From: Pseudomonas azotoformans
GTDB lineage: Bacteria > Pseudomonadota > Gammaproteobacteria > Pseudomonadales > Pseudomonadaceae
Length of the DNA stretch: 64,000 nucleotides
Direction: 5' to 3'
Assembly (NCBI RefSeq): GCF_900103345.1
Contig: NZ_LT629702.1
Coordinates: forward strand, 3,286,001 to 3,350,000
Shown: positions 1 through 64,000 of the stretch, piece after piece
Numbering within the stretch: the first letter of the stretch is position 1
Layout of the letters: every line of letters begins with the position of its first letter
Program-made: the position numbers and the translations under genes
The notes under the pieces: generated by a model
The model's database searches: none
What the model was told of the DNA's origin: nothing
What the model saw: only the letters and a program-made list of their open reading frames with translations

Positions 1-436
1 CGCGCAATACGTCATAGCCCCAGTGATAGACATAGGTGTACGGCAGGAAAAACAGCAGTACACCGATGTCGAGCATGAACGCCTGCATCAGGCTGATGTT
101 CAGCCACGCCGCGATCAACGGCACGGCGACGATGATCAGCCCGCCTTCGAACATCAGCGCATGCAGCACCCGCGTCCAACCGCCGTTGGACAGTTGCAGG
201 CGCACCTTGAGACGGTCGAACAGGCTGTTGAAGATAATGTTCCAGGTCAGCGCCAGCAGGCTCAGGCCCAGGGTCACCGCACCCATTTCCAGCGCCGGTC
301 TGCCGGTGATCCAGACCAGCAGCGGGGTACAGATCAACAACGCCAGGCCTTCAAAACCCAGGGCTTGGCATACACGTTCAGTAATCGACTTGGTAGGGCT
401 CATGACCTGTGCTCTGTGAATGACGATGGTTGCCAT
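1..436 (-). CDS. PACE-family (AceI-like) biocide efflux transporter, 3' end cut by window
   Basis: Small four-helix inner-membrane protein, read to residue 145 before the window edge; the family is about 140-150 residues, so only the last few codons are missing. The four hallmark PACE motifs are visible in order: R-V-C-Q-A-L-G-F-E (helix 1), W-N-I-I-F-N-S-L-F-D (helix 2), R-V-L-H-A-L-M-F-E (helix 3) and Y-T-Y-V-Y-H-W-G-Y-D (helix 4), i.e. two tandem BTP repeats. Known members export chlorhexidine, acriflavine or polyamines by proton antiport. The ATG at 436 is preferred because AAGGG lies about 7 nt upstream; an internal ATG at 403 is possible. It is divergent from the LysR gene at 493, which is the likely regulator (PACE genes are usually paired with a LysR gene). 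The substrate is not deducible. Confidence 0.88.
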   Translation of the reverse strand, partial: MATIVIHRAQVMSPTKSITERVCQALGFEGLALLICTPLLVWITGRPALEMGAVTLGLSLLALTWNIIFNSLFDRLKVRLQLSNGGWTRVLHALMFEGGLIIVAVPLIAAWLNISLMQAFMLDIGVLLFFLPYTYVYHWGYDVLR

Positions 437-449
437 GATTACCCTTTGA

Positions 450-479
450 ATCGATACTTCATAACTAATAACCATCGAT
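450..479. promoter_or_regulatory. Candidate LysR operator between PACE gene and lysR
   Basis: The 56-bp divergent intergenic region carries two ATCGAT hexamers (450-455 and 474-479) flanking an AT-rich core. The position between divergent genes fits a LysR regulatory site, but no experimental motif is known to me for this pair. Confidence 0.35.
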
Positions 480-492
480 CAAGGCGATAGTC

Positions 493-1347
493 ATGGCCTC
501 CCACGAAGTGCTGCAGGCGTTTGTCCAGGCTGCCACCCAAGGGTCGTTTTCGGCGGCCGCACGCAAGCTGGGCAAGAGCCAGTCCACCGTCAGCGCGGCC
601 GTGGCGAGCCTGGAAATTGACCTGAATGTGGCACTGTTCGACCGCAGCAGCCGCAAGCCGACGCTGACTCCGGCCGGCCATGTGCTGCTGCAACGCGCCG
701 AGCAGGTGCTGGAGGCCAGCAGTCGTTTGGAACTGGCAGCGAGCCAGTTGTCCCAGGGGTTGGAGCCGAAGGTCACGATCGCCATGTCCGATACCTACCA
801 GTCGGAACGCTTTGAACTCGCGCTCAAGGCCTTCGAGCAACGCTACCCGGACCTTGAACTGGAGTGGCTGATCGCCGAGTGCGAAGACCTGATCGCCCTT
901 GTGCAGAGCGGCCGCGCGCAGATTGCCTTGATCGAAGCCCAGGACATTTACCCGCCCGACCTGACGCGCTCACCCGTGGCCGAACGCACGGAAATCGCGC
1001 TGTTCGTTGCGCCCACTCACCCATTGGCTCGCCTGGAGAACATCGACTCGCAAGCCTTGCAGCAACACCGGGAACTGCGCCTGGCCAGCATCATCAGCCC
1101 CAACGAAACACGCCCCACAGGCCGGGTGTGGTCGGCGCCGAGTTTTCTGATGCTGATGGAGATGGCGCAACTCGGTTTCGGCTGGGCGGAATTACCGCGC
1201 TGGCTGGTGGAGCGTTTTGGCAATGCCGGGCTGGTTGAACTCAAGGTTCGTGGCTGGCCGCGCTCGGTGGCGGTGGATGCGCTCTGGTCGCGGCAATACC
1301 CACCGGGGCCGGCGGGCAGTTGGATGTTGAGCCAGATGCTCGAATGA
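493..1347 (+). CDS. LysR-family transcriptional regulator
   Basis: 284 residues, a usual LysR length. The N-terminal winged helix-turn-helix (about residues 5-62) contains the standard pattern F-S-A-A-A-R-K-L-G-K-S-Q-S-T-V-S and L-F-D-R-S; the rest is a LysR substrate-binding domain. The ATG at 493 has AAGGCGA a few bases upstream. It is divergent from the PACE efflux gene and probably controls it, as is common for PACE loci; this is inference from position. Its 3' end lies 6 bp from the end of the convergent sigma factor gene. Confidence 0.9.
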   Translation: MASHEVLQAFVQAATQGSFSAAARKLGKSQSTVSAAVASLEIDLNVALFDRSSRKPTLTPAGHVLLQRAEQVLEASSRLELAASQLSQGLEPKVTIAMSDTYQSERFELALKAFEQRYPDLELEWLIAECEDLIALVQSGRAQIALIEAQDIYPPDLTRSPVAERTEIALFVAPTHPLARLENIDSQALQQHRELRLASIISPNETRPTGRVWSAPSFLMLMEMAQLGFGWAELPRWLVERFGNAGLVELKVRGWPRSVAVDALWSRQYPPGPAGSWMLSQMLE

Positions 1348-1353
1348 CATCGC

Positions 1354-2562
1354 CTACAGGTTTTGCAAACGTTGTTCGAGGAACCGTCGTTCCGGGGCCT
1401 GCTGGGTCAGCGACAGGGCTTTTGCATAGGCTGCGCGTGCCTCTTCGACGCGCCCCAGTTGCCGGCAGAATTCCCCCCGCGCCGAATGCGCCAAGTGGTA
1501 ATCCAGCAACTCGCCGCGTGCCAGAATGCCCTCCACCTGCTGCAAGCCCGCCAACGGCCCATCGCGCATGGCCAGCGCTACGGCCCGGTTCAGTTCGATC
1601 ACCGGTGACGGCACTGCCCTGAGCAATACATCGTAGAGCCCGACGATCTGCGGCCAGTCCGTCTCATCCGCACGCGCCGCTTCGGCATGCACCGCTGCAA
1701 TGGCGGCCTGCAGGCAATACGGGCCAAAGCGCCGGGTGCCCAGTGCGCGCTCCACCAACCCACAGCCTTCAGCAATCAACGACGCGTCCCACAGCGAGCG
1801 ATCCTGTTCATCCAGCAGCACCAACTCACCCTCGGCCGAGGTGCGCGCCGGGCGGCGGGACTCGTGCAACAGCATCAACGCCAGCAAACCCATGACCTCC
1901 GGCTCGGGCAGCAACTCCAGCAGCAGGCGCCCCAGGCGAATCGCTTCGCGGGTCAACTCCTCGCGGGTCAGGTCGGCCCCGATGGACGCCGAATACCCTT
2001 CGTTGAACACCAGGTAAATCACCCGCAGCACCGCGTCCAAACGCTCCGGCAGCGCGTCCCTGGACGGCACTTGATAAGGGATTTTCGCCTCACGGATCTT
2101 GCCCTTGGCACGCACGATGCGCTGGGCAATGGTGGCCGGCGTGGCCAGGAACGCCCGGGCGATTTCCTCGGTGGTGAGGTCGCAGATCTCACGCAAGGTC
2201 AGCGCCGCCTGGGCATCCGCCGCCAGCGCCGGGTGGCAGCAGGTGAAGATCAGGCGCAGGCGGTCGTCTTCCACGTCTTCATCGCTCCAGTCAGCCGCTT
2301 CCAGCGTGTCGGCCTGCTCCTGCAACAACGGGGTAAACCGCGCCTGGCGGCGCAGACGGTCGATGGCCTTGAAACGCCCGGTCGACACCAACCAGGCCCG
2401 TGGATTGGCCGGCACGCCGTCCAGCGGCCAGCGCTGCACGGCGACGAAAAACGCCTCGTGCAAGGCTTCCTCGGCCAGGTCGAAGTCGCCCAGCAAGCGA
2501 ATCAGCGTGGCGAGCACCCGACGTGATTCGCTGCGGTAAAGGGCCTCGACCGAGAGGGTCAA
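1354..2562 (-). CDS. ECF42-type RNA polymerase sigma factor with C-terminal extension
   Basis: 402 residues, about twice a normal ECF sigma factor. Residues 1-90 look like sigma region 2 (R-L-L-G-D-F-D-L-A-E-E-A-L-H-E-A-F), and residues about 110-160 like region 4. A long helical extension follows (DUF6596/TPR-like: L-V-F-N-E-G-Y-S-A-S, then E-L-N-R-A-V-A). This architecture beside a YciI/DGPF gene defines group ECF42. The gene starts with TTG at 2562, overlapping the TGA of the AHSA1 gene (TTGA), which implies translational coupling. No anti-sigma gene is present; in ECF42 the C-terminal extension is thought to control activity. The operon promoter upstream (3920-3946) fits the published ECF42 consensus, so autoregulation is likely. 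Confidence 0.92.
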   Translation of the reverse strand: MTLSVEALYRSESRRVLATLIRLLGDFDLAEEALHEAFFVAVQRWPLDGVPANPRAWLVSTGRFKAIDRLRRQARFTPLLQEQADTLEAADWSDEDVEDDRLRLIFTCCHPALAADAQAALTLREICDLTTEEIARAFLATPATIAQRIVRAKGKIREAKIPYQVPSRDALPERLDAVLRVIYLVFNEGYSASIGADLTREELTREAIRLGRLLLELLPEPEVMGLLALMLLHESRRPARTSAEGELVLLDEQDRSLWDASLIAEGCGLVERALGTRRFGPYCLQAAIAAVHAEAARADETDWPQIVGLYDVLLRAVPSPVIELNRAVALAMRDGPLAGLQQVEGILARGELLDYHLAHSARGEFCRQLGRVEEARAAYAKALSLTQQAPERRFLEQRLQNL

Positions 2563-3035
2563 TCGCGCATGCCCTGGGTCACCAGCGTGACCAGCCGATC
2601 CAGGCTCTGGCCCCAGCCATCGTGAAAGCCCATGGCTTCGTGGGCCTGTTTGTCTTCGGCGCTCCAGTGCATGGCCCGGGCGGTGTAGAGCGTCTTGCCA
2701 TCGACCTCTTCGAAGGTGACTTCAGCAGTCATGAACGGCTTGCCCGAGGGTATCCAGCCCGGCGTGAAGGCGTCGGTGAACACCAGCCGATTGGGCGCTT
2801 CGATTTCCAGGAATACGCCCTGGGTCGGGTATTCGGCACCGTCCGGCGCACGCATCAGGGTACGAAACAGGCCACCGACCCACAGGTTCATTTCGCACTC
2901 TGGGGTGGTCATGCCGTGGGGGCCCCACCATTGCTGGAGCAAGGCGGGTTCGGTCCAGGCGCGGAACACCCGGCTGCGCGGTGCATCGATCACGCGGCTG
3001 ATGGACAGTTCAAACTCGGCAGGTTGCGTAGACAT
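2559..3035 (-). CDS. SRPBCC / AHSA1-like domain protein
   Basis: 158 residues forming one START/Bet v1-like domain of the AHSA1 (Hsp90 ATPase activator homolog) group. Typical features are F-E-L-S-I-S-R-V-I-D-A-P-R-S-R-V-F-R-A-W-T at the start, W-W-G-P at about residue 37, and the C-terminal G-W-G-Q-S-L-D-R-L. Such domains bind small hydrophobic ligands; the function is unknown. AGAGG sits 8 nt before the ATG. It is the third gene of the ECF42 operon, whose members often include AHSA1 proteins. Confidence 0.88.
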   Translation of the reverse strand: MSTQPAEFELSISRVIDAPRSRVFRAWTEPALLQQWWGPHGMTTPECEMNLWVGGLFRTLMRAPDGAEYPTQGVFLEIEAPNRLVFTDAFTPGWIPSGKPFMTAEVTFEEVDGKTLYTARAMHWSAEDKQAHEAMGFHDGWGQSLDRLVTLVTQGMRD

Positions 3036-3069
3036 GGGGTAAACCTCTTGAGTCTTATGGTTGTTGTGT

Positions 3070-3414
3070 TCAGAGATTCAATTCGCGCACCGGGCGCACT
3101 TCCACACTGCCGACCCGGGCCGCCGGAATACCGCCGGCCACCTGGATCGCTTCGTTCAAATCGCGGGCCTCGATCAGGTAGAACCCGGCGAGCTGCTCCT
3201 TGGTTTCGGCAAACGGCCCGTCGGTGATCGACAGCTTGCCATTGCGCATGCGCACGGTGGTGGCGGTGCTCACCGACTCAAGCGGCTCGGCAGCCAGCAT
3301 GCGACCGCTGGCCTGCACGGACTGCGCGTAGGCGAAGCACTCCGGGTCTGCCGGGCTGTCCGGCGAGGTGTGCAGCACCTGTTCGTTGCTGTAGATCAGG
3401 CAGAGGTATTTCAT
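3070..3414 (-). CDS. YciI/DGPF-family protein (ECF42 partner)
   Basis: 114 residues. It begins M-K-Y-L-C-L-I-Y and carries the motif D-G-P-F-A-E-T-K-E-Q-L-A-G-F-Y-L-I, characteristic of DGPF proteins of the YCII superfamily (dimeric alpha-beta barrel). These proteins are the constant genomic neighbour of ECF42 sigma factors; their biochemical role is not established. GGAG precedes the ATG. It is co-directional with and close to the genes on both sides. Confidence 0.92.
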   Translation of the reverse strand: MKYLCLIYSNEQVLHTSPDSPADPECFAYAQSVQASGRMLAAEPLESVSTATTVRMRNGKLSITDGPFAETKEQLAGFYLIEARDLNEAIQVAGGIPAARVGSVEVRPVRELNL

Positions 3415-3456
3415 GGGTTTCTCCGTTTTCGGACTACTGACTATAGTTCGCGGCGC

Positions 3457-3876
3457 TCACGGTTTCAGGTCGAACAGACCGGCGCCGGTTTCCATGTCAA
3501 AAGGCGCGGACCAGTGTTCATGCACCACCTTCCACTGCCCTTTGATGCGCTGGTAACCGGCGCTGACCCGCATCCAGCACGTCTTGAGCACGCCATCCGG
3601 CCCGGCGCCACCACAGTGGGCGAGCCAGTGGGCAAAGGCGCTGTCTTCTCCGGCAACGATATGCAGCTCATGAAAATCGAAAATACCGGGGCCGGGGCAG
3701 AACTCCATGCAGGCCTTCCAGTGCGCCTGGTAGGCGGCCTTGCCTTTGAATTGCAGGGCGCCAACGGCGTCGAACGCGACGATATCATCGGCGTAAAAGC
3801 TGACAATCTTGTCGACATCCTTGGCCATGACGGCGTGTTTCCATTGTTCGATCAAGGTGTTGATGGCAGTGCTCAT
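3457..3876 (-). CDS. SnoaL-like (NTF2-fold) domain protein
   Basis: 139 residues with a nuclear-transport-factor-2 fold: helix I-N-T-L-I-E-Q-W-K-H-A-V, then D-V-D-K-I-V-S-F-Y-A-D-D, and a C-terminal V-V-H-E-H-W-S-A-P-F typical of ketosteroid-isomerase/SnoaL proteins. The ATG at 3876 is preferred over an upstream in-frame start at 3993 because a strong GAGGAG lies just before it and the extension covers the promoter. It is the first gene of the ECF42 operon. A catalytic role is possible but no substrate can be read. Confidence 0.85.
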   Translation of the reverse strand: MSTAINTLIEQWKHAVMAKDVDKIVSFYADDIVAFDAVGALQFKGKAAYQAHWKACMEFCPGPGIFDFHELHIVAGEDSAFAHWLAHCGGAGPDGVLKTCWMRVSAGYQRIKGQWKVVHEHWSAPFDMETGAGLFDLKP

Positions 3877-3919
3877 GGCGATACTCCTCGGGGTAGAAAA
3901 CTCACGGAAGACACCCCTA

Positions 3920-3946
3920 GTCGAATGGCCCTTCGGCAAATCGACA
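3920..3946 (-). promoter_or_regulatory. Predicted ECF42-dependent promoter
   Basis: On the minus strand, TGTCGA (3946-3941) is followed after exactly 17 bp by CGAC (3923-3920), about 45 bp upstream of the first operon gene. TGTCGA (-35) with CGA/TC (-10) is, to my knowledge, the ECF42 target consensus described in Streptomyces, so the sigma factor encoded at the end of this operon probably autoregulates it. Confidence 0.65.
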
Positions 3947-4024
3947 ACCCGCTTAAAAATAATTTCGCCCTCGGCAAACCCGCTAGAATCCACGCCTCTT
4001 TGTAGGATTTCGGATGCACCACCG

Positions 4025-4525
4025 ATGGAAACCCGCCTCGTCCCCTATGAGACGCTGAGCCTTGCGCAGAAACAGCAACTCGACACCCTGCAAGTGCATC
4101 CCGAACAACTGCCGTATTCCGGCGATATCTACTGTGCGCTGAACAGCCTGCTGGTCAATCCCAGCCCCGGCGCCATCAAGGGCTTCGCCCTGCTCGCCGA
4201 CGAAATACCGGTGGCCTTCCTGCTGCTCAAACGCCCACCGTGCCTGCCCCATTGGGCCGATGAACACAGCGCAACCTTGCATGCGTTGCAGGTCAATCGG
4301 CATCAACAAGGGCGCGGTTTTGGCAAGGCGTGCTTGCAGGCGCTGCCGGCGGCGGCACTGGCTGCGTGGCCGCAGATCAAGGGCCTGGAGTTGTCGGTGG
4401 ACGCGGACAATGTGACGGCGATGGGGTTGTATCTGTCGGCCGGTTGGGTCGATAGCGGGGAGGCGTATAAAGGGCGGATCGGGTATGAGCGCAGATTGAG
4501 GAGGGTGTTTAACCCAGCCCTTTGA
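4025..4525 (+). CDS. GNAT-family N-acetyltransferase
   Basis: 166 residues with the acetyl-CoA binding signature L-Q-V-N-R-H-Q-Q-G-R-G-F-G-K-A-C-L (motif A, Q-x-x-G-R-G) at about residues 91-108, followed by L-S-V-D-A-D-N-V-T-A-M-G-L-Y-L-S-A-G-W, the usual end of GNAT domains. The open frame extends upstream to 3809, but the ATG at 4025 gives a normal GNAT length and leaves the divergent ECF42 promoter free. The acceptor substrate is unknown. Confidence 0.85.
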   Translation: METRLVPYETLSLAQKQQLDTLQVHPEQLPYSGDIYCALNSLLVNPSPGAIKGFALLADEIPVAFLLLKRPPCLPHWADEHSATLHALQVNRHQQGRGFGKACLQALPAAALAAWPQIKGLELSVDADNVTAMGLYLSAGWVDSGEAYKGRIGYERRLRRVFNPAL

Positions 4526-4575
4526 TGTCACGTAAACATGACTTTCAGACGTTAATGTCCTGTTTACGTGACATC
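4524..4575. repeat. Perfect 15-bp inverted repeat between convergent genes
   Basis: GATGTCACGTAAACA (4524-4538) is repeated as its exact reverse complement at 4561-4575, separated by 22 bp. It lies directly at the end of the GNAT gene, between convergent genes. No T-run follows on either strand, so it is not a canonical intrinsic terminator. Confidence 0.8.
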
Positions 4576-4585
4576 GGCTAGTGCT

Positions 4586-5068
4586 TCAGCCTCTCTCGCC
4601 CACCGGCAACCAGATCTCCACCGTCCCGGTACCTTTGCGCCCGTCAAAATCCGCGCTGTAGCGCTCGAAATCCGCGCCCATCACCTTGTAGCCCGAGTGC
4701 GGCAACCACTCGAACATGATGCGTTCGTAGGTTTGCTCCAGTGCCTGCACCGGCCCGTAATGCGGGAACACGGCATAGTTGAGCGGCGGAATCTCGATAG
4801 ACTGGAAGTTGCTTGGCACGTCGGCTTTTGTAAGGACTTCGACCCCGGCCATGTAGTCGAATTCGCCATGGTGGGGGTTATGGCAAACGCCATAGGTCAC
4901 ACCGCCGACGCGCTTCTTGATGTCCTTGATGCAGGTGTCGAACAACTCCCACAGCTTGGGGATATCGCCCACGGTGGCCTTCGAATAACGCCCTTGTACA
5001 CCGGCAATCACCAGGGCCTTGCCCGCCTCCATGCGTGGCTCCAACGGTTGTTTTGTCTGCTGATCCAT
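4586..5068 (-). CDS. GyrI-like / effector-binding domain protein
   Basis: 160 residues corresponding to the stand-alone effector-binding domain of AraC/MerR regulators (GyrI-like fold): Y-G-V-C-H-N-P in the first half, D-Y-M-A-G-V-E-V, then Y-A-V-F-P-H-Y-G-P-V and a C-terminal V-E-I-W-L-P-V. There is no DNA-binding domain. The ATG at 5068 is chosen over 5098 because AAGGAGA lies about 9 nt upstream. Such proteins bind or hydrolyse small aromatic compounds; the role here is unknown. Confidence 0.85.
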   Translation of the reverse strand: MDQQTKQPLEPRMEAGKALVIAGVQGRYSKATVGDIPKLWELFDTCIKDIKKRVGGVTYGVCHNPHHGEFDYMAGVEVLTKADVPSNFQSIEIPPLNYAVFPHYGPVQALEQTYERIMFEWLPHSGYKVMGADFERYSADFDGRKGTGTVEIWLPVGERG

Positions 5069-5264
5069 ACGAACAGTCTCCTTCTTATGAGGGAACAAAC
5101 CCGTATCGAGTATAGGGGCATATCCACGCGGTACTCCATGCAGAAAATTTTCCTACGCATCTGGACAACTGGCCATCATCGACCGTATTGTCTGCCCCGC
5201 AGGCCACCGCAGTGGCCGACGTCGCTCGGACGGTTCCGGGCGCTTACGTACTCTCGAGGCAACA

Positions 5265-6482
5265 ATGGCCGACCAAGGTTCGCCGCGCCGCTTTGCGCGC
5301 ATAGATCGACTCCCCCCGTATGTTTTCAATATCACTGCCGAGCTGAAGATGGCTGCGCGTCGGCGCGGCGAAGACATCATCGACTTGAGCATGGGTAACC
5401 CTGACGGCGCCACGCCTGCGCACATCGTGGAGAAGATGGTCACCGTCGCCCAGCGTGAAGACACCCACGGCTACTCCACCTCCAAAGGCATTCCGCGTCT
5501 GCGCCGGGCGATCTCGCGCTGGTACAAGGACCGTTATGAAGTGGACATCGACCCCGAGTCGGAAGCCATCGTCACCATCGGTTCCAAGGAAGGCCTGGCG
5601 CACTTGATGCTGGCCACCCTGGACCAGGGCGACACGGTGCTGGTGCCCAACCCGAGCTATCCGATCCACATCTACGGTGCGGTAATTGCCGGTGCCCAGG
5701 TGCGTTCGGTGCCGCTGGTGCCTGGCGTGGACTTCTTCGCTGAGCTGGAACGGGCGATTCGCGGCTCGATCCCCAAGCCGAAGATGATGATCTTGGGCTT
5801 TCCGTCCAACCCTACCGCGCAGTGCGTGGAGCTGGACTTCTTCGAACGCGTGATCGCCCTGGCCAAGCAGTATGACGTGCTGGTGGTGCATGACCTGGCC
5901 TACGCCGACATCGTCTACGACGGCTGGAAAGCCCCGTCGATCATGCAGGTGCCGGGCGCCAAGGACATTGCGGTGGAGTTTTTCACCCTGTCCAAGAGCT
6001 ACAACATGGCCGGCTGGCGCATCGGCTTCATGGTGGGCAACCCGGAACTGGTCAACGCCCTGGCGCGGATCAAGAGTTACCACGACTACGGCACCTTTAC
6101 CCCGCTGCAAGTCGCCGCGATTGCGGCATTGGAAGGCGACCAACAGTGCGTGAAGGACATTGCCGAGCAGTACCGCCAGCGCCGCAACGTGCTGGTCAAG
6201 GGCCTGCATGAGCTGGGCTGGATGGTGGAGAACCCGAAGGCGTCGATGTACGTCTGGGCGAAGATTCCCGAGCAGTATGCCGCCATGGGCTCGCTGGAAT
6301 TTGCCAAGAAGTTGCTGCTGGAGGCCAAGGTGTGTGTATCGCCGGGCATCGGCTTTGGCGAGTATGGCGATGATCACGTGCGCTTTGCGCTGATCGAGAA
6401 CCAAGATCGGATTCGCCAGGCGGTACGCGGGATTCGCGGGATGTTCCGGGCGGATGGCCTCGCCCCCAAAACCGGCGCCTGA
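5265..6482 (+). CDS. alaC: Alanine transaminase AlaC (class I/II PLP aminotransferase)
   Basis: 405 residues, full-length fold-type I aminotransferase. The PLP lysine sits in [19 protein letters not shown] contains the substrate-contact Asn, and D-L-A-Y-A-D-I the PLP-pairing Asp/Tyr. The N-terminus ([14 protein letters not shown]) is typical of AlaC, which makes alanine from pyruvate with glutamate. GAGG lies about 7 nt before the ATG. The 196-bp upstream region shows no obvious regulatory element. A REPIN follows the gene. Confidence 0.92.
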
Positions 6483-6490
6483 CTCAGTCT

Positions 6491-6586
6491 AAATGTGGGA
6501 GGGGGCTTGCCCCCGATGGCGGTGGATCAGTCACCAGATGCTGTGACTGACACTCTGCTATCGGGGGCAAGCCCCCTCCCACATTT
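6491..6586. repeat. REPIN (GI-type REP doublet)
   Basis: Two oppositely oriented REPs carrying GTGGGAGGGGGCTTGC and its complement, about 95 bp in total, between convergent alaC and gntP. The arms pair into one long hairpin. This 16-mer is, as I recall, the most abundant REP class of P. fluorescens SBW25. Confidence 0.93.
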
Positions 6587-6601
6587 GTTCCGCGGTGTGG
6601 C

Positions 6602-7954
6602 TTAGACCACCAACGACAGCAGCATGATGAAGATCAGTGCCACGATCGACAGAATCGTCTCCATCGCCGTCCAGGTCTTGAACGTCTCGGCCACGGTCAT
6701 GTTGAAGTACTGCTTCACCAGCCAGAACCCCGCATCGTTGACGTGAGACAGGATCAACGAACCCGCCCCCGTCGCCAACACCAACAGCTCACGGTTAACC
6801 CCCGGAATCATCCCCACCACCGGCACCACGATGCCCGCGCCAGTAATGGTCGCCACCGTGGCCGAACCGGTTGCCACACGGATCACCGCCGCCACCAGCC
6901 ACGCCAGCAGGATCGGATTGATCTGTGCATTCACCGCCATGTGACCGATCACATCACCCACGCCGCTGGTCACCAGCATCTGCTTGAAGCCACCACCGGC
7001 GCCGATGATCAGGATGATCGCAGCGGTCGGCGCAAGGCTGGCATCGAGCAGCTTGAGGATCTGCTTGGAGTGGATGCCCTGGCGATGGCCAAAGGTGTAC
7101 AGCGACAGCAGCAAGGCCAGCAGCAAGGCGGTGATCGGGTGACCGATCATGTCCATCCAGTTGCGTACCACGTTGCCTTCGGCAAACGCGATGTCGGCGA
7201 AGGTTTTGAGCAGCATCAGGAACACCGGCAGCAGCACGGTGACCAGGGTGATGCCGAAGCTCGGCAGGTCTTTGTTCTCAGGCTCGCGGGCCAGTTGATC
7301 GACCAGTTCCTGGGACGGGTTGCCCGGGATGTACTTGGCGATGAACGTACCGAAGATCGGGCCGGCGATGATGGCCGTCGGCAGTGCGACGATCAGGCCG
7401 TAGAGAATAGTCTTGCCGATGTCCGCGCCAAACACGCCGATGGCCAGCAGCGGGCCCGGGTGCGGTGGCACCAGGCCGTGCACCGCCGACAGACCGGCCA
7501 GCAGCGGAATGCCGATCTTGATCAGCGACACACCGGTACGGCGCGCGACGATGAACACCAGCGGGATCAGCAGCACAAAGCCGATCTCGAAGAACAGCGG
7601 GATACCCACCAGGAACGCAGCGAACATCATGGCCCACTGCACCTTCTCTTTGCCGAAGGCGCGGATCAGGGTCTGGGCGATCTGATCGGCGCCGCCGGAT
7701 TCGGCCATCATCTTGCCGAGCATCGTACCCAGCGCGAGGATGATGCCGACAAAGCCGAGCACCCCGCCGAAGCCGTCCTGGAACGCCTTGATAATCTTGT
7801 CCACGGGCATGCCCGAGGTCAGGCCGAGGAAGCCAGCCGCGATGATCAGCGCAATGAACGGGTGCACCTTGAACTTGGTGATCAGAACGATCAACCCGAT
7901 GATGGTAACCACTGCGTCTAGCAGCAGGTAGGACTCGTGGGACATGCCAAACAT
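6602..7954 (-). CDS. gntP: Gluconate:H+ symporter, GntP family
   Basis: 450 residues, about 12-14 hydrophobic helices, the normal length for GntP/GntT permeases. Family motifs visible are G-L-S-A-V-H-G-L-V-P-P-H-P-G-P-L in the middle and L-S-H-V-N-D-A-G-F-W-L-V-K-Q-Y-F near the C-terminus. It imports gluconate across the inner membrane to feed the Entner-Doudoroff pathway. The ATG at 7954 has AGGAG 10 nt upstream. gntK lies 84 bp upstream on the same strand, with a GntR-type palindrome in between (8012-8023) and a Crc/Hfq-type CA motif (7971-7984) abutting the ribosome binding site. Confidence 0.93.
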   Translation of the reverse strand: MFGMSHESYLLLDAVVTIIGLIVLITKFKVHPFIALIIAAGFLGLTSGMPVDKIIKAFQDGFGGVLGFVGIILALGTMLGKMMAESGGADQIAQTLIRAFGKEKVQWAMMFAAFLVGIPLFFEIGFVLLIPLVFIVARRTGVSLIKIGIPLLAGLSAVHGLVPPHPGPLLAIGVFGADIGKTILYGLIVALPTAIIAGPIFGTFIAKYIPGNPSQELVDQLAREPENKDLPSFGITLVTVLLPVFLMLLKTFADIAFAEGNVVRNWMDMIGHPITALLLALLLSLYTFGHRQGIHSKQILKLLDASLAPTAAIILIIGAGGGFKQMLVTSGVGDVIGHMAVNAQINPILLAWLVAAVIRVATGSATVATITGAGIVVPVVGMIPGVNRELLVLATGAGSLILSHVNDAGFWLVKQYFNMTVAETFKTWTAMETILSIVALIFIMLLSLVV

Positions 7955-7970
7955 GGGGGGTCTCTCCTGT

Positions 7971-7984
7971 TTGTTGTTGTTATT
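7971..7984 (-). promoter_or_regulatory. CA motif in gntP leader (putative Hfq/Crc target)
   Basis: Read on the minus strand the gntP leader is TAATAACAACAACAA immediately followed by the AGGAG ribosome binding site. AAnAAnAA repeats next to a start are the known Hfq/Crc target for catabolite repression in Pseudomonas. Confidence 0.6.
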
Positions 7985-8011
7985 AAAGCGGGTGTTGAAT
8001 TTCCTGCCGGG

Positions 8012-8023
8012 GACAGCGCTATC
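8012..8023. promoter_or_regulatory. GntR operator-like palindrome upstream of gntP
   Basis: GACAGCGCTATC, a near-perfect palindrome centred on AGCGCT. It is one of three copies in this locus (also 8591-8602 and 8742-8753), each upstream of a gnt gene. Confidence 0.65.
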
Positions 8024-8038
8024 TTTTCCGGCAAAAAA

Positions 8039-8572
8039 TTAATGGGTTGGTTCAAAGCCGTGTTGCAGCCACCAGGCGTTGGTCTGCTCGGCCAGCTCCT
8101 CGACGCTGTCTTCGCTGGCGTTGAGGGCCAGGGTCAGCGGCTCGCCCTTGGGCGATTCAAGGGTGGCGAACTGGCTGTCTATGAGGCTGGCGGGCATGAA
8201 ATGGCCGGGGCGATGGGACACACGGTCGGCGGCCACTTCACGGGTCAGTTCCAGGAACACGAAACCCAGGCCCGGCGCGGCTTCGCGCAGGTGGTCGCGG
8301 TATTTCTTTTTCAGGGCCGAACAGGTGAGCACGGGATGCTCGCCCGCCTTGAGCGAACGGCGCAGTTCATCGCACAGGATGTCGAGCCAGCCGGCGCGGT
8401 CGTCGTCGTTGAGGGGGTGGCCGGCGCTCATCTTTTCGATGTTGGCGGCGGGGTGAAAGCTGTCGCCTTCAATCGCGGTGGCGCCGTTCAGGCGGCACAG
8501 GGCCTCGCTGACACTGGTCTTGCCACAGCCGGCGACACCCATGATGACCAGGGCGGTAACAGGTTGACTCAT
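8039..8572 (-). CDS. gntK: Gluconokinase
   Basis: 177 residues, the usual size. The P-loop G-V-A-G-C-G-K-T is at residues 12-19, and E-G-D-S-F-H-P-A-A-N-I-E-K-M-S-A-G-H-P-L-N-D-D-D-R is the family signature for gluconate and Mg-ATP binding. It phosphorylates gluconate to 6-phosphogluconate in the cytoplasm. GAGGTG precedes the ATG. A GntR-type palindrome lies about 20 bp upstream. It is followed on the same strand by gntP. Confidence 0.95.
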   Translation of the reverse strand: MSQPVTALVIMGVAGCGKTSVSEALCRLNGATAIEGDSFHPAANIEKMSAGHPLNDDDRAGWLDILCDELRRSLKAGEHPVLTCSALKKKYRDHLREAAPGLGFVFLELTREVAADRVSHRPGHFMPASLIDSQFATLESPKGEPLTLALNASEDSVEELAEQTNAWWLQHGFEPTH

Positions 8573-8590
8573 GAAACACCTCAGGACGCA

Positions 8591-8602
8591 GATAGCGCTA
8601 CC
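8591..8602. promoter_or_regulatory. GntR operator-like palindrome upstream of gntK
   Basis: GATAGCGCTACC, the second copy of the GAYAGCGCTAYC palindrome, 19 bp before the gntK start. Confidence 0.65.
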
Positions 8603-8741
8603 TTTGCACGCTGTAAGGCTAGTGCAAAAACAGGCTTTTCCCGCGCCGTCTTGTCATTTTTATGGAGTGACGCGTGCATCCTCTCCAATCATTTGAACCG
8701 GATCAGGCAACCCTGCGTTCAAGCATTTGCAGCTACTTGGA

Positions 8742-8753
8742 GACAGCGCTACC
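8742..8753. promoter_or_regulatory. GntR operator-like palindrome upstream of gntR
   Basis: GACAGCGCTACC, the third copy, about 35 bp before the gntR start. Together with the two other copies this suggests autoregulation and control of gntK and gntP by the same LacI-type repressor. Confidence 0.65.
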
Positions 8754-8787
8754 TTAGTGCCTCGATTTTTGTTTGGCAAGCCGCCTG

Positions 8788-9816
8788 ATGACCTCCAAGA
8801 ACGATAAAAAAATGCGCACCACGGGTCGCCCGACCCTTAATGAAGTCGCCCGCCTGGCCGGCGTCAGCCCGATTACCGCCTCCCGCGCCCTGCGCGGCAT
8901 CAGCACCGTCGCCACCGAACTGGTGGAGAAGGTGCAACAGGCCGCCGCCGAACTGAACTACGTGGTCAACCCCGCCGCCCGCGCCCTGGCCTCGGCCCAG
9001 AGCCATTCGGTGGTGGTGTTGGTGCCGTCGTTGTCCAACCTGCTGTTTATCGAAACCCTCGAAGCCATCCACCAAGTCCTGCGCCCCAAGGGCTTCGAAG
9101 TGCTGATCGGCAACTCTCATTACTCCCGCGATGAAGAAGAAAACCTGTTGCGCAACTACATGGCCTACCAGCCACGGGGTTTGTTGCTTACCGGGTTTGA
9201 TCGCACCGAAAGCGCCCGACGAATGGTCGAGGCCAGCAATGTGCCCTGCGTGTACATGATGGACCTGGACCCCAACGCCGGGGTGAACTGCGTGGGTTTC
9301 TCGCAATTGGCGGCAGGTGAGACCGCGGCGGCGCACCTGCTGTCCCGTGGACGCAAGCGCCTGGCGTATATCGGCGCGCAATTGGACCAACGTACGTTGC
9401 TGCGCGGTGAAGGTTTCCGCCGGGCGCTGCAACAAGCCGGGATGTACGACCCGGCGCTGGAACTCCTGACACCGCGCCCGTCTTCCGTGGGCCTGGGAGG
9501 TGAATTGTTCCTGCAGTTGCTGGCGGCCCATCCGGATGTGGATGCGATCTTCTTCGGCAACGACGACCTGGCCCAGGGCGCACTGCTGGAAGCCATGCGC
9601 CATGGCATCAAGGTGCCGGAGCGTGTGGCTGTACTGGGCTTCAACGACTTGCCGGCGTCGTCGTTCATGGTGCCGCGCCTGAGCAGCATCAGTACACCGC
9701 GTGAGGCGATCGGCCGGCGCGCAGCCGAGCATCTGTTGACGATCATGGCCGGTAACAAGATCGCCAAGCCGGTGGTGGATATGGGGTTTGAGTTGCAGAT
9801 ACGAGAAAGCACTTGA
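8788..9816 (+). CDS. gntR: LacI-family repressor of gluconate genes (GntR)
   Basis: 342 residues from the ATG at 8788; a TTG at 8773 in the same frame would add five residues. The LacI helix-turn-helix is at about residues 14-35 (T-L-N-E-V-A-R-L-A-G-V-S-P-I-T-A-S-R-A-L), with the hinge V-N-P-A-A-R-A-L-A, then a periplasmic-binding-protein-like sensor domain. It is divergent from gntK-gntP. Known GntR proteins release DNA on binding gluconate or 6-phosphogluconate. It is named GntR by neighbourhood and because the three shared palindromes fit a LacI-type site. Confidence 0.9.
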   Translation: MTSKNDKKMRTTGRPTLNEVARLAGVSPITASRALRGISTVATELVEKVQQAAAELNYVVNPAARALASAQSHSVVVLVPSLSNLLFIETLEAIHQVLRPKGFEVLIGNSHYSRDEEENLLRNYMAYQPRGLLLTGFDRTESARRMVEASNVPCVYMMDLDPNAGVNCVGFSQLAAGETAAAHLLSRGRKRLAYIGAQLDQRTLLRGEGFRRALQQAGMYDPALELLTPRPSSVGLGGELFLQLLAAHPDVDAIFFGNDDLAQGALLEAMRHGIKVPERVAVLGFNDLPASSFMVPRLSSISTPREAIGRRAAEHLLTIMAGNKIAKPVVDMGFELQIREST

Positions 9817-9819
9817 CCC

Positions 9820-9910
9820 ATGTGGGAGGGGGCTTGCCCCCGCTTGCAGTGTGTCAGGCCGGTTAGCTGCAACTGCACCACCGATATCGGGGGCAAGCCC
9901 CCTCCCACAT
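9820..9910. repeat. REPIN (GI-type REP doublet)
   Basis: GTGGGAGGGGGCTTGC and its complement flank a roughly 45-bp loop, between gntR and the GST gene. Confidence 0.92.
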
Positions 9911-9960
9911 TGCTATCACCCCTGCTAGATTGGCCCTTCTCCACATGCCAGGGAAGCACC

Positions 9961-10593
9961 ATGGGCCACTCACTGAAAATCTTGGGCCGCACGTCCTCCA
10001 TCAACGTGCGCAAAGTGCTCTGGACCTGCCAGGAACTGGGCATCGATTACCAACGCGAAGACTGGGGCATCGGCTACACCTCTACCCAATCCGCCGAATT
10101 CCTCGCCCTGAACCCCAACGCCCAGGTGCCGGTGTTGATCGACGACCACGGCGTGCTGTGGGAGTCCAACACCATCTGCCGCTACCTCGTCAGCCTTTAC
10201 CAGCGCCACGACCTGCTCCCCGCCGAACCCGCACCCCGGGCGCGCGTCGAGCAATGGATGGACTGGCAAGCCACCGAACTCAACCCGTCTTGGGGCTACG
10301 CGTTCCATGCGCTGGTACGCCAGCACCCGGACTATCAGGACCCGCAGCGTATCCAGGCCGGCGTACAGGCCTGGAACGACAAGATGGGCCTGCTCGAACA
10401 ACAGTTGATCAAGACCGGCGCCTACGTCACCGGTGATGAATTCACCCTGGCCGATATCCTCGTCGGCCTCTCGGTCCACCGCTGGCGCAACGCGCCCCTG
10501 GAACATCCGCCCTACCCTGCGGTGCAGGCGTATTACCAACGTCTCAGCCAGCGCCCCGGTTTCAAAACCTTTGCCCTCGACGGCCATAACTAA
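9961..10593 (+). CDS. Glutathione S-transferase family protein
   Basis: 210 residues from the ATG at 9961, with AGGGAAG upstream; the longer open frame runs back into the REPIN and is not used. The N-terminal thioredoxin-like domain has L-G-R-T-S-S-I-N-V-R-K-V-L-W (beta-class-like N-terminus with S/N) and V-P-V-L-I-D-D then W-E-S-N-T-I-C-R-Y-L (the G-site Glu-Ser). The C-terminal helical domain has F-T-L-A-D-I-L-V-G, the N-capping box. The substrate is unknown. The next gene starts 15 bp after the stop, suggesting co-transcription with the SDR and MFS genes. Confidence 0.92.
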   Translation: MGHSLKILGRTSSINVRKVLWTCQELGIDYQREDWGIGYTSTQSAEFLALNPNAQVPVLIDDHGVLWESNTICRYLVSLYQRHDLLPAEPAPRARVEQWMDWQATELNPSWGYAFHALVRQHPDYQDPQRIQAGVQAWNDKMGLLEQQLIKTGAYVTGDEFTLADILVGLSVHRWRNAPLEHPPYPAVQAYYQRLSQRPGFKTFALDGHN

Positions 10594-10608
10594 AACAAGG
10601 ACTGCACC

Positions 10609-11346
10609 GTGAAAGGACTCAACATACTGCTGACCGGCGCCTGCGGCAGAATCGGCAAGACATTTTTCGAAGCCTCGCAAGATCGCTACCGCTTCACGCT
10701 CACTGATCGTATTGCGCCGGATTTCGCCCTAGGCGAGCACCGCTTCATACACGCTGACCTCAGCGATAAAACCGGGCTAGCCACCTTGCTTGAAGGCATC
10801 GACGTGATCGTGCACCTGTCGGGCATCCCCCACGCCAGCGCCTCGTTCGACGAATTGCTGCCCAACAATATCCTCGCCACCACCTGGCTGTTCGAAGCCG
10901 CCGTAGCCGCTGGCGTCAAGCGCCTGGTGTTCGCCAGCAGTGCGCAAACCATCGAAGGTTACCCGGTGGACCGCCAGATCACCCCGGGCATGCAGGTCAT
11001 GCCCGCCAACCTGTATGGCGTGAGCAAATGCTACGGCGAGGCGCTGTGTGGCTATTACGCCGCGAAAACACCGCTGTCGACGATTGCCCTGCGCATCGGC
11101 GCCTTCGAATTTCCCGAAACCCACGACCTCAACAACGCCCGCGACCTCAGCGCCTGGCTCAGCCCGCGTGACGCGGTGCAGTTGCTGCAACGTTCGGTAG
11201 AAGCCGAGGGGGTGAAGCACCTGATCGCCCATGGTATTTCCAACAACCGCTTCAAGCGCCTGGACTTGAGCGAGACCACACGGGTGCTGGGTTACCATCC
11301 CCAGGATGACGCGTTTCAAACATTCGAGATTCCGATCACTTATTGA
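10609..11346 (+). CDS. NAD-dependent epimerase/dehydratase (uronate dehydrogenase-like SDR)
   Basis: 245 residues, extended SDR fold. The Rossmann motif G-A-C-G-R-I-G is at residues 11-17, F-A-S-S-A holds the catalytic Ser region, and Y-G-V-S-K the catalytic Tyr-Lys. The pattern (short protein, L-T-G-A-C-G-R-I-G, S-S-A-Q-T-I-E-G-Y) most resembles uronate dehydrogenases, which oxidise galacturonate/glucuronate, but the protein is somewhat shorter than characterised ones (about 265-275 residues). It lies between a GST and an MFS carrier, plausibly one operon. Confidence 0.8.
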   Translation: MKGLNILLTGACGRIGKTFFEASQDRYRFTLTDRIAPDFALGEHRFIHADLSDKTGLATLLEGIDVIVHLSGIPHASASFDELLPNNILATTWLFEAAVAAGVKRLVFASSAQTIEGYPVDRQITPGMQVMPANLYGVSKCYGEALCGYYAAKTPLSTIALRIGAFEFPETHDLNNARDLSAWLSPRDAVQLLQRSVEAEGVKHLIAHGISNNRFKRLDLSETTRVLGYHPQDDAFQTFEIPITY

Positions 11347-11355
11347 GTTTCCCCC

Positions 11356-12765
11356 ATGCCCGCACTCTCCAGTACCGACGGAATCGACCCAATCCGCGCC
11401 GCCCACATCAGCGCACGCATCGACCGCCTGCCTGCCGTCGCCACGGTCTGGCGCCTGGTGGCGTTGCTGTCCATCGGCGGCTTTTTCGAGCTGTACGACC
11501 TGTTCCAGACCGCCTATATCAGCCCCGGCCTGATCAGCGACGGGATTTTCCACACCGGCAGCGAGGGCGTATTCGGCTTCTCGGACCAGGCCGCCTTTGC
11601 CTCGGCGACCTTTCTCGGTCTATTCCTTGGCGCCAGCCTGCTCAGCCCGATCGCCGACCGTTTCGGGCGGCGGGCGATTTTCACCTTTGCGTTGATCTGG
11701 TACACCGTCGCTACCGTGTTGATGGGGCTTCAAACGTCAGCGCTGGGCATCATCGGCATGCGTTTCCTGGTGGGTATCGGCCTGGGCATCGAACTGGTGA
11801 CCATCGACGCCTACCTCTCGGAACTGGTGCCCAAGCGCATGCGCAGTTCGGCGTTTGCCTTTGCGTTTTTCATCCAGTTTCTGTCGGTGCCGGCGGTGGC
11901 ATTGATGTCGTGGTGGTTGGTGCCGCAAGCGCCGTTCGGCGTGTCGGGCTGGCGCTGGGTGGTGCTGAGCAGTGCGGTGTTTGCGCTGTTTATCTGGCAA
12001 CTGCGCAAGCGCCTGCCAGAGTCACCGCGCTGGCTTGCACAAAAGGGCCGCTTCGCAGAAGCGGGGACGATCATGGACAACCTGGAAGCACGCTGCCAGA
12101 AAGACCACGGCAAACCGCTGGACGAACCCGAGCCGGAAGCCGTCAGCGTGCAAGGCAGTGGCCGCTTTGCCGATATCTGGCAACCGCCATACCGCCGCCG
12201 CGCGTTGATGCTGATCGTGTTTCATGTGTTCCAGGCCATCGGTTTCTTCGGCTTCGGCAATTGGTTGCCGGCGTTGCTGTCCGGCCAGGGCGTCAGCGTG
12301 ACCCACAGTTTGCTCTACGCCTTCATCATCACCCTCGCCTACCCGTTGGGGCCGCTGCTGTTCGTGAAGGTGGCCAATCGCTTTGAAAACAAATGGCAAA
12401 TCGTCGGATCGGCGCTGGGCGCGATGATCTTCGGCAGCCTGTTCGCCCTGCAAACCACGGCGGTGGGTCTGGTGATCTGCGGGGTGATGATCACCTTCTG
12501 CAACGCCTGGCTGAGCTTCAGCTACCACTCCTATCAGAGCGAGTTGTTCCCGACCAACATCCGCGCACGGGCGGTGGGCTTCTGTTATTCGTTCAGCCGC
12601 TTGTCCACGGTGTTCAGCAGCTTGTTGATCGGTTTTATCCTCGAACATCTGGGCACGCCTGGAGTGTTGGCGTTCATTGCCAGCAGCATGCTGATCGTGA
12701 TGATCACCATCAGTTGGTTCGGGCCGCGTACGCGGAACCTGGCGCTGGAAAATATCGCCCATTGA
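11356..12765 (+). CDS. MFS transporter (sugar-porter/SP-like)
   Basis: 469 residues, twelve predicted membrane helices. P-I-A-D-R-F-G-R-R-A-I-F is the loop 2-3 MFS signature, L-V-G-I-G-L-G-I-E-L helix 4, and L-P-E-S-P-R-W-L after helix 6 is the sugar-porter family signature; a final E-L-F-P-T-N-I-R-A-R-A-V-G matches the loop before helix 11. It starts 9 bp after the SDR gene, so the two probably act on the same compound. The substrate is unknown; a sugar acid is a reasonable guess from the SDR neighbour. Confidence 0.88.
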   Translation: MPALSSTDGIDPIRAAHISARIDRLPAVATVWRLVALLSIGGFFELYDLFQTAYISPGLISDGIFHTGSEGVFGFSDQAAFASATFLGLFLGASLLSPIADRFGRRAIFTFALIWYTVATVLMGLQTSALGIIGMRFLVGIGLGIELVTIDAYLSELVPKRMRSSAFAFAFFIQFLSVPAVALMSWWLVPQAPFGVSGWRWVVLSSAVFALFIWQLRKRLPESPRWLAQKGRFAEAGTIMDNLEARCQKDHGKPLDEPEPEAVSVQGSGRFADIWQPPYRRRALMLIVFHVFQAIGFFGFGNWLPALLSGQGVSVTHSLLYAFIITLAYPLGPLLFVKVANRFENKWQIVGSALGAMIFGSLFALQTTAVGLVICGVMITFCNAWLSFSYHSYQSELFPTNIRARAVGFCYSFSRLSTVFSSLLIGFILEHLGTPGVLAFIASSMLIVMITISWFGPRTRNLALENIAH

Positions 12766-12898
12766 CGGCAATGGCTGGCCGCCGGCAGGACAACCCTTGC
12801 CGCGCCGGCCACACCATGCACAGTAAAACCGGGCACTTCACACCCGGCACGCTATTTGCTCCACCTGTGGCACCGAACATTTCCACAGGTGACCGATC

Positions 12899-13420
12899 AT
12901 GCTGGTTAACAACAACACCCAAGCCGTGTCGACCGTTCAACAGATCAAACGGCCCGACATGGACCCCGCCAACGCCGCCGCCAGCGCGCTGTACAGCGGT
13001 GCCCTGCAGGCCGCGCAGCAAAGCGTGACCGTACCGGCCGCACAGAAGGAACTGGACAAGGCCGCCGACCGCATCGACGAAGCCTTCGCCAAGACCCGTG
13101 TGCAGTTGCAGACCACCACCGAGGCCGTCACCGCCTCAACGGCGACTGCGGACGTGCCGAAAACCGGTTCGACCGCCACCACGGCGCGCGCCGAGTTCAC
13201 GGACTACATGAGCAAATCCCCGGCCGAACGTATCCGCGAGCAATTGCTCAAGGAGCAGGGCTTGACCGAGGCGGATGTGCAGAACATGTCCCAGGAAAAG
13301 CAGGACGCGATTTCCAAGCAGGTGGCTGAACGCCTGAAGCAGCAGCAAGAGCAGCAGGTAGCGGCGAAAACTGCTGAGCCGCAGGCGCAGACAGTAAAAG
13401 AAACTCTGGCCGCGATCTGA
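12899..13420 (+). CDS. Conserved Ala/Gln-rich hypothetical protein
   Basis: 173 residues, no signal peptide or membrane helix, rich in Ala, Gln, Thr and Lys. The central part (A-A-Q-K-E-L-D-K-A-A-D-R-I-D-E-A-F) and the C-terminal part (S-P-A-E-R-I-R-E-Q-L-L-K-E-Q-G-L, then a Q-E-Q-Q-rich tail) are predicted helical, probably coiled coil. CACAGGTGACCG precedes the ATG. I do not recognise a characterised family. A hairpin terminator follows. Confidence 0.75.
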   Translation: MLVNNNTQAVSTVQQIKRPDMDPANAAASALYSGALQAAQQSVTVPAAQKELDKAADRIDEAFAKTRVQLQTTTEAVTASTATADVPKTGSTATTARAEFTDYMSKSPAERIREQLLKEQGLTEADVQNMSQEKQDAISKQVAERLKQQQEQQVAAKTAEPQAQTVKETLAAI

Positions 13421-13440
13421 CAAGCACCGCTGACCAATGG

Positions 13441-13464
13441 TAGGAGCCGGCAAACCGGCTCTTA
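13441..13464. terminator. Hairpin between convergent genes
   Basis: TAGGAGCCGG-CAAA-CCGGCTCTTA forms a stem of about 8 bp, followed on the plus strand by ACAGGGTTTTGGTTT. It lies between the hypothetical gene and the chemoreceptor and may act in both directions. Confidence 0.6.
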
Positions 13465-13476
13465 CAGGGTTTTGGT

Positions 13477-14796
13477 TTATTGCAGTTGCAACGTCGAGTT
13501 GAACTGCCCGATCGCATCCACCACATGCCGTGACCCTTCCTGGATTTCCAGGATCACCTGCCCCGCTTCATTCGCCAGTTCCACCCCCAGCCCCGTGCGG
13601 CTCAAGCTCGACTGCATGCTCGACACCGCGCTCAGCGACAGGTCGTGGTTCTTGCGCACCACATCGACAATCTCCACCGTCGCCTGGCTGGTACGTGCCG
13701 CGAGGCTGCGCACTTCATCGGCCACCACCGCAAAGCCGCGCCCATGCTCGCCCGCCCGCGCCGCTTCAATCGCGGCGTTGAGCGCCAGCATGTTGGTTTG
13801 CTCGGCAATGCTGCGGATGGTCTGCACGATGCTGCCGATGATGTCCGATTGCTTGCTCACCGCATCAATGCTTTGCGCCGCCTGGTTCAGATCGTGGGAA
13901 ATTTCTTCAATGATCTGCACCGTCTGCTGCACCACCTCCGAGCCCTTGCGCGCACAGGCGTCGTTTTGCACCGAGGTGGCGTGGGCCGAGTCGGCTGCGG
14001 TTCTCAGGGTGGTGACCTGGTCGGTGATGTCGCTGGCGAACTTCACCACTTTGTACAGGCGCCCACTGGTGTCGAAGATCGGGTTGTAGGACGCCTCCAG
14101 GAACAATGTCTTGCCGTATTTGTTTTTGCGCTCAAAGCGGTGCGAGTGGTATTCGCCGCGATTGAGCGATGCCCAGAACGCCTTGTAGGCCGGCGACTCC
14201 ACTTCGCTGCGATGGCAGAACATGCTGTGGTGCTGACCGACGATTTCATCCAGCGAGTACTGCACGGTTTTCAGGAAGTTTTCGTTGGCGTTGAGGATCT
14301 GGCCCTGGGGGGTGAACTCGATCACCGCCATGGAACGGCTAATGGCATCGATCAGACTCTGGTTTTCATGTTCATGGTGAACCCGCGCGGAAATATCCGA
14401 CGCGACCTTGATCACGCTCTGCACGTGATTGTCCTTGTCCAGCACCGGCATATAGCTGGCTTCGAGCCACACTTCCTGTCCGTGCTTGTTCACACGCATG
14501 AAGGTGCCGCTGAGCGCCTCGCCCCGTGCCAGGTCGCGCCATAGCTTGGCGTAGGCATCGGTGTGGGTGTAAGCCTCGTCGCAGAAGATACGGTGGTGTT
14601 TGCCGCGAATCTCCTCGGCGCTGTAGCCCATGGTTTGGCAGAAGTTGTCGTTGGCGTCGAGGATCACGCCAGTAGGGTCGAACTCGATCATGGCCATGGA
14701 ACGGCTGATGGCGGCGAGTTTGGCGTTGGATTCGGTCAGGGCGCAGGAGAAACGTTCGATTTGTTGCAGGTCGGATTTGTGATGGCGGTTGAACAT
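13477..14796 (-). CDS. Soluble two-PAS methyl-accepting chemotaxis protein (BdlA-like)
   Basis: 439 residues, no membrane helix. Two tandem PAS/PAC modules (about residues 20-135 and 142-258; each ends with the PAC pattern E-A-S-Y-x-P-x-x-D) are followed by a methyl-accepting signalling domain whose hairpin tip reads [26 protein letters not shown]. This is the architecture of P. aeruginosa BdlA (417 residues), which controls biofilm dispersion through c-di-GMP. The protein should be cytoplasmic and sense redox or ligand state through its PAS domains. No chemotaxis genes are adjacent. Confidence 0.88.
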
Positions 14797-14964
14797 GTTC
14801 GGATCACCCTTTCAAATACCAGCGCCTGGAGGGGCGCATTCCATTCACGGATTGAATATTGCTGGCAGATCTTTATGGGAACAACCATCCGAATCGCTTT
14901 ATATGCCAAGCGTCATCAACGGTTCTGGATGAGCATAGACAGGGCTTGGCGCTATGCAAGGCCA

Positions 14965-15834
14965 CTAGTCAACCAGCATTTCCAACAGTGCGCTGACGGC
15001 GGCTGACGGTGGACGACTCGGCGTGCCGACCAAGGCAAATTCACGCTGCAGCGGCACCTTCAGCGCCATCACCCGCAGGCCCTTGCGCTGGATAGGCAGG
15101 GCCATTTCCGGCACCAGCGTGACGCCAACCCCCTCGCGCACCAGGCTGAAGGCACTGTTCCATTCGCGCACTTCCACGCGAATATCCCGCAGGGTCAGCC
15201 CCGCAGCGGCCCCCAGGCTGCGCGCATTGGCGGTACAACCACCGGTAGCCAGTACGAAAGGCTGCTCAAGTAACTCCTCAAGCGACACACATGCATCAGC
15301 CGGGCGTTGCGCCAGCGCATGGTCCACTGGCAGCACGGCCATCCACAAGTCACGGCCCAGCACGGTCGCATTGCGCTCGGGCGTTGGGTTGAGCACCACG
15401 CCCAGGTCGACGAGGCCGCTATCGAGCAAGGTGAGCACTTCGTTGTCGGTGACATCCAGGGTGGTGACCTCGATACCGGGATAGAGCTGCGCAAAACGTT
15501 GCAATGCGGGGGTCAGAAACGTCGCCAGCACCCTCGGGAAACTGGCGATGCGAATCGTCCCACGCAACATCGGCCTGGCGTCGTCCACAGTGCTGCGAAT
15601 CGCCTGCAAGGCACCGAGCATCACCCGCGCCTGTTCGATCACACTCAAGCCCAGGGCCGTAGGCAAGGTCTTGCGCGGTTCACGGATGAACAGTTGCGCG
15701 CCCAACGTCGCCTCCATGCCGGCCATGGCCTGGCTGGCAGCGGACTGGGTCATGCCCACCCGCTCGGCGGCGGCGGTGATGCTGCCGTGATCGGCCACGG
15801 CCACCAGCAGGCGCCAGTGCATCAGGTTCATCAT
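14965..15834 (-). CDS. LysR-family transcriptional regulator
   Basis: 289 residues from the ATG at 15834. Winged helix-turn-helix at the N-terminus (H-G-S-I-T-A-A-A-E-R-V-G-M-T-Q-S-A-A-S-Q-A-M), followed by a LysR effector domain. An upstream in-frame start at 15891 would add a 19-residue tail not typical of LysR proteins. It is divergent from the GST gene at 15931 with 96 bp between; the GST is its likely target. Confidence 0.88.
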   Translation of the reverse strand: MMNLMHWRLLVAVADHGSITAAAERVGMTQSAASQAMAGMEATLGAQLFIREPRKTLPTALGLSVIEQARVMLGALQAIRSTVDDARPMLRGTIRIASFPRVLATFLTPALQRFAQLYPGIEVTTLDVTDNEVLTLLDSGLVDLGVVLNPTPERNATVLGRDLWMAVLPVDHALAQRPADACVSLEELLEQPFVLATGGCTANARSLGAAAGLTLRDIRVEVREWNSAFSLVREGVGVTLVPEMALPIQRKGLRVMALKVPLQREFALVGTPSRPPSAAVSALLEMLVD

Positions 15835-15930
15835 GGCAGTAGCTGTCCTTATGGCGGGGGTCTGAAGGTTTAATTTTACGCACGGTGCCACGCCCGCGAG
15901 ACTGGCGCAAATTCAACGGAGCTGCCCCAG

Positions 15931-16533
15931 ATGAAACTGTATTTCTTCCCTCACGCCTGTTCCCTCGCACCGCATATCGTGCTGCGCGAATTGGCTTTGC
16001 CGTTCGACCTGGTGCTGGTCGATAACCAGGCCAAGACCACCGCCGAGGGCGAAGACTTCCTGCAGATCAACCCCAAGGGCTACGTCGCCGCCCTGAAGCT
16101 GGACAACGGCCAGGTACTCACCGAAGCCAGCGCGATCCTGCAATACCTCGCCGACCTGAAACCCGCCGCCGGCCTGGCGCCGGTCAATGGCAGCTGGGAG
16201 CGGGTGCGCTTGCAGGAATGGCTGAATTTTATCGCCACCGAGATTCATGGCGGCTTGGCGGTGTTCTTCAACGACGCGATCCAGGGCGACATGCGCGCGC
16301 TGTTCGAGGCCACGCTGTTCAAACGTTTCGCGGTGCTGGTGCAAACGCTGGAGCGCCAGGATTACCTGTTGGGGTCGCACTACTCGGTGGCGGATGCCTA
16401 CCTGTTCGTGGTGCTGCGCTGGGCGGCATTCCACGCGATTGACCTGGGCCAGTGGCCGGCGCTGGCGGCGTTTCAGCAACGCGTGGGTGAGCGACCTGCG
16501 GTGGTTGCCGCACTGGCCGCTGAAAACCCATGA
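15931..16533 (+). CDS. Glutathione S-transferase (GstA/beta-class-like)
   Basis: 200 residues. The N-terminus M-K-L-Y-F-F-P-H-A-C-S-L-A-P-H-I-V-L is the beta-class pattern with the active-site Cys at residue 10; N-P-K-G-Y-V-A-A-L and T-E-A-S-A-I-L-Q-Y-L give the G-site; Y-S-V-A-D-A-Y-L-F is the N-capping box. A cytoplasmic detoxification enzyme. Its last 61 bp overlap the convergent 3' end of the ammonia-lyase-fold gene. Confidence 0.93.
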   Translation: MKLYFFPHACSLAPHIVLRELALPFDLVLVDNQAKTTAEGEDFLQINPKGYVAALKLDNGQVLTEASAILQYLADLKPAAGLAPVNGSWERVRLQEWLNFIATEIHGGLAVFFNDAIQGDMRALFEATLFKRFAVLVQTLERQDYLLGSHYSVADAYLFVVLRWAAFHAIDLGQWPALAAFQQRVGERPAVVAALAAENP

Positions 16534-17903
16534 GTTGAGATGAAGCGCCCCAGCGCCAACACATCCACCGAGCCCGAGCGATCCTGATCCAGGTGCGCAA
16601 CCTGGCTGCGCACCTCGGCATGGATCTGCCCGGTGCCCTGCCCCAATCGCAACGTACCCCGCAGGTCCACCGCCTGCGCCGCGACGATCAGCTCAATACT
16701 GGCCAGCCACACCACCCGCTCGACCAACCGACGGGTCTTGTCGACCACCGCCAAGGCCTGCCCCGCATAATCTTCAACACGATCCGCCACCGGCACACTC
16801 ACCGCCGGCAGCGGATTGGCCAAATGGCCGATTTCCGCGACCAATGCCGAGCTGGTGCGCTGCAACGCCGCCATGCCGACATGGCCCGGTTGAGTGATCA
16901 GGAAGCGCGGCAAGTCACTGGACGCCGGCGAGAGCAACTTGGCGATGCGTTCGGCACTGCACGCTGCCACTCGACTCAGCGCCAGGCCCAGCCCTTCTGC
17001 GGCGAGCGCCAAATGCGTACTGTCGAAATTCGCCGTGGCCAACACCAGCGCTTCCTCGCTGATCAACGCCGGGTTGTCCGCGCCGCTGCGCAATTCCAAC
17101 TCGATCAGCGCATGCAACTGGTGCAACGCCTGCTGCGCCGCGCCTTGGACCACCGTGGCGCAGCGAAAGCTCAGCGGGTCTTGCAGGCGACGCGGGCCGT
17201 CCGCCAACTCGCCCGCCGCCAGCAACCGCAACAACGCCGCCGATTGCTCGGTTTGCCCTGGCGCCGGGCGCAGGCGTGAGGCCCAAGGCTGGAACGGGCT
17301 GAGGTTGGCGCGATAGCCCTCACACGACAACGCCAGCGCCGCGAGCAACGCCTCCAACGCCCGCTGTGCCTCGGCCACCAGCAACGCGCCGAGCCCGACG
17401 CTGGCGGCATTCGCCGAGACCAGCGCCAAGCCATCTTTACCGGTCAGCGGCACCGCCAGCGCCAGGCTCAGGTGCGCCAACGGCGCCAGGTCGCTCTCGC
17501 CCAAGGAGCCCAGCAACGGCACCTCGGGCTCGACGCCTGAGTTGAGCAGGTCGAGCAATGCCTGCGCCGCTGCCAGTGAAATTCCCGAGCGCCCCTGGGC
17601 CAGTCCGGCCAGGCGCACAGCGGTGATGGCGCGCAATTCCTGGCGGTTGGCAAGACGCCCCACCCCCACCGCCCGCCCCAACGGAATGCTCGCCTGCACC
17701 GGCGCCAGCGGCGTATCCACCGCCGCGCCAAGGCCGGTGTTGACGCCATAGATCGGCGTGCCTTCAGCCGCCAGTTTCACCAGCAGCCGATGACCTTCAT
17801 CGATACGTTGAAGCGCTTTTGGGCTGAAATCCGCTGGCACATCCTGCCGCGCAATCGTCAGCAGGTCCGCCAGCGTCAAGCCTTGGGGATCGAAGTGAAT
17901 CAT
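16473..17903 (-). CDS. Aromatic amino-acid ammonia-lyase-fold protein lacking the MIO triad
   Basis: 476 residues with the HAL/PAL fold: I-Y-G-V-N-T-G-L-G (residues 51-59, with the conserved Tyr), then G-S-L-G-E-S-D-L-A-P-L-A-H at 132-144. Family enzymes read G-S-V-G-A-S-G-D-L-A-P-L-A here, and Ala-Ser-Gly cyclises to the MIO electrophile; this protein has E-S in its place, one residue shorter. Other active-site changes against bacterial HAL: His83 is Arg77, Asn195 is Ser-like (V-S-A-N, 162-165), Tyr280 is Leu244; Gln241, Arg247 and Glu377 (V-E-D-Y-A) are kept. A normal MIO ammonia-lyase reaction is therefore unlikely. It is the last gene of a coupled four-gene operon (ATGA overlap with the OCD-like gene). 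The ergothionase branch of this fold is also reported to work without MIO; the function here is unproven. Confidence 0.85.
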   Translation of the reverse strand: MIHFDPQGLTLADLLTIARQDVPADFSPKALQRIDEGHRLLVKLAAEGTPIYGVNTGLGAAVDTPLAPVQASIPLGRAVGVGRLANRQELRAITAVRLAGLAQGRSGISLAAAQALLDLLNSGVEPEVPLLGSLGESDLAPLAHLSLALAVPLTGKDGLALVSANAASVGLGALLVAEAQRALEALLAALALSCEGYRANLSPFQPWASRLRPAPGQTEQSAALLRLLAAGELADGPRRLQDPLSFRCATVVQGAAQQALHQLHALIELELRSGADNPALISEEALVLATANFDSTHLALAAEGLGLALSRVAACSAERIAKLLSPASSDLPRFLITQPGHVGMAALQRTSSALVAEIGHLANPLPAVSVPVADRVEDYAGQALAVVDKTRRLVERVVWLASIELIVAAQAVDLRGTLRLGQGTGQIHAEVRSQVAHLDQDRSGSVDVLALGRFISTHGFSAASAATTAGRSPTRC

Positions 17904-18910
17904 GCCCAGCGCAACCGCTGGCCAATGCCCAGGCGCCTGGATTTCTCCAGCAGCGCATGGCCCAACGCGATGTCACTGAGGCTCAGCCCGCGATGCCAGA
18001 AAAGGATGGTTTCCTCGGGGGTTTCCCGGCCATTCTTCAAGCCGGCCACGATCTGGCCCAACTCGGCATGCAGGGTCTCGGCGCTGAGCTTTCCCGCGTC
18101 GACATGGGCGCGCAACGAACCGAACAGACCGCCCTTGCACTGGCCCCAATCATCCACCACCAACTTGCTCATGATGTCGGTGAGCGACAGTTCCACCGCG
18201 CTCATGGTGCCGTAGGGGACCACGAAGGCGCCGGGTTTGATCCACTCGGTGCGCAGCAGCGGTTCAGGCTGGTCCAGGCGCGAGGCCTCGACCACGATGT
18301 CGGCACCACGCACGGTGGACTCCCAATCGTCAGTGACGATCACCGGCTTGCCCAGGTCCCGGCGCAGGCGTTCGGCAAAGGCTTCGCGGCTTTCACTACG
18401 GCGTGAGTGCACGCGGATTTCCTCGAAGTCGAACAGGTGATCCAGCAGGCGCACGTTCCAGTAGGCGGTGCCACGCGCGCCGATATGCGCCAGCACTTTA
18501 CTGTCGGGCCGGGCCAGGTATTTGGCGCCGATGGCCGTGACCGCGCCGGTGCGCATATCGGTGATCGCCGAGGCATCGAGGATCGCCCTGGGAATACCGG
18601 TGGCCGGGTCCAGCAGGTTGAGGATCGCCAATTCCGAGGGCAGGCCCTTGCGGTAGTTGTCGACAAAATCCCCCACCACCTTGACCCCGGCGTAGCCGAT
18701 ATCCCCGCCCAGTACGCCGCGCAGCACATTGAAGTGGCCGTTGATCTCGCCGCCGGGAATCAGGTGGGTCCGCGGCTCGATCACCGCCTCGCCACGCCCC
18801 TGGATCGCCAGGCTGGCTTCGATGGCGCTGAGGATTTCATCGTTGGAGAGGCCCAGCTCGTCAATGTCGAGGCCGTTGAGAAAATCGATGTAGATCGGTT
18901 GCATGGTCAT
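17900..18910 (-). CDS. Ornithine cyclodeaminase/mu-crystallin family protein
   Basis: 336 residues. The catalytic-site Arg (E-P-R-T-H-L, residue 47), Lys (A-G-V-K-V, residue 77) and Arg (D-M-R-T-G-A, residue 120) of the family are present. The nucleotide loop reads I-G-A-R-G-T-A-Y-W-N instead of the usual G-x-G-x-Q-A, and the G-G-D-C-P-G-K-T-E-L region reads P-Y-G-T-M-S-A-V-E-L, so the catalytic Asp of true ornithine cyclodeaminase is missing. It is probably an NAD(P)-dependent imine/amino-acid dehydrogenase or lyase of another specificity. It overlaps both neighbours by 4 bp, so it is co-translated with them. Confidence 0.85.
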   Translation of the reverse strand: MTMQPIYIDFLNGLDIDELGLSNDEILSAIEASLAIQGRGEAVIEPRTHLIPGGEINGHFNVLRGVLGGDIGYAGVKVVGDFVDNYRKGLPSELAILNLLDPATGIPRAILDASAITDMRTGAVTAIGAKYLARPDSKVLAHIGARGTAYWNVRLLDHLFDFEEIRVHSRRSESREAFAERLRRDLGKPVIVTDDWESTVRGADIVVEASRLDQPEPLLRTEWIKPGAFVVPYGTMSAVELSLTDIMSKLVVDDWGQCKGGLFGSLRAHVDAGKLSAETLHAELGQIVAGLKNGRETPEETILFWHRGLSLSDIALGHALLEKSRRLGIGQRLRWA

Positions 18911-19833
18911 GGCGCCTTGAAGACAGCTTGCTGCACATCGACCTTTTTCGGGATCAGGCCGTTGGCGAAGAACAGGTCCGCCGTGCGTTGCTGGGTAGCG
19001 ACGTCCGAGGCTTGCAGCGGCCGTATCGGCGCGGGTGAGCGGTGTTCGAAGTAGCTTTTCACCACCGCCGGTTGCAGGCCCAGGGTCTTGGCCATCAGTG
19101 CAATGCTTTCTTCGGGCTTGTCGAGGGACAGGCGCTGCGCCTTGCCCAGGGTCTGGATGATCGTGCCGATGGACTGCGGGTACTGCTTGGCAAACGGGCT
19201 GCTGACCACAAAGAAACTGCCGGCCGGGTTGAGGCCCTGACCGTCACCCAGCACACGGGCGGAGCCGTCGACCACGGCGGCGGAGTAGTACGGGTCCCAC
19301 ACCACCCAGGCATCGACTTTGCCTTGCTCGAACGCAGCACGACCATCGGACGGCGACAGGTACACCACGTTCACGTCCTTCCATTGCAGGCCGGCGCGCA
19401 GCAGGCTTTTGAGGAACAGGTTGTGCGCGCTGGAGCCCTTGAGCAGCGCCACGCGCTTGCCCTTCAGTTCAGCCACGCTCTGCACCGGACTGGCCTTGGG
19501 CACCAGCACCGCTTCGGTCTTGCCCTCGTTGGGCTCGACGGCAAAGTATTGCAAGTCGATGCCGGCGGCCTGGGCAAAGATCGGCGGGATGTCGCCGATA
19601 TTGCCGATGTCCAGGCTGCCGCCATTCAGCGCTTCGATCAGCGGCGGGCCGCCGAGGAACTCGATCCACTGCACCTGCGTGCCGGGCAGCGCCGCTTCGA
19701 AGAGTTTGTGCTCACGGGCCAGCACCATGCTCACCGAGCTTTTCTGGTAGCCGATACGCAAGGTGGAGGGCTCGACCGCCAGCACCTGACCGGCGATCAA
19801 TGACAGTACCGCCGCAGCGAAGATTTTAAGCAT
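18907..19833 (-). CDS. SsuA-like periplasmic substrate-binding protein (sulfonate/nitrate family)
   Basis: 308 residues including a signal peptide (M-L-K-I-F-A-A-A-V-L-S-L-I-A-G-Q-V-L-A, cleavage about residue 19). The mature part starts L-R-I-G-Y-Q-K-S and contains F-L-G-G-P-P-L-I-E-A-L-N-G-G-S-L-D-I-G-N-I-G-D and V-D-A-W-V-V-W-D-P-Y, hallmarks of SsuA/TauA-type proteins. Known members deliver aliphatic sulfonates to an ABC importer. The start at 19833 shares one base with the stop of the upstream binding-protein gene (TGATG). No permease or ATPase gene is in the operon. Confidence 0.88.
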   Translation of the reverse strand: MLKIFAAAVLSLIAGQVLAVEPSTLRIGYQKSSVSMVLAREHKLFEAALPGTQVQWIEFLGGPPLIEALNGGSLDIGNIGDIPPIFAQAAGIDLQYFAVEPNEGKTEAVLVPKASPVQSVAELKGKRVALLKGSSAHNLFLKSLLRAGLQWKDVNVVYLSPSDGRAAFEQGKVDAWVVWDPYYSAAVVDGSARVLGDGQGLNPAGSFFVVSSPFAKQYPQSIGTIIQTLGKAQRLSLDKPEESIALMAKTLGLQPAVVKSYFEHRSPAPIRPLQASDVATQQRTADLFFANGLIPKKVDVQQAVFKAP

Positions 19834-20846
19834 CAGAGCGCCCCCTTGACCTTGGCCGCGACATCCGCCGGCACCCATTGCTGCCAGACATCTGGATGGT
19901 CCTTGAGGAAGGCTTCAGCCACTTGGCGGGGCGGCGTACGTTTCTCGCTCATGTCGCCGAGGATGCCATTGAGCAAATCAATCGGCAGGTCGACCTTTTC
20001 AAACACGCTCACCAGTTGCGGGTACTGCGCCTTGAACGGCGCCGACACACCAATTGCCAGGCGTGCCGGCATTGAGCGGGTACCGATGGGGTTGGGGTTT
20101 TTCGCGTCGGACAGGGTCTTCCAGGCGTCGGCGTTGAACGGCGGCTCTTCCAGCTTGACCAGCTTGAAGCGGCCCAGCAGCGGCGTTGGCGACCAGTAGT
20201 AGAACAACACCGGCTTGCCGCGACGGATCGACGACGCCACTTCGGCATCCAGCGCCGCACCGGAGCCGGTGCGGAAGTTGACGAAGCTGTCGGTGAGTTT
20301 GTAGGCCTTGAGTTTCTGGCTGTTGACGATCTCCGAGGTCCAGCCGGTGGGGCTGTTGAGGAAACGCCCACGGCTCGGGTCTTCCGGGTCGCGGAACACG
20401 TCCTTGTAGCGCGGCAGGTCGGCCACCGATTTCAGGTCCGGCGCCAGGGGTTTGATACCGCGCGCGGCATCGCCCTTGATCACGAACTCCGGCACCCACC
20501 AGCCTTCGGTGGCGCCCTTGACCGTGTCGCCCAGGCCGAACACCTTGCCCTCGTTTTCTGCCTTGACCCACGCCGGACTGCGCCCGGCCCATTCTTCGCC
20601 AATCACTTGGATATCGTCCTTGGCCAGGGCGGCTTCCAGGCTCACGGTGCTACCGGGCAAAGTGTCGGTGGGCAGGCCGTAGCCCTTCTCGACGATCAGG
20701 CGCAGCACCTCGGTGATCAGGCTGCCGCTTTCCCAGGTGATGTCACCGAAGTGGATGGGTTTGACGGGGTCGGCGGCCGCTGTCGGCTGCGCCAGAACGG
20801 CCAGTGCCAGCAGCGAGCAACCAAACAGGTGTTTAAGCTTTTTCAT
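19833..20846 (-). CDS. ProX-like glycine-betaine-type periplasmic binding protein
   Basis: 337 residues from the ATG at 20846, preceded by GAGG; an ATG at 20858 is less likely. Signal peptide M-K-K-L-K-H-L-F-G-C-S-L-L-A-L-A-V-L-A-Q then T-A-A-A. The mature part has the OpuAC/ProX pattern: I-H-F-G-D-I-T-W-E-S-G-S, later G-W-T-S-E-I-V-N, F-R-T-G-S-G-A-A-L-D-A-E and V-L-F-Y-Y-W-S-P. ProX-type proteins bind quaternary ammonium compounds through aromatic cages. It is the first gene of the coupled operon. A REPIN separates it from the TonB receptor gene upstream on the same strand. Confidence 0.87.
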   Translation of the reverse strand: MKKLKHLFGCSLLALAVLAQPTAAADPVKPIHFGDITWESGSLITEVLRLIVEKGYGLPTDTLPGSTVSLEAALAKDDIQVIGEEWAGRSPAWVKAENEGKVFGLGDTVKGATEGWWVPEFVIKGDAARGIKPLAPDLKSVADLPRYKDVFRDPEDPSRGRFLNSPTGWTSEIVNSQKLKAYKLTDSFVNFRTGSGAALDAEVASSIRRGKPVLFYYWSPTPLLGRFKLVKLEEPPFNADAWKTLSDAKNPNPIGTRSMPARLAIGVSAPFKAQYPQLVSVFEKVDLPIDLLNGILGDMSEKRTPPRQVAEAFLKDHPDVWQQWVPADVAAKVKGAL

Positions 20847-20892
20847 GCAGAACCTCATGGCGAATCAATTTCCAGAACACAGAAGATCCAGT

Positions 20893-20981
20893 GTGGGAGC
20901 GGGCTTGCTCGCGAAGGCGTTGGGTCAGCCAACACTTGCATCAACTGACCCACCGCATTCGCGAGCAAGCCCGCTCCCACA
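20893..20981. repeat. REPIN (variant GTGGGAGCGGGCTTGC)
   Basis: Inverted REP pair GTGGGAGCGGGCTTGCTC / GAGCAAGCCCGCTCCCAC between the TonB receptor gene and the ProX-like gene. It may reduce read-through from the receptor into the transport operon. Confidence 0.9.
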
Positions 20982-21008
20982 TTTGATCTCTGCGGTATTC
21001 AAGATCGG

Positions 21009-23645
21009 TTAAAAGTCATAACTGAGCCGCGTGTAGTAAAAGGCCCCTTCCGGCGCCGACGGCGACAGGTAGCTGTACTGCTGGCCCGGGGTCTGGCGCA
21101 GGCGGGTGTTGAAGTCGTCGGGTTTGCTGTCGAACAGGTTGTTGGCGCCGATCGACAGTCGCAGTTGCTGGGTGAAGCAGTAGTTCACGTCCAGGTCGGT
21201 GTTCCATTGCGCGCCGAAGGTCTGGTCGTACTGGGCGTTGGCTGCACTGGCGGCGTATTTGCGGTACTCGCCGTAGCGGGTTTCGCTGAGGGCGATGGTC
21301 CAGGCGCCGATGCGGTGGGTGGCGCCGAGCACCAGCTTGTCTTCGGGGTAGCCGTGTTCGAGGAAACCACGGGCTTCGCGGGTGAGGATATCGAACCCGT
21401 TGGGGTTTTCGTGGACCTTCTCAATCGTGGTGCGCGCCTTGGTGTAACCGGCCGACAGGCTCAACGCGCCGTACTGCGCCAGGTCCAGGTTGTACTTGCC
21501 GACGATGTCGACACCCCGCGTGCGCGTATTGGCCGCGTTGGTCATGAACTGCGCCCAGGTGTACTGGCCAAACCCGGCCTGCTGCAGGATCTGCTCGGCA
21601 CGCGGCCCGGAAATGCCGCCGCTGTAGAGCAAGCGATCACGGATCGAAATCTGATAAGCGTCGAGGGTCAGCGACGCGTTTTCGACCGGCCGCAGCACCA
21701 GGCCCAGGGAGTAGTTGGTGGACTTCTCGGGCTTGAGCGGCTCGGCGCCCAGGGCACGGGCGGCCGGGTTGTCGGCCGGCAACATGCGGGTGAGCACCGG
21801 GTTGCCGTTGATGTCGACGTTGGTGGTAGTGGTCCACGACGTGCCGATCTGGCCTAGGGTCGGTGCACGGAACGAGTTGTTCAGCGTGGCACGCAAGCCC
21901 ACCTGCGGGGTGAAGTCATACCGCGCCGACAGCTTGCCAGTGGTGGCCGAACCGAAGTCCGAGTAGTGCTCGGTACGCCCGGCCAGGCCGACCTGGAATT
22001 TATCGGTGAGCTGATGTTCGAGGCCGAAGTACACACCGCCGACATCACGCTTGTAGGTGCCGGCGTCATCCGGCGTCAGGCCGGAGGCTTGCACCGCGCC
22101 GACCTGCACCCCGTTGATGCCGCCAAAGGAGTAAGACTCGTAGTCGCCGGCCTCCAGTCGATACTGCTCATGGCGGTAGGCAATGCCTGCCGAGACAGTC
22201 AGCGGGTGGCTCGACCAGCTGACGTCCAAATCCTTGGCGTAATCCAGGCCGAGGTTGGTCTGCTCGTTGACCAGGGTGGCCACGTCGAACTTGGTCGGGC
22301 TGTTCAAGCCATAGCTGGGGTTGAGAGTGTTGAAGGCCAGTTCATCGTGCTGGTCGCGCCCGTAGGTGGCGCTGAGGTCGAAGCGGCCGAGGGTCTCGTC
22401 TTCGTAGCGGGTGCCGACGGTGAGCGCACCGTCTTCATAGCGGTAGCGGTACTTGGGAATGGTGCCGTTGGGGTAGATGCCCGGCACGTTGTTCGGGTTG
22501 TTGGCCAACAGCGGCGGCGTGTTGTTCACCGATTTGTCCTGGCCGAAGGTGGCGAAACTGTAGAGGCGCCACTGGTCGTTGAGGCCGATTTCGGCATTCG
22601 CCGCCAGGTTGAATTTATCGCGCCCGGCGCCGCCCCATCGGGGGTCTTGCGGTTGGCCGTCGGCGACGTATTTGTCGCCAATGTCGGTGGGTTTGTTGTT
22701 GAGGGTGTTGAAGCTCAGCGTGAGGAAACCATCCCCCGGCAAGCCCAGGCCGTACCAGCCGTCGGTGGTCTTGCTGAAGCCGTCGCCCTGGGCGTATTTG
22801 CCCAGCTGGGTGTTGACCTGGCCGCCGCTGTCACGCTCCTTGAGCACGATGTTGACCACGCCCGCCACCGCATCCGAACCGTATTGAGCCGAGGCGCCAT
22901 CGCGCAGCACTTCGACGTGGTCGATGCTGCTGATGGGGATCATGTCCAGGTCCACCGGCTGCGCACCAATGAACGGCACGCCACCGGAGATGTTCACCAC
23001 TGCCGAGGCATGGCGGCGCTTGCCGTTGATCAGCACCAGCGTCTGGTCCGGTGCCAGCCCGCGCAGGGACGCGCCCTTGGGGTTCTGGCCACGGGTGGCG
23101 CTCTGGTTCTGCGGAAAGTTGAACGACGGCAGCAGTTGGAACAAAGCCTGGTTGAGGCTGGTGGCGCCGGTCTGCTTGAGTTCTTCGGCGTTGATCACGT
23201 CCACCGGCGCGGCGCTGGTGAGGGCGGTGGCATCACTGCGCCGGGTGCCGATGGCGACCACGCGGTCCAGGGTCGGTGCTTGCGCAGCACTGGTTTGCGC
23301 CTTGACGTTGCGGGTGGCGTTTTTGCTCGCGCCCTCCTTGATGATGAACGCGCCGTCCGGGCTGACCTGGACTTGCAGGCCGGTGCCCTTCAGCGCTGCG
23401 TCGACAGCCTGTTGCGCCGACAGTGAACCGTCCACGCTGGCCGAAGAATAGTTTGCCAACTGTGGCGTGAACGAGATCACTTGACCGCTTTGCCGACTGA
23501 TATTGAGCAGTACTTCATCCAACGGGCCAGGGGCGATGTGGTAGACCTGGCGCGCCTCTTCAGCACTGGCGGCGAACGCGAAAAACAGACTGGCCAACGG
23601 CACCAGGGCAAAGGTTCGACGCGGCACACGGTTGAACTGACTCAC
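21009..23645 (-). CDS. TonB-dependent outer-membrane receptor with STN signalling domain
   Basis: 878 residues from a GTG at 23645, which has a strong GGGGGGAG 6-7 nt upstream; upstream in-frame ATGs would add a non-signal tail and cover the promoter. Signal peptide ends at about residue 28 (A-A-S-A). STN domain about 32-104 (Y-H-I-A-P-G-P-L-D-E-V-L, then Q-A-V-D-A-A-L-K-G-T-G-L), plug about 130-245 (G-A-S-L-R-G-L-A-P-D-Q-T-L-V-L-I-N-G-K-R), then a 22-strand barrel ending in S-Y-D-F. The STN domain plus the adjacent FecR and FecI-type genes indicate a surface-signalling transducer. The substrate is not evident; a siderophore should not be assumed. An 18-bp block shared with the desaturase promoter lies at 23725-23742. 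Confidence 0.92.
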   Translation of the reverse strand: MSQFNRVPRRTFALVPLASLFFAFAASAEEARQVYHIAPGPLDEVLLNISRQSGQVISFTPQLANYSSASVDGSLSAQQAVDAALKGTGLQVQVSPDGAFIIKEGASKNATRNVKAQTSAAQAPTLDRVVAIGTRRSDATALTSAAPVDVINAEELKQTGATSLNQALFQLLPSFNFPQNQSATRGQNPKGASLRGLAPDQTLVLINGKRRHASAVVNISGGVPFIGAQPVDLDMIPISSIDHVEVLRDGASAQYGSDAVAGVVNIVLKERDSGGQVNTQLGKYAQGDGFSKTTDGWYGLGLPGDGFLTLSFNTLNNKPTDIGDKYVADGQPQDPRWGGAGRDKFNLAANAEIGLNDQWRLYSFATFGQDKSVNNTPPLLANNPNNVPGIYPNGTIPKYRYRYEDGALTVGTRYEDETLGRFDLSATYGRDQHDELAFNTLNPSYGLNSPTKFDVATLVNEQTNLGLDYAKDLDVSWSSHPLTVSAGIAYRHEQYRLEAGDYESYSFGGINGVQVGAVQASGLTPDDAGTYKRDVGGVYFGLEHQLTDKFQVGLAGRTEHYSDFGSATTGKLSARYDFTPQVGLRATLNNSFRAPTLGQIGTSWTTTTNVDINGNPVLTRMLPADNPAARALGAEPLKPEKSTNYSLGLVLRPVENASLTLDAYQISIRDRLLYSGGISGPRAEQILQQAGFGQYTWAQFMTNAANTRTRGVDIVGKYNLDLAQYGALSLSAGYTKARTTIEKVHENPNGFDILTREARGFLEHGYPEDKLVLGATHRIGAWTIALSETRYGEYRKYAASAANAQYDQTFGAQWNTDLDVNYCFTQQLRLSIGANNLFDSKPDDFNTRLRQTPGQQYSYLSPSAPEGAFYYTRLSYDF

Positions 23646-23673
23646 TTTGGCTCCCCCCAAGGAAACTCGAGAA

Positions 23674-23690
23674 CGCTGCTCCCCGCAGCG
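23674..23690 (-). other. 5'-leader hairpin of TonB receptor mRNA
   Basis: CGCTGC-TCCCC-GCAGCG, a 6-bp stem between the predicted promoter and the GTG start. The desaturase leader has a comparable hairpin at 27059-27081. Confidence 0.4.
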
Positions 23691-23724
23691 CTTACGGGAG
23701 TGATGTGGCACGGCCGGGGGAAAA

Positions 23725-23742
23725 CTTGCAGATCGTTTGGTT
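23725..23742 (-). promoter_or_regulatory. Predicted ECF-sigma promoter element, TonB receptor
   Basis: On the minus strand AACCAAACGATCTGCAAG, followed by TTTTCCC, about 80 bp before the receptor start. The identical 18-mer occurs upstream of the desaturase gene (27101-27118). The two genes flank the fecR-fecI pair, so the block is the best candidate for the promoter read by the local sigma factor. Confidence 0.65.
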
Positions 23743-23760
23743 ATGTCGATAGAACCGAGG

Positions 23761-24705
23761 TTATGCAGCATTGACGGTCACCCACAGGCCGGTACGGCGG
23801 GTGATGTGAATGGGCAAGGTGCGCGCCAGGGTGTCGAGGATTTGCTGAGGGTTATCCAGCCGGTACAGGCCGCTGACGCGCAGGCCCGCCACTGCCGGGT
23901 CCAGGCGCAACACGCCGTTGTGATAAGGCCGCAGCGCCTCGATGACTTCAGCCAGCGGGCGGTCGCGCACTTGCAGGAAGCCGTCGACCCAGGCCGTGGC
24001 ACCGAAGGAACTGGCCTGCACCGGACCGAAACCGGCACGGTCGTAATGCACCGCATGGCCGGCGGCAAGTTGCAGGCGCTCGCCGTTCTGGCCGTCGATT
24101 TCTACCGCGCCGTTTAGCGCGACGACCTGACCCTGCCCTGCCCGCTCGCGCACCAGGAGGCGGTTGCCGTAGGCGCGCAGACGCGCCTGGTCGGTCTGGA
24201 TCATGAAAGGCCGAATGCGATCGCCGGCCACCTTGGCCAGTAACTCGCCCTCGCGCAGGCGTACCAGGCGCCGTTGTGGGTCGAACTGGATATCCGCCGC
24301 GCTTTGTGCGTTGAGCAACAGCTCGCTGCCATCGTCCAACTTAACGGTGCGGCGCTCGCCGGTGCCTGTGCGGATATCTGCCGTGAGTTCCGCCAGAGGC
24401 ACACCCAGCGGCTTGGCCAACCAAGCCGCGCCGGCAGCCACACCCGCACCGACCAGCGCGACCTGCAACACCTGGCGGCGACTGGACGGTGCCGCCAATG
24501 CCTGCTGCAACAGCTGGCCGCTGACGCCTTGGGCCTGGGGAATCTGGAACACGCCAAGGCGCGTTTCCAACTGTCGGCACAGCGCGTCATGGCGTGGGTC
24601 GGCGGCACGCCAATGTTGGTAGCGCTGCCAGTCGCGCGCCGTGGCCTGGCCGGAACGCAGCAGCACGTACCAGCGCGTAGCGTCGTCGATCAGGTCGTCG
24701 TTCAT
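23761..24705 (-). CDS. FecR-family anti-sigma/signal transducer
   Basis: 314 residues from the ATG at 24705, overlapping the sigma gene by 4 bp. The cytoplasmic N-terminus has A-T-R-W-Y-V-L-L-R-S-G and W-R-A-A-D-P-R-H (FecR N-terminal domain), one membrane helix lies at about residues 78-98 (V-A-L-V-G-A-G-V-A-A-G-A-A-W-L-A), and the periplasmic FecR domain contains T-G-T-G-E-R-R-T-V-K-L-D-D-G-S and the C-terminal A-W-V-D-G-F-L. It relays the receptor signal to the sigma factor. Co-transcribed with fecI. Confidence 0.93.
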   Translation of the reverse strand: MNDDLIDDATRWYVLLRSGQATARDWQRYQHWRAADPRHDALCRQLETRLGVFQIPQAQGVSGQLLQQALAAPSSRRQVLQVALVGAGVAAGAAWLAKPLGVPLAELTADIRTGTGERRTVKLDDGSELLLNAQSAADIQFDPQRRLVRLREGELLAKVAGDRIRPFMIQTDQARLRAYGNRLLVRERAGQGQVVALNGAVEIDGQNGERLQLAAGHAVHYDRAGFGPVQASSFGATAWVDGFLQVRDRPLAEVIEALRPYHNGVLRLDPAVAGLRVSGLYRLDNPQQILDTLARTLPIHITRRTGLWVTVNAA

Positions 24706-25211
24706 TCCAGGCACAGCCGCAGGCACCGGTTGAAGGCGCGGGTCATGTAGTCGCTGACCGAACGCTGGGAAATCCCCAGCTCGGCGGCGATTTCCGGGTA
24801 GGTCAGGCCATTGAGTTGCGAAAGCAAAAAGGTCGCCTTGACCTTGGCGGGCAAGCCGTCGAGCAACTGGTCGATGGCGTGCAAGGCCTCAAGCATTTGC
24901 GCCAGCTCTTCCGGGGATGGCGCGGTGGACGTCGCCTCGTTATCGAGAGCGTCGAGGTAGGCACGCTCCAGGTCACGGCGACGCCACAGCTGGTACATCA
25001 GGCGCTGGGCGATGGTGGTGAGCAAGGCGCGGGGCTGGCGGATCGGCACCACGCCCGGCGCACTCAGGAGCTGGACGAAGGTGTCGGCGGCAATGTCTTC
25101 GGCGTGGGCGCGGGAATCGAGGTGGCGATGCAAACGGCTGCACAGCCAGTCGTAATGACTGCGGAACAATCCGCCCACGTAATCGCTGTGAGAAGTGTCG
25201 GCGCCGGACAT
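24702..25211 (-). CDS. FecI-type ECF sigma factor
   Basis: 169 residues with region 2 (H-A-E-D-I-A-A-D-T-F-V-Q-L) and region 4 (L-N-G-L-T-Y-P-E-I-A-A-E-L-G-I-S-Q-R-S-V), as in iron-starvation-type sigma factors. GGAG precedes the ATG. It forms a signalling module with FecR and the STN receptor downstream. Likely targets are the receptor gene and the desaturase operon, which share an 18-bp promoter block; no copy of the block is seen ahead of this gene itself. No clear Fur box was found in the AT-rich upstream region. Confidence 0.93.
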   Translation of the reverse strand: MSGADTSHSDYVGGLFRSHYDWLCSRLHRHLDSRAHAEDIAADTFVQLLSAPGVVPIRQPRALLTTIAQRLMYQLWRRRDLERAYLDALDNEATSTAPSPEELAQMLEALHAIDQLLDGLPAKVKATFLLSQLNGLTYPEIAAELGISQRSVSDYMTRAFNRCLRLCLE

Positions 25212-25319
25212 AGTGGCTCCATCTGAGAAGGTTGCACGTTATGTCCGGTGTTCCGGTGGAGCGATCCTAGCAAGGCCGCTTATTCTTTAATAATATTTAA
25301 AAGGTATTTTTATATAACC

Positions 25320-26111
25320 TTATTGAAGCACTGGATAACCGGCACTGACGGCCTGATCCTGGTAGTTCAATAGCACCGCATAGTCGCTTTCGTTGGCGGG
25401 GAGCACTTCGTGCAAGCCCAGTGTCTCGGCCACCTCGGGCAAGTCCTGCAACGCCTGGTTCATCGCCCGGCGGATCTGAACCACCTGTTCATCGCTCAAG
25501 CCCAACGGGCCGATATAGGGCAAGGTCGGGCTCGGCGCACTGCGGGTAACGATGCGCAGGCCCGCCACCTCCTGTGGCGCGAAACGGGCGAGGTAGTCGT
25601 AGGTCACGCTGTCGATGGCGGCGAGGTCGGCACGGTCTTCGCGCAGCCAGCGCAGGCTCTCGCGGTGGGCGCCGCTGATACCGACACTGGCGAAGAAACG
25701 CCCGTCGCGTTGCAGGGGGGCAAGGCGTTCGCGCAACAGGTTCATGCCGCTGTTGGAGTCGTGGCCGTTGATCACGCCACGGCTGTTGTGGAAGTCCGCC
25801 AGGCGGTGGCGCGGGTTGTCGTCGCGGGTCAGCAGCAGGCTGCAATGTTCGCCCTGGCTGCTGTGGGGTAACTCATAGCGCGGTCGACCGATCACGCGGA
25901 CCTTACCGCGCAACTGGGTCATCAGTGGATAACCGCAGGTCTGGGTCACCAGCAATTCGGGGGCCAGCCACAGGCCGGGCAAGTCGAGACGATCGGCATT
26001 GAGACGGCGCAGCCCAAGGTGTTCAAGGATGCGCGCCAGCCACTGTTGGCTGGCCTGCCGGACCGGCTCGGGCGCGACATACATCAGCAGTTCGGCGTAG
26101 TGCTCACTCAT
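25320..26111 (-). CDS. PhnD-like binding protein without signal peptide
   Basis: 263 residues with the PhnD/phosphonate-binding fold: G-Y-P-L-M-T-Q-L-R-G-K-V, later N-G-H-D-S-N-S-G-M-N-L-L-R, V-G-I-S-G-A-H-R-E-S-L-R-W-L and D-L-A-A-I-D-S-V-T-Y. The N-terminus (M-S-E-H-Y-A-E-L-L-M-Y-V-A-P-E-P) is not a signal peptide, so the protein is probably cytoplasmic and not an ordinary ABC binding protein. It begins 9 bp after the desaturase stop, so it is in that operon and under the same predicted sigma-dependent promoter. The ligand is unknown. Confidence 0.8.
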   Translation of the reverse strand: MSEHYAELLMYVAPEPVRQASQQWLARILEHLGLRRLNADRLDLPGLWLAPELLVTQTCGYPLMTQLRGKVRVIGRPRYELPHSSQGEHCSLLLTRDDNPRHRLADFHNSRGVINGHDSNSGMNLLRERLAPLQRDGRFFASVGISGAHRESLRWLREDRADLAAIDSVTYDYLARFAPQEVAGLRIVTRSAPSPTLPYIGPLGLSDEQVVQIRRAMNQALQDLPEVAETLGLHEVLPANESDYAVLLNYQDQAVSAGYPVLQ

Positions 26112-26120
26112 GCTCGTCTC

Positions 26121-27050
26121 TCACGCAAAGGGGTGCCGGGGGCTGTCGATGGCCTTGAGCCCGTGGCGGCCGATCAACTGGCCGTAGCCTTGCACCAGAA
26201 AGCCACCACTGCGCGCGATCCATTGTTCACGCCGGGCGCGATAGACCGTGGGCAGCAAGTACCAGGGCAGTTTCGGCAAATCGTGGTGCACCAGGTGCAG
26301 GTTGTTATTGAGGAACAGCCAGGTCCACGGCCAGGACGCTTCGTTGAGCACGCTGCGTTGCTCGGGCCGGGGGTGCGGGCGGTGTTCATAGTAGGAACGG
26401 ATCGAGGCCAGGGACAAGGCCGGCACACTGACCAGCAGCAGGTAATGCCCCACCGACAGCGCGCTGTAGTGGGCGATGAAACCCAGCATCAGCACGGTGA
26501 CAGCACCGTGGGCCAGCCACATCGGCCACACCTGGGGCAGGCGCTGGCATTCATGGCGGATCAGGCGGCCAATCGACAAAGGGGCAGAAAGCAGGAAGCG
26601 GCCGAGTACGGTCTTGGTCACCCCATGCACGCCGCGTTCGAACAGCGAGCTGTGGTCCCATTGCTGCTGGGTGAGGTAGCGGCTTTCCGGGTCGACGCCC
26701 GGCAGGGTCAGGTCTGCGTCGTTGTGGTGCAGCAGATGGCTGTCGCGGTACAGCGTGTAGGGGTACCACACGGCAAAGGGTGCATAGCCGAGAAGCTTAT
26801 TGAGCAGCAGCGAAGGGGTGGGATGGCCGTGGAGCAGTTCGTGTTGGACCGACAGCCACAGCGTCACGAGCGGGATCAACAGCAGTGTGCTCAACCACAG
26901 GCCCAGCCAATGGCTGCCGAGGATCACGGCGAACCAACCGGCGTAGATGCCGATCAACAGCAGCCAGGTCGGCCACTCGGTTCTGGCGGTAAAGCGTTGG
27001 GCCAGGGTTTCGATTTCCCGGCGTTGGGCAGGATCAAGGTAGTGGGCCAT
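26121..27050 (-). CDS. Membrane fatty acid desaturase-like di-iron protein
   Basis: 309 residues from the ATG at 27050. The three histidine clusters of membrane desaturases are present in order: H-E-L-L-H-G-H (70-76), H-L-L-H-H (105-109) and H-L-V-H-H (252-256), with hydrophobic helices before and between them. It probably introduces a double bond into, or hydroxylates, a lipid or other hydrophobic compound at the inner membrane. The start at 27050 is a normal length; a longer in-frame start at 27086 is less likely. It is preceded by the 18-bp block shared with the TonB receptor and followed by the PhnD-like gene. Desaturases are not usual targets of FecI-type sigma factors. Confidence 0.88.
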   Translation of the reverse strand: MAHYLDPAQRREIETLAQRFTARTEWPTWLLLIGIYAGWFAVILGSHWLGLWLSTLLLIPLVTLWLSVQHELLHGHPTPSLLLNKLLGYAPFAVWYPYTLYRDSHLLHHNDADLTLPGVDPESRYLTQQQWDHSSLFERGVHGVTKTVLGRFLLSAPLSIGRLIRHECQRLPQVWPMWLAHGAVTVLMLGFIAHYSALSVGHYLLLVSVPALSLASIRSYYEHRPHPRPEQRSVLNEASWPWTWLFLNNNLHLVHHDLPKLPWYLLPTVYRARREQWIARSGGFLVQGYGQLIGRHGLKAIDSPRHPFA

Positions 27051-27058
27051 CGGCAGCT

Positions 27059-27081
27059 CAGAGCAGGTGTTTCCTGCTCTG
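27059..27081 (-). other. 5'-leader hairpin of desaturase mRNA
   Basis: CAGAGCAGG-TGTTT-CCTGCTCTG, a perfect 9-bp stem ending about 9 bp before the ATG, between the predicted promoter and the gene; it could mask ribosome binding. No strong Shine-Dalgarno is seen outside it. Confidence 0.5.
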
Positions 27082-27100
27082 TGCAATGGCGCGGGAAAAT

Positions 27101-27118
27101 CTTGCAGATCGTTTGGTT
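27101..27118 (-). promoter_or_regulatory. Predicted ECF-sigma promoter element, desaturase operon
   Basis: AACCAAACGATCTGCAAG on the minus strand, identical to the block upstream of the TonB receptor and followed by ATTTTCCC. It lies in the 81-bp gap between the small basic protein gene and the desaturase, about 50 bp before the start. Confidence 0.65.
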
Positions 27119-27131
27119 CTAAGCTTGTAAC

Positions 27132-27248
27132 TCAGTGACCGAACAGGCCTGTCTCGGTTTTCTTGGCTTTCTTGTCGGCACGTTTTTCATCCGCGGTCTT
27201 TGCCGGTTTTTTCTTCGCGGCTTTCTTTGAATCCATACCTTTGGCCAT
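27132..27248 (-). CDS. Small Lys/Ala-rich basic protein, 38 residues
   Basis: M-A-K-G-M-D-S-K-K-A-A-K-K-K-P-A-K, ending T-G-L-F-G-H. GGAG lies 8 nt before the ATG. Highly basic and without hydrophobic segments, so probably cytoplasmic and possibly nucleic-acid binding. I believe similar short proteins are common in Pseudomonas, but I know no function. The stop lies just upstream of the sigma-dependent element of the next gene. Confidence 0.7.
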   Translation of the reverse strand: MAKGMDSKKAAKKKPAKTADEKRADKKAKKTETGLFGH

Positions 27249-27351
27249 GATGCGTACTCCACTTTAAGGGGTTGCAGTGATGGGTATACCACCTATTGCC
27301 GCGCACAAGGCGTTTATAATCCCCGGCCCTTGATAACGCTGCCTGAAGACC

Positions 27352-27789
27352 ATGCCCCCATTGCACATCGAACCGCTGGCCGAGCCGCTGTGGCCGCTGC
27401 TGAACAAGTTTTACCGCAACCACAATTCGTCGATGAAGGCACTCAAGGGCGGGCGTTTGTGGGTGGCGCGCGAGGGCGAGATTGTTGCCGGCTTGTGCCT
27501 CACGCCCGTGGTCGGCGGGCGGTGGCTGACCGGGGTGTTCGTTGACCCGGCCTATCGCGGCCAAGGGCTGGCGGCGCGACTGATCACGGCGGCGGCGGCC
27601 GATGTGGACGGTACGCTGTGGTTGCTGTGCCATCCGGAGCTCGAAGGGTTGTATCAGCGCATGGGCTTTACCCAGGACACCGTGCTGCCGCAGTCGCTCA
27701 ATGAACGGCTGGTGCGCTACAAGCGCAACAAACCGATGATCGCGATGGGCTTAGATCGTTTGGTGAGGTCGACCTCGGATAATGTGTGA
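27352..27789 (+). CDS. GNAT-family N-acetyltransferase
   Basis: 145 residues. V-F-V-D-P-A-Y-R-G-Q-G-L-A-A-R-L (about residues 63-78) is the acetyl-CoA motif A, followed by L-Y-Q-R-M-G-F, the closing GNAT pattern. It is divergent from the small basic protein gene. The acceptor is unknown. Confidence 0.87.
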   Translation: MPPLHIEPLAEPLWPLLNKFYRNHNSSMKALKGGRLWVAREGEIVAGLCLTPVVGGRWLTGVFVDPAYRGQGLAARLITAAAADVDGTLWLLCHPELEGLYQRMGFTQDTVLPQSLNERLVRYKRNKPMIAMGLDRLVRSTSDNV

Positions 27790-27848
27790 TCAACGGGTGC
27801 AATGCCCATGCTAGCCTCGGCGACACAATGGCCCTTTACAGGATGATC

Positions 27849-28667
27849 ATGAAAACGACGCTCGCCGCTCTCTCCCTCACCGCCCTGCTCGCCCCGGCCT
27901 TGAGCCAGGCCGCCGACGCACCGATCAGCGCCCAGCAGTACCAAAGCGTACTGGCCGGCAGTTGGCGCGACCCGGCCAACAGCGCCCGTGACGGCTATCG
28001 CCACCCGCAACAGACCCTGGAATTCTTTGGCCTGGGCGCCAAGCAAACCGTGATCGAGATCACCCCCGGTGGCGGTTGGTACAGCGAAGTGCTGGCACCG
28101 CTGCTCAAGGATCACGGGCAGTACATCGCCGCCGTGCAGGCCGCGAGCAGCAGCGCCTATGCGCGCACGTCGGAAGAGAACCTGAAGAAGAAATTCGCGG
28201 CTGACCCAGCGCGCTACGGCAAGGCCTCGGTGGTGGAGTTCGATCCCACGGCGCCGGTATTCGGCAAACCCGCTTCGGCGGATGCGGTGCTGACGTTTCG
28301 CAACGTGCATAACTGGGTAGCGGCGGGAACCGCGTCGGCCACGTTCAGTGCGTTGTACCAGGTACTGAAACCGGGCGGCGTGCTGGGTGTGGAAGATCAC
28401 CGGGCCAAGGACGGGGCGGATCTGCAGGCGATCAAGGACAGCGGCTACCTGACCACCGCCCAGGTAGTGAAGCTGGCAACTGATGCCGGGTTCAAGCTGG
28501 CGGGGCAGAGCGAAGTGAATGCCAACCCGAAGGACACCAAGGATTACCCGGGTGGTGTATGGACGTTGCCGCCGACGTTGAAGTTGGGGGAGCAGGATAA
28601 GGCCAGGTATGTGGCGATTGGCGAGTCGGATCGGATGACGTTGCGTTTTATCAAACCCAGCCACTAA
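27849..28667 (+). CDS. Exported class I SAM-methyltransferase-like protein
   Basis: 272 residues from the ATG at 27849, preceded by AGGATG. The N-terminus M-K-T-T-L-A-A-L-S-L-T-A-L-L-A-P then A-L-S-Q-A-A-D-A is a clear Sec signal peptide. The mature part has a methyltransferase-like motif I (V-I-E-I-T-P-G-G-G-W-Y-S-E) and L-K-P-G-G-V-L-G-V-E. A periplasmic location is odd for a SAM enzyme, since SAM is not normally available there; it may have another activity. Such proteins are often annotated as methyltransferases in Pseudomonas. Confidence 0.8.
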   Translation: MKTTLAALSLTALLAPALSQAADAPISAQQYQSVLAGSWRDPANSARDGYRHPQQTLEFFGLGAKQTVIEITPGGGWYSEVLAPLLKDHGQYIAAVQAASSSAYARTSEENLKKKFAADPARYGKASVVEFDPTAPVFGKPASADAVLTFRNVHNWVAAGTASATFSALYQVLKPGGVLGVEDHRAKDGADLQAIKDSGYLTTAQVVKLATDAGFKLAGQSEVNANPKDTKDYPGGVWTLPPTLKLGEQDKARYVAIGESDRMTLRFIKPSH

Positions 28668-28694
28668 CAAACATTGGAGTATCGCTTTTCTGTA

Positions 28695-28820
28695 GTGAGC
28701 GGGCTTGCCCCGCGTTGGGGCGCGAAGCGGCCCTAAAACCTGCCACCGAGTTTTGTCTGAATGAACGCGGTGGTTTTGTTGGGGCCGCTTCGCAGGCCAG
28801 CGCGGGGCAAGCCCGCTCAC
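28695..28820. repeat. REPIN (GII-type, GTGAGCGGGCTTGCCC)
   Basis: GTGAGCGGGCTTGCCC at 28695-28710 and its complement at 28805-28820, with further pairing inside (GGGGCGCGAAGCGGCC with GGGGCCGCTTCGC). It is the only GII-type copy in the window and lies between convergent genes. Confidence 0.9.
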
Positions 28821-28852
28821 CACAACAAGCAGCCTCACATTCAGCTGCAGGA

Positions 28853-29392
28853 TCAGTCGTCGGCAGTGGGGTCCATGTCCGGGAACATCACCTCGATAAA
28901 TCCGAACTTGCTGAAGTCGGTGATCCGCGACGGGTACAACCGGCCTATCAGGTGGTCGCACTCATGCTGCACCACCCGCGCATGAAAACCGTCGGCAAAC
29001 CGTACAATCGGCTCGCCCTTGGGATCAAACCCTTCGTAGCGAATCTGTTGATAACGGTTTACCGCGCCCCGCAGGCCCGGCACGGACAGGCAGCCTTCAT
29101 AGCCCTCTTCCAGCACCGGGCTGAGGGGGGTGATCAGCGGGTTGATCAGGATCGTCTGCGGCACCGGCGGTGCGTCCGGGTAGCGTTCGCTGGCCTCGAA
29201 ACCGAAGATCACCAATTGCAGGTCGACGCCGATCTGCGGTGCGGCCAGGCCAACGCCGCCCACGTGTTCCATGGTCTGGAACATGTCGTCGATCAATTGC
29301 CACAACTCAGGGCTGTCGAACATTTCCGGCGGAACCGGAGTCGCGATACGCAGCAGGCGCTCGTCGCCCATTTTCAGGATTTCACGGATCAT
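28853..29392 (-). CDS. def: Peptide deformylase
   Basis: 179 residues with all three family motifs: [10 protein letters not shown] (residues 46-55), E-G-C-L-S-V-P-G (the metal Cys) and Q-H-E-C-D-H-L (two metal His plus the catalytic Glu). It removes the formyl group from nascent proteins. It is not beside fmt, so it is likely a second deformylase paralogue of the genome. The stop lies at 28853; the BrkB/YihY gene ends 3 bp upstream of its start on the same strand. Confidence 0.95.
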
Positions 29393-29395
29393 CGA

Positions 29396-30346
29396 TCAGA
29401 CTTCGTCAGGGGTGGGCTTGGAGTGGTCCCGGCCGAGGCCTGAGACGTGCTGTTTTTCATCAGTGTGGCCGGGTTCGTCGAACTCTTTTTCACCGGGGTC
29501 CTTGCCCTCGGCGGACATGTGCTCGATCACTGCATTCATCTCCGCGCCTAGCAACAGCACGGCGGCGGAAATGTAGAAGTACAGGAGCAACACGATGATC
29601 GCGCCGATACTGCCATACATGGCGTTGTAGTCGGCGAAGGTTTTGACGTAGTAGCCAAAGCCCAGGGACGCGACGATCCACACCACTACCGCCAGCACGG
29701 AGCCTGGGGTGATGAAGCGGAATTTCTGCTCGACGTCCGGCATCACGTAGTACATGAGGGCCACGGCGAACATCAGCAAAATCACGATCAACGGCCAGCG
29801 CAGGATGGTCCACAGGGTCACCACGAACTCCTGCATGCCGATCTGCCCGGCCAGCCATTCCATTACTTGCGGGCCCAGCACCATCAGCGCAGCAGCGGCC
29901 AGCAACATGCCGGCGATGCCGACCGTGTAGAAAATCGACAGCGGGAAGCGCTTCCAGATCGGCCGGCCTTCCACCACGTCGTAGGCGGCGTTCATCGCGC
30001 TCATCATCAGGCGCACACCGGCCGAGGCGGTCCACAGCGCAATCACGATACCCACCGACAGCAGGCCACCCTTGGATTGCTGCAACTGGTCGATCACCGG
30101 GTTCACCTGCTCCAGCGCCTGGGGCGGCAACACCAGTTCCGACTGCAGGCGCAGCCAGGTGAAGAAGTCCGGCAGGTGCAGGAAACCGATCAGGGCAATC
30201 AGGAACAACAGGAAGGGAAACAGCGAGAACAGCATCTGGTAGGCCAGTGCCGACGCATAGGTGGGCATTTCGTCATCGACGAATTCCTTGACGGTACGCA
30301 ACAGCACTTTGTGCAGCTTGAGACCATCGAGAACCGGAAAAATCAT
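29396..30346 (-). CDS. YihY/BrkB-family inner-membrane protein
   Basis: 316 residues with about six membrane helices. Family features are Y-A-S-A-L-A-Y-Q-M-L-F-S-L-F-P-F-L near the N-terminus, W-T-A-S-A-G-V-R-L-M-M in the middle and Y-N-A-M-Y-G-S-I-G-A-I-I-V-L-L-L-Y-F-Y. The C-terminal tail is hydrophilic and charged. The family was once thought to be RNase BN; the function is unknown. It is probably co-transcribed with def. Confidence 0.9.
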   Translation of the reverse strand: MIFPVLDGLKLHKVLLRTVKEFVDDEMPTYASALAYQMLFSLFPFLLFLIALIGFLHLPDFFTWLRLQSELVLPPQALEQVNPVIDQLQQSKGGLLSVGIVIALWTASAGVRLMMSAMNAAYDVVEGRPIWKRFPLSIFYTVGIAGMLLAAAALMVLGPQVMEWLAGQIGMQEFVVTLWTILRWPLIVILLMFAVALMYYVMPDVEQKFRFITPGSVLAVVVWIVASLGFGYYVKTFADYNAMYGSIGAIIVLLLYFYISAAVLLLGAEMNAVIEHMSAEGKDPGEKEFDEPGHTDEKQHVSGLGRDHSKPTPDEV

Positions 30347-30470
30347 AGCGTCTCCTTTCGCCGCAAAAAGTTGAGTTTGTGGGCGACTCAGGGGCCGTTT
30401 TCTACATCAAGGTAGCCTATTTGGCGACCTTGAAACAATTTCGAAACTTTAATCACGCCGTGTGACATAA

Positions 30471-30496
30471 AAACGGCCATCCGTGGATGGCCGTTT
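30471..30496 (-). terminator. Intrinsic terminator of csbD-like gene
   Basis: Perfect palindrome AAACGGCCATCC/GGATGGCCGTTT. On the minus strand it is followed by a T-run (GTTTTTATG), directly downstream of the CsbD gene. Confidence 0.85.
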
Positions 30497-30515
30497 GGAC
30501 TGCTTGAAAGCGCGC

Positions 30516-30701
30516 TTACTTGGTCGCTTTTTTCACTGCGTCCTTGGTGTCGCCTACCGCTTTCTGCACTTCGCCTTTCTTTTCCTGAATGACACCTTCA
30601 GCGCGCAGTTTGTCGTTGCCGGTGACTTTACCGACACCTTGCTTGATATTGCCGACCGCCTCGTTTGCCACGCCTTTAACCTTGTCAGATGTGCTGCTCA
30701 T
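30516..30701 (-). CDS. CsbD-family stress protein
   Basis: 61 residues from the ATG at 30701. It consists of two CsbD-like units ([16 protein letters not shown], then [15 protein letters not shown]), Lys/Gly-rich and hydrophilic. CsbD proteins are induced by general or osmotic stress; the mechanism is unknown. The frame is open further upstream to 30722 but that start is less likely. Confidence 0.92.
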
Positions 30702-30902
30702 GGTATTTCTCCGAAAGAACAATCAAGGGTTTTGGGTCATTACCTAAAGATTGACCCGAGGCCGTTGCGCAGAGTTTCAATTATTTTTACCCAGGCATTT
30801 CATCGCCGACCGCAGGTTTGGCTTTATGTTTTGCGGCCAACCCACGAGAATGCCCGGCACATTCAGGCTATAACGCTGAATAACAGATCCCGTAGGAAGG
30901 TT

Positions 30903-31280
30903 ATGAAACTCAATAAAGCACAGGCCATCGCCCGCAGAAACACCGAACTGGGCGGAGCCGTACTCGGCGTCAACAACTGCCACTTCACCGACCTGGACCG
31001 CAAGCGCAACATCTGGTGGTTCGACCTGCCGGTGGGCCGGATTGCCGTGGGCCAGTACGAGTGGATCCACCTGTTGATGCACAACGCCGAGACCGACCAG
31101 TTGCTGCACCTGAAGGTGCCAACGCTGTTCCTGCGTGAAAAGCTCGAAGGCCTGGTGGTGCGCAATGCGGGCAAGCGCAAGCCGGAGATCACGCTGGAGC
31201 TGAGCGCGGACAAGGATTCGTTCTTGAAGGATGTGCGTCCGGCAGGGGCTGGCGTGAGCTTCGCGCAGTTCGCCCTGTAA
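30903..31280 (+). CDS. Conserved hypothetical protein
   Basis: 125 residues from the ATG at 30903, with GTAGGAAGGTT just upstream; the open frame extends back to 30483 but that part overlaps the csbD-like gene. It begins M-K-L-N-K-A-Q-A-I-A-R-R-N and has a central W-W-F-D-L-P-V-G and a Leu-rich stretch. No signal peptide or membrane helix. I do not recognise a characterised family. Confidence 0.78.
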   Translation: MKLNKAQAIARRNTELGGAVLGVNNCHFTDLDRKRNIWWFDLPVGRIAVGQYEWIHLLMHNAETDQLLHLKVPTLFLREKLEGLVVRNAGKRKPEITLELSADKDSFLKDVRPAGAGVSFAQFAL

Positions 31281-31296
31281 AAAACGCTGTTCAAAA

Positions 31297-31385
31297 TGTG
31301 GGAGGGGGCTTGCCCCCGATAGCGGTGTATCAGTCAGCACATCGGTAGCTGACACACTGCCATCGGGGGCAAGCCCCCTCCCACA
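31297..31385. repeat. REPIN (GI-type)
   Basis: GTGGGAGGGGGCTTGC and its complement between the hypothetical gene and convergent fadD1. Confidence 0.93.
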
Positions 31386-31396
31386 TTGGTATAGCG

Positions 31397-33088
31397 TTAC
31401 TTTTTAAGACCGAGCTTCTTCAACTCTTCATCGCGCAGCTCACGGCGCAGGATCTTGCCCACGTTGGTGGTCGGCAATGCATCGCGGAATTCCACGGCCT
31501 TGGGCACTTTGTACGCAGTGACGTTGGCACGCATATGCTCCATCACTTGGTCCTTGGTCAGGGTGGCACCCGGCTTGACCACGATGAACAGCTTGATGTG
31601 CTCCCCGGACTTTTCGTCCGGCACACCGATGGCCGCGCACTGCAGCACGCCCGGCAGGCCTGCCAGTACGTCTTCCAGTTCATTGGGGTACACGTTGAAG
31701 CCCGAGACGAGGATCATGTCCTTCTTGCGATCGACGATGCGCATGTAGCCGTCCGGCTGGATGATCGCGATGTCGCCGGTCTTGAGCCAGCCTTCGCTGT
31801 CGAGCATCTCGTCGGTGGCGTCCTGGCGCTGCCAGTAGCCCTTCATCACCTGCGGGCCTTTGACGCACAGCTCGCCGGTTTCACCCAGTGCGAGTTCAGT
31901 GCCGTCATCGGCGATGACTTTACACACGGTGGACGGCACCGGGATGCCGATGGTGCCGATCTGGATATGCTGGATCGGGTTCACGGTGGCCACCGGGCTG
32001 GTCTCGGTCATGCCGTAGCCTTCGCAGATGCCACAACCGGTCACCGCCTTCCAACGCTCGGCCGCTGCCAGTTGCAGGGCCATGCCGCCGGACAGGGTGA
32101 CTTTAAGCGCGGAGAAATCCAGCTTGCGGAACGCTTCGTTGTTGCACAGCGCCACAAACAGCGTGTTCAAGCCGACAAAGCCGCTGAACTTCCACTTCGA
32201 CAGTTCCTTGACCATCGCCGGCAGGTCGCGAGGGTTGCTGATCAGGATGTTGTGGTTGCCGATCAGCATCATCGCCATGCAATGAAAGGTGAACGCATAG
32301 ATGTGGTAAAGCGGCAGCGGCGTGATCAGGATCTCGCAGCCTTCATTGAGGTTGGAGCCCATCAGCGCCTTGCATTGCAACATGTTGGCGACCAGGTTGC
32401 GGTGGGTGAGCATCGCGCCCTTGGCCACGCCGGTGGTGCCGCCGGTGTATTGCAGCACGGCCACATCGCTGCTGGCCGGGCTGACGTCGCTGACCGGTTG
32501 GCCGTGCCCCTTGGCCAGCACGTCGTTGAACTTGATCGCCTTGGGCAGGTGATACGCCGGGACCATTTTCTTCACGTACTTGATGACGCTGTTGATCAGC
32601 AGGCGCTTGAGCGGCGGCAACAGGTCGGCGACTTCGGTGACGATCACATGCTTGACGGCGGTCTTGGGCACGACCTTTTCCGCCAGGTGCGCCATGTTGG
32701 CCAGGCACACCAGGGCCTTGGCGCCGGAGTCGTTGAATTGGTGTTCCATTTCCCGCGCGGTGTACAGCGGGTTGGTGTTGACCACGATCAGGCCGGCGCG
32801 GATGGCGCCGAACACGGCGACCGGGTATTGCAGGACGTTGGGCAGTTGCACGGCGATTCGATCGCCGGGCTTCAAGTCGGTGTGCTGTTGCAGGTACGCG
32901 GCGAAGGCGCCGGACAGTTCGTACAATTCACCGTAGGTGATTGTCTTGCCCAGGTTGCTGAAAGCCGGTTTGTTGGCGAAGCGCTGGCAGGACTGCTTCA
33001 GTACCGCCTGAATATTCGGATACTCGTCTGGATTGATTTCTGCGGCAATCCCGGCGGGGTACTTATCCTTCCAAAAGTCTTCGTTCAT
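31397..33088 (-). CDS. fadD1: Long-chain acyl-CoA synthetase FadD1
   Basis: 563 residues, full-length ANL enzyme. Y-T-G-G-T-T-G-V-A-K-G-A-M-L-T-H is the AMP-binding P-loop, G-Y-G-M-T-E-T-S-P-V the adenine/carboxylate motif, G-W-L-K-T-G-D-I the hinge-region motif and a C-terminal catalytic Lys sits near G-K-I-L-R-R-E. It activates exogenous fatty acids as they cross the inner membrane. GAGGAG precedes the ATG. The order fadD1-fadD2-hydrolase-phaJ1 matches P. aeruginosa PA3299-PA3302. Confidence 0.95.
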   Translation of the reverse strand: MNEDFWKDKYPAGIAAEINPDEYPNIQAVLKQSCQRFANKPAFSNLGKTITYGELYELSGAFAAYLQQHTDLKPGDRIAVQLPNVLQYPVAVFGAIRAGLIVVNTNPLYTAREMEHQFNDSGAKALVCLANMAHLAEKVVPKTAVKHVIVTEVADLLPPLKRLLINSVIKYVKKMVPAYHLPKAIKFNDVLAKGHGQPVSDVSPASSDVAVLQYTGGTTGVAKGAMLTHRNLVANMLQCKALMGSNLNEGCEILITPLPLYHIYAFTFHCMAMMLIGNHNILISNPRDLPAMVKELSKWKFSGFVGLNTLFVALCNNEAFRKLDFSALKVTLSGGMALQLAAAERWKAVTGCGICEGYGMTETSPVATVNPIQHIQIGTIGIPVPSTVCKVIADDGTELALGETGELCVKGPQVMKGYWQRQDATDEMLDSEGWLKTGDIAIIQPDGYMRIVDRKKDMILVSGFNVYPNELEDVLAGLPGVLQCAAIGVPDEKSGEHIKLFIVVKPGATLTKDQVMEHMRANVTAYKVPKAVEFRDALPTTNVGKILRRELRDEELKKLGLKK

Positions 33089-33372
33089 GGAAGCCCACTC
33101 CTCAGCGACGTCAGCGACGCGAATTCATCATCGCATTTGATGCGATTATTATTGGTGTATGTTTTTTTAGGTGAATCTGGCGCTTTCAAGCAGGCCGAGA
33201 CGTCACAAAGCGCGCCGAGAGTAGCAGCTTTGCCAAAGGCCGCCTAGAGCCAAAAGAGGGGGCCACGGTCATAAACACGACTGTCCTACAATATTTGGTC
33301 ACACTTTAAACCAAGCTGAAATAGCTCGATAAATGGCTCTGTAACGGGGCTTTCAGAACAGCACAGTACAAA
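33089..33372. other. Upstream region of fadD1
   Basis: Non-coding stretch between fadD1 and the REPIN. It must hold the fadD1 promoter. I see an imperfect repeat CAGCGACGTCAGCGACG just upstream of the start and an AT-rich block (GATTATTATTGG, TTTTTTTAGG), but no convincing PsrA/FadR-type palindrome and no small gene. Confidence 0.5.
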
Positions 33373-33461
33373 TGTGGGAGGGGGCTTGCCCCCGATAGCA
33401 GTGGTTCAGTCTACACATCTGGTGACTGACCCACCGCCATCGGGGGCAAGCCCCCTCCCAC
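33373..33461. repeat. REPIN (GI-type)
   Basis: GTGGGAGGGGGCTTGC and its complement between fadD2 and fadD1, which are on the same strand; it probably limits read-through or stabilises the fadD2 transcript. Confidence 0.93.
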
Positions 33462-33482
33462 TTTTTTTCAGCGCATTTCAGA

Positions 33483-35171
33483 TCAGGCAATATCGCGCAA
33501 CTCACGCCGCAAGATCTTGCCCACCGGCGTCATCGGCAACGAGTCGCGCAACACAATATGCTTAGGCACCTTGTACCCCGTGAAGTTGGTCTTGCAGTAC
33601 GCCTTCAACTCCTCAAGGCTCACCCCTTCGGCACGCGCCACCACGAACAGCTTCACCGCTTCCCCGGTGCGGTCATCCGGCACACCGATCACGGCGCAGT
33701 TGGCCACCGCCGGGTGGGCCATCACCACGTCTTCGATCTCGTTGGGGTACACGTTGAAACCCGAGACGATGATCAGGTCTTTCTTGCGGTCGACGATGCT
33801 GACGAAACCATCGGCATCGATCACCGCGATATCGCCAGTCTTCAGCCAGCCTTCGGCGTCCAACGCCTCGGCAGTGGCGGCCGGTTGCTGCCAGTAGCCC
33901 TTCATCACCTGCGGGCCCTTGATGCACAACTCACCGCGCTCGCCCAACGGCAACTCGTGACCTTGATCGTCGATGACTTTCATCGCCGTGCCCGGCACCG
34001 GCAGGCCCACGGTGCCCAGGCGCGACTGGCTGCCGTAGGGGTTGGTACTGGCCACCGGCGAGGTCTCGGTCAGGCCGTAGCCTTCACCGATGGAACAGCC
34101 GGTGATGGCCTTCCAGCGCTCGGCCGTGGCCTTCACCAGTGCAGTGCCGCCGGAATTGGTGATCTTGAGGTGGGAGAAGTCCAGGGTCTTGAAGTCCGGA
34201 TGGTCCATCAACGCCACAAACAGCGTGTTCAGCCCCAGCAGGCAGGAGAACCGCCACCTTTTCAGTTCCTTGATAAACCCGCCGATATCCCGCGGATTGG
34301 TGATCAACACGTTATGGTTGCCGGTCACCATCATACACATGCAGTTCGCCGTGAACGCATAGATGTGGTACAGCGGCAGCGGCGCAATCATCACCTCCTG
34401 CCCTTCCCTCACTAGCGGCTGGCCATCATCGGTGACCTGGGACATGCACGCCCGCGCCTGTTGCATGTTCGCCACCAGGTTGCCGTGGGTGAGCATCGCG
34501 CCCTTGGCCAGGCCGGTGGTGCCGCCGGTGTATTGCAGCACCGCGATGTCGTCCAGGGTCACCGGGTGGCGGGTCACGCCCAGGCCCGCGCCCATGCGCA
34601 GGGCGCGCTTGAATGACACCGCGCGCGGCAGGTTGTAGGCCGGGACCATCTTCTTGACCTTGTCGACCACCGTGTTGATCAGCCAGCCTTTGGCAGCGGG
34701 CATGAAATCGCCCATCTTGGCTTCGATCAGGTAGTCGATCTCGGTGTCGCTGCACACCTCCTGCACCCGCGAACCGAACAGGTTGAGGTAGACCAGCGCA
34801 CGCACGCCGGCGTCCTTGAACTGGTGACGCATCTCGCGCGGGGTGTACAGCGGGTTGGTGTTGACCACGATCAGCCCGGCGCGCAAAGCGCCGAACACGG
34901 CAATCGGGTAATGCAGCACGTTGGGCATCTGCACTGCGATGCGCTCGCCCGGCTTGAGGTCGGTGTGCTGTTGCAGGTAGCCGGCGAACGCAGCGCTCTG
35001 GCGCTCCAGCTCGGCGTAGGTCAGGGTGATGCCCATGTTGCTGAATGCCGGACGGTCGGCGAAGGCCTTGCAGGAGCGCTCGAAGACTTCGATCACCGAC
35101 TTGTAGGCAGAAAGGTCGATGTCGTTGGGAACGCCCGCTGCGCGTTTGTCATTCCAGAAATCAGGTTGCAT
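33483..35171 (-). CDS. fadD2: Long-chain acyl-CoA synthetase FadD2
   Basis: 562 residues, paralogue of FadD1 in tandem. Y-T-G-G-T-T-G-L-A-K-G-A-M-L-T-H, G-Y-G-L-T-E-T-S-P-V, G-W-L-K-T-G-D-I and G-K-I-L-R-R-E are all present, so both copies should be active. GAGGAC precedes the ATG. It is divergent from the lysophospholipase gene. In P. aeruginosa the two FadD paralogues differ in preferred chain length. Confidence 0.95.
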   Translation of the reverse strand: MQPDFWNDKRAAGVPNDIDLSAYKSVIEVFERSCKAFADRPAFSNMGITLTYAELERQSAAFAGYLQQHTDLKPGERIAVQMPNVLHYPIAVFGALRAGLIVVNTNPLYTPREMRHQFKDAGVRALVYLNLFGSRVQEVCSDTEIDYLIEAKMGDFMPAAKGWLINTVVDKVKKMVPAYNLPRAVSFKRALRMGAGLGVTRHPVTLDDIAVLQYTGGTTGLAKGAMLTHGNLVANMQQARACMSQVTDDGQPLVREGQEVMIAPLPLYHIYAFTANCMCMMVTGNHNVLITNPRDIGGFIKELKRWRFSCLLGLNTLFVALMDHPDFKTLDFSHLKITNSGGTALVKATAERWKAITGCSIGEGYGLTETSPVASTNPYGSQSRLGTVGLPVPGTAMKVIDDQGHELPLGERGELCIKGPQVMKGYWQQPAATAEALDAEGWLKTGDIAVIDADGFVSIVDRKKDLIIVSGFNVYPNEIEDVVMAHPAVANCAVIGVPDDRTGEAVKLFVVARAEGVSLEELKAYCKTNFTGYKVPKHIVLRDSLPMTPVGKILRRELRDIA

Positions 35172-35403
35172 TATTCTTGTCCTCTTACCTGAGTGTGTCC
35201 GGCCGCTTTCTGACTGCTATGAAAAGCGGAGCTTTGGGGACGTTAGCAGCAATAGCCAAACAGGCAAATACAGCAAACCGTGTCATTGATTGTATGAATC
35301 TTGCCGCTGACGTGTAGGCAGATGCGCCGATCCTCGGCAGATGAGCTATACACTGCAACAACCCCGAGCTGACCTTGAGCAGCCCCTGAGCAAAGGAACC
35401 GCC

Positions 35404-36348
35404 ATGAACCACAGCAGCTTCTGGCTGACCGCGAATGACCGCAGCCGCCTGTACGTCAATCAATGGATGCCCGAAGGCCCGACCAGGGCCCTGGTGATGC
35501 TGTCCCATGGCATGGCCGAGCACAGCGGGCGCTATGCGCGCCTGGCGCAAACCCTGTGCGACGCCGGCTACGGTGTGTATGCGCCGGACCAACGAGGCCA
35601 CGGCCGCACAGCCGACGAAGGCACCCTGGGCCTGTACGCCGAGCACGACGGCTGGAACAAGATAGTGGGCGACCTCGCCAGCCTCAACCAACATATGGGC
35701 CAGCAACAGCCGGGGTTGCCGATCATTCTGTTGGGCCACAGCATGGGCAGTTACATCGCCCAGGCCTATCTGCTGCACCACAGCGCCAGCCTGGATGGCG
35801 CGATTCTCAGCGGTTCGAATTACCAACCGGTGGCGCTGTACCGCGCCGCGCGGGTGATCGCCCGGGCCGAACGGCTGCGCCAGGGGGTGCGCGGGCGCAG
35901 TGCGTTGATCGAATTCCTATCGTTTGGCTCGTTCAACAAGGCGTTCAAACCCAATCGCACCGCTTTCGATTGGCTCAGTCGCGACCCGACCGAGGTGGAC
36001 AAGTACATCAACGACCCGCTGTGCGGGTTCCGCTGCACCAACCAGCTGTGGATCGACCTGCTCGGCGGCTTGCAGCAAATCAGCAAAGCGTCCAATCTCG
36101 CGCAGATCGATCCGGGCCTGCCGATCCTGGTGATGGGCGGTGAATGTGATCCGGTGAGCGAAGGCAAGCGTCTCAACAGCCTGGCCAACGCCCTGCGCGA
36201 AGCGGGCTGCCAGCACCTGCAACTGAATATCTACCCGCAGGCGCGCCATGAAGTGTTCAACGAAACCAACCGTGATGAAGTCACGGCGGATGTACTGAGC
36301 TGGCTCGACCAGGCCCTGGCCTTGCGCAGGCCTACCCGCTGCGAATAA
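35404..36348 (+). CDS. Alpha/beta hydrolase (monoacylglycerol lipase/lysophospholipase-like)
   Basis: 314 residues from the ATG at 35404, preceded by AAAGGAACC; the longer frame from 35341 is not needed. G-H-S-M-G-S is the nucleophile elbow, S-H-G-M-A-E-H-S-G-R-Y the oxyanion region typical of this group, G-E-C-D-P-V-S holds the catalytic Asp and A-R-H-E-V-F-N-E the His. No signal peptide. It probably releases fatty acids from lysolipids or monoacylglycerols for the adjacent FadD enzymes. It corresponds by position to PA3301. Confidence 0.9.
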   Translation: MNHSSFWLTANDRSRLYVNQWMPEGPTRALVMLSHGMAEHSGRYARLAQTLCDAGYGVYAPDQRGHGRTADEGTLGLYAEHDGWNKIVGDLASLNQHMGQQQPGLPIILLGHSMGSYIAQAYLLHHSASLDGAILSGSNYQPVALYRAARVIARAERLRQGVRGRSALIEFLSFGSFNKAFKPNRTAFDWLSRDPTEVDKYINDPLCGFRCTNQLWIDLLGGLQQISKASNLAQIDPGLPILVMGGECDPVSEGKRLNSLANALREAGCQHLQLNIYPQARHEVFNETNRDEVTADVLSWLDQALALRRPTRCE

Positions 36349-36405
36349 ATTTTCGATTAAAATCAGTTAGTTAAATTACCGATTAGCCACAGGATGCACG
36401 TTTAG

Positions 36406-36876
36406 ATGACCCAGGTAACCAACACCCCGTACGAAGCCCTCGAAGTCGGCCAGACCGCCAGCTACAGCAAGCTGGTGGAGGAGCGTGATATCCAGCTGTT
36501 CGCCGCCATGTCCGGTGACCACAACCCAGTGCACCTGGATGCCGAGTACGCCAAGGCGACCATGTTCAAGGAGCGTATCGCCCACGGCATGTTCAGCGGC
36601 GCCCTGATCAGCGCGGCCGTTGCCTGCGAGCTGCCCGGGCCGGGCACGATCTACATCGGCCAGCAGATGAGCTTCCAGAAGCCAGTGAAAATCGGCGACA
36701 CCCTGACCGTGCGACTGGAAATCCTCGAGAAGCTGCCGAAGTTCCGCGTGCGCATCGCCACCCGCGTGTTCAACCAGCGCGATGAGTTGGTGGTGGATGG
36801 CGAGGCGGAAATCCTGGCGCCGCGTAAGCAGCAGGTTGTGACATTGACTGAGTTGCCGCCGATCAGCATTGGCTGA
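36406..36876 (+). CDS. phaJ1: (R)-specific enoyl-CoA hydratase, MaoC family
   Basis: 156 residues, the length of P. aeruginosa PhaJ1. Hydratase-2 motif F-A-A-M-S-G-D-H-N-P-V-H-L-D with the catalytic Asp38 and His43, then F-K-E-R-I-A-H-G-M-F-S-G. It converts trans-2-enoyl-CoA to (R)-3-hydroxyacyl-CoA, linking beta-oxidation with polyhydroxyalkanoate synthesis. It lies 57 bp after the lysophospholipase gene and follows the fadD pair. Confidence 0.92.
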   Translation: MTQVTNTPYEALEVGQTASYSKLVEERDIQLFAAMSGDHNPVHLDAEYAKATMFKERIAHGMFSGALISAAVACELPGPGTIYIGQQMSFQKPVKIGDTLTVRLEILEKLPKFRVRIATRVFNQRDELVVDGEAEILAPRKQQVVTLTELPPISIG

Positions 36877-36905
36877 TAGCAATTTCAGGCTCAACACAAT
36901 ACCAA

Positions 36906-36995
36906 TGTGGGAGGGGGCTTGCCCCCGATGGCGGTTGATCAGTCAATGAATCGGTTGACTGATACTCCGCCATCGGGAGCAAGCCCCCTCCCACA
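36906..36995. repeat. REPIN (GI-type)
   Basis: GTGGGAGGGGGCTTGC and its complement (one base changed: CGGGAGCAAG) between convergent phaJ1 and the DUF2383 gene. Confidence 0.92.
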
Positions 36996-37022
36996 TTGTT
37001 TACAGCATTTACAACCCTGGGC

Positions 37023-37490
37023 TTACGACTGAGCGCGAGCCTGGTTACGCAGGGCTTTCACCTGGTCGTGGTTGCGTTGCACGCCGTGGTACTGACGCTC
37101 AACCAGGTCACGAATGCCCAGCAGGTTGTGCTTGTTGATCTTCTCGATAGCTTCCTTGTAAGCCTTCAGCGCGTGGTCTTCACCGCGCTCGGCTTCGTTC
37201 AGTACAGCCTCTTCATCTTTACCGGTGAGCATCGACTTCACGTCGACCCAGCCACGGTGCAGTGCGCCGGCAACGCTGCCGGAATCTTCCGGATCACCAC
37301 CCAGGGCACGCACGGCAGTCTTCAGCTCGGCAGCAGCGGTGGCGCAATCGGCGGAACGCTTGGCGAACAGGGCTTTGAGTTCTGGGTGCTTGATGTCTTC
37401 AGCGCACTCCTTGAAACCCTTTTGGCCGTCGATGCTGGTCTCGATCAGGTCGTTCAGTACGGAGATCGATTCTTTATTGATGTCAGTCAT
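37023..37490 (-). CDS. PA2169-family four-helix-bundle protein (DUF2383)
   Basis: 155 residues, mostly helical, ferritin-like. The N-terminus S-I-S-V-L-N-D-L-I-E-T-S-I-D-G-Q-K-G-F and the pair D-C-A-T-A-A-A-E-L and A-E-R-G-E-D-H-A-L-K-A-Y carry the Glu/His/Asp positions typical of the family. Function unknown, associated with stress responses. Cytoplasmic. Confidence 0.88.
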   Translation of the reverse strand: MTDINKESISVLNDLIETSIDGQKGFKECAEDIKHPELKALFAKRSADCATAAAELKTAVRALGGDPEDSGSVAGALHRGWVDVKSMLTGKDEEAVLNEAERGEDHALKAYKEAIEKINKHNLLGIRDLVERQYHGVQRNHDQVKALRNQARAQS

Positions 37491-37695
37491 TTTTCAATTC
37501 CTTGTACGGGTTAGAAGGTTGTCTTAATGGTTGCAGCGCCCGTGCCAGGTTTTCAAAAAACAAATTATCTATATATTTCAGTAATTTACGATTAATTGAA
37601 CCATCTGTATGTACGTTATTTGCATGATCTGTCATTTGGCCTTCATGCAGAATGCCTGTATTTTCCAAGGTCACGACTCAAACACCCGAGCCTTC

Positions 37696-37932
37696 ATGAA
37701 TCCCGAAAAACTCGAACTGCTGATCACCCGCGAAATGCCCTTCGGCAAATACAAGGGACGGATCATCGCCGACCTGCCCGGCCCCTACCTGAACTGGTTC
37801 GCCCGTGAAGGTTTCCCCCACGGCGAACTGGGCGGCTTGCTGGCGTTGATGCAGGAGATCGACAGCAACGGGTTGTCTGAATTGCTCGAACCGCTACGCG
37901 CCAAACACGGCAAACCCGCACCGCGCCATTAA
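37696..37932 (+). CDS. DUF3820 family protein
   Basis: 78 residues from the ATG at 37696. The motif M-P-F-G-K-Y-K-G-R-I-I-A-D-L-P-G-P-Y-L-N-W-F and the following G-L-L-A-L define DUF3820 (putative quorum-sensing-regulated virulence factor family). The open frame extends upstream to 37609 without a family match. Located 10 bp before the aminotransferase gene, so likely co-transcribed. Function unknown. Confidence 0.88.
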   Translation: MNPEKLELLITREMPFGKYKGRIIADLPGPYLNWFAREGFPHGELGGLLALMQEIDSNGLSELLEPLRAKHGKPAPRH

Positions 37933-37941
37933 GAGCCCCCT

Positions 37942-39123
37942 ATGCCAAGGAATGCAGACAACGAACGTCATTGGCAGGCTGTTTCCGAGCGCTATGCCCT
38001 GGAACCCGGCCCGATCAATCTGGAAAACGGTTACTTCGGTCGCATGAGCCGAACGGTGCAATCGCATTACCTGGAACAGGTTGGGTTTATCAACCGCAGT
38101 AATTCGCTGCATGTGCGCCAGCGCTTCGAACAAGGCGACAACCTCGAGATTCGTCGACAACTGGCCGAGCTGATTGATGTGGTCCCGGAGTCGGTGGCCT
38201 TTACTCGTAATGCCACCGAAGCCTTGCAGTCACTGATCCGCAACTACAACCGCCTGCAACCGGGCGACCAGGTGCTGATCAGTGACCTGGAGTACGACAC
38301 GGTCAAGGGCGCCATGCGTTGGCTGGCCGGCGTTCGTGGCGTGGAGGTGATCGAACTGTCCCACGCACACCCGGCCAGTTTCGACAGCCTGGTGCAGACG
38401 TATCTTGATGCGTTTGTGCAGTACCCACGTTTGAAACTGATGGCGCTGACCCACGTCACCCACCGCACCGGCCTGGTGATGCCCGTCGAAGCCGTCGCCC
38501 ATGCAGCGCGTGAGCACGGCGTGGACGTGATCCTCGACGGTGCCCATGCCCTGGGCCAGATCGAATTCAACCTGGCCGAACTGGGCATTCAGTTTGCCGG
38601 CTTCAACCTGCACAAATGGATCGGCGCGCCACTGACCCTGGGCTTTTTGTACATCGCCCCGGAGCGCCTGGCGGATATCGACCCGGACATGGGTGAGTTT
38701 CACTACCCCACCACCGATGTGCGTGCGCGTACGTCCTACAGCACGCCGAACTTTCCAGCGTTGATGACCTTACCGCTGGTGTTTGAAGAACATCGCCAAT
38801 TAGGCGGCGCGGCGGCAAAAGGCGCACGGGTGAATTACCTGCGGGACCTGTGGGTCAGCCAGGTGCGGGGATTGCCGGGGATTGAGGTGCTGACGCCGGA
38901 TGATCCAAGGGTGTATTGCGGGATTACGGCGTTCAAGTTCAGCGGGCGGGATCAGCAGGTGATGGTGGACAGGCTGCTCAAGGACTACAACCTGTTTGTC
39001 ACTACCCGAATCGGTGCGTCGTTCGGCACCTGTATCCGGGTGACGCCGGGGTTGGTGACCTCCGCGGCGGACATCAATACCTTGGCCAACGCGATATCCA
39101 ACTTGAATAGCAACCCCCTGTAG
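37942..39123 (+). CDS. Class V aminotransferase (isopenicillin-N-epimerase/cysteine-desulfurase-like)
   Basis: 393 residues, fold-type I PLP enzyme. The PLP lysine is in F-N-L-H-K-W-I-G-A-P-L; D-V-I-L-D-G-A-H-A-L-G-Q is the PLP-binding Asp segment and N-A-T-E-A-L the phosphate loop. Cysteine-desulfurase catalytic Cys loop features are not evident. Its stop codon TAG (39121-39123) lies inside the REPIN that follows. No signal peptide is seen. Substrate unknown. Confidence 0.88.
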   Translation: MPRNADNERHWQAVSERYALEPGPINLENGYFGRMSRTVQSHYLEQVGFINRSNSLHVRQRFEQGDNLEIRRQLAELIDVVPESVAFTRNATEALQSLIRNYNRLQPGDQVLISDLEYDTVKGAMRWLAGVRGVEVIELSHAHPASFDSLVQTYLDAFVQYPRLKLMALTHVTHRTGLVMPVEAVAHAAREHGVDVILDGAHALGQIEFNLAELGIQFAGFNLHKWIGAPLTLGFLYIAPERLADIDPDMGEFHYPTTDVRARTSYSTPNFPALMTLPLVFEEHRQLGGAAAKGARVNYLRDLWVSQVRGLPGIEVLTPDDPRVYCGITAFKFSGRDQQVMVDRLLKDYNLFVTTRIGASFGTCIRVTPGLVTSAADINTLANAISNLNSNPL

Positions 39124-39217
39124 GAGCGAGCTTGCTCGCGAAGAGCGTTAACGATGACGTGTTTATCCTGATTTAACGCGTTGTCCTTACGTTCTTCGCG
39201 AGCAAGCTCGCTCCTAC
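39120..39217. repeat. REPIN (TAGGAGCGAGCTTGCTC type)
   Basis: GTAGGAGCGAGCTTGCTCGCGAA and its complement, about 98 bp. It begins at the last base of the last sense codon of the aminotransferase and supplies its stop codon. Confidence 0.92.
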
Positions 39218-39231
39218 AGTTTTCTACAGGC

Positions 39232-39266
39232 AAAAAAAATGCGGTACACCGACCAAGTGCACCGCA
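39232..39266 (-). terminator. Intrinsic terminator after eda
   Basis: Minus strand TGCGGTGCAC/GTGTACCGCA stem with a TTGGTCG loop, followed by eight T residues, 44 bp after the eda stop. Confidence 0.85.
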
Positions 39267-39309
39267 AAAATGCCGTCAAGCACAGCAACAACGATTCAGT
39301 AAAAGCAGA

Positions 39310-39975
39310 TCAATCCAGCAGGGCCAATGCCTGCGCGGTGACTTCCTGGATGCGGGCCCAGTCGCCGTTCTTGACCCACTCCGGGTCGAGCATCCAGCTA
39401 CCGCCCACGCACATCACGTTTTTCAACGCCATGTAGTTTTTGATGTTGGCCGGGCCAACGCCGCCGGTCGGGCAGAATTTCACTTCGCCGAACGGACCGC
39501 CCAGGGCCTTGATCGCCGCCACGCCGCCGCTGACTTCCGCCGGGAACAGCTTGAAGCGGCGATAACCCAGGCCGTAGCCTTCCATGATGCCGGAAGCATT
39601 GCTGATGCCCGGCAGCAGCGGGATCGGGCTGTGTACCGAGGCTTCCAGCAGGTCACGGGTAATGCCTGGAGTGACGATGAATTGCGAGCCCGCCACTTCG
39701 GCTGCTTCGAGCATGTGACGGTCCAGCACGGTGCCGGCACCGGTGCACAGTTCAGGGCGTTGTTCGCGCAGTACCTGAATGGCCTTGAGGCCGAACTCCG
39801 AACGCAGGGTCACTTCCAGTGCGGTCAAACCGCCGGCTGCCAGGGCATCGGCCAGCGGCAGGATGTCCTGTTCGCGAGCGATGGTGATCACCGGCAGGAT
39901 CCGCGCCTTGGCGCAGAGGCTGTCGATCAAGGCAACTTTGTCCGCCATGGACACGGTCGGTTGAGGGCTTTTCAT
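39310..39975 (-). CDS. eda: KDPG aldolase
   Basis: 221 residues from the ATG at 39975 (AAGGA upstream; ATGs at 39996 and 40002 overlap pgl). A-L-E-V-T-L-R-S has the catalytic Glu, F-K-L-F-P-A-E the Schiff-base Lys, and G-P-T-G-G-V-like F-C-P-T-G-G-V the phosphate loop. It cleaves 2-keto-3-deoxy-6-phosphogluconate to pyruvate and glyceraldehyde-3-phosphate. Last gene of the zwf-pgl-eda operon, followed by a terminator. Confidence 0.95.
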   Translation of the reverse strand: MKSPQPTVSMADKVALIDSLCAKARILPVITIAREQDILPLADALAAGGLTALEVTLRSEFGLKAIQVLREQRPELCTGAGTVLDRHMLEAAEVAGSQFIVTPGITRDLLEASVHSPIPLLPGISNASGIMEGYGLGYRRFKLFPAEVSGGVAAIKALGGPFGEVKFCPTGGVGPANIKNYMALKNVMCVGGSWMLDPEWVKNGDWARIQEVTAQALALLD

Positions 39976-39992
39976 AGCGGCTGATCCTTGGC

Positions 39993-40706
39993 TCATGGGC
40001 ACCAGTAAATCTCTAATGTAGGTTGCAGAAACGCGCGAATCGGCATGGCAGCGACGTCATCACTGGCCAGCGCGGCGCTCAAGGTGGTCAATTTCGAACT
40101 GCCGGAAATCGACAGCACGGTGTAGTTCGCCGTGGCCAGCAACGCGCGACTCATGGTCAGGCGCTGGTGCGGCACGGTCGGCGCCAGCATCGGCCAGCAA
40201 CGACGGGTACCGTCGGGCTGCAAGGCTTGGCTCAGGTTCGGGCTGTCGGGAAACAGCGATGCGGTGTGGCCGTCATCGCCCATGCCCAGCACCAGCACGT
40301 CAATGGCTGGCAATTCGGCCAGCAGGCGATCGGCCTGCTCGGCAGCGTCTTCGAGGTTGGCGGCAGCGCTGTACAGGCTCAAGAACCTGGCCTTGGCCGC
40401 CGGGCCTTGCAGCAAGTGCTGCTTCAACAGGCCGGCATTGCTGTCGGCGTGTTCCACCGGCACCCAGCGCTCGTCGGCCAGGGTGATGGTGACCTTGGAC
40501 CAGTCCAGGCCCTGCTTGGCCAGGTGCTGGAAAAACGCCACGGGGCTGCGGCCACCGGACACCACCAGGGTCGCTTCGCCACGGGCACTGATGGCCGTGC
40601 GCAGTTGCTCGGCCACGTCATTGGCCAGGCCCTCCGCCAACAGCACCGGGGTACGGTACTCATGAGGGGTTACGCCCTGGGGCAGTTTCAAATCAGATAT
40701 CGCCAT
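39993..40706 (-). CDS. pgl: 6-phosphogluconolactonase
   Basis: 237 residues from the ATG at 40706, preceded by [24 protein letters not shown] and [14 protein letters not shown] are the DevB/SugarP_isomerase-family signatures. It hydrolyses 6-phosphogluconolactone. The start overlaps the 3' end of zwf by 14 bp. Confidence 0.95.
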
Positions 40707-42159
40707 ACCACGACCTCCCATCCCGCGTGATCAGTGCAATCGAGCTCATCGGCCCCCAGGACCCGGCCGCGTACGGCTTGGGCGCATCACCGGATTTCTT
40801 CCACCCGGCGATCAACTGGTCACACCACTTCCACGCGGCTTCGATTTCATCTTTGCGAACAAACAGGTTCTGATTGCCGCGCATCACTTCCAGCAACAAC
40901 CGCTCGTAGGCATCCGGGATCCGGGCGCTGCGGTAGGTGTCGGAAAAATTCAGTTGCAGCGGGCCGCTGCGCAGTTGCATGCCCTTGTCCAGGCCCTGCT
41001 CCTTGGTCATCACGCGCAAGGAAATACCTTCGTCCGGTTGCAGGCGGATGATCAGTTTGTTGCTGATCTGCAGGCGCTGCTCGGGGGCGAAGATGTAGTG
41101 GGACGGTTCCTTGAAGTGGATGACGATCTGCGACAGCTTCTGCGGCATGCGCTTGCCGGTGCGCAGGTAGAACGGCACCCCGGCCCAACGCCAGTTGCGG
41201 ATATCGGCACGCAGGGCGACGAAGGTCTCGGTGTCGCTCTGGGTGTTGGAGTTTTCTTCTTCCAGGTAACCCGGCACCGGCTTGCCGGCGCTGTAGCCGG
41301 CGATGTACTGGCCGCGTACCACCTGAGTGGTCAGGCCGTCCGGGCTGATGGGCGCCAGGGCCTTGAGCACCTTGACCTTCTCGTCGCGGATGCTGTCGGC
41401 GGACAGGTCGGCCGGCGGGTCCATGGCGATCAGGCAAAGCAGTTGCAGCAGGTGGTTCTGGATCATGTCCCGCAGCTGGCCGGCCTTGTCGAAGTAACCC
41501 CAACGGCCTTCGATACCGACCTGCTCGGCCACGGTGATTTCCACGTGGGAAATGTAGTTCTGGTTCCACTGGGTTTCGAACAGGCTGTTGGCGAAACGCA
41601 GCGCGATCAGGTTCTGGACGGTTTCTTTGCCCAGGTAGTGGTCGATGCGGTACGTGCGGTTCTCCGGGAAGAACTGCGCCACGGCGTCGTTGACCTTGCG
41701 CGAGGATTCCAGGTCCGAACCAATCGGTTTCTCCAGCACCACGCGGGTGTTGTCCGCCAGGCCGACCTTGGACAGGTTCTCGCAGATGGCGCCGTACACC
41801 GCCGCCGGGGTGGCGAAGTAGGCGATCAGGCGCTGCTCGGTACCGGCGATGTCCGCCAGGGCCACGTAGTCATCGGCCTTCAGGAAGTCAACGTGCACAT
41901 AGGTCAGGCGCGCCAGGAAGCGCTGGGTGATGGCTTCGTCCAGTTCCTTGCCGACGAACTCTCGCAATGCGTGCTCGATGTGCGCCAGGTGCTGTTGCTC
42001 GGTACCGGCTTCGCGGGCCAGGGCCAGGATGCGCGTGTCGTCGTGCAGCAGGCCGGCGCCATCGAGTTGATAGAGGGCAGGAAATAACTTGCGCAGCGCC
42101 AGATCACCCAAGGCGCCAAACAGGGCAAAGGTGCAGGGTTCTACGGTTATCGAAGGCAT
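40693..42159 (-). CDS. zwf: Glucose-6-phosphate dehydrogenase
   Basis: 488 residues. F-G-A-L-G-D-L-A near the N-terminus is the NADP motif, and R-I-D-H-Y-L-G-K-E the catalytic His/Lys region. First gene of zwf-pgl-eda; it makes 6-phosphogluconolactone, giving NADPH and feeding the Entner-Doudoroff route. The promoter region holds a HexR-type palindrome, and a CA-like leader (A-AAAGAACAAACATC) precedes the ATG. Confidence 0.96.
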
Positions 42160-42224
42160 GATGTTTGTTCTTTTATCAAGTTAAGCTACAAATACCTTTT
42201 TTCAAGGCATCACTCAAGGAAAAA

Positions 42225-42240
42225 TGTAGTAATAACCACA
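42225..42240. promoter_or_regulatory. HexR operator-like palindrome in zwf-hexR region
   Basis: TGTAGTAATAACCACA: six positions on each side are symmetric (TGTnGTnATnACnACA). HexR sites in Pseudomonas follow a TTGT-N7/8-ACAA pattern; this matches apart from spacing and lies 65 bp upstream of zwf. Confidence 0.7.
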
Positions 42241-42368
42241 ACATTTTCCCGAAATACGCATTCCGAGTGGTGGTGTTCAGCTACCCTCAGTAGGATAGGC
42301 CACCGCAAAAGGCCACTCGTCGATTGGTTGCCACCCTAATTTGCATCGTCGCCCGAAGGAAAGACTGA

Positions 42369-43238
42369 ATGGACCGCGTGCGAAATCTTCTGGAACAGAT
42401 CCGGAACCGCCTCGAAGAATTGAACAAGGCCGAGAAAAAAGTCGCCGAGGTCATCCTGCTCAACCCGCAGCAGGCGACCCGCTTCTCCATCGCCGCCCTT
42501 GCCCAGGCCGCCTCGGTCAGTGAACCGACGGTCAACCGTTTCTGCCGTTCGTTCGGCGTCAGCGGTTACCCTGAACTGAAATTGCAGCTGGCGCAAAGCC
42601 TGGCCAGCGGCGCGGCGTATGTCAGCCGCGCAGTGGAGGCCGATGATAACCCCGAGGCCTACACCCAGAAGATCTTTGGCAGCGCCATCGCGTCGCTCGA
42701 CAGCGCCTGCCAGGCCCTGGACCCGGCCCTGATCAGCAAGGCCGTGGACCTGTTGATCCAGGCGCGGCAGATCCACTTCTTCGGCCTGGGCGCTTCGGCC
42801 CCGGTGGCGATGGATGCGCTGCACAAGTTCTTCCGTTTCAACCTGGCGGTCACCGCCCATGCCGACGTGCTGATGCAGCGCATGATCGCCTCGGTGGCAC
42901 ACACCGGCGAGTTGTTCGTGATCATTTCCTACACCGGGCGTACCCGTGAGCTGGTGGAAGTGGCGCGTATCGCCCGTGGAAACGGCGCTTCAGTGCTGGG
43001 CGTGACCGCCGAGAACTCGCCGCTGGCCAAGGCCAGCACGGTGAGCCTGAACATTCCGCTGCCCGAAGACACCGACATCTACATGCCGATGACCTCGCGG
43101 ATCATCCAGCTTACGGTGCTGGACGTATTGGCTACCGGCATGACCTTGCGTCGCGGGGTGGATTTCCAGCCGCATTTGCGCAAGATCAAAGAGAGCTTGA
43201 ATGACAGCCGGTATCCGGTGGGGGATGAGTTCAACTGA
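42369..43238 (+). CDS. hexR: HexR, RpiR-family repressor of glucose genes
   Basis: 289 residues. N-terminal helix-turn-helix of the RpiR type (residues 1-77, [20 protein letters not shown]) and a C-terminal SIS sugar-phosphate domain (about 120-250, [11 protein letters not shown]). It is divergent from zwf; HexR represses zwf, edd and gap genes and is released by KDPG. AAGGAAAG precedes the ATG. Confidence 0.96.
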
Positions 43239-43268
43239 GCCAACCTTTGTGTTGGCTGTACTGACCCC

Positions 43269-43342
43269 ATCGGCGGCAAGCCCCCTCCCACACTCTGATC
43301 TGTGAATACATTCAAAATGTGGGAGGGGGCTTGCCCCCGATA
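43269..43342. repeat. Outward-facing REP pair
   Basis: A left REP (GCCCCCTCCCAC) followed by a right REP (GTGGGAGGGGGCTTGC): the opposite order to the REPINs. The two point away from each other, so they are best read as two adjacent single REPs. Between convergent hexR and the mutarotase. Confidence 0.85.
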
Positions 43343-43360
43343 GGGCCAGCAGCCACACCG

Positions 43361-44206
43361 TTAAACCCCAGCCCTGGCCTGCAAACTCAGATGCGCCCTC
43401 TCCCCCGGCGCCAGGCTCGCCCCGGCCATCGCCGACTCCACGCACACAAACCCCGACGCCTCGTTGAAGCTCACGCCCAACAGCGGCCGGCTGCCCGGGT
43501 GCCACACCACGGTGTCGGCGCTGTCGCCGGTGTCGATGCACAGTTCGCGCTGCCAGGCGTGGTCCTTGAGCTGCAATTCGCCCTCGTGCTGGAACACCCG
43601 CTGGCAACCGCCTTCCACCCGCAACTCGCCTTCCTGCTGGCAGACCTGGCGATTGAGCTGGTCGTAACCCTGCGCACCGTCGAGCCCAGACAGCGCTATC
43701 TCATCAACATGACCAATGCGCCAATAAGCGTGCAATGCATGGCTCAGCTGGCACGGCAACTCATCCTGATGCTCGGTGCTCAGGCGCAGCTCCAGGGTTT
43801 CGCCCAGGTGCGCATGCAGATCGACCTGCCAGTCGCACAGCTGCAATTGCCAATGCAGGCGTACGCCGTCGTCGTCAGTGCTGCTGTCGAGCAGTTTCCA
43901 GTCGATCAAGCGTGCCCAGCCATGGGACGGCCAGGCATTTTCAATCGGGTGACGGCCATACCACGGCCAGCACACCGGTACGCCGCCACGGATGGCGCCG
44001 ACTTGCGGCCACTTGGCGGCACACCACAACCAGGGCTTCTGGCCCGTCGGCTGAAAGTGCAGCAATTGCGCGCCCTGGCGACTGAATACCGCCTGGCACA
44101 GTGGATGATCGATCACCAGCACGTCACGCATCTGGAAACGCTCCCAGGCGAACACCGGGCGCTCGCGCAAGGATTTGAAAAAGCGTTGCAGCGGTTGCTC
44201 ATGCAT
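43361..44206 (-). CDS. D-hexose-6-phosphate mutarotase (YeaD-like)
   Basis: 281 residues of the aldose 1-epimerase superfamily. G-G-V-P-V-C-W-P-W-Y-G-R-H-P and S-H-G-W-A-R are the sugar-phosphate epimerase signatures, followed by S-H-A-L-H-A-Y and F-V-C-V-E near the C-terminus. It interconverts anomers of glucose-6-phosphate for Zwf. Part of the glucose block, behind an oprB terminator. Confidence 0.9.
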   Translation of the reverse strand: MHEQPLQRFFKSLRERPVFAWERFQMRDVLVIDHPLCQAVFSRQGAQLLHFQPTGQKPWLWCAAKWPQVGAIRGGVPVCWPWYGRHPIENAWPSHGWARLIDWKLLDSSTDDDGVRLHWQLQLCDWQVDLHAHLGETLELRLSTEHQDELPCQLSHALHAYWRIGHVDEIALSGLDGAQGYDQLNRQVCQQEGELRVEGGCQRVFQHEGELQLKDHAWQRELCIDTGDSADTVVWHPGSRPLLGVSFNEASGFVCVESAMAGASLAPGERAHLSLQARAGV

Positions 44207-44241
44207 GTGCCACGGTCCTGAAAATCATCACAATGCAGCCC

Positions 44242-44272
44242 AAAAAAAAGCGGATAGCCATGGCTACCCGCA
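44242..44272 (-). terminator. Intrinsic terminator after oprB
   Basis: Minus strand GCGGGTAGCC/GGCTATCCGC stem followed by eight T residues, between oprB and the mutarotase gene. Confidence 0.88.
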
Positions 44273-44309
44273 AAATGCGCACAGAGAGAAGGAGCTTATC
44301 GCAACAGCG

Positions 44310-45656
44310 TTAGAACGTAGACTGAATTTTCAGGCCAGCCACCAACGCGTTGTCGACTTTGTCCACGCCGCCAGGCTGGACGACGTATTGCAGGTTAGGA
44401 CGCACGGTCAGCCAGTTGGTGACGTGGAAGCCGTAGTTGATTTCGAAGTTGTACTCGGTTTCGCGGATTGGCGTGTACAGCGGGTTGTCGTAGTCGCTCA
44501 CGCCATTGGAGGCGTTGAGCAGCTCGGCGTTTTTCTTCACGTCATTGTTGACGTGCAGACGCGCCGCACCGATGCCGACGTCATCTTTTGGACGCGCGTC
44601 GAACGGACCTTTGTATACCAGCATCAACGACTGGTAGTTGTCGACGGTGTTGGTTTCCTTGTCGTGGAATGTGGCGTTGGCCGCAATGTTCAGACCACGG
44701 GAAGCGTCGCCGTTGTGGGTGGTGAGCTGCTGTTGGGCAACGAACCAGTAGCCTTTTTTGCTGCTGTGGGTGCGGTAGTCCGCGCGCGTGGTAGCCGCAT
44801 CGTTACCGTTCACGTCTTCACGCACATCGGAGGCATCGGCAGCGCTTTTGTAGTAACCCACACGGTATTCGCCCGGCAGGTTATTGACCTTCGGCGACCA
44901 GACCAATTCCACCGGGATCACGGTGCCCTTGGTGCCGCTGCCACTGAGCTTGAAGCCGTTGCCGTGCTCCAGCTGCGACGGGTTCTGGTTGTACGCACCG
45001 ATTTGCGCGTACAGCTCAGGCGTGATGTTGTACTTCACGCGGATCGCGGCCTGGCTGACCGGCCAGTTGTACCAGGTGTTGACATAGTTACCCACTTGCG
45101 AGCCGCAGAACGACAGGTTCTGGAAGTCGCACGGGAAGGTGTTGAAGTCTTCGCCTTCGCCGAAGTAACCGAGTTTCACGTCCAACTTGTTGTCGAACAT
45201 CTGGTGCTGGATCCAGAACTGGGTCAGACGCACCATGTGGCCACGGCCGTAGACTTCCATCGAAGAGCTCAGCGTGCCGGCACGCGGGTCGCCAATGCGG
45301 TCGTTGGAGATGTTCTGGCCATTACGGTTGGTCAACTGGATCTTGGCCTGGGTATTGTCCCAGCCCCACAGTTTTTGCAGGTCGAGTGCCACACCGAGAC
45401 CGAACTGGTCAGAGTAGCGACCGGTCTTGTCGTGGTTATAACCACCCTTGGCGTTGTAGCCCATCTCCCCAACGTAGTCAGCCTTGATGTCGATACCTTG
45501 CTCGATCAGCTTGGTACGCTCACCACCCCAATCGCCGGTCATCCACTTGGAATCAGCACTGAATGCATCGGCCGCCATCGCATTGGCGGACAGTACCAGG
45601 GCTGCTGCAGCTGACATTTGGCAGATCAGCCGAGTGTTGTTGTGTTGCTTTTTCAT
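44310..45656 (-). CDS. oprB: Carbohydrate-selective porin OprB
   Basis: 448 residues. Signal peptide ends at about residue 28 (S-A-N-A-M-A). The mature part has M-T-G-D-W-G-G-E-R-T-K-L then beta-strand repeats ending in S-T-F, typical of OprB. It admits glucose through the outer membrane; it lies downstream of gtsABCD. The leader has a CA motif (45671-45684). Confidence 0.94.
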   Translation of the reverse strand: MKKQHNNTRLICQMSAAAALVLSANAMAADAFSADSKWMTGDWGGERTKLIEQGIDIKADYVGEMGYNAKGGYNHDKTGRYSDQFGLGVALDLQKLWGWDNTQAKIQLTNRNGQNISNDRIGDPRAGTLSSSMEVYGRGHMVRLTQFWIQHQMFDNKLDVKLGYFGEGEDFNTFPCDFQNLSFCGSQVGNYVNTWYNWPVSQAAIRVKYNITPELYAQIGAYNQNPSQLEHGNGFKLSGSGTKGTVIPVELVWSPKVNNLPGEYRVGYYKSAADASDVREDVNGNDAATTRADYRTHSSKKGYWFVAQQQLTTHNGDASRGLNIAANATFHDKETNTVDNYQSLMLVYKGPFDARPKDDVGIGAARLHVNNDVKKNAELLNASNGVSDYDNPLYTPIRETEYNFEINYGFHVTNWLTVRPNLQYVVQPGGVDKVDNALVAGLKIQSTF

Positions 45657-45670
45657 CCCTACATCCTCGT

Positions 45671-45684
45671 CTTTATTGTTATTA
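45671..45684 (-). promoter_or_regulatory. CA motif in oprB leader (putative Hfq/Crc target)
   Basis: AATAACAATAAAGA on the minus strand just before GAGGATGTAGGG and the oprB start. Confidence 0.55.
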
Positions 45685-45741
45685 AACTGTTTTTATCTAA
45701 CGCGGTTTACTTTTTTTATCCAAAACAACAACTTATCTGCT

Positions 45742-46902
45742 TCAGCGGCCTTTGAATTGGGCCACGTTGTCGGCATGCCCCTGTGCGGGCGATGAAGAAG
45801 CAGTGCCCAGTCGCTCGCCCGTGTTGGCGTCGAACAGCAGTACCTTGGAAGGATCGAATTGCAGGGTCAGGGTCTCGCCCACCTGCGGTGCCACGTCGGG
45901 TGCCAGGCGGCAGCAGACCTTGGTGTCATTGAGTTGCACGAACACCAGGGTGTCCGGGCCGGTTGGCTCGGTCACCTGGACTTCGGCACGAATGCTCGAC
46001 GCACTGTTGCCCTCGCCCGCCGCCAACATGATTTGCTCTGGGCGCAGGCCCAGGATCACGTCGCGGTCTTCCAGGCCGGCATCCGTGGTATTCAGGGCCA
46101 GCTCGCAGCGCGCCTGGCCGCTGTCGAGCAGTGCCACCAGGCGGCCGTCCTTGCGCTGCAGGCGCAGCGGCACGAAGTTCATCGGCGGCGAACCGATAAA
46201 GCTCGCCACGAACTGGTTGGCCGGGTTGTTGTAGATCTCTTTCGGCGTGCCGAACTGCTGGATGATGCCGTCCTTCATCACCGCGACCTTGTCGCCCAGG
46301 GTCATCGCTTCGATCTGGTCGTGGGTCACGTAGACCGTGGTGGTCTTGAGGCGCTGGTGCATCAGTTTCATTTCGGTGCGCATCTCGACGCGCAGCTTGG
46401 CGTCGAGGTTGGACAGCGGTTCGTCGAACAGGTAGATCTTCGGCCGACGCGCCAGGGCACGCCCCATGGCCACGCGCTGTTGCTGGCCGCCGGAGAGCTG
46501 GCCCGGCTTGCGGTTGAGCAGGTGTTCGATCTGCAGCAGCCTGGCCACCCGCGCCACTTCGGCGTCGATATCGGCCTGGGGCATCTTGCGGATCTTGAGG
46601 CCGAATTCGATGTTCTCGCGCACGCTCATGGTCGGGTACAGCGCGTAGGACTGGAACACCATGGCGATGTCACGGTCCTTGGGGCTCATGCCGCTCACGT
46701 CCTGATCACCGATCATGATCGCGCCGCCAGTGATGGTCTCAAGGCCGGCGATGCAGTTCATCAGCGTGGATTTGCCGCACCCCGAAGGACCGACCAGGAT
46801 CAGGAATTCGCCTTCCTTGATCGACAGTTCGATGTTCTTCAAGGTGTCGGGCAGGCCGGCGCCATAGGTCTTGTTTACATTGCGAAGTTCAAGCGTAGCC
46901 AT
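45742..46902 (-). CDS. gtsD: Glucose/mannose ABC transporter ATPase
   Basis: 386 residues, MalK/UgpC-type ATPase. Walker [10 protein letters not shown], signature [10 protein letters not shown], Walker [13 protein letters not shown], and a C-terminal TOBE/OB regulatory domain. It starts 2 bp after gtsC. Energises glucose uptake. Confidence 0.95.
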
Positions 46903-46904
46903 GA

Positions 46905-47750
46905 TTACCCCTTGACCGCGCCGGCCGTGAGGCCGCGCACGAAATACTTGCCTGCGATCACATAGACCAGCAGGGTCGGCAGCCCGGCGATCATCGCCGC
47001 CGCCATATCCACGTTATATTCCTTGGCCCCGGTGCTGGTGTTGACCAGGTTGTTCAGCGCCACCGTGATGGGCTGGGAGTCGCCGCTGGAGAACACTACG
47101 CCGAACAGGAAGTCGTTCCAGATCTGGGTGAACTGCCAGATCAGGCAGACCATGATGATCGGGGTCGACATCGGCAGGATGATTTGACGGAAGATGGTGA
47201 AGAAGCCCGCACCGTCCAGACGCGCGGCCTTGATCAGCGCATCCGGGATGCTCACGTAGTAGTTACGGAAGAACAGCGTGGTGAACGCCAGGCCGTAGAC
47301 CACATGCACAAACACCAGGCCGGTGGTGGTGCTGGCCAGGCCCATCTTGCCGAGGGTAAACGACGCCGGCAGCAGCACGGTCTGGAACGGCAGGAAGCAG
47401 CCGAACAACAACAGGCCGAAGAACAGCTGCGAGCCTTTGAAGCGCCAGAACGACAGCACATAGCCGTTCAATGCACCGATGGCGGTGGAGATCAGTACGG
47501 CCGGAACGGTGATCTTGATCGAGTTCCAGAAGTAGCCGTCCACAGTCGCCCAGGCCTTGACCCAGCCGATGCCGGTGACCACGGTCGGCCAGCTCAGCAG
47601 GTTGCCGGAGCTGATGTCTTCCGGGGTCTTGAAGCTGGTCAGCAGCATCACCACCAGCGGCACCAGGTACAGCAGCACGGCAAGGATCAGCACCGCGTAG
47701 ATCGCGATGCGACTCAGGCTGATGGCAGGTTTGGAGGCGAGACTAGTCAT
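46905..47750 (-). CDS. gtsC: Glucose/mannose ABC transporter permease (MalG-like)
   Basis: 281 residues, six membrane helices and the permease EAA loop (I-P-D-A-L-I-K-A-A-R-L-D-G-A-G). It overlaps gtsB by 8 bp and is followed by gtsD. Confidence 0.94.
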   Translation of the reverse strand: MTSLASKPAISLSRIAIYAVLILAVLLYLVPLVVMLLTSFKTPEDISSGNLLSWPTVVTGIGWVKAWATVDGYFWNSIKITVPAVLISTAIGALNGYVLSFWRFKGSQLFFGLLLFGCFLPFQTVLLPASFTLGKMGLASTTTGLVFVHVVYGLAFTTLFFRNYYVSIPDALIKAARLDGAGFFTIFRQIILPMSTPIIMVCLIWQFTQIWNDFLFGVVFSSGDSQPITVALNNLVNTSTGAKEYNVDMAAAMIAGLPTLLVYVIAGKYFVRGLTAGAVKG

Positions 47751-48651
47751 GACGTTTGGTCCTCAGCTCGGAGTAGAGGTAAGGCACGATGATCGCGAGG
47801 ATCGCACCGAGCATCAGGATGGCACTGGCCGAGCCCATGCCCATCTGGCCACGGCTGAAGGTGAACGAGTACATGAACATCGCGGGCAGGTCGGACGAGT
47901 AGCCCGGGCCGCCAGCGGTCATCGCCGCGACCAGGTCAAAGCTCTTGATCGCAATGTGCGCCAGGATCATCACCGCACTGAAGAACACCGGACGCAGGCT
48001 GGGCAGCACCACGCTCCAGTAGATGCGCGGCAGGCTCGCGCCGTCGATCTGTGCGGCGCGTACGATCGATTGATCGACGCCACGCAGGCCGGCGAGGAAC
48101 ATCGCCATGATGAAACCCGAGGCTTGCCACACAGCGGCGATCACCAGGCAGTAGACCACGCGGTCCGGGTCGATCAGCCAGTCGAGACGGAAGCCTTCCC
48201 AGCCCCAGTCACGCAGGAGTTTGTCCAGGCCCATGCCCGGGTTGAGCAGCCATTTCCAGGCGGTACCGGTGACGATCATCGAGAGCGCCATCGGGTACAG
48301 GTAAATGGTGCGGATAAAGCCTTCGCGACGGATTTTCTGGTCGAGGAAGATCGCCAGGGTCACGCCGATGACCAGGGTGATGCCGATGAACATCCCGCCA
48401 AACACCGCCAGGTTCTTGCTCGCAACCCACCAGCGGTCGTTGTCGAACAACCGCGCGTATTGCGCAAGGCCCGCCCATTTGTAGCTTGGCAGGAACGTGG
48501 AATTGGTGAACGAGAGTACAAACGTCCACAGGATGTAGCCGTAGAAGCCCACCAACACGATGAACATGCTGGGCGCCAGCACCAGTTTGGGGAGCCAGCG
48601 CTGCAGTGCATCGAACGGCGAGGCTTTGCTGAACACAGCAACAGAACTCAT
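47743..48651 (-). CDS. gtsB: Glucose/mannose ABC transporter permease (MalF-like)
   Basis: 302 residues from the ATG at 48651, with the EAA loop (V-D-Q-S-I-V-R-A-A-Q-I-D-G-A-S). The open frame runs on through the REPIN to 48786, but the first Met followed by a typical permease N-terminus (M-S-S-V-A-V-F-S-K-A) is at 48651. Pairs with gtsC. Confidence 0.93.
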   Translation of the reverse strand: MSSVAVFSKASPFDALQRWLPKLVLAPSMFIVLVGFYGYILWTFVLSFTNSTFLPSYKWAGLAQYARLFDNDRWWVASKNLAVFGGMFIGITLVIGVTLAIFLDQKIRREGFIRTIYLYPMALSMIVTGTAWKWLLNPGMGLDKLLRDWGWEGFRLDWLIDPDRVVYCLVIAAVWQASGFIMAMFLAGLRGVDQSIVRAAQIDGASLPRIYWSVVLPSLRPVFFSAVMILAHIAIKSFDLVAAMTAGGPGYSSDLPAMFMYSFTFSRGQMGMGSASAILMLGAILAIIVPYLYSELRTKRHD

Positions 48652-48699
48652 GGGGAAATCCAGTACAGGGAAAAAAGGACTTGCTTGTCGCTCTTTCAC

Positions 48700-48800
48700 T
48701 GTAGGAGCGAGCTTGCTCGCGAAAAACTCTAGGTCACCGCGTTCATCCTGGATGCTCGCGTTATCCTTGAAGACCTTCGCGAGCAAGCTCGCTCCTACAG
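48700..48800. repeat. REPIN between gtsA and gtsB
   Basis: GTAGGAGCGAGCTTGCTCGCGAA and its complement between the binding-protein gene and the permease genes of one operon. The location parallels the REP between malE and malF in E. coli, where it raises binding-protein mRNA. Confidence 0.92.
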
Positions 48801-48810
48801 AAGGGCTGCG

Positions 48811-50097
48811 TTACTTGGCGGACTTGATCGCAGCGCCAAGTTTCTTGGCGGTGTCGGCCGGGTCGGCTTTCGGGTCGTTGATGTAGTTGGTCACGACGTC
48901 AAAGAACGCACCTTGCACCGCCAGGGTCGTGGCCATGTTGTGCGCCATGCTTGGCTGCAGGCCGCCGGTCTTGGCGTCTGCCAGGAAGTCCTTGGCAGCG
49001 GTCTGGGCGCAGGAGTCGAAGCCGTACGAGTCCATTTTGTTCAGCATGTCGTTACGCACAGGGATCGAACCCTTGTTGATGCTGAACACTTTCTGGAAGT
49101 TTTCACCCAGCACGACTCTGGCAATGTCCTGCTGACCGGCAGCAGTGCCTTTGTCTTTCTGCTTGAACACCGCCAGGGAGTCGATGTTGTAGGTGAAGGC
49201 TTTGTCGGTGCCCGGGAAGGCTACGCACTCGTAGTCCTTGCCAGCGACTTTCTTGGCGGCGGTCCATTCGGACTTGGCCCAGTCACCCATGATCTGCATG
49301 CCGGCCTTGCCGTTGATGACCTTGCCTGCTTCGAGGTTCCAGTCCTGGCCCTTGCCGTCGACGTCCATGTAGGTCGCGACTTTCTTCAGCTCTGTCAAGG
49401 CCTTGACCATTTCCGGACCGGTCAGTGCAGCGTTATCCAGGTCGACCAGGGCTTTCTTGTAGCCATCGGCACCCATCACCGAGAGCACCACCGCTTCGAA
49501 CACGGTGCTGTCCTGCCAAGGCTGGCCACCGTGGGCAAGCGGGATGAAGCCGGCTTTTTTCAGCTTGTCGCCGGCGGCGTAGAATTCTTCGAGGGTGGTC
49601 GGGTTCTTGGTGATACCGGCTTTCTTGAAGACTTCCGGGTTGATCCACAGCCAGTTTACGCGGTGGATGTTGACCGGTACGGCGACGTAGTCACCTTCGT
49701 ACTTCACGGTATCGGAGACTTTCTTGTCGAGCAGGGAGTCCCACTTTTCTTCTTTGGCGACGTCTTTGAGCACGTCGGTGTCGAGCAGGCCGGTGGACGC
49801 CCATTCCTGGATATCAGGGCCTTTGATCTGGGCAACGCCTGGCGGGTTGCCGGCGACTGCACGGCTTTTCAGCACAGTCATGGCCGTGGCGCCACCGCCA
49901 CCTGCGACGGCACCGTCTTTCCAAGTGAAGCCGTCTTTCTCAACTTGGGCCTTCAGGACATCTACAGCCGCCTTCTCACCACCCGAGGTCCACCAATGCA
50001 CAACTTCAACCGTACCTTTGGAGTCGGCGGCAAATGCACTGAGGGGAAACAACGAGGCAATGGAAATAGCGACGGCGAGGCGATTAATCGCGTTCAT
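48811..50097 (-). CDS. gtsA: Glucose/mannose periplasmic binding protein
   Basis: 428 residues, extracellular sugar-binding family 1. Signal peptide ends at about residue 23 (L-S-A-F-A-A). Mature start [16 protein letters not shown], then typical A-V-P-V-N-I-H and [12 protein letters not shown]. Leader holds a CA motif and the duplicated promoter block lies about 100 bp upstream. Confidence 0.95.
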
Positions 50098-50107
50098 CTG
50101 AGTACCT

Positions 50108-50120
50108 TTTCTTGTTGTTA
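50108..50120 (-). promoter_or_regulatory. CA motif in gtsA leader (putative Hfq/Crc target)
   Basis: TAACAACAAGAAA on the minus strand, overlapping the run into the AAGGT ribosome binding site of gtsA. Confidence 0.6.
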
Positions 50121-50149
50121 TGCATGCAAGTCTTAGGCTTGCGCTGCAC

Positions 50150-50218
50150 GGAGTTTAAACAGGGTTTTTTGAGGCGCAGGTAACAAAGGGATGCACAAAT
50201 GTCACCAGTTGGTGACAT
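50150..50218 (-). promoter_or_regulatory. gtsA promoter block with 20-bp palindrome (copy 1)
   Basis: A 69-bp block collinear, without gaps, with 51494-51562. It contains ATGTCACCAGTTGGTGACAT (50199-50218, arms of 9) and the conserved TAAC and GAGTxTAAAC elements. The palindrome covers the stop codon of the upstream epimerase gene. Confidence 0.7.
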
Positions 50219-51461
50219 AGCGTCCAGCCCCGATGGCACTGGCCATGCTGGGTGCCAAGGGCAGTGCAGGCAGCACTACCGCTTGCCAGGCATGGTACAG
50301 GTCCGGCTTGCCGCCCCATATTTTGCTGCTGGGTTGGTTGTGCGGGCTGAGTTCGTGGTGCCAGCTGCCGTGGATGCGGTCGATGAAGTGGGTTTCGCAG
50401 AATTCCCAGAAGCGCCGGTACCAGGTTTCGTAGTGCAATTCGCCGGTGCGTTTGAGCAAGGCCTGGGCAGCGGCGCTGGCTTCGGCGTGGGTCCAATGCA
50501 GGCGCTCGCGCACCACTGGGCGGTGGTTCCAGTCCAGGGTGTAGACGATGCCGGGGGCGCCGTCCACCGCCCAGGCGTACTCGCAGGCACTGGCGAACAG
50601 GCCTTTGGCATCGGTCACCAGCCATTCGGGTGTGGCGAGCCCGGCTTGCAGGCGCGCGGCCTCAAGGTGCAGCACCAGCCGCGCCCACTCGAAGCCATGG
50701 CCGGGGGTAATGCCGTAGGGGCGGAAGCCATCGGCGGGGTTGTCTTCGTTGTAGCCGAGCAAGGGTTGCCAAGTTGTGTCGAAATGCTCGATGACCATGA
50801 ACTGGTTGCCGGCGGCATGGGTGTGGATCACACGTTCGACGATCCGCAGGGCGCGGTCCAGCCAGCGGGTGTCACCCGTTACATCGGCCAGGGCAAGAAA
50901 GGCTTCGGTGGCGTGCATGTTGCTGTTGGCGCCGCGATAAGCCTCGACGCGGCTCCAGTCCTGATCAAAGGACTCAAGCATCACGCCCTCCTCTTCACTC
51001 CAGAAGAACTGGTCGATGATATGGATGGCGTCATTCAGCAGGTTTTGCGCGCCCGGAGCACCGGCCACCACCGCCGAGCTGGCGGCCAGGGCGACAAAGG
51101 CGTGCAGGTAGGCGGCCTTGCCACGGTTGCCGTCGACGGCGTGGGGCGTGGCGAACCAGCCGCCGTGCTCACTGTCGCGCAACGGGCCGTTGAGGGAGGC
51201 AACCCCGTGCTCAATCAGTTCGGCGTAACCGGGCAACCCCATGGCGTGGGCCATGGCGAAGCTGTGGGTCATGCGGGCGGTGTTCATGGTTTCGGCGCGG
51301 GCATCGACTGGCAACCGGCCTCTATCGTCCAGGTTGCCAAAGCCATCGGCCAGACGAGACGCCTTGGCAAACGCCAGCAGGCGCTGCCCTTCGGCAGCGA
51401 GCCAGGCGTGATGGGCAGGCGCGTTCAGCCAACTGCTGGCAGGCAGTGGTTGGGTGGTCAT
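50202..51461 (-). CDS. AGE-family epimerase/isomerase (N-acylglucosamine 2-epimerase or mannose isomerase type)
   Basis: 419 residues, (alpha/alpha)6-barrel. Family features: R-M-T-H-S-F near residue 64, S-N-M-H-A-T-E-A-F-L, P-G-H-G-F-E-W-A-R-L (catalytic His/Glu region), and W-H-H-E-L. The enzyme may interconvert mannose and fructose or glucose-type sugars. It lies just upstream of gtsA on the same strand and has the same promoter block, so it is probably co-regulated with sugar uptake. It also has its own CA motif (51471-51484). Confidence 0.88.
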   Translation of the reverse strand: MTTQPLPASSWLNAPAHHAWLAAEGQRLLAFAKASRLADGFGNLDDRGRLPVDARAETMNTARMTHSFAMAHAMGLPGYAELIEHGVASLNGPLRDSEHGGWFATPHAVDGNRGKAAYLHAFVALAASSAVVAGAPGAQNLLNDAIHIIDQFFWSEEEGVMLESFDQDWSRVEAYRGANSNMHATEAFLALADVTGDTRWLDRALRIVERVIHTHAAGNQFMVIEHFDTTWQPLLGYNEDNPADGFRPYGITPGHGFEWARLVLHLEAARLQAGLATPEWLVTDAKGLFASACEYAWAVDGAPGIVYTLDWNHRPVVRERLHWTHAEASAAAQALLKRTGELHYETWYRRFWEFCETHFIDRIHGSWHHELSPHNQPSSKIWGGKPDLYHAWQAVVLPALPLAPSMASAIGAGRYVTNW

Positions 51462-51470
51462 GGGTGGCCC

Positions 51471-51484
51471 TTATTATTGTTTGT
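51471..51484 (-). promoter_or_regulatory. CA motif in epimerase leader (putative Hfq/Crc target)
   Basis: CAAACAATAATAAG on the minus strand, overlapping the AAGGG ribosome binding site, 10 bp before the ATG. Confidence 0.55.
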
Positions 51485-51493
51485 GGGATGACC

Positions 51494-51562
51494 GGAGTCT
51501 AAACAAGGGCGCGGTGGGGGCAAGTAACGAAGGGGATGGGAAATGTCACCGAGTGGTGACAT
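51494..51562 (-). promoter_or_regulatory. Epimerase promoter block with 20-bp palindrome (copy 2)
   Basis: A 69-bp block collinear with 50150-50218; the palindrome is ATGTCACCGAGTGGTGACAT (51543-51562, arms of 8). It lies 81 bp before the epimerase start. Confidence 0.7.
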
Positions 51563-51576
51563 TTCCATAAAAGACC

Positions 51577-52422
51577 TCATTGCCCGAGCGGGGTGACTCT
51601 CGCCGGCGCGTTGAGCTGTTGGTTGAGGGTCTGCACCTGGCTCTGCAAGGTGGTGATGTTGCGCGTGGTCTGGATGCGGAACACGTCGAACTCCTTGTTG
51701 GTAGGCCCATCACTGCTGGCCGACGCGTTGTCCTGGGCGCTCTTGAGCACCACGAGGTCCTGCTCGATACGGGCGATGGCAGCGCTGGGGTTGCCCTGCT
51801 TCTTCAAAGCGGCCACATCAGCGGACAGCTCCTTGATTTCGCTGTCGCGCTTGCCGGCATCGCCCTGCGCCGCCTTGAGCGTCGCCACGGCGTCGGTCAA
51901 CGCCTGGACCTGGCCTTGCAGCTTGCTGTTGGCGTTGGACAGGTCGGTGGTGCTGGCGGTCATTTGCGCCAGGCGCTTGTCCAGCTCGGTGGCCTGGCCG
52001 GCCACGCCGATTTGCTGCTTGCCCTGTTCCAGCAGTTGGTTTTCAAGCTGTTTGATCTGCAGTTTCAGCGCTTCGCTGCCGTTGTTGACGCTGGCTTCAC
52101 TGGCCACCACCTTGCCGGAAATATCCTGCAGCCGCCCCGCCGCTTCTTCGCTGATGCGCGCAAAGCTCTCCTGGGTGGCCACCAACTGCTGGCCCATCAG
52201 GGAAATCTGCTGGAAGCTCCACCAGGCCAGGCCCGCAAAGGCGATCAGCAGCGCGCCGATCAAGGCCCACAACGGGCCGGTGCTGGCGCTCTTGACCTTG
52301 ACCACCTTGGCGTTACGCGAACGCACTGAAGTGGCCGGGGAAGGTTCGAAGTCATCGTCATCCCCGACATCGGCCCGCAGGCTGGGAACGTTGTCGAAGT
52401 CGTCTTTAGCATCGTTACGCAT
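51577..52422 (-). CDS. Single-pass membrane coiled-coil protein
   Basis: 281 residues. Acidic N-terminus with D-D-D-D-F-E-P-S-P, one hydrophobic helix at about residues 48-65 (L-W-A-L-I-G-A-L-L-I-A-F-A-G-L-A-W-W), then a long coiled coil (Q-I-K-Q-L-E-N-Q-L, L-S-A-D-V-A-A-L-K) to the end. Probably a type II inner-membrane protein with the coil in the periplasm. I do not recognise a characterised family. Confidence 0.78.
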   Translation of the reverse strand: MRNDAKDDFDNVPSLRADVGDDDDFEPSPATSVRSRNAKVVKVKSASTGPLWALIGALLIAFAGLAWWSFQQISLMGQQLVATQESFARISEEAAGRLQDISGKVVASEASVNNGSEALKLQIKQLENQLLEQGKQQIGVAGQATELDKRLAQMTASTTDLSNANSKLQGQVQALTDAVATLKAAQGDAGKRDSEIKELSADVAALKKQGNPSAAIARIEQDLVVLKSAQDNASASSDGPTNKEFDVFRIQTTRNITTLQSQVQTLNQQLNAPARVTPLGQ

Positions 52423-52536
52423 GAATCAACCCTGAATCGGTGAGGTGGCGAGCGACGGGAGTATAAACCGCGTTCCCGGCGCTCTGATCGACCCGGAACG
52501 CCGAATTCGGTTCCCGAAGTGTTGCCTGTTGTGTGC

Positions 52537-53535
52537 TTACTTCGACCCAGGGTCCTGGGCCTTCCACCAACTGCAAAACTCGTCGAGGGCGGTCCACAGG
52601 CTGACCTTGGGTTCATAGTCCAGATAATGCCTGGCGCGGCTGATGTCGAGGGTGAAATCTTTGTTCATCACTTGCATGCCCAGGCGCGACAACGCCGGCT
52701 CCGGACGGCCCGGCCACATCGCGCAAAACGCTTCGTTGAGCGCCGCCACGCTGTAGGACAAACCGTAGGAGCGATACCGCGTCACCTGCGGCAACTCCAT
52801 CTGGCGCATCACGTAGTTCACCACATCCCACACGGGCACTGGGGTTCCGTTGCTGATGTTGTAAGCCTTGCCCAACGCCGAGCCCGTGGCGAGCAGGCTG
52901 CTGAGCAGCGCTTCGTTGAGGTTGTGCACACTGGTGAAATCGACCTTGTTGAGGCCGTCGCCGACGATGGCCAGGCGATTCTTGCGCTGCATTTTCAGCA
53001 AGCGCGGGAAGATGCTCATGTCACCGGCGCCCGTGACGAAGCGCGGACGCAGGGCCACTACTTCGAGGCCGAACTCCTGGGCACCGAATACCTTCTGCTC
53101 GGCCAGGTACTTGGTGGCGGCATAGGGGTGTTTGAAGCGTTTGGGCACTTGCTCTTCAGTCAGCCCCAAATGATCGCGCCCGTCGAAATAGATCGACGGC
53201 GACGACAGGTGCACCAGGCGCCCGACGCGCTCCTTCAGGCAGGCCTCGACGACATTTTCGGTGACCAGCACATTGCCCTGATGAAAGTCCTGATACTTGC
53301 CCCACAGCCCGACGGCGCCGGCGCAATGCACCACGGCTTCGACGTCGCGGCAGAGGTCGCGCACCAGGTCGGCGTCATTCAAATCACCCTGGATAAACTC
53401 GGCGCCGCGCCTGACCAGGTGCTCCACGCCTTCGGCACGTCGCCCGTTGACCCGCACGTCCAGGCCCTGCTCCAGGGCGAAACGCGCAAAGCGCCCGCCG
53501 ATGAAGCCGCTTGCGCCGGTGACCAGAATCTTCAT
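52537..53535 (-). CDS. NAD-dependent epimerase/dehydratase (3beta-HSD-like SDR)
   Basis: 332 residues. Rossmann motif G-A-S-G-F-I-G at residues 7-13; L-S-S-P-S-I-Y and Y-A-A-T-K hold the catalytic Ser/Tyr/Lys. Extended SDR. The G-R-R-A-E-G motif after strand 2 is usual. Substrate unknown. 53 bp convergent with nothing; the argP gene lies next on the same strand. Confidence 0.88.
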   Translation of the reverse strand: MKILVTGASGFIGGRFARFALEQGLDVRVNGRRAEGVEHLVRRGAEFIQGDLNDADLVRDLCRDVEAVVHCAGAVGLWGKYQDFHQGNVLVTENVVEACLKERVGRLVHLSSPSIYFDGRDHLGLTEEQVPKRFKHPYAATKYLAEQKVFGAQEFGLEVVALRPRFVTGAGDMSIFPRLLKMQRKNRLAIVGDGLNKVDFTSVHNLNEALLSSLLATGSALGKAYNISNGTPVPVWDVVNYVMRQMELPQVTRYRSYGLSYSVAALNEAFCAMWPGRPEPALSRLGMQVMNKDFTLDISRARHYLDYEPKVSLWTALDEFCSWWKAQDPGSK

Positions 53536-53587
53536 GTATTACCCCATGTTCTTTCGTTTTTCATCGCTGCTGCCTTGACGCGCGCCA

Positions 53588-54481
53588 TCACTCCAACGGC
53601 ACCAACCACTGTCCACACGCCTGGGCCAGATGGTCGGTCAACAAGCCCAGCAGTTGCCCGCCACTGCGCCAATGATGCCAGTACAACGGCACATCGATGG
53701 GCTTATCTGGCAATAACTCGACCAAGAGGCCCTTTTGCAGTTGGTCGCGGACCTGCAATTCCGGCACCAGCCCCCAGCCCAGGCCCGCTTCGGTAAGGCG
53801 GATAAAGCCTTCGGACGATGGGCATAAATGATGTTCGAAACCGCCATCCACGCCGAGGGATGCCAGGTAGCGGTGTTGCAGGAAATCATCCGGGCCGAAC
53901 ACCAAGGCCGGTGTGCGTGCCAGTTGGTCGGCGCGCACCCCATCCGGAAAGTGCCGGGCAATAAAGGCAGGGCTGGCCAGCGCTCGATAACGCATGGCCC
54001 CCAGCAACAGGCTACGCGCCCCGGCCACCGGGCGCTCGCTGGCGCAGATGCAGGCCGCCACCTCACCGGCACGCATGCGCTTGAGGCCTACGGTCTGGTC
54101 CTCCACCACCAGATCCAGCAGCAGATGCTGCTCGGCGCAAAAACCACTGACGGCCTCGGCCCACCAGGTGGCGAGGCTGTCAGCGTTCAACGCGATGCGC
54201 AGGCGCTCGGGCATGCCTTCCTCATCCAGGGCCGGCACCTGGCTTTGCAGGTCACGCTCCAACAGGCGCACCTGTTGCACATGGTTGAGCAGGCGACGGC
54301 CGATATCGGTGGGCGTCGGCGGCGTGGCCCGCACCAGTACCGGCTGGCCGATGCGCGCCTCCAGCAACTTGATGCGCTGGGAGATCGCCGACTGCGACAG
54401 CCCCAGCACCTGGGCGGCGCGCTCGAAGCCGGCCTGTTCCACCACCGCCGCCAGGGCGGAAAGCAATTTATAGTCGAACAT
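53588..54481 (-). CDS. argP: ArgP (IciA) LysR-family regulator
   Basis: 297 residues from the ATG at 54481. N-terminal helix-turn-helix (F-E-R-A-A-Q-V-L-G-L-S-Q-S-A-I-S-Q-R-I) and effector domain. ArgP activates argO on arginine and is antagonised by lysine. It is divergent from the ACT-domain gene and argO, the known target. The frame upstream to 54604 does not belong to the gene. Confidence 0.92.
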   Translation of the reverse strand: MFDYKLLSALAAVVEQAGFERAAQVLGLSQSAISQRIKLLEARIGQPVLVRATPPTPTDIGRRLLNHVQQVRLLERDLQSQVPALDEEGMPERLRIALNADSLATWWAEAVSGFCAEQHLLLDLVVEDQTVGLKRMRAGEVAACICASERPVAGARSLLLGAMRYRALASPAFIARHFPDGVRADQLARTPALVFGPDDFLQHRYLASLGVDGGFEHHLCPSSEGFIRLTEAGLGWGLVPELQVRDQLQKGLLVELLPDKPIDVPLYWHHWRSGGQLLGLLTDHLAQACGQWLVPLE

Positions 54482-54579
54482 CAGTTTCTCTAATGAGCGA
54501 TCAGCAATATTTGTTTTTCTTATACAGCCTGCACCATGAGAATAGCCAGCATCGCTTCTCTCTTTATAAGGAACCTCCC

Positions 54580-54981
54580 ATGGCTGGCGAAACCGCCCTG
54601 GCAACCCTGCTGCGCAGCATGAGCCCGCATCTGAATGACGGTGACTACGTGTTCTGCACCCTGCCCGATCAGCGCATCCCTGAGGGTTGCGAGGTGATCG
54701 GCAGTTTCCGCGAACAAGAAGGCCTGACCTTGATCCTCGATCGCCAACAGGCGGAACAGGCTGGGTTGGTCTTCGACTACGTCGCCGCGTGGATCACCTT
54801 GAATGTGCACTCGGCCCTGGAGGCAGTGGGCCTGACCGCCGCCTTCGCCAGCGCATTGGGCAAGGCCGGCATCAGTTGCAACGTGATTGCCGGCTATTAC
54901 CACGACCACCTGTTCGTCGGCCGTGCCGATGCCCAGCGTGCCATGCAGGTGTTGCAGCAACTGGCGACAAACGCGGAGTAG
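54580..54981 (+). CDS. ACT-domain protein
   Basis: 133 residues from the ATG at 54580, with AAGGAACC before it. Two ACT-like units (D-G-D-Y-V-F-C-T-L-P and S-C-N-V-I-A-G-Y-Y-H-D-H-L-F-V) of the kind that bind amino acids. It starts the operon with argO (5 bp between them). Probably a regulatory or sensing protein for basic amino acids. Confidence 0.87.
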   Translation: MAGETALATLLRSMSPHLNDGDYVFCTLPDQRIPEGCEVIGSFREQEGLTLILDRQQAEQAGLVFDYVAAWITLNVHSALEAVGLTAAFASALGKAGISCNVIAGYYHDHLFVGRADAQRAMQVLQQLATNAE

Positions 54982-54986
54982 ACCCT

Positions 54987-55586
54987 ATGTGGCAAAGCTA
55001 TCTGAATGGTTTGCTGGTCGCCCTCGGCCTGATCATGGCCATCGGTACCCAGAATGCCTTTGTGTTGGCGCAAAGCCTGCGCCGCGAACATCACTTGCCA
55101 GTAGCCGCGTTATGCGTGGTGTGTGATGCACTGCTGGTGGCCGCCGGGGTGTTCGGCCTGGCGACGGTACTGGCGCAAAGCCCGATACTGCTGGCGGTGG
55201 CACGCTGGGGCGGCGCGGCTTTCCTGATCTGGTACGGCGCCTGTGCGCTGCGCCGGGCCTGTTCGAAACAGAGCCTGGATCAGGGCGGCAATCTGCAGGT
55301 GCGCTCATTGCGCGCGGTGCTGCTGAGCGCGCTGGCCGTCACCCTGCTCAACCCCCATGTGTACCTGGACACCGTATTGCTGATCGGCTCACTCGGCGCC
55401 CAACAAACCGAGCCCGGCGCCTACGTCGCCGGCGCGGCCAGTGCATCGCTGCTGTGGTTCTCTACCCTCGCCCTCGGCGCGGCGTGGCTGGCGCCCTGGC
55501 TGGCACGCCCCGCCACCTGGCGCCTGCTGGATCTATTGGTGGCGGTGATGATGTTCAGCGTGGCCTATCAATTGATCAGTGCCTGA
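54987..55586 (+). CDS. argO: Arginine exporter ArgO (LysE family)
   Basis: 199 residues, six predicted helices. G-T-Q-N-A-F-V-L near the N-terminus and N-P-H-V-Y-L-D near the middle are LysE/ArgO family signatures. It exports arginine and canavanine across the inner membrane. It follows the ACT gene and is divergent from argP. Confidence 0.92.
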   Translation: MWQSYLNGLLVALGLIMAIGTQNAFVLAQSLRREHHLPVAALCVVCDALLVAAGVFGLATVLAQSPILLAVARWGGAAFLIWYGACALRRACSKQSLDQGGNLQVRSLRAVLLSALAVTLLNPHVYLDTVLLIGSLGAQQTEPGAYVAGAASASLLWFSTLALGAAWLAPWLARPATWRLLDLLVAVMMFSVAYQLISA

Positions 55587-55764
55587 GGAATATTCCAAAA
55601 CGCTCTGGAACCTCTATCCCACACAGTTGTTGCGTGGTTTTGCCGCACCCCCGGTGCTATGATCCGGACCCTGCGCCGCAAAGAGTACAAACTCCCCGGC
55701 GCTTGTTTGGCCGCCCGTGATCGGCCTTGCGCTCACCGCAACTGACCTGATTAGGAGATTTATC

Positions 55765-56361
55765 ATGGCTTTCGAATTGCCGCCGCTGCCCTACGCACAC
55801 GATGCCCTGCAGCCGCACATCTCCAAGGAAACCTTGGAGTTCCACCACGACAAGCACCACAACACCTATGTCGTGAACCTGAACAACCTGGTGCCAGGCA
55901 CCGAGTTCGAAGGCAAGACCCTGGAAGAGATCGTCAAATCCTCTTCGGGTGGCATCTTCAACAACGCTGCCCAGGTCTGGAACCACACCTTCTACTGGAA
56001 CTGCCTGGCGCCAAATGCCGGCGGCCAACCGACCGGCGCACTGGCTGAAGCCATCAACGCTGCGTTCGGTTCGTTCGAAAAGTTCAAGGAAGAGTTCACC
56101 AAGACGTCCGTCGGCACCTTCGGTTCCGGTTGGGGCTGGCTGGTGAAAAAGGCTGACGGTTCCCTGGCCCTGGCCAGCACCATCGGCGCCGGCAACCCGC
56201 TGACCAGCGGCGATACCCCGCTGCTGACCTGCGACGTGTGGGAACACGCTTACTACATCGACTACCGCAACGTGCGTCCAAAGTATGTGGAAGCGTTCTG
56301 GAACCTGGTCAACTGGAAGTTCGTGGCTGAGCAGTTCGAAGGCAAGACCTTCACTGCCTAA
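55765..56361 (+). CDS. sodB: Iron superoxide dismutase
   Basis: 198 residues from the ATG at 55765 (AGGAGA 8 nt upstream). Metal ligands H27 (E-F-H-H-D-K-H-H), H74 (Q-V-W-N-H-T-F), D157 and H161 (D-V-W-E-H-A-Y-Y). The Fe form is indicated by the [11 protein letters not shown] signature. Followed by a strong terminator. sodB next to bifA matches P. aeruginosa PA4366-PA4367. Confidence 0.96.
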
Positions 56362-56375
56362 GCACTGCTTGCAGT

Positions 56376-56408
56376 AAAAAAAGCCCGGCGAATGCCGGGC
56401 TTTTTTTT
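56376..56408 (+). terminator. Intrinsic terminator after sodB
   Basis: AAAAAAGCCCGGC-GAAT-GCCGGGC followed by eight T residues. Confidence 0.95.
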
Positions 56409-56508
56409 GCGCAACATATAGTCATTTAGGCTCAGGAACTCAGCCATTGTCATTTGCCACGTATTCAGTGAGACGAATTGAGGTCTCTTACCTGTCGGAG
56501 AAATAACA

Positions 56509-56733
56509 ATGACTATTGGTGCACTGACAGCACTTCCCGTAGTGGGCGATCTGGTAAAAACAGGACTTCCTGTGCTTGGCGACATCGTCAAAGCGGTCGC
56601 GCCGCTGTTGCAACCCTTTGCCGATGCACTGGCAAAACAGATTGCTGGCAAGGAGGAAGCCCCCCCCAGCAAAACTATTGAGTTCCCCATGGAGAAAGAC
56701 GCAGGAACGTTGACCATCAGCTTCAAGCAATAA
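56509..56733 (+). CDS. Small amphipathic protein with tandem repeat
   Basis: 74 residues, GGAG 8 nt before the ATG. Residues 9-30 contain two near-repeats: L-P-V-V-G-D-L-V-K-T-G then L-P-V-L-G-D-I-V-K-A-V, predicted to be amphipathic helices; the rest is hydrophilic, ending T-L-T-I-S-F-K-Q. No signal peptide. I do not recognise a family. It lies in a 0.8-kb insertion between sodB and bifA. Confidence 0.65.
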   Translation: MTIGALTALPVVGDLVKTGLPVLGDIVKAVAPLLQPFADALAKQIAGKEEAPPSKTIEFPMEKDAGTLTISFKQ

Positions 56734-56818
56734 GCGCTGACCCAGCTGAAGAAGAAACCAAGAGGTGGCGGAAAGGCCTCTCTCCGCCACCCCCTGATGA
56801 CATAGGAGCGAAACTTAC

Positions 56819-56989
56819 TCAGAACTGAATTTGCGGTTGTTTGCTGACAGCGCTTCCAGCCAAGCCGATCCCTGCGCCCAACATGCCCTTCGCGACATCC
56901 GCCGCCATTTTTACCCCCTCCCCTACCAAAGGTAGAACCACGGGTGCCAGTGCTGCGACTCCGGCTACAGCTGCCCCTGCTGCGATCAT
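56819..56989 (-). CDS. Small hydrophobic Gly/Ala-rich protein
   Basis: 56 residues from the ATG at 56989 (GGAG 9 nt upstream; a GTG at 57004 would add five residues). Almost all residues are Ala, Gly, Val or Leu (A-A-G-A-A-V-A-G-V-A-A-L-A-P-V), with G-A-G-I-G-L-A-G near the C-terminus, ending K-Q-P-Q-I-Q-F. Convergent with the preceding small gene. A bacteriocin- or toxin-like peptide is possible but unproven. Confidence 0.6.
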   Translation of the reverse strand: MIAAGAAVAGVAALAPVVLPLVGEGVKMAADVAKGMLGAGIGLAGSAVSKQPQIQF

Positions 56990-57175
56990 ACGTAAACTCT
57001 CCACAATTGAACGAAAGGCGTATTCCTCTCCCTACCTGGGTGGTCGGTTCCGACGGTTCAGTTCCTCTTTTCGTAACTTTTAGCCCTTGCCCCAATGTCT
57101 CTTTGACTGCCGACCCCAGATTGCCAATACTCATGGCATATTGAAGGCCACCCGCATGAGACAAGGAATGCCCCT

Positions 57176-59227
57176 TTGAAGCTGGAACTCAAGAACAGCT
57201 TGTCGGTGAAGTTGCTACGGGTTGTGCTGCTGTCGGCCTTGATCGTGGGCGTCGCGCTGAGCGTGGCGCAGATCGTTTTCGATGCCTACAAGACGCGCCA
57301 GGCCGTGGCCGGCGATGCCCAGCGCATCCTCGACATGTTTCGCGACCCCTCGACCCAGGCCGTCTACAGCCTGGACCGCGAGATGGGCATGCAAGTCATT
57401 GAGGGCCTGTTCCAGGATGACGCCGTCCGCATGGCGTCCATCGGCCATCCCAACGAAACCATGCTGGCGGAAAAAAGCCGCGCCTTGCAGCAAGCGCCCA
57501 GTCGCTGGTTGACCGATCTGATCCTTGGCCAGGAACGCACCTTCACCACGGCCCTGGTCGGCAAAGGCCCCTACAGCGAGTACTACGGCGACCTGAGCAT
57601 CACCCTCGACACCGCCACCTATGGCCAGGGATTTATCGTCAATTCGGTGATCATCTTCATTTCCGGGGTGCTGCGCGCCCTGGCCATGGGCCTGGTGCTG
57701 TACCTGGTCTATCACTGGCTGCTGACCAAGCCGCTGTCACGGATTATCGAGCACCTGACTTCGATCAACCCGGACCGCCCCAGCGAGCACAAGATCCCAC
57801 AACTCAAGGGCCACGAGCGCAACGAGTTGGGGCTGTGGATCAACACCGCCAACCAACTGCTCGAATCCATCGAACGTAACACCCACCTGCGCCATGAGGC
57901 CGAAAGCAGCCTGTTGCGCATGGCCCAATACGACTTCCTCACCGGCCTGCCGAACCGCCAGAAACTGCAGGAGCAACTGGACAAGATCCTCATCGACGCC
58001 GGCCGCCGGCAACGGCGCGTGGCGGTGTTGTGCGTGGGGCTGGATGACTTCAAGAGCGTCAACGAGCAGTTCACCTACCAGGCCGGCGACAAACTGTTGC
58101 TGGCCCTCGCCGACCGTTTGCGCGCCCACAGCGGTCGCCTCGGCGCACTCGCTCGACTGGGCGGCGACCAGTTCGCCCTAGTGCAGGCCGATATCGACCA
58201 GCCTTACGAGGCCGCCGAGCTGGCACAAAGCATCCTGGACGACCTGGAGGCAGAGTTCGCCCTCGACCACGAAGGCATCCGCCTGCGCGCCACTATCGGC
58301 ATCACCCTGTTCCCGGAAGACGGCGACAGCACCGAAAAGCTGCTGCAAAAAGCCGAACAGACCATGACCCTGGCCAAGACCCGTTCGCGCAATCGCTATC
58401 AGTTCTATATCGCCAGCGTCGACAGCGAAATGCGCCGCCGCCGCGAGCTGGAAAAAGACCTGCGCGAGGCGCTCAGTCGCGACCAGTTCCACCTGGTGTA
58501 CCAACCGCAGATCAGCTATCGCGATCACCGCGTGGTCGGTGTGGAAGCGTTGATCCGCTGGCAGCATCCGGAGCATGGCCTGGTCCCGCCGGACCTGTTT
58601 ATCCCGTTGGCCGAGCAGAACGGCACCATTATTCCGATTGGCGAGTGGGTGCTGGACCAGGCCTGCCGGCAATTGCGCGAGTGGCACGACCTGGGTTTCA
58701 CCGACCTGCGCATGGCGGTCAACTTGTCCACCGTGCAACTGCACCACACCGAATTGCCACGGGTGGTCAATAACCTGATGCAGATCTACCGCCTGCCACC
58801 GCGCAGCCTGGAACTGGAAGTCACCGAAACCGGCCTGATGGAAGATATCAGCACCGCAGCCCAGCATCTGCTGAGCCTGCGCCGTTCCGGGGCGTTGATT
58901 GCCATCGATGACTTTGGCACCGGTTACTCATCCCTCAGTTACCTGAAAAGCCTGCCCCTGGACAAGATCAAGATCGACAAGAGCTTTGTTCAGGATCTGT
59001 TGGATGACGACGACGATGCCACCATCGTGCGGGCCATCATCCAGTTGGGCAAAAGCCTGGGCATGCAGGTGATCGCAGAAGGCGTGGAAACCGCTGAGCA
59101 GGAGGCCTACATCATCTCCGAGGGCTGCCATGAGGGTCAGGGTTACCACTACAGCAAACCCTTGCAGGCCCGGGAGTTGGCGGCCTTCCTGAAGCAGTCT
59201 GAGCGCAATAACGCAGCGATTCTGTGA
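57176..59227 (+). CDS. bifA: c-di-GMP phosphodiesterase BifA (degenerate GGDEF + EAL)
   Basis: 683 residues from a TTG at 57176 with AGGA 8 nt upstream; the peptide begins M-K-L-E-L-K-N-S. Two membrane helices (about residues 13-33 and 153-178) flank a periplasmic part. The GGDEF domain reads G-G-D-Q-F (329-333), the inactive form known for BifA. The EAL domain (V-V-G-V-E-A-L, 453-459; later D-D-F-G-T-G-Y-S-S-L) is intact. It lowers c-di-GMP and controls biofilm formation and swarming. Confidence 0.93.
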   Translation: MKLELKNSLSVKLLRVVLLSALIVGVALSVAQIVFDAYKTRQAVAGDAQRILDMFRDPSTQAVYSLDREMGMQVIEGLFQDDAVRMASIGHPNETMLAEKSRALQQAPSRWLTDLILGQERTFTTALVGKGPYSEYYGDLSITLDTATYGQGFIVNSVIIFISGVLRALAMGLVLYLVYHWLLTKPLSRIIEHLTSINPDRPSEHKIPQLKGHERNELGLWINTANQLLESIERNTHLRHEAESSLLRMAQYDFLTGLPNRQKLQEQLDKILIDAGRRQRRVAVLCVGLDDFKSVNEQFTYQAGDKLLLALADRLRAHSGRLGALARLGGDQFALVQADIDQPYEAAELAQSILDDLEAEFALDHEGIRLRATIGITLFPEDGDSTEKLLQKAEQTMTLAKTRSRNRYQFYIASVDSEMRRRRELEKDLREALSRDQFHLVYQPQISYRDHRVVGVEALIRWQHPEHGLVPPDLFIPLAEQNGTIIPIGEWVLDQACRQLREWHDLGFTDLRMAVNLSTVQLHHTELPRVVNNLMQIYRLPPRSLELEVTETGLMEDISTAAQHLLSLRRSGALIAIDDFGTGYSSLSYLKSLPLDKIKIDKSFVQDLLDDDDDATIVRAIIQLGKSLGMQVIAEGVETAEQEAYIISEGCHEGQGYHYSKPLQARELAAFLKQSERNNAAIL

Positions 59228-59355
59228 CTAGTCAAAACGATACTGAATATTTCCCGCGTATAACCCTTTACACAAAATGCAAATCTTTCGCATTATGTCG
59301 CAGTTTTTGCGCTCCCCCCGCGCGCCCCATCAACAACCGAAGCAGGATGTTCGCC

Positions 59356-60699
59356 ATGATTCGTATGCCCCTGGCCACCGCCAGTCTGCTGGCCATTGCC
59401 ATTTCTCTCGCCGGCTGTGGCGAAGGTAAAGACAAGGCCGCAGCGCCACAGGCGCCGACCCCGGCTGCCAGCACTACCGCTCCAGCGGCTGCCACCCCTG
59501 CCGGCCAGGTCGACGAAGCGGCCGCCAAGGCCGTGGTCGCGCATTACGCAGACATGGTGTTTGCGGTCTACAGCGATGCCGAGTCCACTGCAAAAACCCT
59601 GCAGACCGCCATCGACGCATTCCTCGCCAAGCCGAACGACGAAACCCTGAAAGCCGCACGTACCGCCTGGATCGCCGCCCGCGTCCCGTACCTGCAAAGC
59701 GAAGTGTTCCGCTTCGGCAACACCATCATCGACGACTGGGAAGGCCAGGTGAACGCATGGCCGCTGGACGAAGGCCTGATCGACTACGTCGACAAGTCCT
59801 ACGAGCACGCCCTGGGTAACCCGGGCGCCACCGCCAACATCATCGCCAACACCCAGATCCAGGTCGGCGAAGACAAGGTCGATGTGAAGGACATCACTCC
59901 GGAAAAACTCGCCAGCCTCAATGAGCTGGGCGGTTCCGAAGCCAACGTTGCCACCGGCTACCACGCCATCGAATTCCTGCTGTGGGGCCAGGACCTGAAC
60001 GGCACCGGCCCAGGCGCCGGCAACCGTCCGGCGTCGGACTACCTGACTGGCGACGGCGCCACCGGTGGCCACAACGAGCGTCGCCGTACTTACCTGCGTG
60101 CCGTGACCCAACTGCTGGTCAGTGACCTGGAAGAAATGGTCGGTAACTGGAAACCGAACGTCGAAGACAACTACCGCGCCACCCTGGAGGCAGAACCTGC
60201 CACCGATGGCCTGCGCAAAATGTTGTTCGGCATGGGCAGCCTGTCCCTGGGCGAGCTGGCCGGTGAGCGCATGAAGGTGTCCCTGGAAGCCAACTCGCCG
60301 GAAGACGAACAGGACTGCTTCAGCGACAACACCCACAACTCGCACTTCTACGACGCCAAGGGCATCCGCAACGTCTACCTGGGCGAGTACACCCGCGTCG
60401 ACGGCACCAAGATGACCGGCGCCAGCCTTTCGTCCCTGGTAGCCAAGGCTGACCCGGCTGCCGACTCCGCGCTGAAAGCGGACCTGGCTGCCACCGAAGC
60501 GAAGATCCAGGTCATGGTGGACCACGCCAACAAGGGTGAGCACTACGACCAGTTGATCGCGGCCGGTAACGACGCAGGCAACCAGATCGTGCGCGACGCC
60601 ATCGCCGCACTGGTCAAGCAGACCGGTTCGATCGAAGCGGCAGCGGGCAAGCTGGGCATCAGCGACCTGAACCCGGATAACGCCGATCACGAGTTCTGA
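59356..60699 (+). CDS. Imelysin-family (M75) lipoprotein, IcmP-like
   Basis: 447 residues from the ATG at 59356. Lipobox L-A-G-C (Cys20), then a Pro/Ala-rich linker and an imelysin domain with G-Y-H-A-I-E-F-L-L-W-G, the GxHxxE motif. Outer-membrane lipoprotein. P. aeruginosa IcmP (PA4370) lies close to bifA in that genome. Once called an insulin-cleaving protease; imelysins are now usually linked to iron uptake. Confidence 0.9.
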   Translation: MIRMPLATASLLAIAISLAGCGEGKDKAAAPQAPTPAASTTAPAAATPAGQVDEAAAKAVVAHYADMVFAVYSDAESTAKTLQTAIDAFLAKPNDETLKAARTAWIAARVPYLQSEVFRFGNTIIDDWEGQVNAWPLDEGLIDYVDKSYEHALGNPGATANIIANTQIQVGEDKVDVKDITPEKLASLNELGGSEANVATGYHAIEFLLWGQDLNGTGPGAGNRPASDYLTGDGATGGHNERRRTYLRAVTQLLVSDLEEMVGNWKPNVEDNYRATLEAEPATDGLRKMLFGMGSLSLGELAGERMKVSLEANSPEDEQDCFSDNTHNSHFYDAKGIRNVYLGEYTRVDGTKMTGASLSSLVAKADPAADSALKADLAATEAKIQVMVDHANKGEHYDQLIAAGNDAGNQIVRDAIAALVKQTGSIEAAAGKLGISDLNPDNADHEF

Positions 60700-60704
60700 T
60701 CCAG

Positions 60705-60792
60705 GTGGGAGGGGGCTTGCTCCCGATAGCGGTGTGTCAGTGAAGCACGTGTTTACTGACACATCGCCATCGGGGGCAAGCCCCCTCCCACA
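60705..60792. repeat. REPIN (GI-type)
   Basis: GTGGGAGGGGGCTTGC and its complement between the imelysin gene and trkH, which are co-directional. Confidence 0.92.
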
Positions 60793-60876
60793 TTTGACTG
60801 CATTGCCTCAAACCCCGGTTTACATGCCCCGCACCCTAGGTAGAATGGCGCCTCTGCCCTATCTCGAGCGAATTTC

Positions 60877-62331
60877 ATGGCGTTGCCGACCCTGCGCATC
60901 ATCGGTTTCATCATCGGCATCTTCCTGATCACCCTCGCGATCGCCATGGTCGTGCCCATGGCCACCCTGGTGATCTTCGAACGCACCAGCGACCTGCCCT
61001 CGTTCCTGTGGGCCAGCATGATCACCTTTCTCGCCGGCCTGGCCCTGGTGATTCCCGGTCGCCCCGAGCATGTACACCTGCGCCCACGGGACATGTACCT
61101 GCTGACAGTCAGCAGCTGGGTGGTGGTGTGTGTGTTCGCCGCGCTGCCCTTTCTGCTGACCCAGCACATCAGCTACACCGACTCCTTCTTCGAAAGCATG
61201 TCCGGCATCACCGCCACCGGTTCCACGGTATTGAGTGGCCTGGACACCCTGTCGCCGGGCATCCTGATGTGGCGCTCGCTGCTGCACTGGCTGGGCGGCA
61301 TCGGTTTTATCGGCATGGCGGTAGCGATCCTGCCGCTGCTACGCATCGGTGGCATGCGCCTGTTCCAGACCGAATCCTCTGACCGCTCGGAAAAGGTCAT
61401 GCCCCGTTCGCACATGGTGGCGCGGCTGATCGTGGCCGCCTACGTGGGCATCACCATCCTCGGCAGCCTGGCATTCTGGTGGGCCGGCATGGGCCTGTTC
61501 GACGCGATCAACCACGCGATGTCGGCGATTTCCACCGGCGGGTTCTCCACCTCGGACGAATCCCTGGCCCACTGGAAACAACCGGCGGTGCACTGGGTAG
61601 CCGTGGTGGTGATGATTCTCGGCAGCCTGCCGTTCACCCTGTATGTGGCCACGTTGCGTGGCAACCGCAAGGCGCTGATCAAGGATCAGCAGGTACAAGG
61701 CTTGCTCGGTTTATTGATCGTGACCTGGCTGGTGCTCGGCACCTGGTACTGGTGGACTACCAACCTGCACTGGCTTGATGCCCTGCGCCATGTGGCGTTG
61801 AACGTAACCTCGGTGGTCACCACCACCGGTTTCGCGTTGGGGGACTACAGCCTGTGGGGCAACTTCTCACTCATGCTGTTCTTCTACCTCGGCTTTATCG
61901 GCGGCTGCTCGGGCTCGACGGCCGGCGGGATCAAGATCTTCCGTTTCCAGGTCGCCTACATCCTGCTCAAGGCCAACTTGAACCAGTTGATTCACCCGCG
62001 CGCGGTGATCAAGCAGAAGTACAACGGCCACCGGCTGGATGAAGAGATCGTACGTTCGATCCTGACCTTTTCGTTCTTCTTCGCCATCACCATTTGCGCC
62101 ATAGCCCTCGCGTTGTCGCTGTTGGGCCTGGACTGGATGACCGCCTTGACCGGCGCAGCCAGTACGGTGTCCGGTGTCGGCCCGGGGCTGGGGGAAACCA
62201 TCGGCCCGGCGGGCAACTTCGCCAGCCTGCCGGACGCGGCCAAATGGATCCTGTCATTGGGCATGCTGCTCGGCCGACTGGAGATCATTACGGTCTTTGT
62301 TCTGTGTATTCCGGCGTTTTGGCGTCACTGA
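60877..62331 (+). CDS. trkH: Trk potassium uptake protein TrkH
   Basis: 484 residues, four repeated membrane-pore-membrane units. The four selectivity loops are recognisable: T-A-T-G-S-T, S-T-G-G-F-S, T-T-T-G-F-A and S-G-V-G-P-G. G-S-T-A-G-G-I-K-I-F-R is a family signature. K+ channel-like subunit that works with TrkA. The 3' end overlaps the convergent araC gene by 44 bp. Confidence 0.95.
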   Translation: MALPTLRIIGFIIGIFLITLAIAMVVPMATLVIFERTSDLPSFLWASMITFLAGLALVIPGRPEHVHLRPRDMYLLTVSSWVVVCVFAALPFLLTQHISYTDSFFESMSGITATGSTVLSGLDTLSPGILMWRSLLHWLGGIGFIGMAVAILPLLRIGGMRLFQTESSDRSEKVMPRSHMVARLIVAAYVGITILGSLAFWWAGMGLFDAINHAMSAISTGGFSTSDESLAHWKQPAVHWVAVVVMILGSLPFTLYVATLRGNRKALIKDQQVQGLLGLLIVTWLVLGTWYWWTTNLHWLDALRHVALNVTSVVTTTGFALGDYSLWGNFSLMLFFYLGFIGGCSGSTAGGIKIFRFQVAYILLKANLNQLIHPRAVIKQKYNGHRLDEEIVRSILTFSFFFAITICAIALALSLLGLDWMTALTGAASTVSGVGPGLGETIGPAGNFASLPDAAKWILSLGMLLGRLEIITVFVLCIPAFWRH

Positions 62332-63346
62332 CAACCGAGTGTTCCAACAACCGCGCCCGGTATTCGCCGGGCGTGGCATCGAACCAGCGACGAAACGCAC
62401 GGAAGAAGTTGCTTGGGTCGGCAAAACCCAGCAGATAGGCGATTTCCAGCAAGGTCATGCTCGGCTGTGCCAGGTATTGCTCGGCCAGTTCCCGACGGGT
62501 GTCGTCGAGCAGGGTCTGGAAGCTGGTGCCCTCCTCCTGTAGCCGCCGCTGCAAGGTGCGCTGGGACAGGTGCAACGTCTGCGCCACCACTTCACGCTTG
62601 GGCTCGCCCTGGGGCAACAGCCGGCACAGCACTTGCCGCGCCTTGTGGGTCACGCGGCTTTCCGAGAAGCGCGCCAGGTACTCACCGGCAAATCGATCAT
62701 GCAACAGCGCCATGGCCTCGTTGGCCGTGGGCAGCGGCGCTTCCATGTCGGCCCGCTCGAAAATGAGTGCGTCGTAGGGAGCGTTGAACTCCAGGGGTGC
62801 ATGAAAGGCTTGTTTGTAAGGCGCCAGGTCCGCCGGTTGATCACCTTGCAGCACCACCTTGCGCGGCTGCAGGGTACGGCCGGTGAGCCAGCCACACAGC
62901 GCCAGGGCACTGGCCAGCGAGGCTTCGGCGCTTTGCCGGGTCGGCGGCAGGTGATCGCCATGCACCGTCAGAATCAGCGCATAACCTTCGGGGATCAGTC
63001 GGAAACTCAGGTCGGCACTTTCAGCGATGATGCGCTGGTAACGCACCAGGCGCATAAAACCCTCGGCGAGGGTGTTGCTGGACATCAGGGCATAGCCGGC
63101 CACATGAAACGACGCCGGGCGCACCACCTTGCCCATGTTCAGGCCGATCGCCGGGTTGCCCGACAGCTCCACCGCGCGCTGCCATAGGCGGGTCATGCAA
63201 TCCTGCGGGAACCGCGCATCGGGATCATTCAGGGCAGCGTAGTCCAGGCCCAATTGCTTGAACAAGGCGCGGCAATCCAGGCCGTCCATTTCCAATGCCT
63301 TGACTATCCCCATCGCCCAGCTTGCAGAAGTTGTTCGTTCGCTCAT
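62288..63346 (-). CDS. AraC-family regulator (Arabinose_bd type)
   Basis: 352 residues. N-terminal sensor domain of the Arabinose_bd/OruR type and C-terminal double helix-turn-helix (L-S-Q-R-T-L-Q-R-R-L-Q-E-E-G-T-S-F, then I-A-Y-L-L-G-F-A-D-P-S-N-F-F-R-A-F-R-R-W). Convergent with trkH. Effector and targets unknown. Confidence 0.9.
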   Translation of the reverse strand: MSERTTSASWAMGIVKALEMDGLDCRALFKQLGLDYAALNDPDARFPQDCMTRLWQRAVELSGNPAIGLNMGKVVRPASFHVAGYALMSSNTLAEGFMRLVRYQRIIAESADLSFRLIPEGYALILTVHGDHLPPTRQSAEASLASALALCGWLTGRTLQPRKVVLQGDQPADLAPYKQAFHAPLEFNAPYDALIFERADMEAPLPTANEAMALLHDRFAGEYLARFSESRVTHKARQVLCRLLPQGEPKREVVAQTLHLSQRTLQRRLQEEGTSFQTLLDDTRRELAEQYLAQPSMTLLEIAYLLGFADPSNFFRAFRRWFDATPGEYRARLLEHSVVSDAKTPEYTEQRP

Positions 63347-63506
63347 GGCGTCTTCTTAATAAAGCAGGCTCAAACGACAGCCAGGAAGCCAAGGATACTA
63401 AAGTGGCATCTATTGTCACTGGCTGTTACTACTGATCACTCTAGACTCAAATAAGCTCCCCGCCGAACATCTGTTGGGCGGCATAACCACCAAAGGGCCG
63501 GCCACT

Positions 63507-63818
63507 GTGGAAAACGTCAAGCGATTCAATAGCTTTGCTGAGTTCTACCCCTATTACCTGGCCGAGCACGCCAACAGTACCTGCCGGCGCCTGCATTTCA
63601 TCGGTACCACGCTGGTGATCGGCATTCTGGCGTATGCCATCGGCCGGGGTTCGTTGGGCTTGCTGATCGCCTTGCCGATTGCCGGCTACAGCTTTGCCTG
63701 GATCGGCCACTTTTTCTTCGAAAAGAACCGTCCGGCGACCTTTCAGCACCCGTTTTACAGCTTGCTGGGGGACTTTGTGATGTACCGCGACATGATTCTG
63801 GACAAGGTGCCGTTCTAA
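63507..63818 (+). CDS. DUF962/Mpo1-like membrane protein
   Basis: 103 residues from a GTG at 63507 (the product begins E-N-V-K-R-F-N-S-F after the start). Motif F-N-S-F-A-E-F-Y-P-Y-Y-L-A-E-H and R-R-L-H-F-I-G-T, two hydrophobic helices, G-H-F-F-F-E-K-N-R-P-A-T-F and P-F-Y-S-L-L-G-D are the DUF962 signature. The family includes yeast Mpo1, a dioxygenase in phytosphingosine degradation. A start further upstream at 63474 is possible. Confidence 0.85.
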   Translation: MENVKRFNSFAEFYPYYLAEHANSTCRRLHFIGTTLVIGILAYAIGRGSLGLLIALPIAGYSFAWIGHFFFEKNRPATFQHPFYSLLGDFVMYRDMILDKVPF

Positions 63819-63965
63819 CCGAACGACCGTTTAAACGATGAAAGTTCATACATCCGCCGACATAAAAATCTTTTTGTCATTTGCGGTGCTGTATCCTGCC
63901 AAGGCTTTTTGAAAGCGCGGAATCACCTGCGATTGAAAAAACAGACCTTGCGAGGAGCGACGACG

Positions 63966-64000
63966 ATGCACGAGATACCTAATCTCCCCTTCCCAAGCCT
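63966..64000 (+). CDS. Start of an unidentified gene, cut by window end
   Basis: ATG at 63966 with a strong GAGGAG 9 nt upstream. Only M-H-E-I-P-N-L-P-F-P-S is visible. Product not identifiable. Confidence 0.6.
   Translation, partial: MHEIPNLPFPS

Follow-up and report, generated by a model that had tools for sequence, protein, structure and literature searches.

The window, a 64,000-nucleotide stretch of the Pseudomonas azotoformans genome, carries on its minus strand an intact, ATG-initiated open reading frame of 476 codons whose translation matches the Pfam lyase family PF00221 (E 3.2e-104, split over two stretches; Table 1). This gene closes an operon spanning positions 20858 to 16473, in which it is preceded by genes for an OpuAC-type substrate-binding protein, an SsuA-type substrate-binding protein and an enzyme of the OCD/mu-crystallin family (referred to below as OCD). 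Successive genes meet in TGATG, ATGA and ATGA joints, and the lyase is translationally coupled to the OCD. Upstream on the same strand lie genes for a TonB-dependent receptor with an STN domain, FecR, FecI, a PhnD-like protein and a desaturase-family protein. At its 3' end the lyase gene shares 61 bases (16473-16533) with a GST gene (15931-16533) that runs towards it.

Table 1. Features of the lyase gene and its cassette in the window.
Feature	Coordinates	Strand	Basis or remark
MIO-free PF00221 lyase, 476 aa	16473..17903	minus	ORF and Pfam match
Codons of G132-SLGES-D138, would-be MIO site	17490..17510	minus	coordinates derived from residue numbers
Codon of Arg77, HAL His83 equivalent	17673..17675	minus	alignment
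OCD/mu-crystallin family enzyme	17900..18910	minus	family match; ATGA overlap with lyase start
SsuA-type (aliphatic sulfonate) substrate-binding protein	18907..19833	minus	likely ATG at 19833; listed ORF to 19878
OpuAC-type (glycine-betaine family) substrate-binding protein	19833..20858	minus	TGATG overlap with SsuA
TonB-dependent receptor with STN signalling domain	21009..23771	minus	
FecR-type regulator	23761..24726	minus	
FecI-type ECF sigma factor	24702..25211	minus	
PhnD-like periplasmic-binding-fold protein	25320..26111	minus	no signal peptide by eye
Fatty-acid-desaturase-family protein	26121..27086	minus	outer end of conserved cassette

The lyase lacks the MIO triad

Alignment with histidine ammonia-lyase (HAL) bore out a preliminary description of the locus, according to which Ala-Ser-Gly is replaced by Glu-Ser: the site reads G132-S133-L134-G135-E136-S137-D138 and is one residue shorter than the GSVGASGD of HAL and other MIO enzymes. 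The protein therefore lacks the triad that marks the MIO-dependent HAL, PAL and TAL enzymes and shows the combination that marks ergothionase, a PF00221 fold with no MIO triad. Its score against the HutH equivalog model TIGR01225 is 288 bits, below the cut-off of 539. Compared with the genome's own HutH, an intact enzyme encoded elsewhere, Tyr53 (Y52), Gln277 (Q241), Arg283 (R247), Phe329 (F293) and Glu414 (E377) are kept, and His83, Asn195 and Tyr280 are changed to R77, S163 and L244, which agrees with the three altered and four retained positions (Tyr52, Gln241, Arg247 and Glu377) described earlier. The likeness to HAL (the P. putida 1b8f family) thus extends to the fold and these five equivalents, but not to Ala-Ser-Gly, His83, Asn195 or Tyr280. 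Approximately 25 residues following the site (around residue 150; HAL 157-182) are missing in the window lyase and in 11 of 26 Pseudomonas loci, and are present in HAL, in ergothionase and in the remaining Pseudomonas loci.

An AlphaFold2 model of the lyase (mean pLDDT 90.5, pTM 0.92) is of low confidence in the last four residues. The model has the lyase fold, and T. denticola ergothionase is its first match (E 2.9e-29, TM 0.88). HAL matches equally well (TM 0.89), and the fold was dropped as a means of discriminating between the two. The matches also include a His89Phe TAL structure.

The altered site is conserved among relatives

A GTDB scan with the lyase returned 195 relatives, the best 80 of which (26 Pseudomonas and 54 other loci) were analysed. 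Ala-Ser-Gly occurs in none of these 80, so its absence holds for the close homologs as well. Of the 26 Pseudomonas loci, 25 have GES as the site motif; Enterobacterales and many alphaproteobacterial loci have GEA or GEG, and Mesorhizobium and Labrys have GAA. Values of dN/dS between the window lyase and its Pseudomonas relatives were 0.09-0.21 in all 11 pairs. Because the triad is missing from every relative analysed, GES is conserved and dN/dS is low, these comparisons indicate that the gene is under purifying selection and that its altered site reflects neither sequencing error nor decay. The remaining Pseudomonas locus, from P. bharatica CSV86 (L058), has GAS; its site Glu is changed to Ala (GSLGASD) in a gene that is otherwise intact (dN/dS 0.15 against L057).

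Lyase orthologs (E 1e-60 or better) are present in 12 of 149 sampled genomes of the genus, its own included. A class-wide search of 369 genomes at E 1e-45 found no lyase gene besides that of the window, and a plasmid search with the window lyase at E 1e-40 gave no match. When L117, a relative in which the 25-residue stretch is intact, served as the plasmid query, 848 records were returned, canonical lyases included. Outside Pseudomonas, identity to the window lyase is 40-57%.

The lyase belongs to a sister clade of ergothionase

In an unrooted 41-row tree of selected rows, which took in 28 of the 80 scanned loci together with plasmid and own-genome rows, all 36 MIO-free rows of the window/ergothionase type lie on one side of a single branch (100/100), with four MIO rows opposite. 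T. denticola ergothionase forms one clade with the Polaromonas and Paracoccus lyases (100/100), and the window lyase and 32 others form the sister clade (97/94). Of the earlier placement beside ergothionase, then, membership of the MIO-free ergothionase group stands, but the window lyase lies outside the clade of the characterised enzyme.

Ergothionase (PDB 6s7j, 6s7q), which PMC13405746 describes as MIO-free and trimethylamine-releasing, is the closest solved structure to the window lyase by sequence. The two share a G-E-x-D site of equal length and the QDPLSFRCA motif, and ergothionase L277, N196 and D188 are the equivalents of L244, N165 and D157, which are among nine alignment columns that set both MIO-free clades apart from HAL. 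On the other hand, their identity is 28%, the window lyase has R77 for His83 (the equivalent is mostly Arg throughout the window clade), four more columns are fixed differently, and the window lyase sits in an operon with an OCD, two binding proteins and TonB/ECF genes.

The lyase co-occurs with an OCD-family enzyme in a conserved cassette

The OCD gene is single-copy at E 1e-80, and its distribution over the 149 genus genomes matches that of the lyase exactly: the same 12 carry both, with the coordinates of the two genes abutting in all 12. In the fetched flanks of the best 80 of the 195 lyases, an OCD accompanies 25 of the 26 Pseudomonas lyases and 29 of the 54 others; outside Pseudomonas its identity is 69-80%. 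In the sole Pseudomonas locus without it (L049), the contig breaks off a short way upstream of the lyase; the 25 other loci without it comprise 19 of the His77 type, three from Labrys, L059, and two with short flanks (L069 and L082). The OCD gives near full-length matches to members of its family (alanine dehydrogenase 1omo, pyrroline-2-carboxylate reductase 6t3e and putative OCD 4m54), but does not reach the threshold of any of the 13 NCBIfam models listed.

Among the 80 loci, OCD accompanies 54 of 61 lyases with Arg77 and none of 19 with His77, a difference that amounts to approximately one contrast, 17 of the 19 His loci being titled Mesorhizobium. Since ergothionase-clade lyases near OCD genes carry His at this position, Arg77 is not required for an OCD partner, and the link between Arg77 and a sulfonate or the OCD is a hint only.

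A plasmid search with the OCD returned 84 records. Eleven of 14 fetched plasmid loci have a PF00221 gene near the OCD, ten of them MIO-free and one, from Rhodococcus, of the MIO type, and no lyase is near the OCD in the other three (L123, L129 and L130). On a Rhizobium tropici plasmid, the OCD adjoins a lyase 75% identical to a lyase of the window clade (L120). The Rhodococcus qingshengii plasmid (L126) carries the OCD and a PhnD-like gene beside an intact MIO histidine ammonia-lyase, where the same sulfonate chemistry might perhaps act on a non-methylated substrate. A Terrarubrum plasmid (L123) has the OCD, PhnD-like and desaturase genes with no lyase in the stretch; nearby are a B12-binding protein and a DUF1638 gene, of a kind that accompanies methylamine metabolism.

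The cassette neighbours recur in 11 other Pseudomonas genomes compared; ORF selection dropped single members in some loci of this comparison (the OCD in four of 11), and a direct OCD search found it in 12 of 12. Of the 26 Pseudomonas loci, 21 have the SsuA-type protein and 24 a desaturase-family gene; two of the 54 other loci also have the latter. Genes beyond the desaturase differ in two of eight genomes checked (L032 and L033), and because the same two (as L022 and L023) also differ beyond the lyase, the cassette moves as a unit. Tandem AMP-binding synthetase genes (31397-33088 and 33483-35171, approximately 60% alike) lie beside it in six of the eight. A siderophore or opine operon (TonB, FecIR and an SbnB-like OCD) was considered and dropped, as OCDs 61-80% identical occur in loci without that TonB gene. 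A role for the PhnD-like protein as a phosphonate receptor of the periplasm is likewise doubtful, no signal peptide being visible by eye in the copies read.

Neighbours elsewhere point to a probable betaine substrate and imidazole product

Outside Pseudomonas, an OsmF-type binding protein of the quaternary-amine family is found in 20 of 54 loci (OsmF being the best NCBIfam match, below cut-off), and the permeases and ATPase of a quaternary-amine system are present in the loci read. Although an enterobacterial binding protein (L061) shares an E-F-x-D-R-x-D-G stretch with the ergothioneine transporter EgtU, it has Phe and Tyr at the positions of Gly244 and Phe293, the marks of EgtU in PMC9732360, and was rejected as EgtU.

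Three lyases look secreted, with signal peptides judged by eye. In Paraburkholderia (L122), genes for OCD, urocanate hydratase and an ergothionase-clade lyase with a signal-peptide-like start follow in that order, in a locus that carries an MFS carrier. A Paracoccus stretch of approximately 15 kb holds an ergothionase-clade lyase with a similar start, hutU/G/H/I/F, a YeiH sulfate exporter, OCD and a PhnD-like gene, with a TRAP importer close to the lyase, hut and OCD group, and the Polaromonas lyase, which has a signal-peptide-like extension, adjoins the binding protein of a TTT importer. None of the three has an OsmF-type match, whereas many cytosolic lyases do.

HutU proteins of the Paraburkholderia and Paracoccus loci share 69% and 78% identity with HutU of the genome's hut region, a likeness that would favour urocanate as the final product. 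In two loci, OCD orthologs (74% and 68% identity) have urocanate hydratase or the greater part of the Hut genes close by. Overall, HutU, G, I or F was found near the OCD in two of 14 OCD plasmid loci, in one of 54 other genome loci (HutI, L063) and in none of 26 Pseudomonas loci. A YeiH exporter lies near the OCD in L119, L120 and L124, and in none of the fetched flanks of the 80 genome loci. LLM oxygenase pairs are present on a Sinorhizobium and two Rhizobium plasmids.

A proposed route from ergothioneine sulfonate to urocanate

From these data we infer, with moderate confidence, that the lyase is a MIO-free betaine lyase that, like ergothionase, would release trimethylamine, its substrate being a histidine betaine and most likely ergothioneine 2-sulfonate, and that the OCD would desulfonate the product to urocanate. 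Acid-base catalysis by the lyase would eliminate trimethylamine from the alpha carbon to leave an imidazole acrylate; ergothioneine and hercynine are near alternatives as substrate. Enzymes of the OCD family add hydride to N=C carbons that bear a carboxylate. Desulfonation, which is not among the listed activities of the family, is proposed because imidazole-2-sulfonate likewise offers an N=C carbon with an anionic group, as do the imino acids of the family: hydride from NAD(P)H would be delivered to C2, sulfite would leave, and the urocanate formed would be degraded by the usual Hut route. Substrate would be supplied through the TonB receptor and the pair of binding proteins. Arg77 occupies the position at which HAL His83 and TAL His89 select the side chain, and would suit an anion there. 

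Most of the functional evidence is carried by the coupled OCD and the conserved cassette. Evidence against the proposed route includes the intact MIO enzyme as one OCD partner, the three OCD loci with no lyase nearby, the sparseness of Hut and YeiH genes, the missing EgtU marks in the enterobacterial binding protein and the His at position 77 in ergothionase-clade lyases near OCD genes, and the scheme gives no role to the PhnD-like and desaturase genes. The elimination enzyme of the preliminary description is nevertheless made probable by the tree, the site comparison, the closest solved sequence and the quaternary-amine importers near orthologs; its "undescribed reaction" is not borne out, since trimethylamine elimination, the nearest chemistry already described, fits, and the 2022 pathway discussed below may cover it.

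Alternatively, the lyase could strip trimethylamine from another aromatic or heterocyclic betaine, such as tryptophan or tyrosine betaine, with the OCD acting on the product. Quaternary-amine importers near the clade would fit such a substrate, the lyases are less conserved outside Pseudomonas than the OCDs, and the lack of OCD at His77 loci suggests that substrates may differ inside the clade. We consider this unlikely, as the OCD orthologs beside urocanate hydratase or the Hut set argue for an imidazole product.

We are more doubtful still that the protein is a plain ergothionase acting on the thione ergothioneine, with sulfur removed by the desaturase-family protein or LLM oxygenases rather than by reductive desulfonation. 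The sister-group relationship to ergothionase and the oxygenase-type genes in the cassettes (the desaturase, chiefly in Pseudomonas, and the LLM pairs) speak for this, but Arg in place of His at position 77 and the frequent SsuA-type sulfonate-binding protein in Pseudomonas speak against it. A repurposed, non-catalytic or regulatory protein of the lyase fold, which the loss of the triad and three changed active-site residues might suggest, is improbable given that Y52, Q241, R247 and E377 are invariant in 37 of 37 MIO-free rows compared and that the gene shares an operon with an enzyme and binding proteins. That the gene was misread and encodes an ordinary MIO ammonia-lyase, for which PF00221 membership alone speaks, is refuted as regards the triad by its absence from all of the best 80 of 195 relatives, and such a reading is almost certainly wrong.

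Relation to known pathways

The kind of enzyme is already known, namely ergothionase. An "ergothioneine sulfonate catabolic pathway" (Yan, Huang, Zhang, ACS Catal. 2022) is cited for Agrobacterium radiobacter in PMC13405746; judged by its title, it fits the route proposed here, and the window lyase may be a member of that pathway. Should the pathway genes be the same as these, novelty would be left to the cassette in Pseudomonas, to how widely the sister clade extends and perhaps to the pairing with the OCD. A literature search, in a library that lacks the key pathway and ergothionase papers, returned no operon of an OCD with a MIO-free lyase and no C-S bond cleavage by the OCD/mu-crystallin family.

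A broader proposal is possible but tentative: that a large, mostly unassigned MIO-free branch is paired with an OCD performing reductive desulfonation of imidazole-2-sulfonate, that lyase location and importer type co-vary (cytosolic with a betaine importer, secreted with an organic-acid or MFS carrier), and that Arg77 makes the pocket suited to a sulfonate. If true, a sink for oxidised ergothioneine would be named and two testable enzymes provided. Annotated plasmid copies are named histidine or aromatic ammonia-lyases, so that a route by which bacteria of soil and plants release trimethylamine and sulfur may be misinterpreted.

Further MIO-free types in the family

An unrooted 57-row tree combined 17 of the 80 loci, 27 of a set of 50 ORFs and, among its 20 MIO rows, 16 from a phylum-wide sample. 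The 33 rows of the window/ergothionase type again lie on one side (SH-aLRT 100), and four rows in which the triad is lost in another way (GSVGY---LTH) cluster on their own among the MIO enzymes. Because these rows group apart, the tree suggests two or more losses of MIO within the family, the second being apparently independent. One such lyase is the second one of the hut region of the same genome, outside the window (5158541-5159914, L025), beside HutH at 5160070; it lacks the MIO triad, reading GSVGYLTHMAH with a three-residue gap after Y, and copies resembling it in L063, L184 and L185 share its tree group. Two further MIO-free types, GTLGEGD and GSIGCAD, occur in one family of the phylum (L175, L176 and L177).
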